The notes below the pieces were generated by a model, which ran no database searches, had not been told where the DNA came from, and was given only the letters and a program-made list of their open reading frames with translations. This document shows positions 1 to 64,000 of a stretch of DNA of 64,000 bases, in pieces. How positions within the stretch are numbered: position 1 is the first letter of the stretch; every line of letters begins with the position of its first letter. The stretch spans positions 310,001-374,000 of the forward strand of contig NZ_VOPL01000002.1 of assembly GCF_007993065.1 (NCBI RefSeq). The letters run 5' to 3'. Source of the DNA: Paracoccus aurantiacus. Its GTDB lineage: Bacteria > Pseudomonadota > Alphaproteobacteria > Rhodobacterales > Rhodobacteraceae. The position numbers were made by a program, and so were the translations under genes.

Positions 1-1
1 T

Positions 2-331
2 GTCCTTTGCGGGCTAGCCGGCGCCTATCTGGCGACCGGGCTTTCTGCGGGATTTGTGAAGGAAATGACCGCCGGACGCGGGTTCATCGCCCTTGCGGCG
101 CTGATTTTCGCGAAATGGAGGCCTTGGGGAGCATTGTTCGCAACCTTCCTGTTTGGCCTGTTCGAGGCGATTGCGAACCGCTATCCGAATCTGGACGTCG
201 GCCCGATCACGATCCCGTCGATGTTCATGAATGCGCTGCCTTATATCCTTACCGTCATCATTCTGGCCGGCTTTGTCGGCCGCGCCATCCCGCCACGCGC
301 GGGCGGAGAACCCTATGTCAAAGAGCGCTGA
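2..331 (+). CDS. ABC transporter permease, C-terminal part (cut by window edge)
   Basis: The reading frame is open from base 2 and ends in TGA at 331, so only the last 109 residues are visible. They are hydrophobic, with segments such as FIALAALIFAKWRPWGA and YILTVIILAGFVGRAIPP. This resembles the C-terminus of the branched-chain amino acid/ribose-type permeases used for nucleoside import (the YufQ/NupQ group). Its end overlaps the purine nucleoside phosphorylase start by 17 bases, so the two are probably one operon that takes up nucleosides and splits them. The family is inferred from hydrophobicity and context; the substrate is not shown by the sequence. Confidence 0.7.
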   Translation, partial: VLCGLAGAYLATGLSAGFVKEMTAGRGFIALAALIFAKWRPWGALFATFLFGLFEAIANRYPNLDVGPITIPSMFMNALPYILTVIILAGFVGRAIPPRAGGEPYVKER

Positions 332-1115
332 GCTTGCCGATCTGATCCGTTCCAGCGCAGGGAACGTTGCACCGGAATACGGGCTGATCCTTGGCTCTGG
401 CCTCGGTCATCTGTCGGGCGCGATAGAGGACGGGGTGTCTATTCCATATACGGACCTGCCGGGGTTCCCGCATGCGGGCGTATCCGGCCACGTTCCCCGA
501 CTGGTTATCGGGGATCTGGAAGGCAAGCGCGTGGCGGTGTTCGGCGGACGGTCGCACTACTATGAATCCGGGCGGGCGGATGCGATGCGGTTGCCGCTGG
601 AGGTCCTGGCCGCGCTTGGCACCACCAAGCTGATCCTGACCAATGCCGCCGGCGCCGTGAACGAGGCGCTGTCGCCCGGCGGGCTGATGCTTCTGTCCGA
701 TCACATCGCCTTTGCCGGAACGAACCCGCTGATCGGCGAGCAGACGGATGCACGTTTCGTGCCGATGACGGACGCCCATGATGCGGAATTGCGCGACGCG
801 CTGAAGGCAGCGGCGAACGCCGAGGGCGTCGATCTGCCCGAAGGCGTCTATGGCTGGTTTTCAGGCCCGAGCTTTGAAACCCCGGCAGAAATACGCGCCG
901 CACGCGTACTGGGCATGGATGCCGTCGGCATGTCGACAGTGCCGGAGATCATCCTCTCCCGCTTCCTTGGCCTCAGATGCGCGGCGATCTCGGTCATCAC
1001 GAATATGGGTGCAGGAATGTCGGACGAATCCATCAGTCACGATCATACCAAGCATATGGCGCCGCTGGGTGCAGCGAAACTGGAAAAGGTCCTGCGCCGG
1101 TTCTTGCGTGGCTAA
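315..1115 (+). CDS. punA: Purine nucleoside phosphorylase (class II, PunA type)
   Basis: This 266-residue cytoplasmic enzyme splits purine nucleosides with phosphate into base and (deoxy)ribose-1-phosphate. Class II motifs are clear: the phosphate-binding GSGLG near residue 25, GGRSHYYESG, LTNAAGAVN and GPSFETPAEIR, followed by the MSTVPE signature. The length suits the trimeric PunA/XapA family (about 270). I chose ATG 315 because conserved sequence begins there, although the frame is open from 231. The start lies inside the end of the upstream permease gene, which suggests translational coupling in a nucleoside salvage operon. Confidence 0.9.
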   Translation: MSKSAELADLIRSSAGNVAPEYGLILGSGLGHLSGAIEDGVSIPYTDLPGFPHAGVSGHVPRLVIGDLEGKRVAVFGGRSHYYESGRADAMRLPLEVLAALGTTKLILTNAAGAVNEALSPGGLMLLSDHIAFAGTNPLIGEQTDARFVPMTDAHDAELRDALKAAANAEGVDLPEGVYGWFSGPSFETPAEIRAARVLGMDAVGMSTVPEIILSRFLGLRCAAISVITNMGAGMSDESISHDHTKHMAPLGAAKLEKVLRRFLRG

Positions 1116-1365
1116 GCCGGATCGTCGCCGAAGCCTGCGTGCCGACGTCGCGCAGCTTTCGGTATCTGCGGCCGAATGTCGCGACCCCTTGACATGCCTC
1201 AAGGCGAAAACGCAACACCTGCGGTCATTTGCGGAAAGTTCAGGGCTCTGCCCCGCTGGACTGGCGGGAAATTGATCGGTAGAGATGCCCTTGCCGAGGC
1301 TGCGATTCAAGTGGCCCAATAAAACATAGCCGGTCCGTTTCCGCGGGCCCAACCGGAGAAAAGCC

Positions 1366-3259
<1,894 letters not shown>

Positions 3260-3271
3260 GGAGAGGCAAGC

Positions 3272-4795
3272 ATGACCCTGAGAATCAAGACCCTCACGGC
3301 CGTGGCCGCGCTGACCCTTGGCGCGGCAGCCTGGGCGCAGGACGCGACCGTGGTTATTCCGGTCCCGGAAAATCCGACCCCGGCGGAAGCCGCCGGGGCC
3401 GTCGCCGACGCGGCTGCTGACGCAGCGCAAGCTGTTGGCGACGCTGCGGGTGACGCTGCCGCCGCTGCCGCGGATGCAGCCGCCGACGCAACCGCACAGG
3501 CCGCCGAACAGGCGACCGACGCGGCTGCTCAGACGGATCAGGCCGCATCAACCGCAGCCGATACCGCAGATACCGCTGACACGGCCAACGCGGATGCCGA
3601 GGCTGACGCCGTCGCAACCGAAGGCGACGCTGCGGGCGCATCCGCCAGTGAAACCGTCGCAGCCGAGGATCAAGCGACCGAGGATGCCGCGACCGGCACG
3701 GCCACGCCGGATTCGGCGCAGGTCGAAGCCGGCGATACGGTCCCGGCCCCCGAAGGCGAGGCCCCGGCAGAGGTTCAGGCTGCTGAGGACGCGCAGGCGA
3801 CACCGGATGCCGGAAATCAGCCCGCTGCAAACGAGTCCGCTGACGAACCCGCCGCCGAGGTTGCCGTCGAAGGCGAAACCGCGCCCGAGCCGGTCGACAG
3901 CACGCAGGAAGTGACTGCTGCCGAGCAAGACGCGCCGGCTGGTGACGCCGCCGAAACCGCAGCCGAGACTGAAGATGCTGCTGCGCCTACCGCTGCGGTC
4001 GAGAATGCAGGCGCTGAGGCCGAGCAGGTGGGCGAGGCCGAGGCTGAACATGCCGAGGAAGCAGGTGCCGGCCATGCCGAGCAGCACATCCCGGACATCG
4101 CCTTCAGCTTCGAAGGCCCGTTCGGCAAGTTCGACCAGTTCCAGCTTCAGCGCGGCCTTCAGGTCTATACCGAAGTCTGCTCTGCCTGCCACGGCATGAA
4201 GCAGGTGGCCCTGCGCACGCTTGCGGATGAAGGCGGTCCGGCGCTGCCCGAAGATCAGGTCCGCGCCTATGCAGCTAATCTGGACATTACCGACCCGGAA
4301 ACCGGCGAGGATCGTCCGCGACTGCCGACCGATCACTTCCCGACCATCGTTCAGGGCAATGGCATGGGGCCTGACCTGTCGCTGATGGCCAAAGCGCGGG
4401 CCGGTTTCCACGGCCCTTACGGCACCGGTATCAGCCAGTTGTTCAACGGCATTGGCGGCCCCGAATATATCCACGCAGTCCTGACCGGCTATAATGGCGA
4501 AGAGAAAGAGCAGGCCGGTTCGGTCCTGTATCACAACGCCGCATTTGCCGGGAACTGGATCGGGATGCCTCCGCCCCTGTCCGACGATCTCGTCACCTAC
4601 GAGGACGGCACCCCTGCGACGGTGGATCAGATGGCGCGAGACGTCTCGGCCTTCCTGATGTGGACGGCAGAGCCGCACATGATGAACCGCAAGAAAGTCG
4701 GCTTCGTGTCGGTGATCTTCCTGATCGTGATGGCGTCGCTGCTGTATCTGACCAACAAACGCCTCTGGTGGTCGGTGAAACACGGCGATCATTGA
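3272..4795 (+). CDS. petC: Cytochrome c1 with long acidic alanine-rich insert
   Basis: This is the membrane-anchored c-type haem subunit of the bc1 complex. It has a signal peptide ending AWA at about residue 22 and a CSACH haem motif at about residues 301-305. The likely sixth ligand is Met in NWIGMPPPL, and a C-terminal membrane helix ([15 protein letters not shown]) precedes WWSVKH. Between residues about 35 and 270 lies a low-complexity Ala/Glu/Asp/Thr/Pro stretch with almost no hydrophobic residues. Paracoccus denitrificans c1 is known for such an acidic insert; at 507 residues this one is longer than I recall for that protein. It ends the petABC operon and is followed by a terminator. 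Confidence 0.96.
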
Positions 4796-4818
4796 CCGCC
4801 TGATCGCTTATTGAAGAA

Positions 4819-4846
4819 AGCGCGCCCCGAGGGGCGCGCTTTTTTC
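4819..4846 (+). terminator. Rho-independent terminator after petC
   Basis: AGCGCGCCCC and GGGGCGCGCT form a near-perfect GC-rich hairpin with a minimal loop, followed by a run of six T. It lies 24 bases past the petC stop. A-rich sequence on its left could let it work in the other direction for the converging gdhA as well. Confidence 0.9.
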
Positions 4847-4875
4847 TGTTTCACATCAAGGTTTTCGGCACTGGC

Positions 4876-6303
4876 TTAAAGCCCGAGCGAGCCATAGACA
4901 TTCGTGATGCGCCGGATCGCCACGACATAGGCCGCCGTGCGCAGGTCATCGACGCGGTCATCGCCGAACCAGACCTCCTGCATCTTCATGTAGCTTTCGC
5001 GCATCGTGTCATCGAGGCCAGAGCGCACCAGTTCCAGCTCGTCCGCGCCGTGTAGATAGGCCGATTTGAAGCCCTCGGACAGCGTCCACTTGACGCCCGA
5101 ATCCGCCGACAGCCGCTCGATCTCTGAAACCAGCAGGCGGTTGCGTGCTTCTTCGTGCCGGCGTTCCAGGCGGCCGAGGCTGATCTGGCTCAGGTTCTTG
5201 ACCCATTCGAAATAGGACACGGTCACACCGCCCGCGTTGGCATACATGTCCGGGATCACGACAATGCCGCGATCCTTCAGGATCTTGTCGCCTTCCGAGG
5301 TGGTCGGACCGTTCGCGGCCTCGATAATCAGCTTGGCCTTGATCTTGCCGGCGTTCTTCTCGGTGATGACGCTTTCGACGGCTGCGGGGATGAGGATGTC
5401 GCAATCGTCCTCCAGCCCCTCCAGCCCCGCAGGGCGGAAGCTGGCGCCGGGAAAATTCTCGACCCCGCCGGTTTCCCGGATGTGGTCTTTCAGCGCCTCG
5501 ATATCCAGACCGTCCGGGTTATGCACGGTGCCGTTATATTCGACCACGGTCACGATGACGCAGCCATCTTCTTCCTGCAGGAATTTGGCGGCGTGATAGC
5601 CGACATTCCCCAGACCCTGCACCACGATGCGCTTGCCCGACAACTCGCCTTCGATCCCGGTGCGCTTCAGCGCTTCGGGATGACGGAAGAATTCGCGGAT
5701 CGCATATTGCACGCCGCGCCCGGTCGCCTCGACCCGGCCCAGAATGCCGCCGATGGTCACAGGTTTGCCGGTCACGCAGGCTTTGGCGTTGATGTCGTCG
5801 GGATGCAGGCGCTTATACGCATCCGCCATCCAGGCCATTTCGCGTTCGCCCGTGCCCATATCCGGCGCCGGAACGTTCTGCGAAGGCGAGATAAGCGAGC
5901 GGCGGGAGAGTTCGTAGGTGAAGCGGCGGGTGATACGTTCCAGTTCGTCTTCGTCCCAGTCGCGCGGATTAATGCGCAGCCCGCCTTTCGACCCGCCGAA
6001 CGGCACCTCGACCAGGGCGCATTTATAGGTCATCAGCGCCGCCAGCGCCTCGACCTCGTCCTGATTAACGGACATAGCATAGCGAATCCCGCCCTTCACA
6101 GGCTCCATATGTTCCGAATGGACCGACCGGTAGCCGGTGAAGGTATGGATAGCGCCGCGCAGTCGAACGCCGAAACGAACGGTATAGGTCGAGTTGCAGA
6201 CCCGTATCTTTTCCTCCAGCCCCGGCGGCAGCTTCATCAGCGACGCCGCGTGGGTGAACATGCGATCGACTGAATCGCGGAAGGAGGGATGATTGCTGGC
6301 CAT
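4876..6303 (-). CDS. gdhA: Glutamate dehydrogenase
   Basis: This 475-residue cytoplasmic enzyme interconverts glutamate with 2-oxoglutarate and ammonium using NAD(P). Glu/Leu/Phe/Val dehydrogenase motifs are present: KGGIRYA, the catalytic-lysine region VPFGGSKGG, PAPDMGTGEREMAW, and the nucleotide-binding GLGNVGYHAAKFL. The later EAANGPTT motif is also intact. The length is between the small hexameric (about 450) and other types. Coenzyme preference cannot be read by eye. It converges with petC and is divergent from the TetR gene at 6455, with about 150 bases between them. Confidence 0.95.
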   Translation of the reverse strand: MASNHPSFRDSVDRMFTHAASLMKLPPGLEEKIRVCNSTYTVRFGVRLRGAIHTFTGYRSVHSEHMEPVKGGIRYAMSVNQDEVEALAALMTYKCALVEVPFGGSKGGLRINPRDWDEDELERITRRFTYELSRRSLISPSQNVPAPDMGTGEREMAWMADAYKRLHPDDINAKACVTGKPVTIGGILGRVEATGRGVQYAIREFFRHPEALKRTGIEGELSGKRIVVQGLGNVGYHAAKFLQEEDGCVIVTVVEYNGTVHNPDGLDIEALKDHIRETGGVENFPGASFRPAGLEGLEDDCDILIPAAVESVITEKNAGKIKAKLIIEAANGPTTSEGDKILKDRGIVVIPDMYANAGGVTVSYFEWVKNLSQISLGRLERRHEEARNRLLVSEIERLSADSGVKWTLSEGFKSAYLHGADELELVRSGLDDTMRESYMKMQEVWFGDDRVDDLRTAAYVVAIRRITNVYGSLGL

Positions 6304-6454
6304 GGGACAGACTCCGCTATTTGCCTATTCGATTGGCAGAGCATCACCGTTGTGGCGGAAATTCGCAATCACATTCGTGGGGTTACATAACGCCTTGTGG
6401 CCGCGCGGCTGTGTAGCATAAGTTGGCACTAGGGAGCCAGTTCAGGCAGTTGTC

Positions 6455-7102
6455 ATGTTTAACGAGGACCGGTCCGTTACGCGGGGCCGAAAATTCGATC
6501 AGGTATTGGAAGGCGCGCGTCGCGTCTTTTTGCGCGATGGATACGAAGGCGCGAGCGTTGACGATATCGCGCGTGAAGCCTCCGTTTCCAAGGCGACGCT
6601 TTACAGCTATTTTCCTGACAAGAAACTCATGTTTACCGTCGTCTTCCGCGACGAGTTGGAACGCGCGAAGATCGACCGCGATGCGCTTTTGCGCATGGAG
6701 CTGCCGATCGACGAGGTTCTTCGTTTTACGGGCCACATGATCGCGAGCCATACCGTGTCGGAATTCGGGTCGCGCATCCTGCGGCTGGCCATTGCCGAAG
6801 CGCAGCGCTTCCCGGAACTGGCCGTTGAATATTACGAAATCGGCCCGGCGGCCCTGCAACGGACGCTTGAACGTCAGATACGCAGTTGGCAGAAGGACGG
6901 CATGATCTCCACCGAGGTGGTGGATCTGAACATGGCTGCGGATAGCTTCGTTCAACTTTGTGCGGTCCGGGTGCGTGATCCGATGATGCTTCTCGGGCGG
7001 GAACATGTTGATGACGCGACGATCCGGCGTGCCGTCGACAATGCTGTGCGGGTTTTCCTTCGCGCATACGGAACGCAGGCGGCGCTTCGGCTGATCGACT
7101 GA
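6455..7102 (+). CDS. TetR/AcrR family transcriptional regulator
   Basis: This 215-residue protein has the N-terminal TetR DNA-binding domain: GRKFDQVLEGARRVFLRDGY, then the helix-turn-helix ASVDDIAREASVSKATLYSYF at about residues 30-50. The C-terminal part is a helical ligand/dimer domain ending in a segment rich in V, R and A (about 120-215), of the AefR-like type. It is divergent from gdhA but nothing proves that it regulates gdhA. The ligand is unknown. Confidence 0.9.
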   Translation: MFNEDRSVTRGRKFDQVLEGARRVFLRDGYEGASVDDIAREASVSKATLYSYFPDKKLMFTVVFRDELERAKIDRDALLRMELPIDEVLRFTGHMIASHTVSEFGSRILRLAIAEAQRFPELAVEYYEIGPAALQRTLERQIRSWQKDGMISTEVVDLNMAADSFVQLCAVRVRDPMMLLGREHVDDATIRRAVDNAVRVFLRAYGTQAALRLID

Positions 7103-7218
7103 TACGCCGGGATCGAAGGGACCAATTCGCCCAACCGCCAGCCTGTGCCTTGCCCTTGCCGAGCGGCATGATAAGTTTGCGCATGTCCTGAAAATATTCC
7201 TCTTGTTTTCAGTTCGTT

Positions 7219-7304
7219 GCGGGCGTGGCGGAATGGTAGACGCATGAGACTTAAAATCTTTGGGCCGAAAGGCCGTGCGGGTTCGAGTCCCGCGGCCCGC
7301 ACCA
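7219..7304 (+). tRNA. tRNA-Leu (anticodon TAA)
   Basis: A class II tRNA with long variable arm: acceptor GCGGGC, D-arm GGCGGAATGGTAGACGC, anticodon arm with loop CTTAAAA (anticodon TAA), variable arm GGGCCGAAAGGCC, T-arm GCGGGTTCGAGTCCCGC, then acceptor 3' strand and encoded ACCA. The seventh acceptor pair reads G opposite G, so six pairs are standard. Confidence 0.95.
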
Positions 7305-7329
7305 CGATCCGGCAAGACTGCAAGCGGCC

Positions 7330-7965
7330 ATGACCGGCATCACCAGCCTCGCCGGGGTGCCAGTTCTTTTCATTATGGCAGCCGATGCCGAATACGGACC
7401 GGCGCTTCAGGCGCGGATAACCCCGCTGATTACCGGCGTCGGCCCCGTCGAGGCCGCTTTGGCAACCGGCATTGCGCTGGCAAGGCTGGACGCGGCAGGC
7501 ACGATGCCGAAACTGGTCGTCTCGCTCGGCTCTGCGGGATCGGCTAGGCTTGAACAAGCCGGGCTGTATCAGGCTGAATCGGTAAGCTGGCGCGACATGG
7601 ATGCGTCTGCACTGGGTTTTGAGAAGGGCGTGACGCCGTTTCTGGACCTGCCGGCGACCCTGCCATTGGAACTGCGAATTCCCGGCATCCCGACCGCGAC
7701 CCTGTCCACCGGGGCGAATATCGTTTCGGGCCGGGCGTATGAAGCAATCGCCGAAGATATGGTCGAGATGGAGACTTTCGCCGTCCTGCGTGCTTGCCAG
7801 CAGTTCGGGCTGCCGCTGATTGCGCTTCGCGGTATCTCTGACGGGGCAGAGGAGCTTGCCCATGTCGGCGACTGGACGCGCTACCTTCATATCGTGGACG
7901 AGAAGCTGGCGGGCGCGGTTGACGCGCTCCGCGACGCTTTGTCATCCGGCAAGATCCATGTTTGA
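7330..7965 (+). CDS. 5'-methylthioadenosine/S-adenosylhomocysteine nucleosidase family protein
   Basis: This 211-residue protein belongs to the nucleoside phosphorylase superfamily (PNP_UDP_1). It shows the N-terminal IMAADAEYGP start, the ITGVGPVEAALATG glycine-rich phosphate/ribose loop, LVVSLGSAGSA, and the VEMETFAVLRAC motif with the family catalytic Glu. LIALRGISDGA carries the Asp used in base protonation. Likely role: hydrolysis of MTA/SAH to adenine plus thioribose or ribosylhomocysteine in methionine salvage. It is a little shorter than E. coli MtnN (about 232). It lies 25 bases after tRNA-Leu. Confidence 0.82.
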   Translation: MTGITSLAGVPVLFIMAADAEYGPALQARITPLITGVGPVEAALATGIALARLDAAGTMPKLVVSLGSAGSARLEQAGLYQAESVSWRDMDASALGFEKGVTPFLDLPATLPLELRIPGIPTATLSTGANIVSGRAYEAIAEDMVEMETFAVLRACQQFGLPLIALRGISDGAEELAHVGDWTRYLHIVDEKLAGAVDALRDALSSGKIHV

Positions 7966-8026
7966 CGGTTGCCGCTGAGGCGCGCGGGGCCTAAAGCTTG
8001 CCGCGCAAAACCCGATACAGGCACGC

Positions 8027-9844
8027 ATGGCACGCGCACCCAAGGCCCAGAATGACCGTCCCGCAAGCCGCCGCGTCGGCGCGCTTTCCGCGTTATGGCC
8101 ATTTGTCCGCCCCCATCGCGCCACCGCGTTCGCGGCACTTCTCGCCCTGACGCTGACCGCCGGCATCAGCCTGATCCTGCCGCTTGCGGTGCGGCGAGTG
8201 GTGGACGGTTTCGACGTCGGCTCTGCCTTGCTGGACGAATATTTCGGCGCGGCCCTGATGATTGTCGCGCTGCTCGCGCTTGGGACGGGTCTGCGCTATT
8301 ACCTCGTTACACGGCTGGGCGAGCGCGTCGTTGCCGATATCCGCAAGGCTGTCTTTGACCGCGTGATCGGGCTTTCGCCCAGCTTCTATGAACGTGTCAT
8401 GACCGGAGAGATTGTCAGCCGCATCACCACCGACACGACCGTCATTCTGTCTGTCATCGGCTCATCCGTGTCTGTCGCGCTGCGCAATATGCTGCTGATG
8501 CTGGGCGGGGTGGTCATGCTGCTTCTGACCTCTGCGAAGCTGACCGGGCTGGTGCTGCTTCTGGTGCCGGTCATCCTGATCCCGATCATCGGGTTGGGAC
8601 GGCGGCTGCGCGTCCTCGCGCGAGAGAACCAGGACTGGATCGCAGCCTCGTCCGGGTCCGCGTCCGAGGCGTTGCAGGCCGCGCAAACGGTGCAGGCCTT
8701 CACGCATGAGGCCGCGACCCGCGCCGAATTCGCGCGCGTTACCGAGGAAAGCTTTATCTCGGCACGCAAGCGCATCGCGACGCGCGCGGTGCTGACGATG
8801 ATCGTGATCTTCCTGATCTTCGCTGGTGTCATCGGTGTGCTGTGGATCGGCGCGCGCGATGTCGAAAGCGGTGTGATGAGCGTGGGCGAACTGGTTCAGT
8901 TCGTGATTTATGCGGTTCTCGTCGCCGGTGCCGTTGGTGCGCTGTCCGAAATATGGGGAGAGTTGCAGCGCGCCGCCGGTGCGACCGAGCGTCTGGCAGA
9001 GCTTTTGGCGGCAGGCGATGCCATCCGCGACCCTGCCGAACCTGTCCCTGCGCCGCGGCCAGCACGTGGCGCAATCGCGTTGGAAGATGTGACATTCGCC
9101 TATCCATCCCGCCCAGATCAGTCCGCGCTGCGCGATGTCTCGCTGTCGATACGTCCCGGCGAAACCGTCGCGCTTGTCGGTCCGTCCGGGGCGGGCAAAA
9201 CGACGGTCATCCAACTTATCCAGCGCTTCTGGGACCCTGCGAAGGGGCGTGTGACGCTGGACGGGATCGACCTGCGCCACATGGACCGCGATGACTTTCG
9301 CAGCCAGATCGCGATTGTCCCGCAGGACCCGGTGATCTTTGCCACGACCGCGCGCGAAAATATCCGCTTCGGTCGCCCGGATGCGTCGGATACCGAAGTC
9401 GAGGCCGCTGCTCGCGCCGCGCATGCGCATGAATTTCTTATGGCATTGCCCGAAGGTTATGACAGTCAGGTGGGCGAGCGCGGGGTGATGCTGTCTGGCG
9501 GCCAGAAGCAGCGGATCGCAATTGCGCGTGCCATCCTGCGCGATGCGCCAGTCATGCTGCTGGACGAGGCAACCAGCGCGCTCGATGCGGCCTCGGAACA
9601 TGCGGTTCAGCAGGCGGTCGATCAGCTTGCGCAGGGCCGCACGACCATCATTATCGCCCATCGGCTGGCGACCGTGAAGAAGGCCGACCGCATCGTCGTT
9701 TTTGACGGCGGCGAAATCGTGGCCGAGGGAACCCATGACGAACTGGTCGCAGACGGCGGGCTTTATGCGCGCCTGGCGCGCCTGCAGTTTACCGAAGGAA
9801 TTGCCGGCGATTCGGCATTTGAACGCGTGTATTCTCGGCAATAA
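8027..9844 (+). CDS. ABC exporter with fused permease and ATPase (MsbA/LmrA-like)
   Basis: A half-transporter of 605 residues. Residues about 20-320 are a six-helix ABC_membrane domain, and about 340-595 a nucleotide-binding domain. The Walker A motif is GPSGAGKTT, the signature LSGGQKQRIAIARA, Walker B VMLLDEATSALD, and the switch histidine lies in IIIAHRLATVK. The Q-loop IVPQDP is also intact. It should work as a homodimer in the inner membrane. The family exports lipids, peptides or drugs; no neighbouring gene reveals the cargo. Confidence 0.93.
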   Translation: MARAPKAQNDRPASRRVGALSALWPFVRPHRATAFAALLALTLTAGISLILPLAVRRVVDGFDVGSALLDEYFGAALMIVALLALGTGLRYYLVTRLGERVVADIRKAVFDRVIGLSPSFYERVMTGEIVSRITTDTTVILSVIGSSVSVALRNMLLMLGGVVMLLLTSAKLTGLVLLLVPVILIPIIGLGRRLRVLARENQDWIAASSGSASEALQAAQTVQAFTHEAATRAEFARVTEESFISARKRIATRAVLTMIVIFLIFAGVIGVLWIGARDVESGVMSVGELVQFVIYAVLVAGAVGALSEIWGELQRAAGATERLAELLAAGDAIRDPAEPVPAPRPARGAIALEDVTFAYPSRPDQSALRDVSLSIRPGETVALVGPSGAGKTTVIQLIQRFWDPAKGRVTLDGIDLRHMDRDDFRSQIAIVPQDPVIFATTARENIRFGRPDASDTEVEAAARAAHAHEFLMALPEGYDSQVGERGVMLSGGQKQRIAIARAILRDAPVMLLDEATSALDAASEHAVQQAVDQLAQGRTTIIIAHRLATVKKADRIVVFDGGEIVAEGTHDELVADGGLYARLARLQFTEGIAGDSAFERVYSRQ

Positions 9845-9972
9845 GTAAAACCTATGGTTGATTATTAACAGTTTGGCCTGCCGTTTCGGCCAGAATCCGT
9901 ATTTCCTGTTTGTCAGCGCGGCACATATGCTGATTATTGGCGTGTAACACTTGCCTGTTCGGTAATCAGTTC

Positions 9973-11583
9973 ATGCGTCGCTATCTGTTTCCTGCCTTCG
10001 TTTTGCTGCTTGTCGCAGCGCTTGCTTTCAGCGTCGGATTTTACTCCGGCTTCCGAAAGAATGTCGTATTCGAGATGATCGTGCGCGGCGCGCGCGCGAT
10101 GAACCCCGCCCCTCTCGTAACTGCCGCCCCGGAGATGCGGCTGGATATGACCGACCGCGCCTTCCTCGATTCCACGCTTTTGCCGTTGCATCAGGACGAA
10201 ATCCTTGTGACCTCCTCCGAAGGCACGCCGCTGCCACTTCTGGCGCTGGAAGCTGCTGGTGGCGAGGATGCCATCGCGCTTGGTGCCGAAGGCACGCTGT
10301 TTCGCATGACGGGCGCGGCCTGCCCCGGTGACGGATGCCTGCGTCAGATCGGGCGACTTGTGCGGCCCGACGGCACCGCGCTTGACGATATTTACGATCT
10401 TCTGTCGCTTGAGAGGGAAGGCGGGCGCGATTGGTATGTGTCCTATGGTCAGCCGGATGCCGCAGGCTTCAACAAGTCATTCGCAATCAGCCGCTTTGTC
10501 TTGCCAGAGGACGAGGGCGGCAAATCGCTGCAACCCGTCGAAAAGCCCGTATTTCTGTCGCGCTCGTTTTCGCTGCGCAATGGGCATGCGCCCCGCTCTG
10601 CCGGTGGGGCGATGGCATATGACCCGAAGACCGACGAAATCATCGTCGCTGTCGGCGATTACAGCCTGAACGGCATCGCGAATGTGTATTCCGGCGCAGT
10701 GCCGCCGTCGCAATCGCCGGACAGCGATATCGGAAAAATCCTGCGTATCGACCGCGAAACCGGACAGAGCCATATCGTGTCGATGGGGCATCGCAACCCG
10801 CAGGGGCTTTCGATATCTTCGGATGGCGAACTGATTTCGACCGAACATGCGCCGAAAGGTGGCGACGAGATCAATCTTATCGCCGAAGGCCGCAATTACG
10901 GGTGGCCCTACGCCTCGATGGGCACGGTTTACGGCACTTATTCGTTCCCCGAGAAGCCGCTGCGCGCGGGAGAGGTTCATGGCGGCTATACCCCGCCGAT
11001 CGCGGCCTACCTGCCAAGTCCGGGGATCAGCGCGGTCACCCATATCGAAGGGTTTCATCCGGCCTGGGACGGGGATCTGATGGTTGCCACGCTGAAGGCG
11101 CGTTCGCTGATGCGGGTGCGGCGCTGGGTTGGGGGCAGCTATACAGAGCAGATCTATATCGGTGACCGCATTCGCGATGTCGATATCGTCGGCAAGGCGA
11201 TGCTTCTGGCGACGGACAGCGGCAAGATCATACGATTGACCCCGGTCGAGAATGTGCAGCTTGCGCGGACCGAAACCGGCTTGAACACGAACCTCAATGC
11301 GCTGTCGAATTGCGGAGGGTGTCACAACCTGAACTATCCGGTCTCAACCCGCGATGCGCCGCATCTGCGCAACCTCATGGGCAGGCCCATTGCCTCGGCC
11401 AGTGACTATTCGACCTACAGCCCGGCCCTGCTCGCGAAGTCGACAGGAACATGGGATATCGAGTCGCTCGAAAAATTCCTGCGCGCGCCGCAGGAGTTCG
11501 CGCCCGGAACCGCGATGCCTGACCTGGGACTGAGCGATGGCGAGATTGCAGAGTTGATGACCGAGCTGCCATTGCTGCGCTGA
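9973..11583 (+). CDS. PQQ-type sugar dehydrogenase domain fused to cytochrome c
   Basis: A 536-residue exported or membrane-tethered protein. The N-terminus (MRRYLFPAFVLLLVAALAFSVGF) is a signal anchor. Residues about 150-430 resemble the soluble glucose/sorbosone dehydrogenase beta-propeller, with GHRNPQGLSISSDGELI, EHAPKGGDEIN and EGRNYGWPYASMG. The last about 100 residues carry a CGGCH haem motif and a later Met in PGTAMPDLG, typical of class I cytochrome c. I chose ATG 9973 over the upstream TTG frame because the signal sequence begins there. Likely a periplasmic aldose or alcohol oxidase feeding the respiratory chain. Its stop is 31 bases from the island's left repeat. Confidence 0.82.
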   Translation: MRRYLFPAFVLLLVAALAFSVGFYSGFRKNVVFEMIVRGARAMNPAPLVTAAPEMRLDMTDRAFLDSTLLPLHQDEILVTSSEGTPLPLLALEAAGGEDAIALGAEGTLFRMTGAACPGDGCLRQIGRLVRPDGTALDDIYDLLSLEREGGRDWYVSYGQPDAAGFNKSFAISRFVLPEDEGGKSLQPVEKPVFLSRSFSLRNGHAPRSAGGAMAYDPKTDEIIVAVGDYSLNGIANVYSGAVPPSQSPDSDIGKILRIDRETGQSHIVSMGHRNPQGLSISSDGELISTEHAPKGGDEINLIAEGRNYGWPYASMGTVYGTYSFPEKPLRAGEVHGGYTPPIAAYLPSPGISAVTHIEGFHPAWDGDLMVATLKARSLMRVRRWVGGSYTEQIYIGDRIRDVDIVGKAMLLATDSGKIIRLTPVENVQLARTETGLNTNLNALSNCGGCHNLNYPVSTRDAPHLRNLMGRPIASASDYSTYSPALLAKSTGTWDIESLEKFLRAPQEFAPGTAMPDLGLSDGEIAELMTELPLLR

Positions 11584-11614
11584 AAACCGGCGACCCAAGA
11601 AACGCTGGGGGAGA

Positions 11615-11630
11615 TGGAGCGGGTGATGGG
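11615..11630 (+). repeat. Left attachment-site repeat of the genomic island (attL)
   Basis: TGGAGCGGGTGATGGG is identical over 16 bases to 26621-26636, the 3' end of tRNA-Gly(TCC) read on the plus strand. The bases on both sides differ between the copies. A copy of a tRNA 3' end far from the tRNA, with an integrase in between, is the classical mark of tyrosine-integrase insertion. Confidence 0.93.
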
Positions 11631-12160
11631 CACCAACTGAGTTTCTGACGATGTACTTATTGCATAATTTATCACTTAAAAACAAATAGATAAATAGAAT
11701 TCATCGGCATTCCCTGTGTCGCAATGTTGATGCGAATGTTATGCATTGAACAGCTAAATCAGGGGCGCTCCTCTCCCTGTGGAACTCGGGCCAACCGCCC
11801 GCTGGTTGGATGCACGAGCGGTTGTGCAGCGCTTGAGGTGCCATTTGATTGACCTTTTTTTTGGGGAGTGATGTGTACGATGAAGGCGGTTCTTTGCTAG
11901 CGCTGCCAACGGCGTTCCGCATCGCCATGGCTCAGCGCCTGGGCGCGAAAAGCCATAGTCGATCCCTTGCACTACATCCCCGTTGTAGCCCGCAAGCCCA
12001 GCGCCCTTCGCAACGGGCGCCCCTCAAGGAATGGGGGCATGAACTGATATGCCGGAGGTCCAAGCACGTGACTCGTCTCGTGAAAATCAGCACTACATCC
12101 AGTCGGACGGTAACTTCGGAACGGATCGGGCTCTTATTATCTCATCAACGAGGCCGCTTC
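11631..12160. other. Left end of island, no gene recognised
   Basis: About 530 bases without a convincing gene. The first 120 bases are AT-rich (for example around 11650-11700), unlike the chromosome to the left. Short frames on both strands show no recognisable domain and have no clear ribosome binding site. The stretch contains a copy of the putative integrase arm repeat. Confidence 0.6.
11723..11745. promoter_or_regulatory. Candidate integrase arm-type sites, left end
   Basis: AATGTTGATGC (11723-11733) is identical over 11 bases to 26507-26517 at the other end of the island, and is followed by a degenerate copy AATGTTATGCA (11735-11745). Paired short repeats just inside both att sites are what tyrosine integrases bind with their arm domain. 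The role is inferred. Confidence 0.5.
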
Positions 12161-12670
12161 CTAATCCCGCGGCCGTCGTATGATCCGAACTTTCCCCGTG
12201 TTTCCTCCGCCGCAAAAGAACTGGTCGCCGCCATCGGAATCCAGCGCTGACATTCCCCTCTCTGATGGCATGTCGAGCTTTTCGAGTACCTCTCCGGTAT
12301 CACGGTCGATGTGTCGCAAGTTGCTTCCGTCATCATCCCATGTCGCGTGCCACAGTTCGGCGTCCACCCAGGCCACCCCGGTAAAGAAACGATTGGATTC
12401 AAGGGTTTTGAGAACAGCGCCTGTGTCCGGATCAACTTGGTGGATCCGTCGGCCGCGATGTTGCCCGACCCAAAGCGTTCCTTCCGCTCATGCAAGACCC
12501 GAACCGGCTCCACCTCCAGGCGCGGGAACGCTAGAAAGCACATCGCCGGATTGCGGATCGATCTTCTGAATTCGATCCTCCGCGATCTGAAACAGGTACT
12601 CTCCGTCGAACGCTGTTCCCGCATGATGGCGCGGCCGACGTAAGTTTGGTTGGAAAAGCACCTTTTGCAA
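12161..12670 (-). pseudogene. Broken beta-propeller protein (SMP-30/Vgb-like) with in-frame TGA
   Basis: Reading the minus strand in one frame gives a continuous propeller-like protein: HHAGTAFDGEYLFQIAEDRI, KIDPQSGDVL, then a TGA at 12487-12485, then EGTLWVGQHRGRRIHQVDPD and repeats with DRDTGEVL, ending FFCGGGNTGKVR. The repeating D-P/R-x-T/S-G-x-V-L units are propeller blades. The stop falls in SGLA-stop-AEGTLW, where relatives as I recall them have Trp, so one TGG to TGA change explains it. The frame is otherwise intact, suggesting recent loss. Function of the ancestor is unknown. Confidence 0.7.
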
Positions 12671-13084
12671 TCAGCCGCGATCGGTCCAACGGCGCTTCAA
12701 GTCCGCAGGCGGCCCGGATCAGGCCAGATCGTCCGGTTCGAGATCACCGAAGGCACGAGAGCATTGGTCAAGCGCTGGATGGAGCATCCGCTGATGGTTG
12801 GCTCGGAGTATCTCTGGCCTGGGCGGTTCCACGAACGGTTGCATATCTCGACCAGGCAATATGCGCGGATTGTCCGCGACTGAGTCACATCGGTCGGACT
12901 CAGGGCGACGGCCTATGGAACGCATTCGTTGCAGCGGAGCAAGGTCACGGAGATCCACAAGAAGACCGGCAACCTGCGTGCGGATCAGCTTTTGCTTGGT
13001 CACACCAAGATTGACAGCACATTGCGGTATCTGGGCGTTGAGCTCGAGGACGCATTCGCGATCGCCGAGGCTATCGAGATCTGA
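12650..13084 (+). pseudogene. Tyrosine integrase remnant, N-terminus lost and in-frame TGA
   Basis: One plus-strand frame encodes the catalytic half of a tyrosine recombinase: VRFEITEGTRALVKRWM, LHISTRQYARIVRD, a TGA at 12881-12883, then ATAYGTHSLQRSKVTEIHKK, LLLGHTKIDSTLRYLGV with the catalytic Tyr, stop at 13084. The stop replaces the Trp usual after RIV in this family. In addition, the HxxR box reads HSLQ, so the catalytic Arg is lost. The N-terminal core-binding part is missing. It differs in family from the intact integrase at 25197, so it is probably a relic of an earlier element. Confidence 0.8.
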
Positions 13085-13286
13085 CGGGAACTGGGTCGCC
13101 TTGTTGAGGGGCGGCCCTGACCAGACTTGCGCAGGTGGCGCGATGCCGCGGTGCTTCTTCCCAGAAGCAGCCATTCGCGTGAACTTGCCACGAAAGCGGA
13201 GCAGTCGGCTCTCTCGCCGTAAACTAATCTAGGTCGTCTCTCTGCTGACGCTTGTATACCATTGAGCGCGCGATAAGATTTACGCC

Positions 13287-14795
13287 ATGAGAGATGCTAC
13301 GAATCCGATACCCAATTCAAGAGAGGTCGATGCGACCCCTTACGCTGCTTCGCTGATCGAAGGGCATCGAGACTTCGGGTACAGTCTTGAGACCGCACTT
13401 GCCGACGTCATCGACAACGCGATCACCGCAGGAGCTCGCCAAATAGAACTTGTCGCCGACACCGTCGCCGATGAACCGTGGATAGCGTTAGCGGATGACG
13501 GCTCGGGCATGACGGAGGCCGTGCTCGTCGAAGCTATGCGCCTCGGCTCCAAGAATCCGACGGACGAACGCGCAGCCGAAGACCTTGGGCGTTTCGGTCT
13601 CGGTTTGAAGAGTGCAAGTTTCTCGCAGTGCCGAAGTCTGACGGTTCTGACGCGGAAAGACGGTCGAACTTCCTGTGCGCGATGGGACTTGGATCGCGTC
13701 GCGAAACGGAACGACTGGCGCCTGGAACTCATCGACAACCCCGAATTAGTGACCGGGCACGATCTCCTTGCGGAGAACGGAACGGTTGTCATCTGGGAGA
13801 AACTTGATCGCTTGAGTGGCGGCTACACCTATGACCGCGTTAAGCGGGCCGAGCACATGAACTCTGAGTTGTCCCGTGCAGAGCATCATCTGCGCTTGGT
13901 GTTTCATCGCTTTATGGAGGGTGCCAAGCCACGGCTGAAACTTTCACTCAACGGTCGTCTGCTGAAACCCAACGACCCTATGGCAACGTCTCATGCGGCC
14001 ACACAGAAGGACCCGGAGGAGGTGCTTCGCCTGCGTCAGGGTGACGTCCTGATCAGATGCCACACGCTTCCCCATCACAAACGGATGAGCCGGGAAGAGT
14101 GGGAAGAAATTAGCGGTCCTGAGGGGCATCTGAAGTCTCAGGGTCTGTATGTCTACCGCGAGAAACGTCTAATCATCGCGGGCGGATGGCTGGGCCTCGC
14201 GCGCCAGACCGAACTCACAAAGCTCTGCCGGATCGCCGTCGATATCCCGAATACGATGGACGCCGAGTGGAAGATCGACGTCAAGAAGGCGTCAGCCCAA
14301 CTTCCGCCGGTGGTGCGTGAGCGACTGAAGAAGGTGGTGGAAAGGTTCGTCGGTACATCCAAGCGCACCTATCGCAGCCGAGGCCAAAAGCTCGTCGATG
14401 AGACTCGTTTTCCGATCTGGAATCGGGTGCAAAAGGATGGGCAGATCATCTTCCGCCCCAACTTGGAGCACCCAGTCTTTCGAACATATTCCCGTCAGTT
14501 GCCAGAAGAGCTGCGAGATGGTTTCGAACGTTGCCTGCGCATCGTCGGGTCTGGTCTACCGATCGAGGCGCTGCATGCTGAACTCGTCGGGAACGCGGAA
14601 GCGGTCACGGCTGACGAAACTTTAGCAACTGACCTCGAAGAGTTGGTCTATTCCCTTGCAGTGACACTGATGGAAAACGGTGTGTCCTCCGAGGCTCTGT
14701 CGGTCACGATGCAGAGCAACCCGTTCTTGCGAGTGCGGTGGGAAGCCGCGGCACCGATGCTGGGGGATTTCTTAAGGGCGCGAATTGATGAATGA
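13287..14795 (+). CDS. GHKL (MutL/MORC-like) ATPase of a defence operon
   Basis: This 502-residue protein has an N-terminal GHKL ATPase fold: N-box DVIDNA (residues 40-45), G1 box DDGSGM (70-75) and G2 box GRFGLGLKSA (101-110). The remainder includes a transducer-like region ending in the conserved Lys-containing DVKKASAQLPPVV. Such MutL/MORC homologues occur in restriction-like operons (Iyer, Abhiman and Aravind 2008) and in the Mza antiphage system (Gao et al. 2020). ATP-driven dimer clamping on DNA is the expected role. It is first in the operon and overlaps the Z1 gene by eight bases (ATGAATGA). Confidence 0.88.
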   Translation: MRDATNPIPNSREVDATPYAASLIEGHRDFGYSLETALADVIDNAITAGARQIELVADTVADEPWIALADDGSGMTEAVLVEAMRLGSKNPTDERAAEDLGRFGLGLKSASFSQCRSLTVLTRKDGRTSCARWDLDRVAKRNDWRLELIDNPELVTGHDLLAENGTVVIWEKLDRLSGGYTYDRVKRAEHMNSELSRAEHHLRLVFHRFMEGAKPRLKLSLNGRLLKPNDPMATSHAATQKDPEEVLRLRQGDVLIRCHTLPHHKRMSREEWEEISGPEGHLKSQGLYVYREKRLIIAGGWLGLARQTELTKLCRIAVDIPNTMDAEWKIDVKKASAQLPPVVRERLKKVVERFVGTSKRTYRSRGQKLVDETRFPIWNRVQKDGQIIFRPNLEHPVFRTYSRQLPEELRDGFERCLRIVGSGLPIEALHAELVGNAEAVTADETLATDLEELVYSLAVTLMENGVSSEALSVTMQSNPFLRVRWEAAAPMLGDFLRARIDE

Positions 14796-17538
14796 AGCAA
14801 TCGAGACGGTGAAGAACATGGTCGAAAGCGGCCTGTTCAATCAGGCTCGGAAGTCTGAAGATGAGCTTCGCAAGATGATCCGGGGAGTTGCTGCGTTAGT
14901 CCCGCCGGGGCTCAATGATGAAGATCTCGAACAGATTGCGCGAGAGATCGAGCACAAGCAGGGGATCAAGGCAGGCCTTGGCGCGGTGGTCGACAGCGAG
15001 GATTTCGAACCTTGGCTGGATGACGCCAAGCCGTCGATCGAGCCGTTCTACTGGAACCGCTACCAGAAACTACTGTTGCAAAACGGCCTGCCGAAAGACG
15101 TTGTGATTTCCACGGACACGGTTACGGATAAAATCCTCAGCCGTCTTGGCAACCCCGAGAAGCATGTGCCGTGGGATCGGCGCGGCATGGTGGTTGGCCA
15201 CGTCCAAAGCGGCAAGACCGCCAATTATACGGGCTTGATCTGCAAGGCGGCTGATGCAGGGTACAGGCTGATCATCGTTATTGCGGGTATTCACAACAAC
15301 CTTCGAAACCAGACACAGGCCCGGATCGACGAGGGCTTCATTGGTCGTGATACCGGAAAGTCCCACGAAACCAAGAAGGGGGGTGCAAAACACATTATCG
15401 GCGTCGGCCATTTCGACCCTAACAACACACCGGTCAGCCTTACCAACACTCTACGGGATTTCAACAAGGCCACGGCCTCAACTAACACGAGCGAGATTGA
15501 CTCCTACAAGGTTCCTGTCGTCCTCGTGATCAAGAAGCAGTCGAATACACTCCGCAACCTGCTGCAATGGCTCAAGGACAATAGTGCTCGCGGCGACCGT
15601 GAGATGATTGATCAGCCTATGCTGCTCATTGATGACGAGGCTGACAACGCTTCGATCAATACCATGTACAATAAGGAGGAAGTCACAACCACAAATAGGT
15701 TGATCCGCGAGCTTCTGAACACTTTCCACCGGAGTTGCTATGTCGGCTATACCGCAACTCCTTTCGCGAATATCTTCATCGACCCTGACCAAGACGATGA
15801 AATGCTGGCGGAAGACCTGTTTCCGAAGGACTTTATCATCGGCCTCGATGCGCCATCCAATTATTTTGGCGGCAAAAAAGTCTTTGTCGAAGGCTTGCCC
15901 GATGATGAGGAGCCAACTTGGTTGAGGTATGTCGACGACAATGAAGATGTGCTTCCCGTCAAACATCCACAGGATTTTTTCGTGGAAGCACTGCCGGCCT
16001 CGTTGGTGAGAGCTGTTCGCGCCTTCGTGCTGGCTGCTGCTATTCGTAAGCTAAGAAACCAAGAGCACAAACACTGCTCGATGTTGGTGAACGCAAGCTT
16101 TCGGAACCCTATTCAATCACAGCTGCGGAATCGGTTGCATGAAGTACTTCAAAGGATTCAGAATGCTGTCAGAGTGAACGGCTCAACTGGTAGCAAGGGA
16201 ATTGCAGACCCTGAGATTGCAGCTTTGAAAGAGGTGTGGGAAAGCGAATTCAAAGAGACCTATTCCTCATGGGATGAGATTCAGGTTGCGCTGCATGAGG
16301 CAATAGCCGCAGCACAGGTCGTGTTGGTGAACTACAAGTCGAAAGATGTCTTGGAGTATCCCGATGAAATTCGTGGCAAAGCGGGTAGAAAATACATTGC
16401 AGTCGGCGGTTTTTCTCTATCGCGCGGACTAACGCTCGAGGGGCTGACGGTAACCTGGTTTTTACGTAACACGAAGATGTACGATACCCTCATGCAGATG
16501 GGGCGTTGGTTCGGGTATCGGACCGGATACGAAGATCTTTGCCGTATATGGATGCCAGCCGAAGCTATTGGATGGTACGCATACATTGCGAACGCGACAG
16601 AGGAATTGCACTCAGAAATTCACGATATGGCGGCTGTTCCGACAGCCACTCCCAGGGATTTCGGTCTGGCGGTGCGAAGTCATCCAGCTTCGTTGCTCGT
16701 CACAGCACGCAACAAGATGGGGTCGGGAACAAAGGTCACGACGCAGATCGGACTCTCTAACAAGTTTGTCGAGACATCGAGAGTAAGCATTAGATCGGCC
16801 GATCTTTCCGCGAATATTGATGCGGCCAAGTCTTTGTTTTTAAAGCTTAAGAGCGCGGGCTTAGAGGAGGAGCGATCGTCTTGGGGGGTGTTGTATCGCG
16901 GCGTACCGGTCCAGTTCATAGACGAATTTCTTGCCGCGTGGCGAAACGCCGAGCAGAGCGTAACGACTGACCCGGACCCGGTCAGAAAATACATCGATGC
17001 GCGAAGTTCGGACGAGTTGCAAACTTGGGATGTATTAGTGCCCAGCCTAACCAAAGGCGAGTCCGACAGAACGCTAGGCATGCCGATCGTGCCCGCGACG
17101 CGATATGTGGACCTGCACGATCTGCAACATGATTTCATGTCATTCAGCGGGAAGCGAATGCGCGTCGCGTCTCGGGGTATCGAGAAGGCTGGTGTAGACC
17201 CGGCAAGGGCTGAGGCAGCCGAGTCGCGGTATCGGGAAGAAAACGGGAAGACAGACGGTGAACGCGTGAACTATCCGGACTCGATCTACCGCCGCGAAAG
17301 AGATCGCGGCCTATTCATTCTCCATTTCGTCAAGGCGAAGGCGCCAGATGGAAAGGAAGATGCCAAGCAAGTCGACCTGATCCCTGCTGAGCCCGTTGTG
17401 GCGTGGGGCATAAGCCTTCCAGTTTCTTCTCGCCCGGCCGAACGCGTTGAATACGTGGTGAATACGGTACGCTATCGGGAACTCTTCGGTGAAGAAGACG
17501 AAGACGAAGATCAGGAGGCAGCTCTTGAAGCCTCGTGA
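14788..17538 (+). CDS. Z1-domain superfamily II helicase-like ATPase
   Basis: A 916-residue protein. Walker A is GHVQSGKT at about residues 136-143. Walker B is LLIDDEAD at about 280-287, and motif III is GYTATPFAN at about 320. The second RecA-like domain has SLSRGLTLEGLTVTWF and motif VI QMGRWFGYR at about 570-580. This is the Z1 domain of restriction-associated helicases. It should move on or remodel DNA for the neighbouring nuclease. I chose ATG 14788 over the TTG directly before it. Codon choice has many A/T third positions compared with chromosomal genes here, a sign of transfer. Confidence 0.9.
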   Translation: MNEAIETVKNMVESGLFNQARKSEDELRKMIRGVAALVPPGLNDEDLEQIAREIEHKQGIKAGLGAVVDSEDFEPWLDDAKPSIEPFYWNRYQKLLLQNGLPKDVVISTDTVTDKILSRLGNPEKHVPWDRRGMVVGHVQSGKTANYTGLICKAADAGYRLIIVIAGIHNNLRNQTQARIDEGFIGRDTGKSHETKKGGAKHIIGVGHFDPNNTPVSLTNTLRDFNKATASTNTSEIDSYKVPVVLVIKKQSNTLRNLLQWLKDNSARGDREMIDQPMLLIDDEADNASINTMYNKEEVTTTNRLIRELLNTFHRSCYVGYTATPFANIFIDPDQDDEMLAEDLFPKDFIIGLDAPSNYFGGKKVFVEGLPDDEEPTWLRYVDDNEDVLPVKHPQDFFVEALPASLVRAVRAFVLAAAIRKLRNQEHKHCSMLVNASFRNPIQSQLRNRLHEVLQRIQNAVRVNGSTGSKGIADPEIAALKEVWESEFKETYSSWDEIQVALHEAIAAAQVVLVNYKSKDVLEYPDEIRGKAGRKYIAVGGFSLSRGLTLEGLTVTWFLRNTKMYDTLMQMGRWFGYRTGYEDLCRIWMPAEAIGWYAYIANATEELHSEIHDMAAVPTATPRDFGLAVRSHPASLLVTARNKMGSGTKVTTQIGLSNKFVETSRVSIRSADLSANIDAAKSLFLKLKSAGLEEERSSWGVLYRGVPVQFIDEFLAAWRNAEQSVTTDPDPVRKYIDARSSDELQTWDVLVPSLTKGESDRTLGMPIVPATRYVDLHDLQHDFMSFSGKRMRVASRGIEKAGVDPARAEAAESRYREENGKTDGERVNYPDSIYRRERDRGLFILHFVKAKAPDGKEDAKQVDLIPAEPVVAWGISLPVSSRPAERVEYVVNTVRYRELFGEEDEDEDQEAALEAS
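17513..17518 (+). promoter_or_regulatory. Shine-Dalgarno that decides a TTG start
   Basis: A perfect AGGAGG six bases ahead of TTG 17525, inside the end of the Z1 gene. It supports TTG 17525 rather than ATG 17489 as the start of the PD-(D/E)XK gene. Confidence 0.75.
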
Positions 17539-18487
17539 TCCTTGGAAAGGTCTCGACCCAGACCAAGCAAAGAGGGTCGATGTAGCGGGCTGTTTCGATT
17601 TCTTCTGGGTTGTGCTGGACGCCGGCATGCCCGGCCTGATGTTGAAGCTGCCCGGCCTGCCGCAACCACTACCACGTCTGCCAAAGTTGAAGAACCTCGT
17701 CGCCTCCTTCCGACCGGTTTCGGGCGGAGCAGCATTCGTTCTCGGCCTGAAGGAAAGAAGTCAGGTCGAGATCTTCGAAACTCTTTGCCGGGATGTAGTC
17801 GAGGCCGGCGAAGCCGGCACGGATCGCGACGAAGCGCTCGCGAGAGCGCTTCAACGCACGCGGCGCTGGTATCACCTTCTGCGTGGCGGAAAGACAAACG
17901 GTTTATCCGTTGAAGAGCAGCGGGGGCTTGTCGGCGAGTTGGCCTTCCTTCGGGACCTTGTTTCGGCTTTCGGACCTGACACTGCAATCGAGGCGTGGAC
18001 CGGACCGACCGGTTCCGCCAAGGATTTCGAGCTAATCGGAAGCTGTGTCGAGGTGAAGGCAAGGCGAGTGGCGGCAAAGCCGTTCGTGACCATTTCGTCG
18101 GAAGACCAACTTGCTGATGTCGAAGGAAGCCGCCTTTGCCTGCGCGTGGTCAATGTGGCGTCGGCCGTCCTGCCGGAAGGTCAGAGCCTGCATGATCACG
18201 TGAGAATGACGGCCGAGATGATCGAAGAAGACGGCGCGGTGTTCGAAACGTGGGAAGAGACGCTCTATTCGACAGGATATGATCCCGAGAACAGTTACGA
18301 CGACAGGCGATGGCTTCTCGGCGCTGCGACCGATTATGAGGTTAAAGAGGGTTTCCCGCGGATTTCCGCGCCACTTGCGCCAGGCGTAGAGAACGTCAGG
18401 TATTCGATCGCTCTCGATGCCTGCGAGCCGTTCAAACTGGAAGGTGATCTGATCGACGTGATCCGGAAGGGGATTGAGAATGAGTGA
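17525..18487 (+). CDS. PD-(D/E)XK nuclease-like protein (DUF4420 type)
   Basis: A 320-residue protein with the nuclease core at residues about 135-180: LVGELAFLRDL, then D167 in KDFELIG and E176-x-K178 in CVEVKARR, the D...ExK active-site pattern. The rest matches the look of DUF4420 proteins found beside Z1 and AIPR genes. It is the best candidate for the DNA-cutting subunit of the operon. The start is inferred from AGGAGG at 17513-17518 and overlaps the Z1 gene by 14 bases; its end overlaps the AIPR start by eight bases (ATGAGTGA). Confidence 0.82.
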   Translation: MKPRDPWKGLDPDQAKRVDVAGCFDFFWVVLDAGMPGLMLKLPGLPQPLPRLPKLKNLVASFRPVSGGAAFVLGLKERSQVEIFETLCRDVVEAGEAGTDRDEALARALQRTRRWYHLLRGGKTNGLSVEEQRGLVGELAFLRDLVSAFGPDTAIEAWTGPTGSAKDFELIGSCVEVKARRVAAKPFVTISSEDQLADVEGSRLCLRVVNVASAVLPEGQSLHDHVRMTAEMIEEDGAVFETWEETLYSTGYDPENSYDDRRWLLGAATDYEVKEGFPRISAPLAPGVENVRYSIALDACEPFKLEGDLIDVIRKGIENE

Positions 18488-20564
18488 TCTCGAAGAATTT
18501 CATCATGAACTCATCGCCGATATCCAGGGCGATGCGGACGTCCTCGGACTTGTGACGGTTGAGGCGTTTTTCGAGAAGGTAGGCGATCTGCTTACCGAAG
18601 CCGGGGAGTTGGATGGAGCCAACAGGGCTTACTTCGAGGGCGGTGGCGCCAGCAACCCCTTGCGGATCGACGGTTACGGTGGCGACCCAAGAGATGGCGA
18701 TGGCGTCCTGAGCCTCGTGTTATGCGACTTCGAGCTTTCCGACGAGGTGCGTGTTCAGAACAAGGATCAGATTCAGCGCCTCCTGCAGCGACTCTACAGG
18801 TTCGTTGTTTCAAGCCTGAAGACCGATTTCCGAGAGCAATTGGAAGAGACAAGTGCCGGGTTCGGCGTGGCCGATCTCATCGCCACGACCTGGAAGGATG
18901 TCGAGAAGGTCAAACTCATCATCGTGACCAACGCCGACTTTCGCGCCCGTGCCGATGCGGCAAACGTGAAGGATCTTGATGGCAGACCTGTCACCCTCAG
19001 TGTTTGGGACCTGAAGCGCCTGAAGCAATACATGGAGCAGGGGCAGGCGCGGGCGAACCTGATCATCGATTTCGACAGGGATTTCGGCGGGAGCGTTCCC
19101 CTTCTTGCAGCCTCCGGAAGCGATAGTGCGCTCGAAAGTTACCTGGCGGTCATTCCCGGAAAACAGCTGGCGGCCATCTACGACAAGTGGGGACCGCGCC
19201 TGCTCGAGGCCAACGTCAGAAGCTTTCTGCAGGCACGCGGCAAGGTGAACCAAGGCATTCGCAACACGATCCGCGATGAGCCGCACATGTTCTTCTCCTA
19301 CAACAACGGCCTTAGTGCGACGGCCGACGCGATCGAGATGGAACAGACCGATCAGGGCCTCCAGCTGGTGCGGGCGGATAATCTCCAGATCGTCAACGGC
19401 GGTCAGACAACTGCCTCACTGCACGCGGCGCGAAAGGCGTTTGCCGAGCAGTTGGATTGGGTCCACGTCCAGATGAAGCTGACCATCGTGCCGCGCGAAC
19501 AATCCGAACTCGTGGTCCCGCGCATTTCGGAATACGCAAACAGCCAGAACAAGGTGAACGCCGCGGACTTCTTCGCCAACCATCCTTTCCACATCCGGAC
19601 AGAAGAGCTATCGCGCAAGGTCCTGGCGCGGGGAGAAGACGGGTATCGGGACACCAAATGGTTCTACGAGCGCGCACGGGGGCAATATGCCGACGAACGC
19701 GCACGCAGGACCATTGCGGAGCGCAAGAGGTTCGATGCCGAGTTCCCGCGATCTCAGTTCCTCACGAAGACCGACCTTGCCAAGTTCGAGAACACTTGGG
19801 CCTGCATGCCGCATATCGTGAGCCTCGGAGCGCAGAAGAACTTCGCGGAATTCGCCAAACACATCGGCAAACGCTGGGGTTCCGAAGGAGTGGCGTTCGA
19901 TGAGCTCTGGTTCAAGCGCTTGATCGCGAAGGCCATCATCTTCCGGGCTACCGAGAAGCTGGTTTCGGGTGCGGAATGGTACGAAGGCGGCTACCGCGCC
20001 AACATTGTGACCTACGCAATTGCCAAGCTCTTCCATGATGCAGAGGAACGGGATATGGTCGTCGATCTCGACGAGGTCTGGAGATACCAGGATGTCTCTC
20101 CCGACTTGAAGGCGGCCTTGTTGGTGGCAGCGGCAGAAGCACAGGACGTGATCACGCACCCGCCCGAGGGCGTGCGCAACTTCAGCGAATGGGCCAAGAA
20201 ACAGGCTTGCTGGAAGGGGCTGGAAGATCGCGACTTGAGCTATCCGGAGGAATTCGACCGTGTTCTGCTCTCCCCGGATCTGGCAAATGAACGGACGAGA
20301 GAGGCCCGCTCGGACAAGGCTGTCGAGACCAGCGTCGAGGCAGAACTCGAGGTGCACAGGCTCGGCGCCGCGTTCTGGGCAGACGCACGAAACTGGGCAC
20401 GGGAACGTGGGCTTCTGTCTCCAAGAGAAAATGGGGTTCTGGAAACCTGCGCCGCAATCCCGGGCAAGATGCCGTCGGACAAGCAGTGTGCGATTGCCAT
20501 GAGTGCGCTCAGAAAGCTTCAAGGTGAAGGCTTTTCAACTGACGTGAACGCCGATGCGACCTGA
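18480..20564 (+). CDS. AIPR-family protein
   Basis: A 694-residue protein with the AIPR (abortive infection phage resistance) domain. Its most characteristic stretches are FSYNNGLSATADAIEME at about residue 272 and LQIVNGGQTTASLHAARKA at about 302, followed by SEYANSQNKVNAADFF. These Asn/Gly-rich motifs recur in AIPR proteins of phage-defence operons. Biochemical activity is not established to my knowledge; an effector or DNA/nucleotide-processing role is inferred. It overlaps genes on both sides, so it is made as part of one complex or response. Confidence 0.87.
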   Translation: MSDLEEFHHELIADIQGDADVLGLVTVEAFFEKVGDLLTEAGELDGANRAYFEGGGASNPLRIDGYGGDPRDGDGVLSLVLCDFELSDEVRVQNKDQIQRLLQRLYRFVVSSLKTDFREQLEETSAGFGVADLIATTWKDVEKVKLIIVTNADFRARADAANVKDLDGRPVTLSVWDLKRLKQYMEQGQARANLIIDFDRDFGGSVPLLAASGSDSALESYLAVIPGKQLAAIYDKWGPRLLEANVRSFLQARGKVNQGIRNTIRDEPHMFFSYNNGLSATADAIEMEQTDQGLQLVRADNLQIVNGGQTTASLHAARKAFAEQLDWVHVQMKLTIVPREQSELVVPRISEYANSQNKVNAADFFANHPFHIRTEELSRKVLARGEDGYRDTKWFYERARGQYADERARRTIAERKRFDAEFPRSQFLTKTDLAKFENTWACMPHIVSLGAQKNFAEFAKHIGKRWGSEGVAFDELWFKRLIAKAIIFRATEKLVSGAEWYEGGYRANIVTYAIAKLFHDAEERDMVVDLDEVWRYQDVSPDLKAALLVAAAEAQDVITHPPEGVRNFSEWAKKQACWKGLEDRDLSYPEEFDRVLLSPDLANERTREARSDKAVETSVEAELEVHRLGAAFWADARNWARERGLLSPRENGVLETCAAIPGKMPSDKQCAIAMSALRKLQGEGFSTDVNADAT

Positions 20565-21468
20565 CGAAAAAAGAAAGCTATACAAGTTCAGTGGCCCAAC
20601 CGAGTACGCTCTCCAGAACCTGGAGAACGGGGTGATTTTTTGTCAGCACTACTCAGCATACAATGATCCATTCGAATTCTGGAGCAACATCTACGAGGGA
20701 ATTCCCGATCCAAGGGTCGAACCAGAGAGATTTCTTGCCGCTGCATCGGCATGGGGGTTTCCGGCGAATTCAGTCGACGAGTTGATGGCTGATCAAACGT
20801 TCTCTGAGAACATGGAAGATTACTTTGACGAGTGTCAGCACTATGCGCCACCATTTGGAGCAATGCGGCAAGGTGTTCGCATTGCCTGCTTCGGTTCCGA
20901 ACAGGACAATTTGCTAATGTGGTCCCACTATGGTGATGGTCTTCGCGGGTTCTGCCTCGTGTTCGACGAAGTCTTGGTCGCGGATGCCGACCCGGAATGC
21001 TACTTGCTCGATGTGGCCTATCTTCAGACGCCGCCCACTGTAGACAGTTTAGTTTACGGGATAGCTTGGGATCAAGACTGGTTCAGCCAGATCGCTATCG
21101 ATGAGACGACGACGGCGATCGAGTACCAAGGCAGGAAGGAATTGAAGGCGGAAATCCCGATGTACGAAGAAGCTGGCGCTGAAGCAGTCAGGATGATGCA
21201 TGATATCTGGCGGCACGCCTTTGGCACCAAGCCTACCGAATGGAGCTACGAGCGCGAACGACGTTTATTGGTGCAGTCTGGCCGTAAGGACGAATTGCCG
21301 ATCCTGCGTAGATATCCCTTCGAAGCCATCAAGCAGGTCGTTGTGGGCGAGAGGATGCCACTAGACTACAGACGTCGCCTCGAGGTAGTTCTTTCGAAGA
21401 CCTGCGGCGACGTTCCAGTCACCACCGCAAGTAGATCATCTTCAACCTACTGCTTGAAGATAGTGTGA
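20554..21468 (+). CDS. DUF2971-family protein, fifth gene of the defence operon
   Basis: A 304-residue protein overlapping the AIPR gene end by 11 bases. Family marks are the opening KLYKFSGPTEYALQNLENG, the YNDPFEFW motif, MWSHYGDGLRGFCLVFD in the middle and the later ERERRLLVQ. DUF2971 has no settled function. It is not part of the Mza core as I know it, so it may be an accessory effector or regulator. Codon use resembles the Z1 gene. It ends 17 bases before the converging methyltransferase stop, with no obvious terminator between. Confidence 0.8.
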   Translation: MRPDEKRKLYKFSGPTEYALQNLENGVIFCQHYSAYNDPFEFWSNIYEGIPDPRVEPERFLAAASAWGFPANSVDELMADQTFSENMEDYFDECQHYAPPFGAMRQGVRIACFGSEQDNLLMWSHYGDGLRGFCLVFDEVLVADADPECYLLDVAYLQTPPTVDSLVYGIAWDQDWFSQIAIDETTTAIEYQGRKELKAEIPMYEEAGAEAVRMMHDIWRHAFGTKPTEWSYERERRLLVQSGRKDELPILRRYPFEAIKQVVVGERMPLDYRRRLEVVLSKTCGDVPVTTASRSSSTYCLKIV

Positions 21469-21484
21469 GCCGCAGCAATCTCTT

Positions 21485-23020
21485 TCACCCAGCAACACTC
21501 GACAAGACCAGTTCGGCGATCTGGCGAGCCAGAAACGGCGGTACGGCATTGCCAACCTGGACATACTGCTGCGTGCGGTTGCCGAGGAACAGGTAATCGT
21601 CGGGAAAAGTTTGTAGACGAGCGGCCTCGCGGACAGTCAGGCTACGACACTGGATCGGATCGGGGTGAATGAAGTAGTGGCCATCCTTCGAGATGTGGCT
21701 CGTGATCGTGGTCGATGCCTCGTCCGCCAGTTGAACCCGGAAGCGGTCATTGAACACACCGCTGTGCCAGTTGCGGTGATCGGGGCTGAGCACCAGAGGA
21801 AAATCGGCGGCCTTCGGGCTGTAGCCACGAACGGTCCCGAACACGGCAGCGAACAGGTAGCGACCCAGATCCGACGTCATGTGCCCGCGCGTCTCGTGCT
21901 GGGCGATCGCGCGAAGTTCCGGTCGCTCGATCCACTGCAGCAACTCATCGTTCGAAGTGCCGTAGCCGTCTGGCAACCGTGACGCGGCCCGAACGATAGG
22001 CGGGTTTTCCTTCACTCGCTCCGAAACGGTCAGGAACGCTTCGCGGAGCGCACGTTTCTCCTTCCCCTTGGAGATGCCGGCCAGCAGCTTTGCGGCGTCG
22101 AGGACCTCTCCGCGCCAGGCAGCCGCGTCGTCGCGCCCGCGGCTGATACCGCTTCGCAAGGCGGGCATCGTTTCGATGACCTCGCTGACGGTCCTCGCCA
22201 TCCCGGACACAGCGATCTCCGCATCGGCGGCCCGTCCTGCGAGGTCCGAACGGATCCCGACAATGATCACCCTGTGACGACGCTGCGGAACACCAAACGC
22301 CTCGGCGCGCACGATGAAATCCGAAGGCTGTGCCGCCTCCTGCAGGCTGGCCTTGCCATCCTCGACCCGGACGGCACGAAGTTCGTAGTGATGGGCATGG
22401 CCCGTGCCGAGCGAGGACAGATCCTCCATCAGCATCTCGAAGACAAGCCGGCTCTCGACGGTCGACGAAAGCATGCCCTTGACGTTTTCCATAACGAAGG
22501 CGGCCGGGCGAAGCTTGTCGAGGACCCGGATGTACTCGCGAAAGAGGTAGTGCCGCGCATCCTCCTCCGGGACGTAACCGACCTTGCCTCTGGAGCGAAC
22601 GCGTCCCACCAGGGAATAGGCCTGACAGGGCGGGCCGCCGATCACGATCGTGTCGTCGTACTTCGCTTTCAGCGTCGCGATGGCGCCATCTATGGCGGTC
22701 GCCGCAGCCCCGGTGCCGAGCTCGAGCGCGCGGGCTTCGTCGATGGCATGCTTCCACGCTTCGGCATCGACGGCTGACCAGTTCGGTTCGGATGCCAGCC
22801 CGGAATGGAAATCGATGAACTCTTTCGGCAAGACGCCATGACGTGCACGGTACTCGCGCAGAAAGGCACGCAGTGTCAGGGTCCGATGGGCCGACGCCTC
22901 CTTCTCGACCGAAATGCCGATCCGGAACGGCGCATGGCCGTCCTCGACGAGGGAAGCGAACCCCTCGCCAAGTCCGCCCGGGCCGGCGAACAGATCGACA
23001 ATGCCGAAAGTGGCAGGCAA
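21485..23020 (-). CDS. DNA (cytosine-5) methyltransferase
   Basis: A 511-residue C5 methyltransferase using S-adenosylmethionine. Motif I is LFAGPGGLGEGF (residues about 10-21). Motif IV has GGPPCQAYS, with the catalytic Cys near residue 131. Motif VI is ENVKGM, VIII QRRHRV, IX RSLTVREAARLQTFPDDY and X GNAVPPFLA. The target-recognition region is between VIII and IX; the recognition site cannot be read by eye. The frame stays open to 23155, but I prefer TTG 23020 because AGGAG precedes it by six bases and homology begins there. It would mark host DNA as self for the adjacent operon. Confidence 0.88.
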   Translation of the reverse strand: MPATFGIVDLFAGPGGLGEGFASLVEDGHAPFRIGISVEKEASAHRTLTLRAFLREYRARHGVLPKEFIDFHSGLASEPNWSAVDAEAWKHAIDEARALELGTGAAATAIDGAIATLKAKYDDTIVIGGPPCQAYSLVGRVRSRGKVGYVPEEDARHYLFREYIRVLDKLRPAAFVMENVKGMLSSTVESRLVFEMLMEDLSSLGTGHAHHYELRAVRVEDGKASLQEAAQPSDFIVRAEAFGVPQRRHRVIIVGIRSDLAGRAADAEIAVSGMARTVSEVIETMPALRSGISRGRDDAAAWRGEVLDAAKLLAGISKGKEKRALREAFLTVSERVKENPPIVRAASRLPDGYGTSNDELLQWIERPELRAIAQHETRGHMTSDLGRYLFAAVFGTVRGYSPKAADFPLVLSPDHRNWHSGVFNDRFRVQLADEASTTITSHISKDGHYFIHPDPIQCRSLTVREAARLQTFPDDYLFLGNRTQQYVQVGNAVPPFLARQIAELVLSSVAG

Positions 23021-23026
23021 ATCATG

Positions 23027-23031
23027 CTCCT
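23027..23031 (-). promoter_or_regulatory. Shine-Dalgarno supporting the methyltransferase TTG start
   Basis: AGGAG on the minus strand, six bases before TTG 23020. Taking this start leaves a 67-base divergent gap to vsr (23088) instead of an overlap of the two genes. Confidence 0.55.
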
Positions 23032-23087
23032 GACGAATTTCATTCAGCCGGTGTATACCAGGTTCAGGGACGAAGACCAGGACGGAT

Positions 23088-23588
23088 GTGACCGATATCG
23101 TGGACAAGCAGACCCGATCCCGGATGATGTCGGGGATCAGGGGAAAGAACACCAAGCCAGAGCTGGCTCTCAGGCGGGCATTGCACGCGCGCGGTTTTCG
23201 TTTCAGGCTTCATTCCGGCAAGGTTCACGGCCGGCCGGACCTTGTCCTTCCGAAGCACCGGGCCGTGGTCTTCGTGCACGGCTGCTTCTGGCACCGACAC
23301 GAGGGGTGCCGCTACGCGACCGTACCGGCAACCCGGCCGGAGTTCTGGCGGAAGAAGTTTGAGGCGAATGTCGCTAGGGACAGCGCCGTTGGTGCAAAAC
23401 TCCTCGAAGACGGATGGCGAGTGGCCACAGTGTGGGAGTGCGCATTGCGGAAGCCGGATAAGGTTAGTGCCACAACTGATCGCCTCGCGGCCTGGCTGCT
23501 CGCGCGGACGGTCGGCATTGAGATCGGTGAAGGGGGGGATGTATTTCAAGCGGGATCGTCGCTACGGATTAAGGAATGCGGCTGCTGA
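23088..23588 (+). CDS. vsr: Very short patch repair (Vsr) endonuclease
   Basis: A 166-residue Vsr protein that nicks beside T:G mismatches formed when 5-methylcytosine deaminates. Family motifs: RSRMMSGIRGKNTKPE at the N-terminus, GRPDLVLP with the metal-binding Asp at about residue 51, FVHGCFWHRHEGC with the zinc/catalytic His, and WRVATVWECAL. The start is GTG. It is divergent from the cytosine methyltransferase, the normal partner of Vsr. The C-terminus runs about 25 residues past the last family motif. Confidence 0.93.
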   Translation: MTDIVDKQTRSRMMSGIRGKNTKPELALRRALHARGFRFRLHSGKVHGRPDLVLPKHRAVVFVHGCFWHRHEGCRYATVPATRPEFWRKKFEANVARDSAVGAKLLEDGWRVATVWECALRKPDKVSATTDRLAAWLLARTVGIEIGEGGDVFQAGSSLRIKECGC

Positions 23589-24508
23589 ACCCTCACCCCG
23601 CCCCCTCACCGACATGGATATCGTTCGATTTCGGTTCCTTCTCGAGGCGTGCCCCTGAAATCGAAGCGTTCAACAGGAAAGTATTTAACCGTAGCAAATT
23701 CAATGGTTTGTAAAGATTTCACCAAAACGGGCAGTCATGAGGTCCGGAGAATACTGGCCTGCAGAAACCGCTTCTAGGCCACCGGCGACGGGGCAAGTGC
23801 TCAGCCCTACCCTCATAACCCTTCGAAAACAACGAGAAAGTCCGGTCGGAGCCTGATCCGGAGAACGCTTTCGCGACGGCATGTGGCGGTGCGATTGGGA
23901 TTCGAGCGTCCGGTTTGTTGGAATTGCTCAGTGTGTTTGTACTCGCGCGAACGACCGCTTCCCGCCTCGATCAGTTGGTTGACGCGAGAAGGCGAGAAGC
24001 CCGATAGTGCTTCAATGCTTAGCAGCAGGGTTTACAACAACAACCGCAACCGAAACCGCCAGTGTTGGAGGCCTGCAGATCGTCTTGTGCAGCGCGCCTG
24101 CAAATGACCCCACGCTACGAAGCTTGGGAAGGACCCAAGGGCGCCTTGGCGGTGGTTCGCATGTTCCGGGTACCTAAGTTGTGATTGCGGCGGTCATGGC
24201 GTTGAGCTGTCAAACATCCGGGGCATGTGGTTCATGTTTTTGCGTTCGATATCGTCAAGCGTTTCGGCGATGGCTAACGAATTCGGGACGGGCGCTTTCT
24301 TAGGGCTAATACCGGACAGGTCCTGCCCAGGCTCTCTGATGCTAGCGATCGCGGTTCGCGCGGCTGGACCTTTCAGAATTAAGCGGCAGGCATCTGCTCC
24401 TAGCTCGCGCCGCCACAAGCCCCGTTGTCGCAGCCTTCAACCGGCGTCCCCTTTCGCCGGGCGCACTATCGCAACGTGATAACGAGCAACAGAACGCAGC
24501 GCGATTTG
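23589..24508. other. 920 bases inside the island without a recognisable gene
   Basis: Short frames exist on both strands (the longest about 75-85 residues) but none shows a known domain, good start signal or sustained codon bias. An AT-richer patch lies at about 23670-23720. No tRNA, inverted terminal repeat or transposase fragment was recognised. It may hold regulatory sequence or eroded genes. Confidence 0.5.
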
Positions 24509-25054
24509 TCAACGCATTTTTTTGGGGTCCGCTGTTTTTTTCGGTTTCGGTTCCTGTTTGGCCGGTTCGGGGGCTTCCATCATGCCCAATTCAACGGCCA
24601 TGGCGGTTGCGGCGTCCACAACCCCGGCCAGCATCTTGAATTGCCGGACATTGGACCGGGCGAAGCCCATGGCGGCGATTAGTTGCGCCACTGACAGCCC
24701 GTCAATGGCAATGGCGCGCATCAGGTCACGGTGACTGATGGACTTGGCCCCAATGGTGACACGGCCGCCGCTGATCGCCCGATCAAGGCGGCGCCAGAAA
24801 TCCACCTGTTTGACGGCATGGAACTGGCGGCCTTCCTTGGCGGCACTTCTCGCCCCGGATCGGGTGACGGCTTCGGGATCGGTGGCGCCGCCCGCTTCCA
24901 CCTGTTCAACGGCCATGGCATAGGCGCCGATCAGCCGGGCGGCATTCGCGCCATCGTTTTCCTTCAGGTCCAGCCGGTCGGCCGCTTCGCGCCTTAGGGG
25001 GCGGGCAGAGATGCGAAGCGCAGTTTCATTCGCGGGCGTCAGGCTTACGTTCAT
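24509..25054 (-). CDS. Hypothetical island protein next to the integrase
   Basis: A 181-residue protein I do not recognise. It is helical and charged, with a SVAQLIAAMGFARSNVRQFKML segment at about 120-142 that could be a helix-turn-helix, and a lysine/proline-rich tail ending in KKPK-type residues (last 25). It lies 140 bases downstream of the integrase on the same strand, so both may be expressed together. An excisionase or regulator of the island is possible, but that is inference from position only. Confidence 0.55.
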   Translation of the reverse strand: MNVSLTPANETALRISARPLRREAADRLDLKENDGANAARLIGAYAMAVEQVEAGGATDPEAVTRSGARSAAKEGRQFHAVKQVDFWRRLDRAISGGRVTIGAKSISHRDLMRAIAIDGLSVAQLIAAMGFARSNVRQFKMLAGVVDAATAMAVELGMMEAPEPAKQEPKPKKTADPKKMR

Positions 25055-25196
25055 TCAGCTTCCTTTGGGCTGCAAGAAAAAGAGCAATTGACCAACAGAG
25101 TCGACAGGCCACCTGTCAAGCGCAAATTGCATCCGACTGGGTGATGCGCGAAAGCGCTTCTACAGATGATTAGATTTTATGTGCTGGCCTGCAGCA

Positions 25197-26495
25197 CTAG
25201 AACGAAATCGGCCTCAAGACCTTGGCCCGCTTTTCCATCGAGCCGCCCCGGCCATAATCCGGCCGGTGGTATTTGTGCCCCATCAATTCGGCCCTGATCC
25301 GGTCATCGACCCCGGCCTCGGTCATCCGATCTTCAAAACTATGGCGCAAACAATAGGCGGAATGCTGCGGCGTTTCCCGCAAGCCGTTTTCGCGAAGATA
25401 CTTGCCAACCGCCGCCGACCAACTGTCGGACTTGCCGACATAGCGCGCTACGCCGCCTCGCGCCACGATGCGCCGGGCGGCATCCAACGATACCCCCACC
25501 AGCGGGATTTGCCGGGGCGAAGTTTCGGTTTTCACAGCCCGGTTTTCATTCTCGCGGATATCCAGATAGGGGATTTCGGCATCAACCGCGAAATCGGCCA
25601 GCCCGGCGCCAATGATTTCATTCGGTCTGGCGCCGGTATTGACCATCACCAGCAAGACGTCGCGCGCCTCCTCGTTCATCCGATCCAGAGCGCCGGGCGC
25701 CAGCAGTCGCTGCCTGATCCAGTCAGCCGAGAAGGGCAACCGTTTCGTGCGGCGCTGGTCGTCGCGAAAGCGCAGTTTGGCAAAGGGGCTTTCCGCCTTG
25801 ATCGCGTGATATTCGGTCCATGTGCTGAACAGATCGGAAAGAAAACCGATTTTCTTGTTGGCCGTGTTGCGCGTCAACTTGCCTGGCCCGGTGATGCGGC
25901 CATCCAGCCATTTGCGGAACGCCTGAGCATCGGCCCTAGTGATCTCCAGTATCGGGCGGTCTTCGCCAATAACGGCGACGAAATCAGCAACAGCGGTCTC
26001 ACGCGGCTGCCGCCAGCGCTTTCGCTGGTCGTCCGAGAACTTGGCCAGCCGGTCGATTGCGGAAAACTCCATCATTTCGCGCAGGGCCTCGGTGATCTTT
26101 GTCGCTGGTGGCTCGATGCCACCCAACAGCGCTATTCCCTCCACCAACGGCGCATAACTACCATCCGGCCGGATCAGTGCCTCAAGTCGCGTCAGGACTT
26201 CCTCAAGGCTTGCATCGGCCGCCAGATCGGCGGCGGGCCGATACCTGAACCCCCGTGCGGCAGCCAGTTTCTTGGCCGCATCGAAGGCCGTGGCGGCATC
26301 GCCATGTTCGCCGGCTGCGAGAGCCTTCCAATAGGTCAGAAACTCGGCCCGGATTGCTGGCTCTTTCGAGTGCGCCTCGCGCTCAGAATCGGTGAACAGC
26401 GCCCGACGCACCTGCGCCCGCGGGTCGATATGCGCAAACCGGCGCGGCACCCTCATGACGAAGTAGAAGTGATTACGATGCCGCGTGATGCCCAT
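25197..26495 (-). CDS. int: Tyrosine-type site-specific integrase of the island
   Basis: A 432-residue tyrosine recombinase. The N-terminus (MGITRHRNHFYFVMRVPRRF) looks like the DUF6538 arm domain of Rhodobacterales integrases. A core-binding domain follows in the middle. The catalytic part has TGARPNEI (Arg about 289), YCLRHSFEDRM, LMGHKYHRPDYG with Tyr near 413. In box II the usual His before LRH is replaced by Tyr, which I believe is common in this family. I chose ATG 26495: the 12 codons upstream (HQQLHQH) are a translation of the TTGATGC repeats. It should insert and excise the island at tRNA-Gly. Confidence 0.9.
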   Translation of the reverse strand: MGITRHRNHFYFVMRVPRRFAHIDPRAQVRRALFTDSEREAHSKEPAIRAEFLTYWKALAAGEHGDAATAFDAAKKLAAARGFRYRPAADLAADASLEEVLTRLEALIRPDGSYAPLVEGIALLGGIEPPATKITEALREMMEFSAIDRLAKFSDDQRKRWRQPRETAVADFVAVIGEDRPILEITRADAQAFRKWLDGRITGPGKLTRNTANKKIGFLSDLFSTWTEYHAIKAESPFAKLRFRDDQRRTKRLPFSADWIRQRLLAPGALDRMNEEARDVLLVMVNTGARPNEIIGAGLADFAVDAEIPYLDIRENENRAVKTETSPRQIPLVGVSLDAARRIVARGGVARYVGKSDSWSAAVGKYLRENGLRETPQHSAYCLRHSFEDRMTEAGVDDRIRAELMGHKYHRPDYGRGGSMEKRAKVLRPISF

Positions 26496-26506
26496 TGAAC
26501 AGCCCG

Positions 26507-26530
26507 AATGTTGATGCAATTGTTGATGCA
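26507..26530. promoter_or_regulatory. Candidate integrase arm-type sites, right end
   Basis: Two direct copies of TGTTGATGCA-like sequence (26509-26518 and 26521-26530) lie between the integrase start and attR. AATGTTGATGC at 26507-26517 matches 11723-11733 exactly. They overlap the integrase promoter region, so binding could also autoregulate int. Confidence 0.5.
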
Positions 26531-26620
26531 TACTTCTAGGCTGATGCGGGTTAATTTTCCATTAATAGCAGTAAATTACAGCAATTTCTGGTGTTTCCAG
26601 GTGCGCGAGACTTGGAATTT

Positions 26621-26636
26621 TGGAGCGGGTGATGGG
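26621..26636 (+). repeat. Right attachment-site repeat (attR), 3' end of tRNA-Gly
   Basis: TGGAGCGGGTGATGGG, identical to 11615-11630. On the minus strand it is the T-stem end, acceptor 3' strand and CCA of tRNA-Gly(TCC), so insertion leaves the tRNA whole. Confidence 0.93.
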
Positions 26637-26694
26637 AATCGAACCCACGTATTCAGCTTGGAAGGCTGCTGCTCTACCATTGAGCTACACCCGC
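26621..26694 (-). tRNA. tRNA-Gly (anticodon TCC)
   Basis: Cloverleaf on the minus strand: acceptor GCGGGTG pairing with CACCCGC, D-arm TAGCTCAATGGTAGAGCA, anticodon arm CAGCCTTCCAAGCTG (anticodon TCC), T-arm with GGGTTCGATTCCC, discriminator T and encoded CCA. Integration target of the island. Confidence 0.97.
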
Positions 26695-26744
26695 GACGCC
26701 GACCCTTTTAGGGCCAGTAGCTGACCCGCGCAAGGGACTGTCGC

Positions 26745-27638
26745 TTAATCAATTCGCGCAGGCAGGGTCAGCCCTCGCAGGATTTCCGCGGCAAGCATTG
26801 GGCGCTTTCCAGCGCGCTGGGCCTCCAGCACCTCGATGGCGCCTGTGCCGCAGGCGATACGGAAACCACCCAGCACCTCGCCGGGCTGTCCGGCGCCTTC
26901 TGACAGCCGGGACCGCAGCAATTTGACCCTTTCGCCCGCGATGTCGCACCAGGCACCGGGGAAGGGGGACAGGCCCCGAATTTGCCGGTCAATCTCGACC
27001 GCAGGTCTGGTCCAGTCGATCCGGGCCTCGGCCTTGTCGATCTTGGCGGCATAGGTGACGCCGTCGTCGGACTGCTGCTGCGCCGGCAAAGGCAGCCGTC
27101 CCAGCACATCGACGATAAGGTCCGCGCCCATCTCTGACAGCCGGTCATGCAGATCGGCCGTTGTCAGATCGGGCGTGATCGGCGTCCGAGCTTCTGCCAG
27201 CACGGGGCCGGTATCCAGCCTCGCCTCCATCTGCATGATTGCCACCCCGGTTTCTGCATCGCCTGCCATGATCGCCCGGTGGATCGGCGCCGCCCCCCGC
27301 CAGCGCGGCAGGATCGAGGCATGGATATTCAGGCACCCAAGGCGTGGTGCGTCCAGCACCGCCTGCGGCAGAATCAGCCCGTAGGCAACCACCACCGCCA
27401 CATCGGCACCAAGTGCCGCGAACTCTGCCTGCGCTTCCTCGCCCTTCAGGCTGCGAGGGTGACGGACAGGAATACCCAGCTCCTCGGCGGCTTGCTGCAC
27501 CGGGGACGGTCGCGGCTTTTGCCCCCGCCCCGCCTCTCGCGGCGGCTGGCTGTAGACGCAGATCACCTCATGCGCGGCGGCAATCCTGCGCAATGCCGGA
27601 ACCGAGAAATCGGGCGTTCCCATGAAAATAACCCGCAT
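26745..27638 (-). CDS. fmt: Methionyl-tRNA formyltransferase
   Basis: A 297-residue enzyme that formylates initiator Met-tRNA with 10-formyltetrahydrofolate. Motifs: [16 protein letters not shown] at the start, the catalytic [16 protein letters not shown] with Asn and His, and the later AEARTPI...; the C-terminal OB-like domain includes [11 protein letters not shown]. The length is slightly short of E. coli Fmt (315). I chose ATG 27638 over 27653 because the family begins MRV/MKI-F-MGTP. It is the last gene of a minus-strand def / def-like / fmt group. Confidence 0.95.
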
Positions 27639-27696
27639 CGCGCACTCTTTCATTCTGATTCAAATGTCCCGGGGTCCGGGGCTGGTCCCGGTCGGC

Positions 27697-28200
27697 CTAT
27701 CCGCGCTTTGACAGCTTCGCCGATTTCGCGACCAGCATCTTGCGGCGCAGCGGCGTCAGATGATCGACATACAGCTTGCCATTCAGATGGTCGATCTGAT
27801 GCTGGACCGAGGTCGCCCAAAGCCCGACGAAGTCGCGGTCCTCGACCTCTCCGGCGTCGTTCAGGAAGCGCACGGTGACAGCACGGGGACGGGTGATGCG
27901 GGCGAAGACGCCGGGCAGATTCGGGCTTGCCTCGTCATGGTCGCGGAACTGGACGGATTCGTGCAGGATTTCGGGGTTCGCCATCCGCACCGCCTGACCG
28001 CGCTTGTCCGAGGCATCGACCACCGCCAGCCGCAGCATGATCCCGATCTGCGGCGCGGCCAGACCCACGCCCGGCATCGCCTCCATCGTGTCGACCATGT
28101 CGTCCCAGATCATCCGCACCGATTCCGTCACCGCCTCGACCGGCTGGGCGGGTGTATGCAGGCGTTTGTCCGTGTAAGGCAGGAAGGGCCGTGTCGGCAT
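27697..28200 (-). CDS. Peptide deformylase-like protein lacking catalytic residues
   Basis: A 167-residue relative of peptide deformylase. Motif 1 is intact (GVGLAAPQIG, residues 44-53). Motif 2, normally EGCLS with the metal-binding Cys, reads EASPNLPG (90-97) with no Cys. Motif 3, normally HEIDH, reads HQIDH (134-138), so the catalytic Glu is Gln. Both metal His remain. It should therefore be inactive as a standard deformylase and may act as a binding or regulatory paralogue. Its ATG overlaps the stop of the intact def gene by one base (TGATG). Confidence 0.88.
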   Translation of the reverse strand: MPTRPFLPYTDKRLHTPAQPVEAVTESVRMIWDDMVDTMEAMPGVGLAAPQIGIMLRLAVVDASDKRGQAVRMANPEILHESVQFRDHDEASPNLPGVFARITRPRAVTVRFLNDAGEVEDRDFVGLWATSVQHQIDHLNGKLYVDHLTPLRRKMLVAKSAKLSKRG

Positions 28201-28727
28201 CAGGCCTGCTCGCGCGCGCGTTCGCGCTTCAGCTTGACCATCTTGCGGGTAATCATCTGGCGGCGCATGGCGCTGATATGGTCGATGAACAGCACACCGT
28301 CGAGATGGTCGATCTCGTGCTGGGCGCAGGTGGCCCACAGCCCGTCGAATTCGTCTTCGTGCTGCTTCCCATCAAGCCCTAGCCAGCTGACCCTGACCTC
28401 TGCCGGGCGCGTCACCTCGGCATAGTGATCGGGGATGGACAGGCAGCCTTCCTCGTACACGTTTTCGCCTTCGGATTCCCAGGTGATCTCCGGGTTGATC
28501 AGTACCATCGGGCGCGGCTCTGCCTCTGGGTCGCGTTGGGCGTCCATCACGAAAAGACGGCTGAGCACGCCGACCTGCGGCGCCGCCAGACCGATGCCCG
28601 GCGCATCATACATGGTGGCCAGCATATCCGCCGCCAGCGCCTCGATTTCCGGGGTGATGCGGGCGACGGGTTCGGCGGCCTTTTTCAGGCGCGGATCGGG
28701 ATGCAGCAGGATCGGGCGTATTGTCAT
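28200..28727 (-). CDS. def: Peptide deformylase
   Basis: A 175-residue metalloenzyme that removes the formyl group from new proteins. All three motifs are complete: GIGLAAPQVG (about 46-55), EEGCLSIPD (Cys about 99) and QHEIDHLDG (about 140-148). The start is MTIRPILLHPDPRL, a typical beginning. It is translationally coupled to the degenerate paralogue downstream, and fmt follows, giving both ends of the formylation cycle in one cluster. Confidence 0.96.
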   Translation of the reverse strand: MTIRPILLHPDPRLKKAAEPVARITPEIEALAADMLATMYDAPGIGLAAPQVGVLSRLFVMDAQRDPEAEPRPMVLINPEITWESEGENVYEEGCLSIPDHYAEVTRPAEVRVSWLGLDGKQHEDEFDGLWATCAQHEIDHLDGVLFIDHISAMRRQMITRKMVKLKRERAREQA

Positions 28728-28798
28728 GCTTGTGATCTAGGCGAAGGCTTGGCGCGGCGCAATAAGCCGCCTATCCATGTCACGGACAGGAGGCCCAC

Positions 28799-29980
28799 AT
28801 GACCACACCGAATTTCGACGAAATCATCGAACGCCGCGGCACGAACTGCAACAAATGGGACGATATGGAAGCCGTCTATGGCGTGCCCGCTGATGGTGGT
28901 CTGGCGATGTGGGTGGCAGACATGGACTTCCGCCCGCCCGCATCGGTGCAGCGCGCGCTGGAAGGGCTGGTCGCGCATGGGGTCTATGGCTATCCGTCGC
29001 AGAACCCGGATTATCTGCCCGCGATCCATTGGTGGATGCAGAACCGGCACGGCTGGGAAATCGATCCCGACTGGATCGTCACGGCACTTGGGCTGGTGAA
29101 CGGCACCGCGCTGGCGATTGCAGCCTTCACCGATCCGGGCGACCGGGTAATTCTGATGACGCCGGTCTATCACGCCTTTTCCCGCGTTATCCGGGCGCAG
29201 GGCCGCGAGGTTGCCGAGTTTCCGCTCGCCCGCGAAGACGACCGCTATGTCTTCGACTGGCAGGCGTGGGAAAAGCTGCTGACGGGCCGCGAAAAAATGC
29301 TGATCCTGTGCAGCCCCCATAATCCCGGCGGGCGGGTCTGGACGCCACAGGAACTGCGCGAGGTCGCCGATTTCTGCAAGGCCCATGACCTGCTGCTGGT
29401 CAGTGACGAAATCCACCACGATCTGGTCATGCCGGGCCACAAGCATACGGTCATGGCCAATGCGGCCCCCGATATTGCCGACAGGCTGATCACGCTGACG
29501 GCGGCGACCAAGACATTCAACCTTGCGGGCGCGCATGTCGGCAACGCAATCATCTCCGATCCGAAGCTGCGCGCGGCTTATAAGGCGCAGATGCTGGGGC
29601 TGGGCCTGTCCACCGGCATGTTCGGCACTGACATGGTGACGGCTGCCTATTCCCCGGAAGGGGCGGCATGGGTGGATGCGCTTATCCCTTACCTTGATGC
29701 GAACCGGCGGCTGTTCGACGACGGGGTGAATGCGATCCCCGGTCTGTCATCCATGCCGCTGGAGGCGACCTATCTGTCATGGGTCGATCTGTCCGGCACC
29801 GGCATGACCCCGGACGAGGTGAAATCGCGGGTTGCGAAGGATGCGAAGATCGCTGCGAATGCGGGCGAGACTTTCGGGCTGGGGGGCGAGGGCTTTCTGC
29901 GCTTCAACCTCGCCACCCCGCTCGCCAATGTCGAAGCGGCGGTGACACGGCTGCAATCCGCATTCGCCGATCTGCAATAG
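28799..29980 (+). CDS. patB: PLP-dependent C-S lyase (PatB/MalY family)
   Basis: A 393-residue class I aminotransferase-fold enzyme, probably cleaving cystathionine or similar C-S bonds. Typical sequence: GTNCNKWDD near the start, MWVADMDFRPP, YGYPSQ, the NPGGRVW motif, SDEIHHDLV with the PLP-contacting Asp, the Schiff-base Lys in TAATKTFNLAG, and the C-terminal FLRFNLATP with the carboxylate-binding Arg. An AGGAGG precedes ATG 28799. It is divergent from def and followed 10 bases later by the L,D-transpeptidase gene. Confidence 0.9.
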   Translation: MTTPNFDEIIERRGTNCNKWDDMEAVYGVPADGGLAMWVADMDFRPPASVQRALEGLVAHGVYGYPSQNPDYLPAIHWWMQNRHGWEIDPDWIVTALGLVNGTALAIAAFTDPGDRVILMTPVYHAFSRVIRAQGREVAEFPLAREDDRYVFDWQAWEKLLTGREKMLILCSPHNPGGRVWTPQELREVADFCKAHDLLLVSDEIHHDLVMPGHKHTVMANAAPDIADRLITLTAATKTFNLAGAHVGNAIISDPKLRAAYKAQMLGLGLSTGMFGTDMVTAAYSPEGAAWVDALIPYLDANRRLFDDGVNAIPGLSSMPLEATYLSWVDLSGTGMTPDEVKSRVAKDAKIAANAGETFGLGGEGFLRFNLATPLANVEAAVTRLQSAFADLQ

Positions 29981-29989
29981 GGGACGAAC

Positions 29990-30553
29990 TTGCTGCGTCT
30001 GCTGTTTCTGCTGCTGATCGGCTGGCTGCTCTGGTCGATGCTGGGTCCTGAAACGATCCGCACGCCCGTCGGTCCCGACCCGCAGCGACCCGTCACGCGT
30101 CCGGAAAGGCCGGATCTGACCCGGCCCATTCAGGGCAATATCGACCGCATCCTGATCGAAAAGGGCGCGCGGCGGCTGACGGTCTATCAGAAGGGCGATC
30201 TGGTGCGCGAATACCGTATTGCGCTCGGCTTTGCGCCGGATGGGGACAAGGTCAAGCAGGGGGACGGCAAGACACCTGAGGGCGTTTTCAAGGTCGACCG
30301 CCGCAATGATCGCAGCAAGTTCCACCTGTCGCTCGGCATCGACTATCCGCAGGCCGACGACCGCAAACGCGCGCGCGACGGCGGCTACAGCCCCGGCGGC
30401 GACATCTTCATTCACGGCCAGCCCAACCAGATCGCCGAGGGCTATCGCGTCAAGGGCGACTGGACTGAAGGCTGCATCGCCATCGACAACCACCAGATCG
30501 AAGAACTTTTCGCCGCCACCCGCATCGGCACCGAAGTCGAGATCCGCCCCTGA
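29990..30553 (+). CDS. L,D-transpeptidase (YkuD/ErfK family)
   Basis: A 187-residue envelope enzyme that makes 3-3 peptidoglycan cross-links or attaches proteins. The N-terminus MLRLLFLLLIGWLLWSML is a signal anchor. The YkuD domain (residues about 45-187) has the active-site region FIHGQPNQ followed by DWTEGCIAIDN with the catalytic Cys. The start is TTG with AGGGGA just upstream. The common SHGC form is TEGC here. It is in tandem with patB and the GNAT pseudogene. Confidence 0.9.
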   Translation: MLRLLFLLLIGWLLWSMLGPETIRTPVGPDPQRPVTRPERPDLTRPIQGNIDRILIEKGARRLTVYQKGDLVREYRIALGFAPDGDKVKQGDGKTPEGVFKVDRRNDRSKFHLSLGIDYPQADDRKRARDGGYSPGGDIFIHGQPNQIAEGYRVKGDWTEGCIAIDNHQIEELFAATRIGTEVEIRP

Positions 30554-30562
30554 AAGGAAACC

Positions 30563-31027
30563 ATGCCCGATATCACCCTGCGCAGCGCGCGCCCCGACGA
30601 TGCCGCAGGCATGGCAGCCGTTCAGAACGCGATTTTCGATGCCGGCCTGCGCAAGACCGCCGTTGACGAGGACCGGATGCGCGCGCTGTATCTGAACCAT
30701 CCGAACACCATCCGCCTGACGATTGCCGAACGTGAAGGCAAGGTGCTGGGCTTTCAGTGGCTTGGCACCGCGTGACCCGACAATGAATATGGCGTCGCGC
30801 CTGGCTGGGGGATGATCGGCACCCATATCCGTCCCGATGCGGGGCGCAGCGGCATTGGGCGGCGGCTGTTCGCGGAAACGCTTGCAGCGGCGCAGGGTGC
30901 GGGGTTGCGACATATCGACGCCAGCATCGGTGACGACAACGCGCCGGCATTCGCCTATTATCAGGCGATGGGCTTTCGGCCTTATCGCAAAAGTGAAGGC
31001 CGTACCCCGCACCGGCTTGACCTGTAA
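30563..31027 (+). pseudogene. GNAT acetyltransferase gene interrupted by one in-frame TGA
   Basis: One frame carries a whole GNAT protein: MPDITLRSARPDDAAGMAAV at the start, then a TGA at 30773-30775, then EYGVAPGWGMIGTHIRPDAG and the acetyl-CoA loop RSGIGRRLFAETLAAAQ, ending ASIGDDNAPAFAYYQAMGF. Both halves stay in frame and look unmutated, so this is a recent nonsense change, a sequencing error, or leaky UGA (next base is C). Without readthrough the product lacks the acetyl-CoA site. Confidence 0.8.
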
Positions 31028-31066
31028 CCTCTTCCCGCGACGCGGCAATATCACTAGGTTGCACGC

Positions 31067-31690
31067 ATGACCTGGACCATACCGAATATCCTGACCATCC
31101 TGCGATTGATCGCGGCACCTGGCCTGCCGTTGATGTTTCTGTATTTCCACCGCCCCTGGGCGGATTGGGCGGCGCTGGCTCTGTTCCTGTTGGCCGCCAT
31201 AACCGACTGGTTCGACGGCTATCTGGCGCGGGCATGGAACCAGCAAAGCCGCTTCGGCGCGGCGATGGACCCGATTGCCGATAAGGCGATGGTGCTGATC
31301 GCGCTTGTGGTGATCACCGGTTATTCCGGCATGAACCCGTGGCTGATCCTGCCCGCAACCGTGATCCTGTTCCGCGAGGTGTTCGTGTCGGGTCTGCGCG
31401 AATCGCTTGGGGATAAGGCGACGGAACTGGCCGTGACCAAGGTTGCGAAGTGGAAGACAACGACCCAGATGGTTGCGATCTCGGTGCTGTTTCTGGGCAC
31501 GGGGCTTGCCTATGTCGAACATGGTCGCCCGCCGCTGGTCGGTGAAACGGGCCTGCCGGGCGATTTGCGGTGGTCCTCGATCGCGACCTTTATCGGGCTG
31601 ATCCTGATCTGGATCGCGGCCGGGCTGACCGCGTGGACCGGATGGGATTATTTCCGCAAGGCCATGCCTTACCTGCGGGGGCCGAAATGA
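31067..31690 (+). CDS. pgsA: CDP-diacylglycerol-glycerol-3-phosphate 3-phosphatidyltransferase
   Basis: A 207-residue membrane enzyme making phosphatidylglycerol phosphate, the committed step to phosphatidylglycerol and cardiolipin. The start TIPNILTILRLIAAP is typical. The CDP-alcohol phosphotransferase motif is complete: D-G-x2-A-R-x8-G-x3-D-x3-D in FDGYLARAWNQQSRFGAAMD plus PIADK. Several hydrophobic helices follow. It overlaps moaD by four bases (ATGA). Confidence 0.95.
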   Translation: MTWTIPNILTILRLIAAPGLPLMFLYFHRPWADWAALALFLLAAITDWFDGYLARAWNQQSRFGAAMDPIADKAMVLIALVVITGYSGMNPWLILPATVILFREVFVSGLRESLGDKATELAVTKVAKWKTTTQMVAISVLFLGTGLAYVEHGRPPLVGETGLPGDLRWSSIATFIGLILIWIAAGLTAWTGWDYFRKAMPYLRGPK

Positions 31691-31938
31691 AGCTGGATGT
31701 GCTGTATTTCGCCTGGATACGCGAACGCATCGGCGAGCCGCGCGAAGAGATAGAGACCGGGGCCGAGACGGTGCGCGATCTGGTCAGCCAACTTGTCGCG
31801 CGGGGCGAGCGATACGAGGCCGCGCTTTCCGAGGTGAAATCCTATCGCGTCGCCGTCGATCAGGAACTGGTCGATTTCGACCACCGGCTGGATCACGCGC
31901 GTGAGGTCGCGTTCTTTCCGCCGATGACGGGCGGCTGA
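31687..31938 (+). CDS. moaD: Molybdopterin synthase sulphur carrier subunit
   Basis: An 83-residue ubiquitin-like protein ending in the required Gly-Gly (FFPPMTGG), which becomes a thiocarboxylate and donates sulphur to precursor Z. It shows the family sequence VLYFAWIRERIG and VAVDQELV. It overlaps pgsA upstream and its stop overlaps the moaE start (TGATG), so the two subunits are translated together. Confidence 0.95.
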   Translation: MKLDVLYFAWIRERIGEPREEIETGAETVRDLVSQLVARGERYEAALSEVKSYRVAVDQELVDFDHRLDHAREVAFFPPMTGG

Positions 31939-32375
31939 TGCTGATCCGCATCCAGCCCGCGCCGTTCGAACTGGCCGCGCTGCTGGACGGCTTCGGTGCG
32001 GGGGCAGGGGCGATCGTGACCTTTTCAGGGATCGTTCGCGATGACACTGGCCAGATGGTGGCGCTGGAACTTGAACACTATCCCGGCATGACCGAGAAGT
32101 CTGTGACCGCGATTGCGGAACAGGCGCAGGCCCGCTGGAACCTGACCGATCTTGCCGTCATCCACCGTTACGGCCGTTTGTCCGTGGGCGAGGCGATCAT
32201 GTGCGTCGCTACCGCCGCCCGCCACCGTGCCGAGGCATTCGAGGCGGCCGAATACCTGATGGATTATCTGAAATCCCGCGCCCCATTCTGGAAACGAGAG
32301 ATCGGCCCCGACGGCCCCGGCGATTGGGTCGAGGCGAAGGCTGCGGATGAAGACGCGCTGAACCGATGGGACTGA
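31938..32375 (+). CDS. moaE: Molybdopterin synthase catalytic subunit
   Basis: A 145-residue large subunit that, with MoaD, converts precursor Z to molybdopterin. Motifs: GAIVTFSGIVRDD, LELEHYPGMTEK, VIHRYGRLSVGE, and the active-site Lys in YLKSRAPFWKRE. Length is normal. Its end overlaps the downstream hypothetical membrane gene by 10 bases. Confidence 0.96.
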   Translation: MLIRIQPAPFELAALLDGFGAGAGAIVTFSGIVRDDTGQMVALELEHYPGMTEKSVTAIAEQAQARWNLTDLAVIHRYGRLSVGEAIMCVATAARHRAEAFEAAEYLMDYLKSRAPFWKREIGPDGPGDWVEAKAADEDALNRWD

Positions 32376-32890
32376 TCCGCCCCGAACTGGCCCGCTGGCT
32401 GGCCCCGCGGCGCGAATTCATCGCGTCCGCCCTGGGCATCGCGCTGTCCGGCTGGATTGCAAGCCGGGGCGGCTGGTTCTTCGCGCTGATCGGTTTCGCT
32501 TGCTTCGCGATCTGCGCAGTCTGGATGCTGGGCAGCTGGCGGCGGCTGGCCTTTTTGCACGACATCGCAGCGCCCGGAGTCGTCGAGGTCGATGAGGGTG
32601 CTATCCGCTATTACGCCGCCCGCGCGCTCGGCGGCACCGTCGCGCTGCGCGATCTGGCCGAGATACGGCTGCTCAGGCTGAACGGACGCGATCACTGGCG
32701 GCTTCGGACGCGGGCCGGAGAGGCGCTGCTGATCCCGGTCGAGGCCAAAGGGGCCGAGCAGCTTGCCGACGCGTTTACAGCGCTGCCGGGACTTGATCTC
32801 GGGCGGGTTTCTGCCGCGCTGGCGCAGAAAGGCGGCCCATCCTTGCGTGTGGTCTGGCAGGCCCCGGCTACGCTGCCTAAGTCGGGTTGA
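32366..32890 (+). CDS. Hypothetical membrane protein downstream of moaE
   Basis: A 174-residue protein I do not recognise. Two hydrophobic helices lie at about residues 17-55 (FIASALGIALSGWI, FFALIGFACFAICAVWML), followed by a soluble beta-rich domain of about 110 residues resembling a PH-like fold (VVEVDEGAIRYYA, IRLLRLNGRDHWRL). It is coupled to moaE but a role in molybdenum cofactor synthesis is not implied; conserved chance position is as likely. Confidence 0.75.
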   Translation: MGLIRPELARWLAPRREFIASALGIALSGWIASRGGWFFALIGFACFAICAVWMLGSWRRLAFLHDIAAPGVVEVDEGAIRYYAARALGGTVALRDLAEIRLLRLNGRDHWRLRTRAGEALLIPVEAKGAEQLADAFTALPGLDLGRVSAALAQKGGPSLRVVWQAPATLPKSG

Positions 32891-32941
32891 CTTAGGCCTC
32901 TGGCCGCGCCACCTGTCAGCAGAACCAAACGAGGGCCAGAT

Positions 32942-34312
32942 ATGTCCATTCCCCAGCAGGGCGGCGGCCCGATCGAACGGCGCGAGCAGCTTGCCGAATA
33001 CATATCCTCGGGCGAGAAGACGCGCGACGATTGGCGCATCGGGACCGAGCACGAGAAGTTCGGCTATTGCAAGGATGACCTGCTGCCGCTGCCCTATGAT
33101 GGGGAACGCTCGATCAAGGTGATGCTTGAAGGCCTGCAGCAGCGCTTTGGCTGGGACCCGGTTTTCGAACAGGACAAGATCGTCGGCCTGCAGCGCAACG
33201 GGGCCAATGTCAGCCTGGAACCCGGCGGACAGCTGGAGCTTTCGGGCGCGCCCCTGGAAACGATCCATCAGACCTGCGACGAGGTGAACCAGCATCTGGC
33301 CGAGGTCCGCGAAGTGGCCGAACATATCGGCGCGGGCTTCATCGGTCTTGGTGCCGCCCCGATCTGGCGCGAGGATCAGATGCCCATGATGCCGAAGGGC
33401 CGTTATGCGCTGATGACGCCCTATATGAAGACGGTCGGCACGCTTGGGACGCAGATGATGTATCGCACCTGCACCGTGCAGGTTAATCTCGATTTTGCGT
33501 CCGAGGCCGATATGGTCCAGAAGCTGCGGGTATCGCTGGCGCTGCAGCCGGTCGCGACGGCGCTGTTTGCGAATTCGCCTTTCCTCGATGGCAAGCCCAA
33601 CGGCTATAAAAGCTGGCGCGCGCATATCTGGCAGAACCTTGATCCGGCGCGGACAGGGATGCTGCCTTTCGCCTTCGAGGATGGCTTCGGCTATGAGCGA
33701 TGGGTCGACTACGTTCTCGATGTGCCGATGTATTTTGTCTATCGCGACGGGAAATACATCAACGCGCTTGGGCAGAGCTTCCGGGATTTCCTGAAAGGTG
33801 AACTGCCGGCGCTGCCGGGCGAACTGCCGACGCTGTCGGACTGGGCCGATCACATGACGACCGTTTTCCCCGAGGCGCGTGTCAAGAAATTCATCGAGAT
33901 GCGGGGCGCGGATGGCGGCCCGTGGCGCAGGCTTTGTGCGCTGCCAGCGCTTTGGGTCGGGCTGCTTTATGACCAGTCGTCGCTTGATGCAACATGGGAT
34001 CTCGTGAAGGGGCTGACTGCCGAAACCCGCGAGGGCCTGCGTCGCGCCGCCGCGAAGGATGCATTGCAGGGCGAGGCGGACGGCGTGAAGCTGCACGATC
34101 TGGCCCGAGAAGCGGTGAATATCGCCGAGGCGGGCCTCAAGTCACGCGCACGCGCTGGCGCGGGCGGGCTGGTTCCCGACGAAACTCATTTTCTGAACGC
34201 GCTGAAGGAAAGCGTCGAGACGGGGATTACGCCGGCGGACGAGCTTCTCGCGAAATATCACGGCGAATGGCACGGAGATTTGAATCGCATCTACGCGGAA
34301 TATTCGTACTGA
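32942..34312 (+). CDS. gshA: Glutamate-cysteine ligase
   Basis: A 456-residue ATP-dependent ligase for the first step of glutathione synthesis. The sequence is the plant/alphaproteobacterial type (GCS2): IGTEHEKFGYCKDD near residue 32, LEPGGQLELSGAP near 95, MYRTCTVQVNLDF near 175, and FEMRGAD-like FIEMRGADGGPWRRL near 320. It starts at ATG 32942 after an intergenic gap of 50 bases and is followed after seven bases by a small membrane protein gene. Confidence 0.94.
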   Translation: MSIPQQGGGPIERREQLAEYISSGEKTRDDWRIGTEHEKFGYCKDDLLPLPYDGERSIKVMLEGLQQRFGWDPVFEQDKIVGLQRNGANVSLEPGGQLELSGAPLETIHQTCDEVNQHLAEVREVAEHIGAGFIGLGAAPIWREDQMPMMPKGRYALMTPYMKTVGTLGTQMMYRTCTVQVNLDFASEADMVQKLRVSLALQPVATALFANSPFLDGKPNGYKSWRAHIWQNLDPARTGMLPFAFEDGFGYERWVDYVLDVPMYFVYRDGKYINALGQSFRDFLKGELPALPGELPTLSDWADHMTTVFPEARVKKFIEMRGADGGPWRRLCALPALWVGLLYDQSSLDATWDLVKGLTAETREGLRRAAAKDALQGEADGVKLHDLAREAVNIAEAGLKSRARAGAGGLVPDETHFLNALKESVETGITPADELLAKYHGEWHGDLNRIYAEYSY

Positions 34313-34319
34313 TCGCGCC

Positions 34320-34850
34320 ATGAGAGTTAATATTCGCTATCGCCTGATCCAATTTGTCGAAATCCTGCTTTGGCTGGGGGCCGCCGCCGGCCTTGGAACG
34401 CTGGCGCGGCGCATCTGGGCGTTGCGCGATCAGGGGTGGCGGGCAATGCTCGACCTTGCTGCGCCGGGGCTGTTGACGATCGGTGCGGTGATGGCCGTAC
34501 TGGTTGTTCTGATCGGCATTTACCACAATACCCGGCGCAATGCCGATGCGCTTGACCGTCTGGCGCGTCAGGGTGCCGGGGGAATGCGTCGGCTGTCCGG
34601 GGCTGTGCGGACCGATATGGCAGCGCCTGCCCAGCCGGCCACCTCGGCCACGCATCATGCTGCGCAGACCGAAGCTGCGCGTCCGCCCGTTTTCTCTGCT
34701 GTCACTGCCCACATTGCGGGCGACCCGGCGCGCGACCTTTCGGCCCCGCCTAAATTTGGTCCGTCGCCAACCTTGCGCAGTGCCACGCAGACAGGTGCCG
34801 CTGTGCCTGTACTTCGTGGACAGTCGCGCCGTATCGGTCCGGCCTCCTGA
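34320..34850 (+). CDS. Hypothetical membrane protein after gshA
   Basis: A 176-residue protein not recognised. Two likely membrane helices (about 10-28 and 55-78: LLTIGAVMAVLVVLIGIYH) are followed by a cytoplasmic or periplasmic tail rich in Ala, Pro, Thr and Arg without predicted fold. Seven bases from gshA, so probably cotranscribed. It converges with the uracil-DNA glycosylase gene. Confidence 0.7.
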   Translation: MRVNIRYRLIQFVEILLWLGAAAGLGTLARRIWALRDQGWRAMLDLAAPGLLTIGAVMAVLVVLIGIYHNTRRNADALDRLARQGAGGMRRLSGAVRTDMAAPAQPATSATHHAAQTEAARPPVFSAVTAHIAGDPARDLSAPPKFGPSPTLRSATQTGAAVPVLRGQSRRIGPAS

Positions 34851-34860
34851 TCGGACGCCG

Positions 34861-35703
34861 CTAAAGCTTCAGCCGGTCGGCCAGCGACAGAAGGTCAGCC
34901 CATGCCTCTCTTTTCGCGACGGGATTGCGCAGCAGATAGGCCGGATGCGTCATCGGCAGGGCAGGGCGGCCAAACGCCTGTGTCCATGTGCCGCGCAGGC
35001 GCGTGATACCTTCACGACCCAGCGCTGCGGCACAGGGCGTGTTGCCCATCAGCACCACGATTTCGGGGTCAGCGAGTTCGACCTGCCGGCGCAGAAACGG
35101 CACGGACAGGGAAATTTCGTCAGCATTCGGGCGTCTGTTGCCGGGCGGACGCCATTTCAGGACATTCGCGATATAGACGGCGCGCGTCGAATCCGGCAGG
35201 TCGCGACCCATGCCGATGGCGCGAAGCATCTGGTCAAGCAATTGCCCCGCGCGCCCCACGAAGGGCTTGCCCTGCGCGTCCTCCTCTTCGCCGGGGGCTT
35301 CGCCGACAATCATCACGCGCGCCGCCGGATTGCCGTCCGCAAAGACGAAATTGCGCGCCCCGCGCTTCAGTTGCAGCCCATCATACCCAGTCTGAAGTTC
35401 GGCCAGATCGTCAAGGCTCCGGGCGCGGGCGGACAGCGCCTCGGCCTCTTTCAGGGCGTCCGCATGAAGGTCAAGTCCTGCCGCATGAGGCGCCGAGGTT
35501 GCAGCCGTGTTCGCGGTCGTGTTAGCGCCCGGGGGCACGATCGCGGCTGCGGCCGCGGGCTTTGGCGGCGCTGGCAGATCGGTGCGGTCCAGCGGCGCAT
35601 CCAGCATCGGCTCGTCCACGCCAAGCTCTCGCTGCCATTCCAGCAACGCCAGTGCGGTCCAGCCGTCGATCTCGGCGCCGCGCCATACCAGTTCCGATTC
35701 CAT
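34861..35703 (-). CDS. Uracil-DNA glycosylase, family 4-like, without iron-sulphur cysteines
   Basis: A 280-residue protein. Residues 1-95 are an Ala/Pro-rich linker; the UDG domain follows, with [17 protein letters not shown] (134-150), [13 protein letters not shown] (180-192), LMGNTPC and the catalytic-loop THPAYLLR (252-259). Family 4 enzymes normally carry four Cys that bind a 4Fe-4S cluster. Here those positions read TGYDG near 107, Trp184 and Ser near 200, and only one Cys exists in the whole protein. The base-excision role is inferred from the retained motifs. Confidence 0.85.
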
Positions 35704-35804
35704 GTCGTGAAACTAGGCTGCGCAGGCTTTGCCGGCAAGTCCGGCCCTTGCCGCAGCCCGCCCGGTTTGCGATAGAGAGGCGCAAGACCGCTAGGGGGTT
35801 TCCG

Positions 35805-36770
35805 ATGACATTCCGCGCCCGCCACCTGTTGGGGATAGAACCGCTTTCACCGCCCGAAATCACCAGCATTCTCGACCTTGCGGACAGCTATGTCGACCTT
35901 AACCGGCGCACGATCAAGCATTCTGACGCTTTGGCCGGGATGACGCAGATCAATATGTTCTTCGAAAACTCGACCCGCACCCAGTCCAGCTTCGAACTGG
36001 CAGGGAAGCGGCTTGGGGCGGATGTAATGAACATGTCGATGCAGACCAGCAGCGTGAAGAAAGGCGAAACGCTGATCGACACGGCGCTGACGCTGAACGC
36101 GATGCGGCCCGATCTGCTGGTGGTGCGCCACCCGCAATCGGGCGCGGTCGATCTTTTGTCCGAGAAGGTCAACTGCGCCGTGCTGAATGCGGGCGATGGG
36201 CGGCATGAACATCCGACGCAGGCGCTTCTGGATGCGCTGACGATCCGGCGCGCCAAGGGCCGGCTGCATCGCCTGACCGTGGCCATTTGCGGTGACATCG
36301 CGCATAGCCGCGTTGCGCGGTCGAACCTGATCCTGCTTGGCAAGATGGAAAGCCGCATCCGCCTTGTCGGTCCGGCGACGCTGATGCCCGCGGGCGCCGG
36401 CGAATTCGGCTGCGAGATTTACGAAGATATGCGCGAAGGCCTTGCCGACGCCGACGTGGTCATGATGCTGCGCCTTCAGAAGGAACGCATGGACGGCGGT
36501 TTCATCCCGTCCGAGCGCGAATACTACCACCGTTGGGGGCTGGATGCCGAGAAGCTGGCCCATGCCAAGCCCGATGCGATCGTCATGCATCCGGGGCCGA
36601 TGAATCGCGGGGTCGAGATCGACGGAACGATTGCCGATGACATCAACCGCAGCGTGATCCAGGACCAGGTCGAGATGGGCGTGGCGGTGCGTATGGCCGC
36701 GATGGACCTGCTTGCGCGCAACCTGCGGGCTGAACGCGGCCGCGCCATGGCCGAGGGCACTTATGTCTGA
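35805..36770 (+). CDS. pyrB: Aspartate carbamoyltransferase catalytic subunit
   Basis: A 321-residue enzyme joining carbamoyl phosphate and aspartate in pyrimidine synthesis. Motifs: [20 protein letters not shown] (carbamoyl-phosphate STRT near residue 53), [12 protein letters not shown], and the aspartate-binding region [24 protein letters not shown] is present near the end. I chose ATG 35805; the frame is open much further upstream but family homology starts here. It leads a coupled group with a membrane protein, a dihydroorotase homologue and plsY. Confidence 0.96.
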
Positions 36771-37350
36771 GCAGCGCCCAAGCGTTTACACGGAAAACGG
36801 CTCGACGGATTATCCGGGCTGGCAAGGCATTCTGGAGCCGGGCGAGCAGATCCTGTGGCAGGGCCAACCCGACCGCCGCTTCCGCTTCGCGCCGGGCGAT
36901 CTGGCGAAATCTGCGCCCGGCCTTTTCATGACCTGCTTCTCGCTTTTCTGGATGTGGAATGCCGCACAGGGCAGCCTTGTTTTTTCGTTATTCGGTCTGT
37001 TTTTCCTGTTCGCGGGCCTTCGTGAAATGGCCAGGCCCGTCCTGTTGCCCGCCTATATCCGCTCTCGCAGCTGGTATACGCTGACCGACCGCCGCGCCAT
37101 CGTGGCAACGGACATGCCGATCCGGGGCCGCCGCCTGCTCAGCTATCCCATCGACGCGGGAACGCCGATGGAATATGTCGCGGGCGATCCGCCCTCGATC
37201 CTGTTCGGGCCCGAAACCCGGAACCCGCGTAATCGCGCCGGCTTCCATTTCATCCCCGAGGCCGACCGCGTCATGGCGCTGATGCGCCGGATGCAGCGCG
37301 GCGACACCGCCCCAAGCCCCTCGGACGACGCCAGAGGACCCGCGACATGA
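36763..37350 (+). CDS. Membrane protein between pyrB and pyrC-like gene
   Basis: A 195-residue protein with two close hydrophobic helices (about 50-90: [29 protein letters not shown]), preceded by [15 protein letters not shown] and followed by a PH-like soluble part ([14 protein letters not shown]). This EpgE-ilW-GQP plus yxlTdRRa pattern occurs in bacterial PH-domain membrane proteins. It overlaps pyrB by eight bases and the next gene by four, an unusual place for a membrane protein inside a pyrimidine operon. Function unknown. Confidence 0.8.
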
Positions 37351-38609
37351 TCCTGCATTTCGAGAATGCGCGTCTGATCGACCCCGAGGCCGGGACCGAC
37401 GCGCCTGGCAGCCTGACCATCGCCGACGGCTTCATCGCCGCCCGCGACGAGGCCGCGCCCGAGGGCGCCGAGGTAATAGATTGCCGCGGACGCTGCCTTG
37501 CGCCGGGCATCGTCGATTGGGGCGTGAAGATCGGCGAACCCGGAGAGCGGCACAAGGAATCCTATGCGAGCGCCGGACGCGCCGCGGCTGCGGGCGGTGT
37601 TACGACGATGATCGTGCGGCCCGATACACAGCCGCCCATCGACACACCCGAAAGCTTGTCATTCGTCGCCCGGCGCGCTGCCGATGCGCCGGTCCGTGTG
37701 CGCCACATGGCGTCTCTGACCAAGGCCCGCGAAGGGCGTGAGATGGTCGAAATGGCGTTCCTGATGGATGCCGGTGCCGTCGCCTTCACCGACGGGGTTC
37801 GGGTGATCCGCGATACCAAGCTGATGAATCGCTGCCTTGGTTACGCGCGCGGGCTGGGCGCATTGATTGTCGGCCACCCGCAAGAGCCGACGCTTTCGCA
37901 AGGCGCAGCCGCGACCAAGGGCAAATTCGCGTCGCTCTATGGCATTCCCGATGTCTCTCCACTGGCAGAGCTGATGGGGCTGGAACGCGATCTGGCGCTG
38001 GTGGCGATGACGAACGGGCGCTACCACGCCGATCAGATCACCACCGCCGCCGCGCTGCCGGCGCTTGGGCGCGCGCGCAAGGCTGGGCTCGACGTGACGG
38101 CGGGGGTCTCGATCCACCACCTCACGCTGAACGAATTCGATGTGGGCGGATACCGCACCTTCTTCCGCTTCACGCCGCCGCTGCGCGCCGAGGATGATCG
38201 CGCCGCGTTGGTCGAAGCGGTTGCTGATGGCGAAATCGACGTGATCGCCAGTTTCCACACCCCGCAGGACGAAGAATCCAAGCGTCTGCCGTTTGCGGAA
38301 GCTGCGCCGGGTGCCGTCGGGCTGCAGACCCTTCTGCCCGCGGCACTTCGCCTTTATCATCAGGGCGGGCTCAGCCTGCCGCAGCTGTTCCGCGCCATGT
38401 CGCTGAACCCGGCGCGCCGGCTCGGGCTGGATGCCGGGCGGCTGGCCGTCGACACGCCGGCCGATCTGGTGCTTTTCGATCCCGACGCGCCGTTCGTGCT
38501 GGACCGCTTCGCATTGCTTTCGAAATCCAAGAATACGCCTTTCGATGGCGCACGAATGCAGGGCAAGGTGTTGGGCACCTGGGTCGGCGGTGAAAGGGTC
38601 TTTGGATGA
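37347..38609 (+). CDS. pyrC: Dihydroorotase homologue without active-site residues (PyrC'/PyrX type)
   Basis: A 420-residue class I dihydroorotase fold. The metal-binding HxH that normally follows the ...PGxxD... strand is missing: the segment reads [11 protein letters not shown] (57-67). The catalytic Asp of the usual SDHAPH motif is replaced, since the sequence is IASFHTPQ (Phe303). Such inactive homologues are known in Pseudomonas to hold aspartate carbamoyltransferase in its active complex, and the position after pyrB fits that. An active dihydroorotase is expected elsewhere in the genome. Confidence 0.88.
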
Positions 38610-39190
38610 GCGCGGCAATCTGGGCAGTACTCGGCTATCTTCTCGGCTCGGTTCCTTTTGGCATCGTCATCACGCGCCTGCTTGGGCTGGGGGACCTGCG
38701 CCAGATCGGTTCGGGCAATATCGGCGCAACCAATGTTCTGCGCACGGGGCATAAGGGCGCCGCGCTTGCCACACTGCTGCTGGACAGCGGAAAAGGCGCG
38801 ATCGCCGTCCTTCTTGCCCGCTGGCTGGGTGGCGAAGCGGCCGCCGTGCTGGCCGGGGCGGGCGCTCTGCTGGGGCATTGCTTTCCGGTCTGGCTGGGAT
38901 TTCGTGGCGGCAAAGGGGTGGCAACCTTCCTTGGCACCCTGATCGCGCTGTACTGGCCGCTTGGTCTTGCGGCCTGCGCCATCTGGCTGCTGAGTGCCGC
39001 GATCTTCCGCATCAGCTCATTGTCCGCGCTCGTCTCGGTGGGGACATCGCCGCTTGTCGCATTGCTGATGGGCAAGGGCATGATCGCGGCTGCGGCGCTG
39101 TTCATGGCTGCGCTGATCTTCTGGCGTCACCGCGAAAATATATCGCGCCTTGCTGCAGGCACCGAGCCGAAGATCGGTCGCAAAGGCTGA
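38606..39190 (+). CDS. plsY: Acyl-phosphate:glycerol-3-phosphate acyltransferase
   Basis: A 194-residue inner-membrane enzyme that acylates glycerol-3-phosphate, first step of phospholipid synthesis. Motifs: [44 protein letters not shown], and a last HRENI segment. Five or more hydrophobic helices. It overlaps the dihydroorotase-like gene by four bases (ATGA), so it closes the operon. Confidence 0.95.
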
Positions 39191-39253
39191 CATTCAGGGA
39201 ACCCGCGCTGCCCGCTGTCTGTTCTGTTTACTCAGGGGAAAGCGAGGATCACC

Positions 39254-39988
39254 ATGAAAATCATTGCAGCGACTGCGGCTATGGCGCTTTCGGGTGCCGC
39301 CTTCGCGGGGGAAGCCGTCGATTACAGCGCCGACGACCGCGAGTTTGAGGGCTATGTGGCGAAGGCCGAAAACCCGAAAGGCTCCGTGGTTATCATCCAT
39401 GACTGGGACGGGCTGACGGACTACGAGAAGAAACGCGCCGACATGCTGGCAGAGCAGGGCTATAACGCCTTCGCTGTCGATCTTTACGGCAAGGGCGTGC
39501 GCCCCGATTCCGTCGAGGGAAACCGGGCCGAGACCGAGAAGCTTTATAATGACCGCGAAACCATGCGCGCGCTGATGAATGCAGGTCTTGCGGCGGCGGC
39601 CGAACAAGGTGTCACGACCCCGGTCGTGGCCGGGTATTGCTTCGGTGGCGCAGCGGCACTGGAGATGGCCCGCGAGCAGCCGCAGGAGGTTATTGGCTAC
39701 GCCACTTTCCACGGTGGGCTCGACACGCCGGAGGGGCAGGATTACAGCGCTGCCAAGGCGCCGATCCGCATTTATCATGGCGGTGCCGATACGGGGCCGG
39801 ACATGGCGACATTCGCGGGCTTCATCGACCAGCTTGAAACCGCGGGCACGCCCTACAAGGCAGAGATCTATGCCGGCGCGCCGCATGCGTTCACCGTTTT
39901 CGGATCTGATCGCTACCGCGAAGAGGCGGATCAGCGAAGCTGGTCAGACTTCCTTGCCTTCCTTGGCGAGACGATGCCCGGCGTCTGA
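39254..39988 (+). CDS. Exported dienelactone hydrolase family protein
   Basis: A 244-residue alpha/beta hydrolase with a cleavable signal peptide (MKIIAATAAMALSGAAFAGEA). The triad is visible: nucleophile Cys in GYCFGGAA (about residue 131), Asp in YHGGADTGP, and His in GAPHAFTVF. Family members open lactone rings or hydrolyse esters; export to the periplasm suggests an envelope or scavenging role. Substrate unknown. Single gene, with SD GGGGAAAG upstream. Confidence 0.88.
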   Translation: MKIIAATAAMALSGAAFAGEAVDYSADDREFEGYVAKAENPKGSVVIIHDWDGLTDYEKKRADMLAEQGYNAFAVDLYGKGVRPDSVEGNRAETEKLYNDRETMRALMNAGLAAAAEQGVTTPVVAGYCFGGAAALEMAREQPQEVIGYATFHGGLDTPEGQDYSAAKAPIRIYHGGADTGPDMATFAGFIDQLETAGTPYKAEIYAGAPHAFTVFGSDRYREEADQRSWSDFLAFLGETMPGV

Positions 39989-40026
39989 CGGCAGCGGTCG
40001 TTTTATCAGCGGCGCGTGTCGTGTCG

Positions 40027-40062
40027 CGCTGATGAAGGACCAAACGCTGATGAAGGACCAAG
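40027..40062 (+). repeat. Two tandem 18-bp units
   Basis: CGCTGATGAAGGACCAAA followed directly by the same unit with the last base changed to G. Each includes an ATGAAGGA that could act as ribosome binding site or start, but no gene of note follows. Chance duplication is likely. Confidence 0.6.
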
Positions 40063-40167
40063 CACAGGGATGGCGGCCTCGCATGGCGCCGCTTGTCGAC
40101 CGCCTGCTTAGCACCACAGGTCCCTGGTGCAGTGGCACCCGTCCACAGCAGCCTTCGCGCGCTTTCG

Positions 40168-41496
40168 TCAGCTTTCGCGGAAAGCGCGCGAGAAATAGTC
40201 TGCGAACGGCTTGATGAGATATGCGGCGGGGCTGCGCTCTCCGGTCTGGATATAGACCTCGACAGGCATGCCGGGGACAAGTGCCAGATCGCCCAAACGT
40301 GCCCTCTGGTCTGGCGGGATCGTCACCTCTGCCCGATAGTATGAGCTGCGCGTCGACTCGTCGGTCAGCGCATCCGCTGAAACCTGGCTGAGAATGCCGT
40401 CGATTTCAGGCGTCGTGCGCGAGTTGAACGCCGCGAAATGCAGCTTGACTGCCTGACCCTGATGAACCTCGTCAATATTGATCGGCGCGATGCGTGCAGC
40501 GATGACCAGCGGGCGGTCCTGCGGCACCAGATACATGATCGGATCGGCCGCGCGGATGACCGAACGTGGCGTCGTGACCTGCAACTGATGCACAATGCCC
40601 GCGACGGGTGCCGTAATATCCAGCCGCGACAGCTGCTCGATCAGCGAGCGGCGGCGCTCGGCAAGCTCCAGTTCCCGATAGCCCAGTTCGCGAAGCTCTG
40701 TCTCGGCCTGCTCACGCCGTTCGCTGGTCTTTTGCAAACGGGTGATGCCGATTTCGGTCTTGCGGGTTTCGGCCTGTGCCTTCATCGCCGTCAATTCGCC
40801 GATCTGGCCGTCAATGGATGCCGCCTCGCGTTCCAGCGCCAGCACGCGCGGAGCCTGCGCGAGGCCCTTTTCCAGCAGTGACCGCTGGTCTTTCAGTTCC
40901 TGTGCGATCAGCTTGCGCTGGCTTTCGGCGGCGACGGACTGTGCCGCAATTCCTTCGATCTGGCTGCCAACCTGCTGGGACTGCGTCTCAAGCTGATCGA
41001 GCGACTGCTGCAATGTGCTGCGCCGTGTCTCGAACAGGCTTTCCTGCGCGGCCATCAGATTTTGCAATTCCTCTTGCGAGGCGGAACTGTCCAGCAGAAC
41101 CTGCGGAAAGCTGATCTTCGCGGCGCTATCGCGTTCCGCTTCGAGCCGGCCGCGACGGGCGAGCACTTCGTAATACTGCCCCTCGACAATTGCGCGTTCG
41201 GTGCGAAGCAGCGTTCCGTCCAGCCGGATCAGCACATCGCCCGCGGCGACTCGCTGGCCCTCGCGCACCTCGATCCGATCAACGACGCCCCCATCTGGGT
41301 GCTGTACGACTTGGCGGTGCTGTTCGACCTCGACCTGACCGGGGGCAACGACAGCGCCGGCGATCTGCGCGCCGACGGCCCAGGCGCCGAAGCCCATGAA
41401 CAGCGCAAGAAGCGCCACGACACCCAGTAGAACGGGCCTGCGGGCCGACCGTGGGTCACGCGGCGCGTATCGGGAATTCTGCGTGGATTGCGTCAT
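40168..41496 (-). CDS. Type I secretion periplasmic adaptor (HlyD/PrtE family)
   Basis: A 442-residue membrane fusion protein: one N-terminal membrane helix (VLLGVVALLALFMGFGAWAVG), then the biotinyl-lipoyl half-motif QHPDGGVVDRIEVREGQRV, a long coiled-coil region (about 120-280), and the second half with DITAPVAGIVHQLQV. This links the inner-membrane ABC exporter to a TolC-type pore. Its ATG overlaps the exporter stop by four bases. An 11-bp hairpin (40156-40166 with 40180-40190) covers its 3' end. No outer-membrane pore gene is adjacent. Confidence 0.92.
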   Translation of the reverse strand: MTQSTQNSRYAPRDPRSARRPVLLGVVALLALFMGFGAWAVGAQIAGAVVAPGQVEVEQHRQVVQHPDGGVVDRIEVREGQRVAAGDVLIRLDGTLLRTERAIVEGQYYEVLARRGRLEAERDSAAKISFPQVLLDSSASQEELQNLMAAQESLFETRRSTLQQSLDQLETQSQQVGSQIEGIAAQSVAAESQRKLIAQELKDQRSLLEKGLAQAPRVLALEREAASIDGQIGELTAMKAQAETRKTEIGITRLQKTSERREQAETELRELGYRELELAERRRSLIEQLSRLDITAPVAGIVHQLQVTTPRSVIRAADPIMYLVPQDRPLVIAARIAPINIDEVHQGQAVKLHFAAFNSRTTPEIDGILSQVSADALTDESTRSSYYRAEVTIPPDQRARLGDLALVPGMPVEVYIQTGERSPAAYLIKPFADYFSRAFRES

Positions 41497-43232
41497 GCCA
41501 CGCCTCCCCCGGCTTTGGCGCTTTGGATAGCCTGTGCATTCTGGACGACCGATTTCAGAACGTCATCGCGGGGTCCGAAGCTGCGCACCGTGCCGCGATC
41601 CAGCACCAGAAGCAGGTCGCATTCGGCGATTGCGGCCGGTCGGTGGGCCATAATCATCACCGCGCCGCCCTGTGCCTTGATGCGCCGGATAGCGAGGTTA
41701 AGCGCGTGCGACCCTTCATTGTCGAGGTTCGCATTGGGTTCGTCGAGGACCAGCAGCACCGGGTCCGTATAAAGCGCCCTCGCGAGGCCGATCCGCTGGA
41801 TCTGGCCTCCGGACAGCTGGCCACCGGCCTGAGCCAAGGGCGTATCATAGCCCTGCGGCAGGTTGAGGATCATCTGATGCGCCGCCGCCGCAGTCGCCGC
41901 CTGAACGACGCGCGCGTCATCGGGGCGGGGTGAGAGGCGGGCAATGTTTTCCGCGACGGTGCCGTCGAACAGCGTCACCTGTTGGGGAAGATAGCCGATC
42001 AGGCGGCCAAGCTCATCGGGGGCATATTGATCCAGCGACGCGCCACCCAGCCTGATCGAACCCGCCGCGACGGGCCACGCGCCGATGACCGCGCGCGCAA
42101 GCGTCGATTTGCCCGCACCAGAGGAGCCGATCACACCAAGCGCCTGACCTGGCTTGATTTCGAACCTGACACCGCGCAGGGTCGCAACACGCTGGCCTGG
42201 CGGCACCACGCTCAGTTGGCTGACATCCAGCCGCGCCTCGGGCCGGGGCAATGCGGTTCTGTCCGGCAATTGCGGGCGACGCGACAGAAGCGCGCCCAAA
42301 CGGCGCCACCCGTCCTGCGCGCGCTGAACAAGCGACCATTGCCCGACAAGAACCTCGACTGGCTGAAGCGCGCGGCCCATCATGATCGACGACGCGATCA
42401 TCGCGCCGGGCGTCAGGCTTTGTTGCAGCACCAGCCACGCGCCCGCCGCAAGCATCGCGCTTTGCAGGAACAGCCGGAAACTGCGTGAAAAGACGGTATA
42501 GAACTGGCTGCTGTCCGACCCTGCCAGACCGGCTTCGGCCGCGACGCTTCGGGCGCTGCTCCACCGGGTGAAACTCGCCTCACGCATGCCGAGCGCGCCG
42601 ATCAGCTCTCCCTCGTCGCGGAACATGTCGGACATGCGTTCCGCCGATTGCGACGCGACCGCACCTTCCTGTAGCGCGCGTTTGCCCGAAAGCTGGTTAA
42701 GAAAGGTGGTCGCGACGAGCACAAGCCCGCCGATTGTCGCGACAACGCCAAGCATCGGATGAAAGATATAGACCGCTGCCAGATAGAAGGGGGCAAAGGG
42801 CAGGTCGAACATCGCAAGGCTGACGGGCGACCCGATCAGGTTGCGCACCGCCTCCAGATCGCGCATTCCGCCGCGCGCAACCGCGTCGCTGCCGGTCGTG
42901 ACACCGTCTTCCAGACCTGCGGCGAACACGCGTTTTTCCATGCGCTGCTGGAAGCGCAGCGCGACGCGCTGCATGATTCGTCCGCGTGCCAGATCGACGA
43001 TGCCCATGATCGCGAACAGGAACACCACAAGAAGGAACAGCGCCGTCAGCGTCTCGACCGAGCGCGAGCCGAGAACCCGATCATAGACCTGCAGCATGAA
43101 CAGCGGGCCTGTCAGCATCAGCATATTGACCGCAAAGGAAAACACCGCGACCGCCGCCAGCAGCCCGAAACTGCCGCCCCGCGCGGCACGCAGTTCGGCA
43201 AATCCCTGAAGTTCTCGGTCTGGGCGCGACAT
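41493..43232 (-). CDS. Type I secretion system permease/ATPase (PrtD/HlyB-like)
   Basis: A 579-residue ABC transporter: six-helix permease (about 25-320) and ATPase (about 340-570). Walker A is GSSGAGKST, signature LSGGQIQRIGLARA, Walker B VLLVLDEPNANLD. There is no N-terminal C39 peptidase-like domain, which places it with the metalloprotease/RTX exporters (PrtD type). With the adaptor it should export a C-terminally signalled protein, but no RTX or glycine-rich substrate gene lies in this window. Confidence 0.93.
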   Translation of the reverse strand: MSRPDRELQGFAELRAARGGSFGLLAAVAVFSFAVNMLMLTGPLFMLQVYDRVLGSRSVETLTALFLLVVFLFAIMGIVDLARGRIMQRVALRFQQRMEKRVFAAGLEDGVTTGSDAVARGGMRDLEAVRNLIGSPVSLAMFDLPFAPFYLAAVYIFHPMLGVVATIGGLVLVATTFLNQLSGKRALQEGAVASQSAERMSDMFRDEGELIGALGMREASFTRWSSARSVAAEAGLAGSDSSQFYTVFSRSFRLFLQSAMLAAGAWLVLQQSLTPGAMIASSIMMGRALQPVEVLVGQWSLVQRAQDGWRRLGALLSRRPQLPDRTALPRPEARLDVSQLSVVPPGQRVATLRGVRFEIKPGQALGVIGSSGAGKSTLARAVIGAWPVAAGSIRLGGASLDQYAPDELGRLIGYLPQQVTLFDGTVAENIARLSPRPDDARVVQAATAAAAHQMILNLPQGYDTPLAQAGGQLSGGQIQRIGLARALYTDPVLLVLDEPNANLDNEGSHALNLAIRRIKAQGGAVMIMAHRPAAIAECDLLLVLDRGTVRSFGPRDDVLKSVVQNAQAIQSAKAGGGVA

Positions 43233-43349
43233 TGTGTTCCGATCTGATCACCGCCCGCCTTGCTCGGGCGGGCCGCGTTCCTTATTCCCGTTTCGCCGGC
43301 CCCCGGCAACTGCGGCGGCAAGAATCAGCCGGACCTAGATAGAGGCGAG

Positions 43350-44090
43350 ATGTTACCAAACCCTTTACGCCGTGGAATTGTCATGGCCACGCTTGCTCTT
43401 TCGGCTTGTGCGACTGCTCCTGAAACCGGGATCAACGACCCGCATGAGGGCTTCAATCGCCGGATGCACGCGTTCAACAAGGGGTTCGATCAGCGAATTG
43501 TCCGGCCGGTAACATCACCCTTCAAGAACAGCGATGGCGCCTCGACCGACGGCGCGCTTGTTGTTCTGGGCAATGTCGGCGGCAATCTTGCGCTTCCTGG
43601 CAAGGTGGTGAACAGCCTGTTGCAGGGGCGGCCGGGGAAGGCCGCGCAGAATGCAGGGCGCTTTGTGGTTAACACGACGCTCGGGCTTGGCGGCATCCAC
43701 GACCCGGCGGGACAGGAATTCGGCCTGACCGAGGTCGATACCGATTTCGGCGAAACGCTTCACGTCTGGGGCGCACCCGAAGGGGCCTATCTTGAGCTGC
43801 CGCTGATCGGACCGACGACCGAGCGTGATGCCGTTGGAAAGGTCGTCGATTGGGTTATCGATCCGCTTGATCACGTGCTGGATGACAACGAGGCGCGCGT
43901 CAAAACCGTGATCCGGCTTGGTTCAAAAGCCGGTGAGAGGGCGCGTTTTGGCGACACGATCGATTCCATTCTATACGGCAGTGCGGATAGCTATGCGCAG
44001 GCGCGGCTGCTGTATCTGCAGCACCGCAGATATGAACTTGGCATGGAAGGGGGCGAAATTGACCCTTACGATCCTTACGAAGACCAGTAG
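43350..44090 (+). CDS. mlaA: MlaA-family outer-membrane lipoprotein
   Basis: A 246-residue lipoprotein with the lipobox LSAC at residues about 16-19. The MlaA (VacJ) domain shows DPHEGFNRRMHAFNKGFD, NLALPGKVVNSLLQG and GETLHVWGAPEGAYLELPL. MlaA removes misplaced phospholipid from the outer leaflet of the outer membrane and hands it to MlaC. I chose ATG 43350 because the signal peptide starts there. It overlaps mlaC by 32 bases. Confidence 0.94.
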   Translation: MLPNPLRRGIVMATLALSACATAPETGINDPHEGFNRRMHAFNKGFDQRIVRPVTSPFKNSDGASTDGALVVLGNVGGNLALPGKVVNSLLQGRPGKAAQNAGRFVVNTTLGLGGIHDPAGQEFGLTEVDTDFGETLHVWGAPEGAYLELPLIGPTTERDAVGKVVDWVIDPLDHVLDDNEARVKTVIRLGSKAGERARFGDTIDSILYGSADSYAQARLLYLQHRRYELGMEGGEIDPYDPYEDQ

Positions 44091-44673
44091 CCGCCGCGGC
44101 TTTCTGGGGCTGATGGCCGCTGGCGCAAGCGTCGTGGCAATGCCTGCATTTTCGCTGAACACCGACGAGGCGCGGGCCTTGATCCAGCAATCGCTGAACG
44201 AGGTTTACGCAGTCATCAATTCCGGCCAGCCACCGGCACAGATGTACAAGGCCTTCGAGGCGATTTTTGCGCGCTATGCGGATGTCGATGTAATTGCACG
44301 ATCGGCGCTCGGCCCGGCCGCGCGTCAGGTTAGCCCGCAGCAGTTCGCCGCTTACAAGCAGGCATTTCAGGGCTATATCGGTCGCAAATACGGCGCGCGG
44401 TTTCGTGAGTTCATCGGCTCTCAGGTTCAGGTGACGGACGCGAAACCGGTCAAATCCTTCTATGTTGTGACCTCGGTTGCCAAGCTGAACGGGCGCGCGC
44501 CGATGCAGGTTGAATGGCATGTCTCGGACAAGTCGGGGCAAAGCAAGTATTTCAACATCGTCATTGAAGGCGTGAATATGCTTGCCGCCGAAAGGACCGA
44601 GATCGGCGCGATGCTGGCGGCCAATCGCGGCGATATCGCAGCACTGACCTCGGCGCTTCAGCAAGCCGGCTGA
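44059..44673 (+). CDS. mlaC: MlaC/ABC phospholipid-binding periplasmic protein
   Basis: A 204-residue protein of the MlaC (Ttg2D) family that carries phospholipid between outer and inner membrane. The leader has a Tat-like SRRGFLGLMAAGASVVAM. Then come EARALIQQSLNEVYAVI, RSALGPAARQVSPQQF, and SFYVVTSVAKLNG. I chose TTG 44059, preceded by a GGAAGGGGG stretch, because the leader and family homology begin there; the frame is open to 43918. The usual mlaFED transporter genes are not adjacent. A terminator follows. Confidence 0.9.
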   Translation: MTLTILTKTSSRRGFLGLMAAGASVVAMPAFSLNTDEARALIQQSLNEVYAVINSGQPPAQMYKAFEAIFARYADVDVIARSALGPAARQVSPQQFAAYKQAFQGYIGRKYGARFREFIGSQVQVTDAKPVKSFYVVTSVAKLNGRAPMQVEWHVSDKSGQSKYFNIVIEGVNMLAAERTEIGAMLAANRGDIAALTSALQQAG

Positions 44674-44694
44674 AAGAAGACGACTGATCGGACG

Positions 44695-44724
44695 AAAAAG
44701 GCGCGCCCGGGGCGCGCCTTTTTT
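44695..44724 (+). terminator. Rho-independent terminator after mlaC
   Basis: AAAAAGGCGCGCC, a three-base loop (CGG), then GGCGCGCCTTTTTT. The A and T tracts pair, so it can work for both mlaC and the converging penicillin-binding protein gene. Confidence 0.93.
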
Positions 44725-44751
44725 GTTGTGGTTCCGGCGTTGGATGCCGCC

Positions 44752-47130
44752 TCAGTTGACGCCTTCGATCCCGCGCAGGATGTCGCTCAACGGATCATTT
44801 TGCGCGGATTCGGGCGCATTGGTCACGCCGCGCCGCGCTTCGGTCGAACTGACCGTCGTTTCGGGCGACCGGGGCGGTCCACCTTGCGTCTGCGTCTGTT
44901 GTTGCTGCGGTGCGGGCTGGCCAAGCGCCTGCGACAGCGCGTCGGCCAAGGGCTCGCCCGATCCGCTGACAACCGGCTGACCGGCAGGGGCAGAGGGGGA
45001 ATCGCCCTGCATATCCGTCAGCGCCGCGCTCAGCGCGCTGGAAAGCGCGTCGTCGCCACGCACCGAAGGCGCGACCCCGTCCCCGATCCGAGAACCTTCG
45101 TCGCCGACGAATCGGCCAAGCGGCTCCATCGGCAGGCCCTCGTGTATTTCGGTCATCACAGCCTGCCAGATTTCGGCAGGAAGCCCGCCGCCGGTGACGC
45201 CGGTCAACGGCGTATTGTCGTCATAGCCCATCCAGACCCCGGTCACGAACTGATCCGTGAAACCGATGAACCATGCATCGCGATAGGACGAGGTCGTGCC
45301 GGTCTTGCCGGCGGCGTCACGCTCTCCCAGTTTGGCGCGGGTTCCCGTGCCGCCCTGAATGACGCCGCGCATCATCGAAATCAGGTTTGCGGCAGCCTGC
45401 TGCGAGATCACGCGCTGCCCCATGCCGCCAGATTTCGCGATCATCGGGCTGTCCTCGCCACGTATGCGCAGCTCGACCACGCCGTAGGGTCGCACCGCAC
45501 GACCACCGTTGCGGATGCCTGCATAGGCGCCGGTCATTTCCAGCAGCGTCGAATCGAATACGCCAAGACCGAGCGAGGGCACATTGGGCAGGTCGGTGCC
45601 GACGCCGAATTCCTCGGCAATTCGCAGAACAGAGGCGCGGCCAGCCTGTTCCTGTATGCGGATCGTGGCGGTGTTCAGCGACTGTTTCAGCGCGGTGGCC
45701 ATCGTCACGTCGCCATAGTAGCGGCGCGTATAGTTCTGCGGCGACCAGGGGCGACCGCCCTTGATGTTGATCGTCAGCGGCCCGTCATTGATGATGCTGT
45801 CGGGCGTCATGCCCTGATCCAGCCCGGCGGCATAGACGAAGGGCTTGAAGCTGGACCCGGTCTGACGTTTCGCCTGCGTCGCGCGGTTGAAAACACCCTG
45901 AACGACCGTATCGCGACCGCCGATCATGGCGCGGACGGCACCGTCGGCAGACAGAACCACGACCGCTGCCTCGGCTTTAGAGCCTTCGCGCACCTTCTCG
46001 TCGAAGATCTTTTTCAGCGCACGTTCGGCGGCAAGCTGCACCTTCTGGTCGAAGGTCGTCAGGATCGTCACGTCCTCGGTCGTTTCCGTCGTCAGAAAGC
46101 CCGGTCCGGATTCCATCAGCCAGTCGGCGAAATACCCGCCCGCCCGCGCCTGCGCGGCTTGCGACAGGACCGCCGGATTGGCCTTGGCCTTTTCGTATTC
46201 CGCGTCGGTGATCCGATCCTGTTCGTGCATCAGGTCAAGAACCACCGCCGCGCGGTCCTGCGCACGCTCGATATTCGATGTCGGCGCGAAATAGCTGGGC
46301 GCTTTCAGAAGACCGGCGAGCATCGCCGATTCGGCGACGCTGACTTCACTGGCATGCTTGGCGAAATACCGCTCGGATGCCGCTTCGAAACCGCGCGCGC
46401 CGCCGCCCAGATACGAGCGGTTCATATAGATGCCGAGGATCTCGTCCTTGGTGTATTTCAACTCCATCGCGAACGAGAAGGGAACTTCCTTGATCTTGCG
46501 CCACAGGCTGGTGGTCCGGCACTCGGCCTCGTATTCGGATTCGTCCTTCCAGCGCGTCGGATCGAAGGTTTCGCCAAGGCACAGCAGTTTCGATACCTGC
46601 TGCGTGATGGTCGAACCCCCGTTCCCGTCAAGCGGTCCGCGTCCTTCGGCCATGTTGATCTTGATCGCGCTGGCGATACCGCGGGGGTCGACGCCGAGAT
46701 GGCTGTAGAAACGCTTATCTTCGGTCGCCACGACCGCATTGCGCAAAGAAGGTGCGATCTGGTCGGGTGCGACGTTGCCATAGGTTTCGCCGCGCCAGGC
46801 GAAGACCTTCCCTTCGCGGTCAAGCATGGTGACGCCGCCGCGTGCGCGCCCGTCAAACAGCGCCGATGCCTCCGGAAGCTGAGAATAGTAGTAGAAGGTC
46901 GCAAGCCCGACGATCAGGAACACCGTCAGGATCGAGGCCCAGATCGTGCCGAAGATTGCGCGCCATATCAGCCGGAAGAAACCGGTCACGCCACGCGAAA
47001 CCGCGTTTCCGCGACGCACGGGGGCGCGCCGACCGGATTTGCCGCGCGGCGTCTTGCCGGACGGTTTCGTCGGATTTGAATAACGCCGTTCCGCCACCAC
47101 GGGGCGGCGCTTGCGGGGAGGTTCTGCCAT
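44752..47130 (-). CDS. Bifunctional penicillin-binding protein 1A
   Basis: A 792-residue peptidoglycan synthase. It starts with a basic cytoplasmic tail (RKRRPVVAERRY...) and a membrane helix at about 95-118. The glycosyltransferase GT51 domain has ATEDKRFYSHLGVDPRGIA and GGSTITQQVSK. The transpeptidase part has the active Ser in TGSSFKPF, SLN in KQSLNTA, and KTGTTSSYRDAWFIG. The last 110 residues are Gln/Pro/Ser-rich and probably disordered. I chose ATG 47130; the frame is open to 47298 but that part is not homologous. Confidence 0.93.
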   Translation of the reverse strand: MAEPPRKRRPVVAERRYSNPTKPSGKTPRGKSGRRAPVRRGNAVSRGVTGFFRLIWRAIFGTIWASILTVFLIVGLATFYYYSQLPEASALFDGRARGGVTMLDREGKVFAWRGETYGNVAPDQIAPSLRNAVVATEDKRFYSHLGVDPRGIASAIKINMAEGRGPLDGNGGSTITQQVSKLLCLGETFDPTRWKDESEYEAECRTTSLWRKIKEVPFSFAMELKYTKDEILGIYMNRSYLGGGARGFEAASERYFAKHASEVSVAESAMLAGLLKAPSYFAPTSNIERAQDRAAVVLDLMHEQDRITDAEYEKAKANPAVLSQAAQARAGGYFADWLMESGPGFLTTETTEDVTILTTFDQKVQLAAERALKKIFDEKVREGSKAEAAVVVLSADGAVRAMIGGRDTVVQGVFNRATQAKRQTGSSFKPFVYAAGLDQGMTPDSIINDGPLTINIKGGRPWSPQNYTRRYYGDVTMATALKQSLNTATIRIQEQAGRASVLRIAEEFGVGTDLPNVPSLGLGVFDSTLLEMTGAYAGIRNGGRAVRPYGVVELRIRGEDSPMIAKSGGMGQRVISQQAAANLISMMRGVIQGGTGTRAKLGERDAAGKTGTTSSYRDAWFIGFTDQFVTGVWMGYDDNTPLTGVTGGGLPAEIWQAVMTEIHEGLPMEPLGRFVGDEGSRIGDGVAPSVRGDDALSSALSAALTDMQGDSPSAPAGQPVVSGSGEPLADALSQALGQPAPQQQQTQTQGGPPRSPETTVSSTEARRGVTNAPESAQNDPLSDILRGIEGVN

Positions 47131-47397
47131 ATGCCTGCGTTCCTGCACGACCGGTTCGCCCGGCCTGGTTGCGGATAGCATACACGACCCAGGCCGGGAT
47201 GCGAAGTCAAATGACCCGTATGTGATATGCCTGAAAAGCGGGCATACAGGCTGTAATTCGCCCATTTTCTGATCGAATCCGGTTTCCGACCTGCCCACAG
47301 TCTGCTGAAGGCTTGAGCATCAAGGGGTTGATCCGCCTTCTGGGCCAAATTGCTGCACGGAATGGTGCGGCTGTTTCGAACGAAAAGGTGATGCCGT

Positions 47398-48786
47398 ATG
47401 AGACAGATGATCCCCCTCGCAATCGCCCTCGCCGTGCTGGCGGGGGGCGCGCATGCGCAGGATGCCGCCGCTGCGGTGCCGGTGCCGGACAAGGGCGACA
47501 CGACCTGGATGCTGCTGTCCGGGATACTGGTCATGATGATGACTATTCCGGGGCTCGCGCTGTTCTATGGCGGGCTGGTGCGGTCCAAGAACGTGCTGTC
47601 GGTGCTGATGCAGGTTCTGACGACATTCTGTGTCATGTCGCTTCTCTGGGTCATGTTTGGCTATTCGCTGGCCTTTACCGGCGCAGGCGACGCGGCCTCT
47701 GCCGGGGCGCTGACGCCATATATCGGCGGCTTCTCTAAGGCCTTCCTGGCTGGTGTCACACCATCGTCGATCGCTGAAACATTCTCTGCCGGGGTCTATA
47801 TTCCGGAACTCAGCTTCGTGATCTTCCAGCTCGCCTTTGCCTGCATCGCCCCCGCGCTGATCGTCGGTGCCACGGCAGAGCGGCTGAAGTTCCCGGCCAT
47901 TCTGGTCTTTGTGATTATCTGGTTCTTCTTTTCCTATCTGCCGATGGCCCACATGGTCTGGTGGTGGGGCGGCCCGAGCGCCTATGACGCGCCGTCGGGG
48001 CTGCTGTTCGGTCACGGCGCGCTCGACTTCGCGGGCGGCACGGTCATCCATATCAATGCAGGGATCGCGGGACTTGTGGCTGCCTATGTGGCGGGCCCGC
48101 GCCTTGGCTACAAACGAGAGCTGCTGGCCCCGCATAACCTGACATTCACCCTGATCGGTGGCTGCCTTCTCTGGATTGGCTGGTTCGGTTTCAACGCCGG
48201 CTCGAACCTCGAATCCAATGGGCTGACGGCAATGGCGCTGCTGAATACGGTCGTCGCCCCAGCCGCCGCAGCCCTTGCATGGAGCGTCGGCGAATGGATC
48301 ACGCGTGGCCACCCCTCGCTTCTGGGCGCGGTTTCGGGTGTCGTCGCGGGTCTTGTCGGGATTACCCCCGCGGCAGGCTTCGTCGGTCCGATGGGGGCAA
48401 TCGTGATCGGGCTTGCCTCTGGCTTCATCTGCCTTTGGGCGGTGATCTGGCTGAAGGGCCGGATGGGCATTGACGACAGCCTTGATGTGTTCGGCATTCA
48501 CGGTGTCGGTGGCATCGTCGGTGCGATCCTGACGGGCGTGTTCGCCGCACCCTCGCTGGGTGGCGCAGGGATCTGGGACTATGCGACCGGGCAAGCGGGC
48601 GAATTCGCGATAGGCCACCAGGTCTATGTCCAGACGCTGGGCGTCGTGATCTGCATCGTTTGGTCGGCGGTCGTGTCCTTCATCGCCATACATATCGTGA
48701 AGGCGCTGATGGGCCTTCGCGTCGAACAGAATGACGAGCGTCAGGGTCTCGACATCACAACCCACGGCGAAAACGCTTACAACTAA
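47398..48786 (+). CDS. amtB: Ammonium transporter
   Basis: A 462-residue Amt/Mep/Rh channel with a cleavable signal (ending AHAQ) and 11 membrane helices. Family signatures are DKGDTTWMLLSG, FYGGLVRSKNVLS, PMAHMVWWWGG, DFAGGTVIHINAGIAGL with the twin-His pore residue, and GVDDSLDVFGIHGVGGIVG-like sequence. It takes up ammonium for assimilation. The glnK regulator usually directly upstream is absent: the about 270 bases before the start hold no PII gene. Confidence 0.95.
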   Translation: MRQMIPLAIALAVLAGGAHAQDAAAAVPVPDKGDTTWMLLSGILVMMMTIPGLALFYGGLVRSKNVLSVLMQVLTTFCVMSLLWVMFGYSLAFTGAGDAASAGALTPYIGGFSKAFLAGVTPSSIAETFSAGVYIPELSFVIFQLAFACIAPALIVGATAERLKFPAILVFVIIWFFFSYLPMAHMVWWWGGPSAYDAPSGLLFGHGALDFAGGTVIHINAGIAGLVAAYVAGPRLGYKRELLAPHNLTFTLIGGCLLWIGWFGFNAGSNLESNGLTAMALLNTVVAPAAAALAWSVGEWITRGHPSLLGAVSGVVAGLVGITPAAGFVGPMGAIVIGLASGFICLWAVIWLKGRMGIDDSLDVFGIHGVGGIVGAILTGVFAAPSLGGAGIWDYATGQAGEFAIGHQVYVQTLGVVICIVWSAVVSFIAIHIVKALMGLRVEQNDERQGLDITTHGENAYN

Positions 48787-48803
48787 AGGCGATATTCAAC
48801 GCG

Positions 48804-48830
48804 AAAGGCCCGGCAATGCCGGGCCTTTTT
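48804..48830 (+). terminator. Rho-independent terminator after amtB
   Basis: AAAGGCCCGGC, loop AAT, GCCGGGCCTTTTT. It lies 17 bases past the amtB stop and between converging genes. Confidence 0.93.
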
Positions 48831-48856
48831 CGTTTCCGGATCTCGGGTCGCGGATC

Positions 48857-49855
48857 TCAGGCGATCCGCATGACCACAAATTCCGCAAGCTCATCCAGCA
48901 GCTCACGAATTTCGTTATCAGGCAGCGTCTCAAGGGCCGAGCGCGCCTTGGCCGACCACGCAAGCGCATCGTCACGCGCTGATTCCAGCGCGCCGTGGCG
49001 CGTCATGATACGCAGCGCCTCGTCCAGATCGCCGTCGCGCTGATCGCCCTTCTCGATGGTCCGCCGCCAGAACGCCAGTTCCTGCTCATCAGCGCGCGCA
49101 AGGGCCTTGATCACCGGCAAGGTCAGCTTGCGCTCGCGGAAGTCGTCGCCGGTATTCTTGCCGATCGCAGCGCTGCTGCCGCCGTAATCAAGCAGGTCGT
49201 CGGCAATCTGGAACGCAATCCCAAGCGCATCGCCGAAATCGAACAAAGCCTTGACCCGTGCCTCATCCGCCCCGGCAATGACGGCGCCGACCTCTGTCGC
49301 GGCGGAAAACAGCGCCGCGGTCTTGCCGCGAATGACCTGCAGGTAAACGCTTTCGTCAGTCGCGATGTCCTGTGCCGCGCTGAGCTGCAGCACCTCGCCT
49401 TCCGAAATGGTGGCCGAGGCATTCGACAGAATTTCCAGCACTCGCATGACCCCGGTATCGGTCATCAGCTGGAAGGCGCGCGCAAGCAGATAATCGCCGA
49501 CCAGAACGCTGGACTTGTTATCCCAAAGCAGATTTGCCGTTGGTCGACCGCGGCGCTGCTCGCTTTCATCGACGACATCGTCATGCAGCAGGGTCGCCGT
49601 GTGAATGAACTCCACCGTTGCGGCGAGGTGGATGTGATACGGCCCCTGATAATCGAACAGCTTCGCTGCAGCCAGCGTAAGCAACGGGCGCAGACGCTTG
49701 CCGCCGGCCTCGACCAGATGGGCAGTCACTTCGGGGATTCGCGGGGCATGACGAGACGCCATACGTTCGCGGATCAGCGTATTGACGGCCGCCATTTCCG
49801 GGCCAAGCAGGCCCGAGAGGCGGTCAATCGGGCTCTCGGTTACGGCTGCATCCAT
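48857..49855 (-). CDS. Polyprenyl (octa/decaprenyl) diphosphate synthase
   Basis: A 332-residue trans-prenyltransferase that makes the long isoprenoid tail of ubiquinone. Motifs: GGKRLRPLL near residue 55, the first Asp-rich motif LLHDDVVDESEQRRGRP near 92, and the second QIADDLLDY near 225. Chain length cannot be read directly; Paracoccus makes ubiquinone-10. I chose ATG 49855, with GGAAAGGG ahead, over the longer frame to 50122, which would overlap the opposite-strand gene. It is divergent from the DUF2007 gene. Confidence 0.93.
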   Translation of the reverse strand: MDAAVTESPIDRLSGLLGPEMAAVNTLIRERMASRHAPRIPEVTAHLVEAGGKRLRPLLTLAAAKLFDYQGPYHIHLAATVEFIHTATLLHDDVVDESEQRRGRPTANLLWDNKSSVLVGDYLLARAFQLMTDTGVMRVLEILSNASATISEGEVLQLSAAQDIATDESVYLQVIRGKTAALFSAATEVGAVIAGADEARVKALFDFGDALGIAFQIADDLLDYGGSSAAIGKNTGDDFRERKLTLPVIKALARADEQELAFWRRTIEKGDQRDGDLDEALRIMTRHGALESARDDALAWSAKARSALETLPDNEIRELLDELAEFVVMRIA

Positions 49856-49927
49856 GACACTTCCCTTTCCTGGCAGCCAATTGCCACGCGATGGACAGCG
49901 GCGCAACTGCCCGTTAGCCTCTGACGC

Positions 49928-50137
49928 ATGAAAGAACTGCTTCGCACCACCGATCCGCTGCAATTGATGCGCGCGCAGGACGTTCTGCGCGTTGACGGAA
50001 TCGAAAGCTATGCGCTGGATCAGCATATGAGCGTGCTTGAAGGGTCGATCGGTGTGGTGCCACGTCGCCTGATGGTCGCGGATCGCGACCTTTTTCTGGC
50101 AAAGGCGATTCTGCGGGATCACGCGCTGGATGGCTGA
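49928..50137 (+). CDS. DUF2007 small protein
   Basis: A 69-residue protein with the DUF2007 pattern: MKELLRTTDPLQLMRAQDVL at the start, GIESYALDQHMSVLEGS, and RRLMVADRDLFLAKAIL. Such proteins resemble the PII-like signalling fold but their role is not settled. It overlaps the methyltransferase gene by eight bases. Confidence 0.85.
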   Translation: MKELLRTTDPLQLMRAQDVLRVDGIESYALDQHMSVLEGSIGVVPRRLMVADRDLFLAKAILRDHALDG

Positions 50138-50882
50138 AAGCCGTGTTGACGACTTCCTTGGCGGTCGATTGCGAATCGAACAGCCCTGCTCGGGCTATCG
50201 GGCAGGTGCCGATGCGGTAATGCTGGCTGCTGCCTGTCCGGCCAGACCTGGCGAATCGGTGCTGGAACTGGGCTGTGGGGCAGGTGTGGCGTCGCTTTGT
50301 CTTGCCGCGCGGGTGCCGGGCGCCGTGCTGACCGGGATTGAACGCGATCACGACTATGCCGCATTCGCCCGCAGCAATGCAAAGCGGAACAGCATGGCCT
50401 TCCACGTGGTGGTCAGCGATCTTGCCGAAATGCCGCGTGATCTGCGCGAAACCCGTTTCGATCACGTGATGATGAACCCCCCGTTTTTTCCCGATGGCAC
50501 GCGTTCGCCAGATGCGACGCGCGCGACGGCAAGGCATGAGGAGACGCCGCTTGCGACATGGATGGATGTTGGCCTCCGGCGGCTTCTGCCGGGCGGAACC
50601 ATGACGATCATTCACCTCGCTCAGCGTCTCGACAGCATTCTGCAGGCGCTGGCTGGTCGTGCTGGGGCTGTCGCCATACTGCCGATCGCCGCACGCAAAG
50701 GCCGTGATGCAGGCCGCGTCATCGTGCAGGCACGGAAGGGCGCGCGCGGTCCCCTGCGGTTGCTGCCGCCATTCATCATGCATGAAGGCCAGGCACATTT
50801 GCGCGATGCCGAAAGTCTGACGGCCGACGCGCAGGCAGTCCTGCGCCATGCTGTCGCATTACTGTTAAATTCCCGTGTTTAA
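50130..50882 (+). CDS. tRNA1(Val) (adenine37-N6)-methyltransferase family protein
   Basis: A 250-residue class I SAM-dependent methyltransferase, similar to TrmN6 (YfiC). The start DDFLGGRLRIEQPCSGYRAGADAVML is typical, the SAM site is VLELGCGAGVASLC, and the amino-methyltransferase motif is MMNPPFFP. N6 methylation of adenine next to the anticodon of tRNA-Val is the expected function. It is coupled to DUF2007. Confidence 0.87.
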   Translation: MAESRVDDFLGGRLRIEQPCSGYRAGADAVMLAAACPARPGESVLELGCGAGVASLCLAARVPGAVLTGIERDHDYAAFARSNAKRNSMAFHVVVSDLAEMPRDLRETRFDHVMMNPPFFPDGTRSPDATRATARHEETPLATWMDVGLRRLLPGGTMTIIHLAQRLDSILQALAGRAGAVAILPIAARKGRDAGRVIVQARKGARGPLRLLPPFIMHEGQAHLRDAESLTADAQAVLRHAVALLLNSRV

Positions 50883-50946
50883 GGGTGACAGAATCGTTCT
50901 TCTGTGCTGGAATCAAGATGTTCGACAAGCGTACAGGAGGACTAAT

Positions 50947-51111
50947 ATGTCGGTCGATGCTCACATCGAAATGCTCCGTGAAAAGCATGACAAGGTTTCT
51001 AGGGCCGTGGAACAGGCGCAACGTGCGCCCGGCAGCTCCGATTTCGAAATCGCAGAGATGAAGCGCGAAAAGCTGCGCTTAAAGGAAGAAATCACACGCC
51101 TGAACGCCTGA
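50947..51111 (+). CDS. YdcH-family small coiled-coil protein (DUF465)
   Basis: A 54-residue charged helical protein: SVDAHIEMLREKHDKVSRAVEQ and EIAEMKREKLRLKEEITRL, the two-helix DUF465 pattern. AGGAGG lies seven bases ahead of ATG 50947, which fixes the start. Function is unknown, though it is widespread in proteobacteria. A terminator follows. Confidence 0.9.
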   Translation: MSVDAHIEMLREKHDKVSRAVEQAQRAPGSSDFEIAEMKREKLRLKEEITRLNA

Positions 51112-51133
51112 ACGACAGTAGTTTTTGAACGTC

Positions 51134-51162
51134 GGCCCGCGCGATTTGCGCGGGCCTTCTTT
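51134..51162 (+). terminator. Rho-independent terminator after the YdcH-family gene
   Basis: GGCCCGCGC, loop GATTT, GCGCGGGCC, then TTCTTT. Confidence 0.88.
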
Positions 51163-51192
51163 ATTGGACTGGCGCCTGCCGCGAAGATCACG

Positions 51193-51223
51193 AAAAAGGC
51201 CGGCCCTGTTTACAGAGCCGGCC
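51193..51223 (-). terminator. Rho-independent terminator after phaB
   Basis: On the minus strand GGCCGGC with inner CTGT...ACAG pairing and GCCGGCC, followed by five T. It lies 21 bases beyond the phaB stop. Confidence 0.88.
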
Positions 51224-51244
51224 AGCATTGAGCGCACTTCGCGA

Positions 51245-51970
51245 TCAGGAGAAGAACTGAGCGCCGTTCGCGGAAATTGTCGAGCCAGAGATGAAACCTG
51301 CATCATCAGAGGCGAGGAACACCACGCAGCGCGCGATTTCCTCTGGTTCACCAAGGCGTCCGACCGGAATTTGCGGAATGATGCGCTCGTTCAGCACTTT
51401 CTCGTCGATCGCACGCACCATCTCGGTTCCGATATAGCCCGGCGCGATAGCGTTGACTGTAATGCCAGCGCGCGCACCCTCCTGAGCCAAGGCGCGGGTG
51501 AAGCCGATATCGCCGGCTTTCGCGGCGGAATAATTCGCCTGACCTGCCTGACCCTTCTGCCCATTGACCGAACTGATATTCACGATCCGGCCGAACTTGC
51601 GGTCGCGCATGCCGCCCCACACGCCATGCGTCATGTTGAACAGCCCGGTGAGGTTCGTGTCGATCACCTCTTTCCACTGCTGCGGCGACATCTTGTGAAA
51701 CATGGCGTCGCGGGTGATGCCGGCATTGTTGACCAGAACCGCAATCTCGCCGAGCTCATCCTCGACCTGCTTGATCCCGGCGGCGCAGGCATCGTAATCG
51801 GCGACCGACCATTTATAGGTCTTTATGCCGGTTTCGTCAGTGAAAGCCTTCGCCGCTTCGTCATTGCCTGCATAGTTGGCGGCAACGGTGAAACCGGCAT
51901 CTTTCAAAGCTCTGGAAATTGCCGCGCCGATTCCGCGCGACCCCCCGGTGACGATGGCAACCTTGGACAT
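51245..51970 (-). CDS. phaB: Acetoacetyl-CoA reductase
   Basis: A 241-residue short-chain dehydrogenase that reduces acetoacetyl-CoA to (R)-3-hydroxybutyryl-CoA with NADPH for polyhydroxybutyrate. The nucleotide site is VTGGSRGIGAAI, the NNAG motif is VLVNNAGITRDAMF, and the catalytic Ser-Tyr-Lys lie in NISSVNGQKG and ANYSAAKAG. It follows phaA on the same strand with 100 bases between that form a large hairpin. Confidence 0.96.
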   Translation of the reverse strand: MSKVAIVTGGSRGIGAAISRALKDAGFTVAANYAGNDEAAKAFTDETGIKTYKWSVADYDACAAGIKQVEDELGEIAVLVNNAGITRDAMFHKMSPQQWKEVIDTNLTGLFNMTHGVWGGMRDRKFGRIVNISSVNGQKGQAGQANYSAAKAGDIGFTRALAQEGARAGITVNAIAPGYIGTEMVRAIDEKVLNERIIPQIPVGRLGEPEEIARCVVFLASDDAGFISGSTISANGAQFFS

Positions 51971-52014
51971 GTTTCCCCCTCCTCAAGCTTGTTCAGTGAA
52001 ATATTGCTAATTGC

Positions 52015-52055
52015 CCGGGGCATAATGCGCAAGATCATTGCGCATTATGCCCCGG
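52015..52055 (-). repeat. Large perfect hairpin between phaA and phaB
   Basis: CCGGGGCATAATGCGCAA (52015-52032), loop GATCA, TTGCGCATTATGCCCCGG (52038-52055): an 18-bp perfect stem. On the phaAB transcript it is not followed by a T tract. It may be a processing or stability element, or a partial terminator that sets the phaA to phaB ratio. Confidence 0.9.
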
Positions 52056-52070
52056 CGTGATCGAATCAGT

Positions 52071-53243
52071 TCAGCGTTCGACGCAAAGCGCGACGCCCAT
52101 GCCGCCGCCGATGCACAGCGTGGCGAGCCCTTTTTTCGCGTCGCGACGCGCCATTTCGAACAGCAGCGTATTCAGAATGCGTGCGCCCGATGCGCCGATG
52201 GGGTGCCCGATTGCAATGGCACCGCCGTTGACGTTGACGATTGCGGGATCCCACTCCATGTCCTTGTTCACGGCGAGCGCCTGCGCAGCAAATGCCTCGT
52301 TCGCTTCGACAAGGTCGAGATCGCCGACCTTCCAGCCCGCCCTTTCCAGTGCGCGGCGGCTGGCCGGGATCGGACCCGTGCCCATGATTGCAGGATCAAG
52401 CCCTGCCGTTGCATAGGACGCGATGCGGGCAAGCGGGGTCAGACCGCGGCGCGCCGCCTCTTCTTCGGTCATTACCATGACGGCGGCGGCACCATCATTC
52501 AGGCCCGATGCATTGCCTGCCGTGACGCTGCCCTCTTTCGCAAAGGCCGGGCGCAGCTTCTGCATCGCCTCGATATTGGCGCCGTCACGGATATATTCAT
52601 CATCCTCGACAACGACATCGCCCTTGCGGCCCTTCACTGTGAACGGAACGATCTCGTCCTTGAACCTGCCATCTTTCTTAGCCGCTTCAGCCTTGTTCTG
52701 GCTGGCGACTGCGAATTCGTCCTGGGCCTCGCGGGTAATTCCCCACTTTTCTGCGACATTTTCGGCGGTCTGACCCATGTGATAGTTGTTGAACGCGTCC
52801 CAGAGGCCGTCCTTGATCATCGTGTCGGTCATCTTCATGTCGCCCATTTTCTGACCCGAGCGCAGATAGGCTGCGTGGGCGGCAAGCGACATCGATTCCT
52901 GACCACCAGCGAGAACGACCTGCGCGTCCCCCAGAATGACCTGCTGCGCGGCAAGCGCCACGGCACGCAGCCCGGACCCGCAGACCTGGTTGATCAGCCA
53001 TGCGGCAGCTTCTTTCGGCAGCCCCGCATTGATATGTGCCTGACGGCCCGGATTCTGGCCCTGACCGGCGGTCAGCACCTGACCCAGAATGGTTTCGCTT
53101 ACGTCGGCGGGGTCGATGCCGGCGCGCTTGACCACTTCGGCCAGTACCGCCGCGCCAAGGTCATGCGCAGGAATATTGGCGAAGGAGCCCATGAAGCTGC
53201 CCACGGGCGTGCGGGCGGCTGAGACGATTACAGCATTTGTCAT
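52071..53243 (-). CDS. phaA: Acetyl-CoA acetyltransferase (beta-ketothiolase)
   Basis: A 390-residue thiolase that condenses two acetyl-CoA in the first step of polyhydroxybutyrate synthesis. The nucleophile Cys is in [14 protein letters not shown] (about residue 88). Near the C-terminus the catalytic His lies in [15 protein letters not shown] and the second Cys in LCIGGGMG. The length is normal. It is upstream of phaB in the same direction; the phaC synthase gene is not in the window. Confidence 0.97.
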
Positions 53244-53501
53244 GAAAGGGTCCTCTCGGATTTTGCAGGCGTGCCGGCGCGGTGCCGTTCCCTTTCAACA
53301 TGCCGAACTGCGACGCAGCGTCAAGGCAGAGTCCGGACAACGGCGCATTGATCTGAGAGGATTTTTGTGCTGCGCCGCAGAAAATTATGCTGGTGCAAAG
53401 CCCGTATCAGCCCTGCCTGTCGACGCGCCGCTGATGCGTCGAACGAAGCCAGGCCGTGCAGCATAGCAAGCCCGTCAGGCCGCAACCGAGTCGGCTTGCG
53501 A

Positions 53502-54323
53502 TCAGCGGCGGGCAGCCTTTGGCGTTGACCAGGGCGGGGTGATCGTCGGCGCGCCGAAGTAATAGCCCTGCAGACAATCTATTCCCATATCGATCAGATA
53601 GGCAGCGTCGTCCGCCGTCTCGACCGATTCGGCGACAGTGAACATATCGAAGTGATGCGCGATGGCCTGCAATGCGGCGGTCAGAACCTGATTGTCCGGC
53701 TGTCCAGCGATCTTGCGGATGAACTGGCCGTCGATCTTGATCATGTCAAAGCTGAATTCGCGCAGATATCTGAACGAGGTATAACCCGCGCCGAAATCGT
53801 CGAGCGCGAAGCTGGTGCCGCGCTGCTGCAGGTCGCGCATGAACGGCACCACCTTTCCCGGCATGTCCATTGCCGAGCTTTCGGTGACTTCAAGGATCAG
53901 GCGCTCGGCGATCTGCTCATCCCTCATCAGCCCGCTGCGCAGCGTTTCCATCCACAGAGGATGCCCGATCGAGCGCGCCGACATGTTGACCGACAGGCGC
54001 AGGCAGGGGTCCTGCTGAAGCGCGCTGAGACCCAGTGTCAGCGCGGTGCAATCTATCTGCCGGCCAAGCTCCGTCGTTTCCGCCGCAGGCATGAAGTCGC
54101 GCAGCGGCACGAATCGCCCGGTATCGTCGATGACGCGGATCAGCCCTTCGTGAAATGCGGCAAGGCCGGGCCGGTCCGCTTGCACGATCGGCTGATAGGC
54201 AAGGACGCCGTCGCCCGAGGCGATCGCACGTTCGACGACGTCAAGCGTCAGGCGCGTCTTGCGTTCAATCACATAATCCAACGCCGAGGCGTTCCCGGCA
54301 ATATCATCTTGCTGCCAATCCAT
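53502..54323 (-). CDS. EAL-domain protein, probable c-di-GMP phosphodiesterase
   Basis: A 273-residue stand-alone EAL domain. The signature reads EGL rather than EAL (E59 in FHEGLIRV). The other catalytic elements are present: SVNMSARS, LEVTESSAM, the DDFGAGYTSF loop, IKIDGQFIR, VAESVET and LQGYYFG. It should therefore be able to cut c-di-GMP, though the altered signature leaves some doubt. No sensory domain beyond about 25 N-terminal residues is seen. It is divergent from tag. Confidence 0.88.
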   Translation of the reverse strand: MDWQQDDIAGNASALDYVIERKTRLTLDVVERAIASGDGVLAYQPIVQADRPGLAAFHEGLIRVIDDTGRFVPLRDFMPAAETTELGRQIDCTALTLGLSALQQDPCLRLSVNMSARSIGHPLWMETLRSGLMRDEQIAERLILEVTESSAMDMPGKVVPFMRDLQQRGTSFALDDFGAGYTSFRYLREFSFDMIKIDGQFIRKIAGQPDNQVLTAALQAIAHHFDMFTVAESVETADDAAYLIDMGIDCLQGYYFGAPTITPPWSTPKAARR

Positions 54324-54416
54324 AACGACCGAATCCTTGCTGTCTTTCTGCAGTCTCGCGATGATGTCTTAAGATCGGATGAAGCCCGAATGGATTTGGA
54401 ATTAAGGATGAATCGA

Positions 54417-54992
54417 ATGACCGAGCGTTGCGGTTGGTGCGGAACAGACCCGATCTATGTGGAATATCACGATACCGAATGGGGCGTCCCGGAATATGAC
54501 CCGCGCGCGCTGTGGGAAAAGCTGGTGCTGGATGGGTTTCAGGCCGGGCTCAGCTGGATCACGATCCTGCGCAAGCGTGACACGTTCAGAGAGGTTTTCG
54601 AAGAATTCGACCCCGAGCGAGTGGCCCGCTGGGACGAGAAAAATATTGAAAAAGCGCTGCAAAATCCTGGAATCATCCGCCATCGCGGCAAGATCGAGGC
54701 GACCGTGAAGGGCGCGCGCCGGTTTCTGGAAATCGAATCGGCCGAGGGATTCACGCCCTGGATGTGGGGATTTGTCGGCGGCGCGCCGATCCAGAACGAC
54801 TGGACCAGCCTCGCGCAGGTTCCGGCATCGACCGAACAATCAGTGGCAATGTCGAAGGCGCTGAAAAAGCGCGGTTTCAACTTCTGCGGGCCGGTGATCT
54901 GCTATGCCTTCATGCAGGCGGTCGGTATGGTCAATGACCACATAACGACCTGCCACTGTCACCAGAAGGTCAGGGCGCTTTCAGTTCGTTGA
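54417..54992 (+). CDS. tag: DNA-3-methyladenine glycosylase I
   Basis: A 191-residue repair enzyme that removes 3-methyladenine. It begins MTERCGWCGTDP with zinc-binding Cys, has YHDTEWGVPEYD, FQAGLSWITILRKRD with catalytic Glu/Trp context, and ends with NDHITTCHCH supplying the other zinc ligands. I chose ATG 54417, eight bases after AAGGA, over 54408. Its end overlaps tlpA (opposite strand) by 23 bases. Confidence 0.95.
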   Translation: MTERCGWCGTDPIYVEYHDTEWGVPEYDPRALWEKLVLDGFQAGLSWITILRKRDTFREVFEEFDPERVARWDEKNIEKALQNPGIIRHRGKIEATVKGARRFLEIESAEGFTPWMWGFVGGAPIQNDWTSLAQVPASTEQSVAMSKALKKRGFNFCGPVICYAFMQAVGMVNDHITTCHCHQKVRALSVR

Positions 54993-55533
54993 CCACGTCT
55001 TTCGCGGTATCCGAGGCCCAGTCGGCCGGCCCCATCAGCCGCGCGACCTCCTTGCCGTCAGCGTCGATCAGGATCGTCGCGGGCAGCGCGAGCACGCCGA
55101 ATTCGCGGGCGAGTTTCTGGCGCGGGTCCAACAGGACAGGCAACGCGTCTATCTCGGCTTCCTTAAGGAATTTTTCGATGGCCCTTGGCGGGTTCCGGCC
55201 TGCGGCGATGGTCAGAACCTCGAAACCTTCGCCGCCAAATTCTTTCTGAAGGCTGTTCAGCGCCGGCATCTCCTCCCGGCAGGGTGCGCACCAGGTTGCC
55301 CAGAAATTGACCAGCAGCGCCGTGCCACGATGATCGGACAGCCGGTACTCGGCGCCCTCCTGATCGGTGTATGGCGTGTCAGAGACCTGCTCTCCACTGC
55401 CGGCTGCAAGTTCCAGTCCACCCGCCTTGGCGGCGGCAAGGTCGATTTCCCCGGCAAGCGTACTTCCAGCGACAGCCATGTTTGCACCGGCAGCAAGCGC
55501 CGTATAAAGGATCAGCATACGCAGCATCTTCAA
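54970..55533 (-). CDS. TlpA-like thiol:disulphide interchange protein
   Basis: A 187-residue periplasmic thioredoxin-fold protein with signal peptide ([21 protein letters not shown]) and the active site [13 protein letters not shown] at about residue 78. [12 protein letters not shown] has the cis-Pro loop. The family keeps cysteines reduced for cytochrome c or copper-site assembly. It is divergent from argH with 17 bases between starts, an arrangement I recall from other Rhodobacteraceae. Confidence 0.9.
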
Positions 55534-55550
55534 CCTTTCGGACCAGACAG

Positions 55551-56954
55551 ATGACCGACGCCAAGACCCCCAACGACACCGCGAATGCCATGTGGGGCGG
55601 GCGCTTCGCCGCTGGTCCCGACGCGATCATGACGGCGATCAACGCCTCGATCGGGTTTGACCGGCGGCTTTACGCCCAGGATATCCGGGGCAGCCGGGCC
55701 CATGCCGCGATGTTGGCGGCGCAGGGCATCATCACGTCTAAAGATGCCGATGCGATCCGGGAAGGCCTGCTCACCGTATTGTCAGAGATCGAGGGCGGGG
55801 ATTTCCCCTTCAGCGAGGCGCTGGAGGATATTCACATGAATGTCGAGGCGCGCCTGAAGGAAATCATCGGCGAACCTGCGGGCCGCCTGCATACCGGTCG
55901 GTCGCGCAACGATCAGGTGGCGACGGATTTCCGGCTGTGGGTGCGCGATCAATGCGATGCCGCGATCGGCGGGCTGCGCGCGCTGATCGGCGCGGCGCTG
56001 GCGCAGGCACAGGCCGGGGCCGATTGGGTGATGCCGGGCTTTACCCATTTGCAGACCGCGCAGCCGGTGACCTGGGGGCATCACATGATGGCCTATGTGG
56101 AAATGTTCGGGCGTGACCTTGGCCGCTTTCAGGACGCGCGCAAGCGCATGAACGAATCGCCGTTGGGTGCCGCTGCCTTGGCAGGCACCGGCTATCCCAT
56201 CGACCGCGAGGCAACGGCACATGCTTTGGGTTTCGACCGCCCGATGGGCAACAGCCTCGATGCGGTCAGCGACCGCGATTTCGCACTGGAATTCCTGTCG
56301 GCGGCCAGCATCTGCGCGGTCCATCTGTCGCGCCTGTCAGAAGAACTGGTCATCTGGTCCTCGGCCCAGTTCCGCTTCGTGTCCATGTCCGACAAGTGGT
56401 CGACCGGCAGTTCCATCATGCCGCAGAAGCGCAACCCCGACGCGGCCGAACTGATCCGCGCCAAGATCGGCCGTATCCTTGGCGCGACCGTGGCGCTGTT
56501 CACCGTGATGAAGGGTCTGCCATTGGCCTATTCAAAGGACATGCAGGAAGACAAGGAACAGGTTTTTGACGCCGCCGACAGCCTGATGCTGGCGTTGGCG
56601 GCGATGGCGGGGATGCTGTCCGACCTGACTGCCAATCGCGAGAAGCTGGAAGCCGCGGCATCTGCCGGATTTTCCACCGCCACCGATCTGGCCGACTGGC
56701 TGGTGCGCGAGGCCGGGCTGGCCTTTCGCGATGCTCATCACGTCACCGGCTCGCTGGTGGCAATGGCGGAAGGGAAGGGCGTCGATTTGCCCGACCTGAC
56801 GCTGGCGGACATGCAGTCGGTTCATGCGGCGATCACCGAGGATGTCTTCAACGTGCTGGGCGTTCACAATTCGGTCGCTTCCCGGCAAAGCTATGGCGGA
56901 ACTGCGCCCGATCAGGTTCGCGCCCAGATTGCCCGCTGGAAGGAAATGCTGTGA
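55551..56954 (+). CDS. argH: Argininosuccinate lyase
   Basis: A 467-residue enzyme of the fumarase/aspartase superfamily that releases arginine and fumarate, last step of arginine synthesis. Motifs: [11 protein letters not shown] at the start, [13 protein letters not shown], the signature [12 protein letters not shown] with active Ser, and [11 protein letters not shown] chose ATG 55551; the upstream open frame overlaps tlpA. Its stop overlaps the GTG of a small lipoprotein gene. Confidence 0.97.
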
Positions 56955-57094
56955 AATCGCTTGCTATACTTGCGCTGCTGACCCTTGCCGCGTGTGGCGT
57001 CGACGGACCGCCGGTCCGGCCCGACCCTGAGACGCCACCGCCGGGCCTCACTGTGTCCGGGGACGCGCGCATCGGTGTGGCGACGACGCTGTAA
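56951..57094 (+). CDS. Small lipoprotein between argH and lysA
   Basis: A 47-residue protein starting at GTG, overlapping argH by four bases. It has a lipobox LAAC at about residue 15 after [11 protein letters not shown], then a Pro/Asp-rich tail with [13 protein letters not shown]. Similar short lipoproteins sit between argH and lysA in related genomes as far as I recall. Function unknown. Confidence 0.75.
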
Positions 57095-57107
57095 TGGGCA
57101 ACTGCCG

Positions 57108-57347
57108 ATGACCCCGTTGCGCATCTGCTGGCTGATGCTGGCGCTGATCGGCGCGTGGCTGGGGCGTCATCTGGAAGCGCCGGATGCGACTGTCGTGATC
57201 GCGCTGGCAACGCTTGCCGTCTGGGTACTTGTCGAAACAATGGTGCGGCGCAACTGGCTGGCGCTGCTGACCTTCCCGGCAATGGCGCTTGGCATCGGCT
57301 GCGCGCTGCCGCTTTATCTTCTACTCCGCTCTCGCAGGATCGTCTGA
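57108..57347 (+). CDS. Small membrane protein (DUF2834-like)
   Basis: A 79-residue protein with three hydrophobic segments (MTPLRICWLMLALIGAWLG, VVIALATLAVWVLVE, ALLTFPAMALGIGCALPLYLL) and a basic end. This size and pattern fit the DUF2834 family, though it is shorter than most. It ends by overlapping the lysA start by one base (TGATG). Role unknown. Confidence 0.7.
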   Translation: MTPLRICWLMLALIGAWLGRHLEAPDATVVIALATLAVWVLVETMVRRNWLALLTFPAMALGIGCALPLYLLLRSRRIV

Positions 57348-58615
57348 TGGACCATTTCAACTACAAAGACGGGGTGCTGTGCGCCGAAGACGTGCCCCTG
57401 ACCCGCATCGCGGCCGAGGTCGGGACGCCGGTCTATGTCTATTCCGCAGCGACCCTGACCCGGCATTTCAATGTCTTTCAGGAGGCGTTGGAATGGGCGC
57501 CGGATCACCTGATCTGCTATGCGGTGAAGGCGAATTCCAACATCGCGGTGCTGAAACTGCTGGGCGATCTGGGTGCGGGGATGGACGTGGTCTCTATCGG
57601 CGAATATGCCCGTGCCCGCACGGCGGGCGTGCCGGGCGAGCGGATCGTCTTTTCCGGCGTCGGCAAGACGCGCAAGGAGATGCGGCTGGCGCTGGAAGGC
57701 GGCATCCGCCAGTTCAATGTCGAATCCGAACCGGAACTGCTGGCTTTGTCCGAGGTGGCTGCCTCGCTTGGCGTCAAGGCGCCCATCGCCATCCGTGTAA
57801 ATCCGGATGTGGATGCAAAGACCCACGAAAAGATCGCCACCGGCAAATCCGAAAACAAGTTCGGCATCCCCATCGCCCGCGCGCGTGAGGTCTATGCCGC
57901 CGCCGCGAGTCTGCCGGGGATCGAGGTCGTCGGCATCGACATGCATATCGGCAGCCAGCTGACCGATCTGGACCCTTACCGTCAGGCCTATGCCAAGATG
58001 GCCGATCTGGCCCGCGCCCTGCGTGCCGATGGTCACAATATCCGCAGGCTCGACATGGGCGGGGGGCTTGGCATCCCCTATCGCCGCGACAATAACGCGC
58101 CGCCTTTGCCCATCGAATATGGTCAGGTGATCCGTGAAGCCGTAGGCGATCTGGATTGCGAGATCGAGATCGAGCCGGGCCGCAACATCGCCGGAAACGC
58201 GGGCCTTCTGCTGAGCGAGGTGATCTATGTGAAGCGCGGCGAGGGGCGCGATTTCCTGATCCTCGATGCGGCGATGAACGACCTGATCCGCCCGGCCATG
58301 TACGGCGCGCATCACGACATCGTCCCGGTGATTGAATCCGCGCCCGGCACGCCCGTTTCCGCATATGACGTGGTCGGTCCGATCTGCGAATCGGGCGATA
58401 CCTTCCAGAAGGGCACGCAGCTGCCGCCGCCTGCGCCGGGCGATCTGATCGCCTTCCGCTCGGCCGGTGCATATGGCGCGGTGATGTCGTCTGAATACAA
58501 TTCACGTCCGCTGGTGCCTGAAGTGCTGGTCGATGGCGACCGTTTTGCGGTCATTCGCCCGCGTCCGACGCTGGAAGACATGCTCTCGCGCGAGGCTTTG
58601 CCGGACTGGTTCTGA
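57347..58615 (+). CDS. lysA: Diaminopimelate decarboxylase
   Basis: A 422-residue PLP enzyme that makes lysine from meso-diaminopimelate. The PLP Lys is in YAVKANSNIAVLK (about 60), HIGSQLTDL is the His loop, GGGLGIPY and EPGRNIAGNAG bind phosphate, and the partner-subunit motif is ICESGDTFQKG with substrate Cys. YGAVMSSEYNSRP lies near the end. Coupled to the DUF2834-like gene. Confidence 0.97.
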   Translation: MDHFNYKDGVLCAEDVPLTRIAAEVGTPVYVYSAATLTRHFNVFQEALEWAPDHLICYAVKANSNIAVLKLLGDLGAGMDVVSIGEYARARTAGVPGERIVFSGVGKTRKEMRLALEGGIRQFNVESEPELLALSEVAASLGVKAPIAIRVNPDVDAKTHEKIATGKSENKFGIPIARAREVYAAAASLPGIEVVGIDMHIGSQLTDLDPYRQAYAKMADLARALRADGHNIRRLDMGGGLGIPYRRDNNAPPLPIEYGQVIREAVGDLDCEIEIEPGRNIAGNAGLLLSEVIYVKRGEGRDFLILDAAMNDLIRPAMYGAHHDIVPVIESAPGTPVSAYDVVGPICESGDTFQKGTQLPPPAPGDLIAFRSAGAYGAVMSSEYNSRPLVPEVLVDGDRFAVIRPRPTLEDMLSREALPDWF

Positions 58616-58679
58616 TCACGCAGTAATCGCTTGCCGGATTGTCCCCCAAGCCGCAGGATAGGGGCTGAAAAGCCGCGCC

Positions 58680-61307
58680 ATGACGACAGAACCGGATCAA
58701 CATATCGCCGACGAGGCAGAGGCCGATCTGACCCTATCGGGGGGGCGGGGGCTTTCGCGTGCGCTGCGCCTGACCGGACTCGGCCTTTGGTGGGAGGCAC
58801 TGGCACGCGCCTTTTGGCCTTTTGCGACGCTGGCGCTGCTTGTTCTCGCCGCGCTCAGCCTTGGACTCGTCGACCTGCTTGGCAGTGCGGCGCAGCCCTA
58901 TGTGGTCTCTGGCATGGGTATCGCGCTGCTTGCGACCCTGATCTGGGGCGGGCTGCGCTTTCGCGCACCAGGAGCGGGTGCTGCGGCGCGGCGCGTGGAT
59001 GCGACCCTGCCGGGGCGTCCGCTCTCGGCGCTTGACGACGAGCCGGCAATTGGCGGGGACGGGGCCCTTTGGCACGCCCACCGTGCGCAGATGGCGGCGC
59101 GGGCGTCGGCGGCGCGTGCGGTCGCGCCGGATGCAGGGCTGACAAGCCGCGATCCGTTCGCGCTGCGTCTTGCGGCGCTGACCGCGCTGGCAATGGCGGT
59201 GCTGTTCGGAAGCGCGGGAAATCTCGGGCAGGGTCTGGCCGCGCTGGCACCCAGCCGACCTGAGCTTCCCGATCAGCCTGTGACCAGCGGCCTTGGCTGG
59301 GAAGGCTGGGCCGAACCGCCTGCCTATACCCGCAAGCCGACGATTTATCTGAATAATCAACCAGACGGTGCATCGCTCGATCTGCCCGAGGGCACAACGA
59401 TCAGTCTGCGCCTGTATGGCGATCCCGCCACGATCGAACAGGATATCGGCAACCCGGTTCCGGGCGGCGACGAGCTTGCGCCCGAATTCCGGGTCGAGCG
59501 TTCGGGTCAGTTTCGCATCGGCGGGCGCAGCTTCTCGGTCTCGGTCAGGCCGGATGACGCGCCGACGGTGTCGCTTGGACCGCCGGCGCAGCGCCGGGCC
59601 GACGGCCAGCTTGTCCAGCCCTTTCAGGCGGGCGACGATTATGGCGTGACCGAGGGCGTGGCGCAGATCACCCTGGATATGGCCAATATCGACCGCCGCT
59701 ACGGCCTTGCGACAGAGCCAGAGCCTCGGGACATGCTGGTGGTGAAGCTTCCCCTGCGCGGGGCGCGCGCCGATGTCGAAGGGCAGCTGACCGCCGACCT
59801 CAAGAAACATGCCTGGGCCAACTTGCCGGTGCAAATTCGTCTGAACGTGCAGGATGGGATCGGGCAAAGCGGCCAGTCCGACGGCCTTTCGATGGAGCTT
59901 CCGGGACGGCGCTTCTTCGACCCCTTCGCCGCAGCGCTGATCGAATTGCGCCGCGACATCCTTTGGTCGCGCCGGAATGCGGCGAACTCGGCGCAGTTGC
60001 TGCGCGCGGTCCTGTGGCAGCCCGAAGGGGTGGTTGACCCAGCTGTGCTGCGCGATCTGCAGGCCGTGACGATGGGCCTTGAGACTGAAAATCTCAGCGA
60101 TCTTCAGCGCGATGCACTGGCCGAGGCGCTGTGGCGTGTTGCCGTCCAACTGGAGGATGGCGGCCTGGCCGATGCGTTGGAGCGCATGCGTCGCGCGCAG
60201 GAGCGGCTGGCACAGGCGATGCGCCGCGGTGCGTCGCCCGACGAAATACGCGAGCTGATGGAGGAGCTGCGCCGCGCGACCGATGACTATCTGGACCGGC
60301 TTGCCGAACAGGGTCAGAACGACCCTTCGGACCGTTTCAACCGCGCCCCGGTCGAGATGATGTCGGGTGACCAGATCCAGCAGATGATGGACGAGATCCA
60401 GCGCTTGATGAACGAAGGCAAAATGGCCGAAGCCCAGGCCCTGCTGGAGCAGTTCAACCGCATGATGGAAAACATGCAGGTTCGCCGGACCGAGGGTGAA
60501 GGTCAGGGCCGGGGTCAGGGATCGACCGGGCGCATGGCCGAAACGCTGCGCGAACAGCAGGAGCTTGCCGACCGGGCCTTTCGGCGCATGCAGGACGAGT
60601 GGCTGGGCCTGGACGGTGAAAACCAGGGGCCGCAGGACAACGGTGGCCCGCAGGGCGAGCCGGGACAGCAGCAAGGTCAGGCTGGCACGGGCGATGAAAT
60701 GCCCGGACAGAACGACGGACAGAACGGCGGGCAGGGTGGCGGCCAGCAGGGAAATCGCCCGCAGGATCTTGCGGATGAGCAGGGCCGCTTGCGTGACGAC
60801 CTTGGCATGCAGCGCGGATTGCTGCCCGAACGTGGCACGCCAGAAGGCGACGCCGCAGGCGATGCGATGGACCGTGCCGGGCGCGCAATGCGCGACGCCG
60901 AGCAGGCGCTGCGCGATGGCGATATGGCCGGTGCAATGGACCGTCAGGCCGAAGCGATCGAAGCGCTGCGCGATGGTATTCGTGCGCTTGACCGCGGGCA
61001 GAACCAGCGAGCGGGCGAGCAGGGCGGTTCGGAAGGGCAGGGCCAATCGGATCAGGCGAACGGTCCTGATGGTCAGAACTCGTCTGGTCAGGACAGCGGC
61101 GGCAGGCTCGCGCAGCGTCGCGATCCGTTGGGCCGTGCCCTGCAGGGTCAGGGCGGCGGGATCGGGACGGACGATCCGCTTGCCGAAGGGGAATCCGACG
61201 ATCACCGCGCCCGCGATCTGCAGGACGAAATCCGCCGCAGACTTGGTGAACATGACCGCCCGCAGGCAGAGCGTGACTATCTCGACCGGCTGATCGACCA
61301 GTTCTGA
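58680..61307 (+). CDS. DUF4175 / TIGR02302 membrane protein
   Basis: An 875-residue protein typical of alphaproteobacteria. Two membrane helices at about 40-80 ([41 protein letters not shown]) and a third near 165 are followed by a large periplasmic part. There are helical Met/Glu/Arg-rich segments ([34 protein letters not shown]), then a Gly/Gln/Asn-rich low-complexity stretch (about 640-700 and 775-830). Function is not established. It stands 65 bases after lysA. Confidence 0.88.
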
Positions 61308-61575
61308 GGCCTGCGCGACGCGAACACTGCCAATCCTTGTTGCTTCGCAATGCCAGGCACAGGCACCGATAGCCTGTGCGCGATCTGCTAGGGTGCCGCT
61401 ACGTCACAACGGCGCCCGGACTTCAAGCATTCGGCAAGTTTTGCTGAGAGAGAGCGGGCGCATGCGCGCGCTTCCGCAAAAAATGCGATCACGATGCTGT
61501 AACGTATTTCTTGATTTATGTTCGAAATGGTATAGGGGCGGCTGCCATGCGCGCGAACGAGGAAAGGTTAAACGC

Positions 61576-62016
61576 ATGATCAAAGAGTTCAAGGAATTCA
61601 TTGCCAAGGGCAATGTCATGGATATGGCCGTCGGCATCATCATCGGTGCTGCCTTCACGGCAATCGTTACCTCGCTGGTGTCGGACCTGATTAATCCGAT
61701 CATCGGCGTCATCACCGGCGGCACCGACTTTTCCAGCAAATACGTGGTCCTGTCGGGCACTGCGCCGGAAGGCGCTTCGCTTCAGGCAGCACGTGACGCC
61801 GGTGCCAACGTCTTTGCCTACGGGGCGTTTTTCTCGGCCGTGATCAACTTCCTGATCATCGCTTTCGTGGTCTTCCTGCTAGTCAAGGCCGTCAACCGCA
61901 TCAAGGACGGCGCAATCGGCAAGAAAGCCGAAGAGGAAGCCGCACCCGCCGGCCCGACCTCGGAAGAGCTTCTGGTTCAGATCCGCGACGAGCTGCGTGC
62001 ACGTCCGACGGTCTGA
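61576..62016 (+). CDS. mscL: Large-conductance mechanosensitive channel
   Basis: A 146-residue channel that opens under osmotic downshock. [20 protein letters not shown] is the conserved N-terminal helix, TM1 is [20 protein letters not shown] and TM2 [19 protein letters not shown]. The cytoplasmic helix is short. I chose ATG 61576, preceded by GAGGAAAGG, as homology starts there. The 268 bases upstream hold no other gene. A terminator follows. Confidence 0.96.
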
Positions 62017-62037
62017 TCCATCACCCGAAGCCGACAG

Positions 62038-62072
62038 GGGCCGGAAGGGCGTAAGCCTTCCGGCCCTTTTTC
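62038..62072 (+). terminator. Rho-independent terminator after mscL
   Basis: GGGCCGGAAGG, short loop, CCTTCCGGCCC then five T. It lies between converging mscL and ald. Confidence 0.92.
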
Positions 62073-62096
62073 ATGCGACCGAGCAAGAGCGATCGC

Positions 62097-63209
62097 CTAC
62101 AGCAGCGATTCGGGCGATATGCTTGGGCTACGCAGCGCCGCGCCAACCGGGGCAGAGGTCAGCTTGCCCTCATGCGTGGAAAGCCCCGCGCGCAGATGCG
62201 CGTCGTCATGCACCGCCTGTCGCCAGCCCTTGTCAGCGAGCGCGAGCACGAAGGGCAGTGTCGCATTGCCAAGCGCCTGGGTCGAACTGCGCGGCACTGC
62301 GCCGGGCATATTGGCAACGCAGTAGTGAACGATGCCGTCGACCTCGTAGATCGGGTCCTGATGGGTGGTCGGATGAGAGGTTTCGAAACAGCCGCCCTGG
62401 TCGATGGCGACATCGACAAGAACCGCGCCGGGCTTCATCGACGCAAGCTGCGCACGGCTGATAAGTTTGGGTGCGGCGGCACCCGGCACCAGAACCGCGC
62501 CGATGACCATGTCTGCGGCACGCAGCAGTTCCGCCGTCGCCGCGGCGGTCGCATATTGGGTCGTCAGCCGCCCCATGAAAATATCGTCAAGATATGAAAG
62601 CCGCGGGATCGAGCGGTCGAGCACCGTCACATTCGCCCCCATCCCAACGGCAACACGTGCCGCGGCCGTCCCGACGACCCCGCCGCCGATGATGATGACA
62701 TTTGCGGGGCGCACGCCCGGCACGCCGCCAAGCAGCACGCCTTCACCGCCATTCGCCTTCTGTAGTGCCCAGGCGCCGGCCTGCGGGGCAAGTCTGCCGG
62801 CGACCTCTGACATCGGCGCAAGAAGCGGCAGGCCGCCGCGCGCATCGGTCACGGTCTCATAAGCGATCGAGGTGACGCCGCTGTCCAGAAGCTCTCGGGT
62901 CTGGTCCGGGTCTGGGGCAAGATGCAGATAGGTGAAAAGCAGTTGACCGCGGCGCAGCATGGCACGCTCCACCGCCTGCGGTTCCTTCACCTTGACGATC
63001 AATTCTGCCCGTTCGAACAGCGTTCGTGCATCGGGCACGATTTCGGCACCGGCGGCGATATACTGGTCGTCCGTATAGCCGGACCCGATGCCCGCGCCGG
63101 CCTGGATCAGCACCTTGTTACCATGTGCGACAGCCTCTCTCGCCGCGTCCGGGCGCAGGCCGACACGGAATTCCTGTGGTTTGATCTCGGTCGGGCAACC
63201 TATCAGCAT
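62097..63209 (-). CDS. ald: Alanine dehydrogenase
   Basis: A 370-residue NAD enzyme interconverting alanine with pyruvate and ammonium. MLIGCPTEIKPQEFRVGL opens it, and catalytic residues lie in the region KVKEPQAVE and YLHLAPD. The Rossmann motif is IIGGGVVGTAAARVAVGMGANV. The ending THPTTHQDPIYEVDGIVHYC is typical. I chose ATG 63209; the open frame extends to 63485 but would overlap the divergent regulator. It is 150 bases from the Lrp-type gene. Confidence 0.96.
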   Translation of the reverse strand: MLIGCPTEIKPQEFRVGLRPDAAREAVAHGNKVLIQAGAGIGSGYTDDQYIAAGAEIVPDARTLFERAELIVKVKEPQAVERAMLRRGQLLFTYLHLAPDPDQTRELLDSGVTSIAYETVTDARGGLPLLAPMSEVAGRLAPQAGAWALQKANGGEGVLLGGVPGVRPANVIIIGGGVVGTAAARVAVGMGANVTVLDRSIPRLSYLDDIFMGRLTTQYATAAATAELLRAADMVIGAVLVPGAAAPKLISRAQLASMKPGAVLVDVAIDQGGCFETSHPTTHQDPIYEVDGIVHYCVANMPGAVPRSSTQALGNATLPFVLALADKGWRQAVHDDAHLRAGLSTHEGKLTSAPVGAALRSPSISPESLL

Positions 63210-63359
63210 CGCGCTCTCCTGTTGGTTCTGACTGGCGTATCGCCTTGTCACGAGAGTGACACGAATTGCCGTGCGGGTGCTTTCGATCTGGCGCTTGCCA
63301 GCACCTCTTGTTCGAAGAATATTGCGCCATATTGCAACTATGCCGGAGATTTCTTTCAA

Positions 63360-63821
63360 ATGACCGAGATTGACGCGACTGATCGTCGTATCCTTTCGAT
63401 CTTGCAGAAGGATGGTCGAATCACCAATGCCGACCTGTCGGCGCGGGTTAATCTGTCCGCCTCTGCAACCCATCGCCGGGTCCAAAGGCTGGAGGAAGAG
63501 GGCCTGATTAAGTCATATGTCGCGCTGCTGAACCGCAGGCTTATCGGGCGCCCTTCGACGGTATTCGTCGAAATTACCCTGTCCGGTCAGGCGACCGAAT
63601 TGCTGGAGGCGTTCGAGCGTGCGGTGCGGGCAATCCCGGACCTGCTGGAATGTCATCTGATGGCGGGAACGGCAGATTACCTGCTGAAGCTTGCGGTCGG
63701 TGATACGGACGATTTCGCACGTATCCACCGCGAATATCTGACCCGCCTTCCCGGCGTGGCGCAGATGCATTCTTCCTTTGCGCTCAGGACCGTCGCCGAA
63801 ACGACGGCCCTGCCGCTTTAG
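63360..63821 (+). CDS. Lrp/AsnC family regulator, probable ald regulator
   Basis: A 153-residue protein with the N-terminal Lrp winged helix (IDATDRRILSILQKDGRITNADLSARVNLSASATHRRVQRLEEEGLI, residues about 3-48) and a C-terminal RAM ligand domain (about 65-150). Divergent Lrp-type genes (AldR, AlaR) commonly activate alanine dehydrogenase in response to alanine, so that role is likely. Homology starts at ATG 63360, which fixes the start. Confidence 0.9.
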   Translation: MTEIDATDRRILSILQKDGRITNADLSARVNLSASATHRRVQRLEEEGLIKSYVALLNRRLIGRPSTVFVEITLSGQATELLEAFERAVRAIPDLLECHLMAGTADYLLKLAVGDTDDFARIHREYLTRLPGVAQMHSSFALRTVAETTALPL

Positions 63822-63827
63822 CGTGGC

Positions 63828-64000
63828 TTACTGACCCTCGGCAGCCGCCTGATCGTTCGGGTTCAGGTTGCGCCCGATCGGACCGGCTGGTGTCGCCAGA
63901 TGGCCGTATTCGAAGGTCAGCGTATCGGGACCGCCCGAGATGCGCAGAACGCCGTCTTCATAGCTGATGCGGTTGGCCTGACGCAGTGCGTTGAAGAACT
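63828..64000 (-). CDS. Partial gene, possible META-domain (HslJ-like) protein
   Basis: The last 57 codons of a minus-strand gene entering from the right edge. The sequence FFNALRQANRISYEDGVLRI and LTFEYGHLA resembles the end of META domains (fxxAL...y...g..L.L....l.F), followed by a low-complexity tail ending NPNDQAAAEGQ. The assignment is tentative because the rest lies outside the window. Confidence 0.4.
   Translation of the reverse strand, partial: FFNALRQANRISYEDGVLRISGGPDTLTFEYGHLATPAGPIGRNLNPNDQAAAEGQ

Follow-up and report, generated by a model that had tools for sequence, protein, structure and literature searches.

A second peptide deformylase (PDF) paralogue, here called P, is encoded beside the intact deformylase gene (def, or D1) in the window, the 64,000-nucleotide stretch of DNA analyzed here. 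The P protein is very probably dead as a deformylase and under selection. We infer its lack of deformylase activity from the chemistry of PDFs and from one C90S experiment in Salmonella. Its role may, tentatively, be that of a cleft-binding, probably ribosome-docked, non-hydrolyzing partner in N-terminal processing. Some genomes encode a third PDF copy, here called D2. The features of the window that bear on P are as follows.

28200..28727, minus strand: def (D1), intact peptide deformylase of 175 aa (PF01327, 181.8 bits; motifs EEGCLSIP and HEIDH)
27697..28200, minus strand: P, catalytically replaced deformylase paralogue of 167 aa (PF01327, TIGR00079, alignment and AlphaFold2 model)
27910..27933, minus strand: replaced motif II of P, EASPNLPG, giving E88, A89, S90, P91 and N92 in E. 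coli numbering (sequence)
27787..27801, minus strand: replaced motif III of P, HQIDH, giving H132, Q133, x, D135 and H136 (sequence)
27703..27753, minus strand: C-terminal helix of P, residues 150-166 in the model; its basic residues align with K150, K157 and K160 of E. coli PDF (model and alignment)
26745..27653, minus strand: fmt, methionyl-tRNA formyltransferase, 3′ of P (TIGR00460, 285.7 bits, cut-off 201.5); an alternative start at 27638 is possible

Gene Order and Gene Calls

The reading frame of P begins at an ATG at 28200 and yields 167 aa. A GTG-start alternative of 213 aa is also open, but homology supports the ATG, which is therefore taken as the start. P belongs to the Pfam family PF01327, matching it over its length at 132.8 bits (cut-off 22.8), and matches the NCBIfam model TIGR00079 at 126.2 bits (cut-off 103.95). 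Since the latter score is above the cut-off, automatic annotation would call P a peptide deformylase, and users of annotated genomes should be warned that P-type proteins carry this name. A PF01327 search of the whole genome gave no match besides D1 and P.

The genes stand in the order D1-(D2)-P-fmt, all on one strand. In the window, the start of P overlaps the stop of D1 by 1 nt (TGATG), and across relatives the start of P overlaps the stop of the preceding PDF gene by 4 nt in 115 of the 182 loci measured (2 of the 184 P loci were not measured). The original prediction, made from the letters of the window, had described a copy retained in translation-coupled order, and these overlaps bear it out. 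An intact def lies beside P in 183 of the 184 P loci; in the remaining genome it sits on the opposite strand at a distance of about 3 kb. As all 184 P genomes thus keep an intact def, P does not replace it.

Two neighbors flank this gene group in the window. A phage-integrase-family gene (PF00589, 30.1 bits, cut-off 27.1; region 25197-26694) lies just downstream of a tRNA-Gly gene (26621-26694, minus strand) by fmt, where an integrated element may end. A gene for a class I/II aminotransferase (28799-29980, plus strand) is divergent from def; judged by eye, the def locus of genome G187 (L155) also encodes a protein resembling it, there on the other strand.

Replacement of the Catalytic Motifs

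In E. coli PDF numbering, P carries C90S, L91P, S92N, C129S, and E133Q and keeps H132, H136, Q50, and E88. Motif I is intact, reading GVGLAAPQ where active PDFs have GxGLAAxQ, and its Q50 is present in 184/184 P proteins. Motif II reads EASPN instead of EGCxS, so that the metal-ligand Cys90 is lost (S90 in 184/184), and motif III reads HQIDH instead of HExxH, so that the general base Glu133 is lost (Q133 in 184/184). A motif II without Cys and a motif III reading HQIDH, in a gene beside an intact def, were what the original prediction had seen, and both stand in the ORF at 27697-28200 on the minus strand.

Whether these substitutions are conserved across relatives was the check that the original prediction proposed, and they are: S90, P91, and Q133 occur together in all 186 full-length P orthologues read. 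These comprise 162 from a family draw of one genome per genus and 24 further ones from the window's own, Paracoccus-like genus, and they were found by whole-protein similarity, independently of the replaced residues. Two of them were fetched later and have the same residues, hence 184 on the tree. P91, S129, Q50, E88, H132, D135, and H136 are each found in 184/184 P proteins on the tree, so that Leu91 to Pro and Cys129 to Ser are further fixed changes, which the prediction had missed. Among 502 PDF proteins, from which 4 partial PDFs of <120 aa and the repeat loci L001, L002, and L222-L225 were left out, the proteins with S90 and Q133 number 184 and form exactly one clade (support 1.0, FastTree). 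Relatives of the P copy with intact motifs, the case that would have pointed to mere decay, were looked for and are absent; the S90/Q133 clade has no other member.

Codon usage at the replaced residues is informative as well. Ser90 is encoded by AGY in 134 P genes and by TCN in 50, Ser129 by AGY in 83 and by TCN in 101, and Gln133 by CAG in 173 and by CAA in 11. The use of both codon families at Ser90 and Ser129 indicates that the amino acid is held rather than the codon. Cys or Glu is one base change away from the commonest codon at these sites, and neither is seen there in P. Residue 92 (window codon 27919-27921) is Asn in 168, Cys in 14, and His in 2 of the 184 proteins, with 13 changes on the tree. 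Cys5 never occurs together with Cys92 (0/14), possibly through shared ancestry.

The cleft may instead have been turned to another use, with the two histidines and residue 92 binding a metal or ligand, or with another reaction being catalyzed. H132, H136, Q50, E88, S90, and Q133 are invariant in the 184 proteins, and residue 92 is only ever Asn, Cys, or His, whose side chains are able to ligate metals. However, Cys or His occupies position 92 in 16/184 only, Asn is a poor ligand, and the neighborhood hints at no substrates other than those of the def and fmt products, which makes a repurposed enzyme or metal site improbable.

Probable Loss of Deformylase Chemistry

From the known mechanism of PDFs, deformylase chemistry is expected to be lost once Glu133 no longer serves as general base and the backbone NH of Leu91, which would hold the formyl oxygen, is removed by a proline. 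In docking work, the Leu91 backbone and Gln50 are hydrogen-bond partners (PMC4964514, in part). For Salmonella PDF, the available part of the published account reports a C90S mutant showing that Cys90 is needed for activity, and that Ser at the second cysteine, Cys130 there and presumably position 129 here, cuts the activity roughly in half (PMC7683392). The view of P as probably inactive, already put forward in the original prediction, is thus borne out at the level of sequence by the replaced motifs.

It is very doubtful that P retains weak or specialized deformylase activity. Published PDF motifs are imperfect predictors of activity, and in 7.1% of reference genomes no PDF carries even the updated motifs (PMC12690207, in part), which leaves such activity some room. 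Yet the metal ligand and the general base are gone in all copies read, Cys90 is needed in the Salmonella enzyme (PMC7683392, in part), and an intact def accompanies P in 184/184 genomes.

Distribution

All 25 genomes first searched from the window's genus, its own included, carry P, the other 24 at 76-90% identity. The family draw covered 198 genomes from 197 genera. Six of them are uninformative, as P found no match in them even at 0.001. P is present in 164 of the 192 informative genomes, full-length in 162 and as a fragment at a contig end in 2 (G138 and G187). It is missing from the other 28, and in 26 of these a single fetched stretch holds both def and fmt (and D2 as well in two), so the absence there is not an assembly gap. 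One P-less genome has PDF-like fragments with internal stops beside def (G197:C67:721-1513, near L218), likely a decaying extra copy in that genome.

Named relatives with P include Paracoccus, Thioclava, Defluviimonas, Rhodobacter, Cereibacter, Roseovarius, and Salipiger, and judged from these the family is Rhodobacteraceae. The named loci were found by a pattern containing QHQ and hence give no evidence for Q133; 50 of the 80 were used for A2. Near-complete genomes drawn at the level of the order have P in 61/61 cases, all labelled as the same family. A class-level search of 385 genomes with profile A1, built from 45 of the 184 P proteins, gave P-like scores (268-287 bits) only in 5 same-family genomes among the matches listed by score. 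None of the 380 class genomes of other families was P-like among the matches listed, and 24/24 other-family loci read, with one PDF each, have intact EGCLS and HExDH. A P clade wider than the family is rejected in view of these intact loci and of the best other-family score listed, 193.6 bits against at least 268.

On a tree of 190 genomes built from def and Fmt, the pattern of presence and absence of P takes 14 changes. Given these changes and its absence from 28/192 genomes, P is dispensable over evolution. A single gain with repeated loss is compatible with the 14 changes, a count that by itself fits repeated gain equally; the single P clade favors loss.

Origin of P and the Other PDF Copies

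The origin of P was examined on a 95-protein tree (IQ-TREE, LG+C20) of 24 of the 184 P, 24 D1, and 18 of the 100 D2 proteins chosen for diversity, together with 28 alphaproteobacterial defs of other families and E. coli PDF. P forms a clade with 100/100 support (bootstrap/SH-aLRT), and a split with 99/97 support, whose bootstrap is rough and not fully settled, separates P, D2, and the family def from the 28 defs of other families and E. coli PDF. A quick tree run gave SH-aLRT values of 100 and 97. By this grouping, P and D2 are duplicates that arose on the branch from which the family descends; the D1 proteins do not form one clade there. Both the C-terminal helix of the model and the grouping with the family def (99/97) place P in the lineage of type 1B PDFs, the type to which we take the defs of the family and of other alphaproteobacteria to belong.

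The other copies keep their catalytic residues. In D1, C90, E133, H132, and H136 are kept in 218/218 proteins (5 from other families). Position 97 is Tyr or Phe in the def of the window (28200-28727) and in 216/218 D1 proteins; in Vibrio cholerae, Arg97 to Tyr is tied to reduced actinonin susceptibility (PMC12690207, in part).

D2 lies between def and P in 84 of the 160 P loci of the draw (for example L026:967-1494, plus strand), has the motif I sequence GRGLAAPQ, and is missing from the genome of the window. C90, E133, and H132 are each present in 99/100 D2 proteins and H136 in 100/100. The median net charge of the tail is 0 in D2, +6 in P, and +8 in def. D2 is thus the reverse of P, having kept the catalytic residues and lost the basic tail. 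Co-occurrence of D2 and P has no tree-aware support (median p 1).

Selection on P

Within the genus, P has a mean dN of 0.126 against 0.161 for def (297 common genome pairs, Nei-Gojobori), and median omega is 0.19 for P (322 pairs) and 0.23 for def (300 pairs). In the 78 genus pairs with all three copies, dN is 0.122 for P, 0.163 for def, and 0.355 for D2, which evolves at about twice the rate of def in the genus. Family-wide, P is slightly less conserved than def, with mean identities of 65.7% and 69.7%, respectively (2000 random pairs, 159 genomes). By these measures P is under purifying selection.

Constraint is spread unevenly along the protein. The entropy of the catalytic core (windows 41-49, 89-97, 129-137, and 133-141) is 0.18-0.42 bits in P and 0.16-0.25 bits in def, whereas the first 20 residues and the C-terminal helix are looser in P than in def. 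Seven positions are >90% conserved in both proteins with a different residue in each (41, 90, 91, 92, 129, 133, and 154). Five of them fall in a set of 24 positions taken as the active site of PDFs (hypergeometric p 0.0007). With the tight core, this suggests that selection in P holds mainly a changed cleft.

That P is a decaying duplicate is extremely improbable, and we reject it. It would account for the absence of P from 28/192 genomes and for the stop-bearing PDF-like fragments beside def in G197. Against it stand the fixed replacements, a dN below that of def in the genus, the codon usage at the replaced residues, and the full-length copies in 162 genomes of the draw.

A stretch within residues 58-68 (LAVVD.S..RG) and A74 are conserved only in P and variable in def, and they are a candidate contact surface. 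Such a surface would suit a pseudoenzyme subunit or activator that pairs with def (or Fmt), its stoichiometry set by translation coupling. The D1-(D2)-P-fmt order on one strand and the 4-nt overlap in 115/182 loci agree with this arrangement, as do def columns 152 and 159, which differ between genomes with and without P in a comparison that is exploratory and confounded by ancestry. PDFs, however, are generally described as monomers, 28 genomes of the draw have def but lack P and show intact def motifs throughout, and a pure scaffold would not obviously need the frozen cleft residues. We consider such pairing rather unlikely.

Structure and Possible Ribosome Docking

The best AlphaFold2 model of P (mean pLDDT 92.1) has the whole PDF fold, including a C-terminal helix at residues 150-166; one of the five models is poor (mean pLDDT 59.3). 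The best model superposes on E. coli PDF (1xen) with a Z of 26.4 and 1.5 Å over 165 residues, and the nine best solved structures found for P with Foldseek are ordinary deformylases at 36-41% identity.

In E. coli PDF, L149, K150, R153, and K157 of this helix contact uL22, and K160 and R163 contact 23S rRNA (PMC12690207, in part). The P proteins carry a basic residue (Lys or Arg) at 150, 157, and 160 without exception, and all 184 have R151. Position 153, the Arg that contacts uL22 in E. coli, is Met in 91% of P proteins and also in 79% of the family def. Windows within 149-165 have an entropy of 1.05-1.79 bits in P against 0.50-0.64 bits in def. As the helix outside its basic residues is thus less conserved in P than in def, the case for docking is weakened. 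The cleft and the basic helix residues of P are consistent with the binding of nascent chains or ribosomes, a fit that falls short of proof.

P might also be an inert place-holder that competes for the ribosomal site of PDF and methionine aminopeptidase (MAP) and slows N-terminal processing, its cleft being kept for folding. In favor of this, P retains the basic residues of the helix, and in E. coli the site is contested by PDF and MAP (PMC8712518, in part). Apart from those residues, though, conservation of the helix is lower than that of the cleft, and the S90, P91, and Q133 set is unneeded for folding in def or D2. We hold an inert competitor to be unlikely.

Possible Role in N-Terminal Processing

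A ribosome-docked, non-hydrolyzing binder is tentatively favored because of the model of P, its basic helix residues, and the reverse pattern in D2. In this scheme, def would have been duplicated in the lineage leading to the family, giving rise to P. P would then have lost deformylase chemistry in several ways, through replacement of the ligand Cys90 by Ser, of the base Glu133 by Gln, of Leu91 by Pro, and of Cys129 by Ser, and would have kept the fold, the two metal-site histidines, Gln50, Glu88, and the basic C-terminal helix. It may dock beside the exit tunnel as def does, where its non-hydrolyzing cleft may hold formyl-methionine N-termini or another N-terminal ligand. P would thereby tune deformylation by the def of the same operon. 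We infer both the ligand and the docking.

More specifically, P might be a dedicated reader of N-formyl-methionine, in which the rebuilt cleft (S90-P91-N/C/H92, Q133, S129, and H132/H136) would hold rather than cut formylated N-termini at the ribosome exit, although this is a minor possibility. Such a reader would explain def, P, and fmt as one translation-coupled unit, and through it these bacteria could regulate whether a formyl group stays or is removed.

Whatever its ligand, the non-hydrolyzing binder would bear on how N-terminal processing is understood. Deformylation is usually treated as a simple obligatory step. P is kept by most genera of an ecologically major family and evolves more slowly than the essential enzyme in the genus, which implies a second function in N-terminal processing.

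Comparison With Known Deformylases

In a literature search, no account of a fixed inactive PDF copy was found among the matches listed (mostly non-subscription papers, without supplements), and no paper pairing peptide deformylase with pseudoenzyme. Nor did these matches show any experiment on the activity of P, its binding, or its contact with ribosomes. A search on peptide deformylase, Rhodobacter, essential genes, and transposon found none on Rhodobacter by title, and the word deformylase is absent from a review of inactive metallopeptidases (PMC11266112).

The closest known relatives of P are type 1B PDFs (def, PF01327; E. coli PDF), with which it shares the whole fold, motif I, the metal-site histidines, the C-terminal helix, and fmt as a neighbor. 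P differs from them in having Cys90 to Ser, Leu91 to Pro, Cys129 to Ser, and Glu133 to Gln, each in 184/184, and Ser92 to Asn, Cys, or His.

P also resembles the type 3 or inactive PDF homologs, namely the second PDFs of Staphylococcus aureus and Streptococcus pneumoniae and the archaeal and trypanosomatid PDFs, which have substituted catalytic motifs and are weakly active or inactive (PMC12690207; PMC5591237; both in part). For S. aureus and S. pneumoniae, the second PDF is reported to have shown no activity under the conditions tested (PMC12690207, in part). P shares the substituted motifs in II and III; the available part of PMC12690207 names motifs I and II for this type, and motif I of P is intact. 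Unlike the type 3 PDFs, P derives from the family's own def, lies between def and fmt, and has one fixed set of replacements; its descent is judged from a tree of P, D1, D2, the other alphaproteobacterial defs, and E. coli PDF. V. cholerae Def2 is likewise a second PDF in its genome and has Met at 153 (PMC12690207, in part). In contrast to P, Def2 is active and lowers actinonin susceptibility.

The nearest published counterpart of the locus is the set of PDF gene clusters in Rhodobacterales. Multiple PDF genes are clustered in 98.1% of Rhodobacterales reference species, 62.5% having three, and the rationale for such clusters was called elusive (Lamberioux et al., 2025; PMC12690207, in part). 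These are evidently the same gene clusters as those of P, which the available part of that survey counts without naming the catalytically replaced member or its fixation. P thus offers a testable reason for the Rhodobacterales PDF clusters that the 2025 survey left unexplained.
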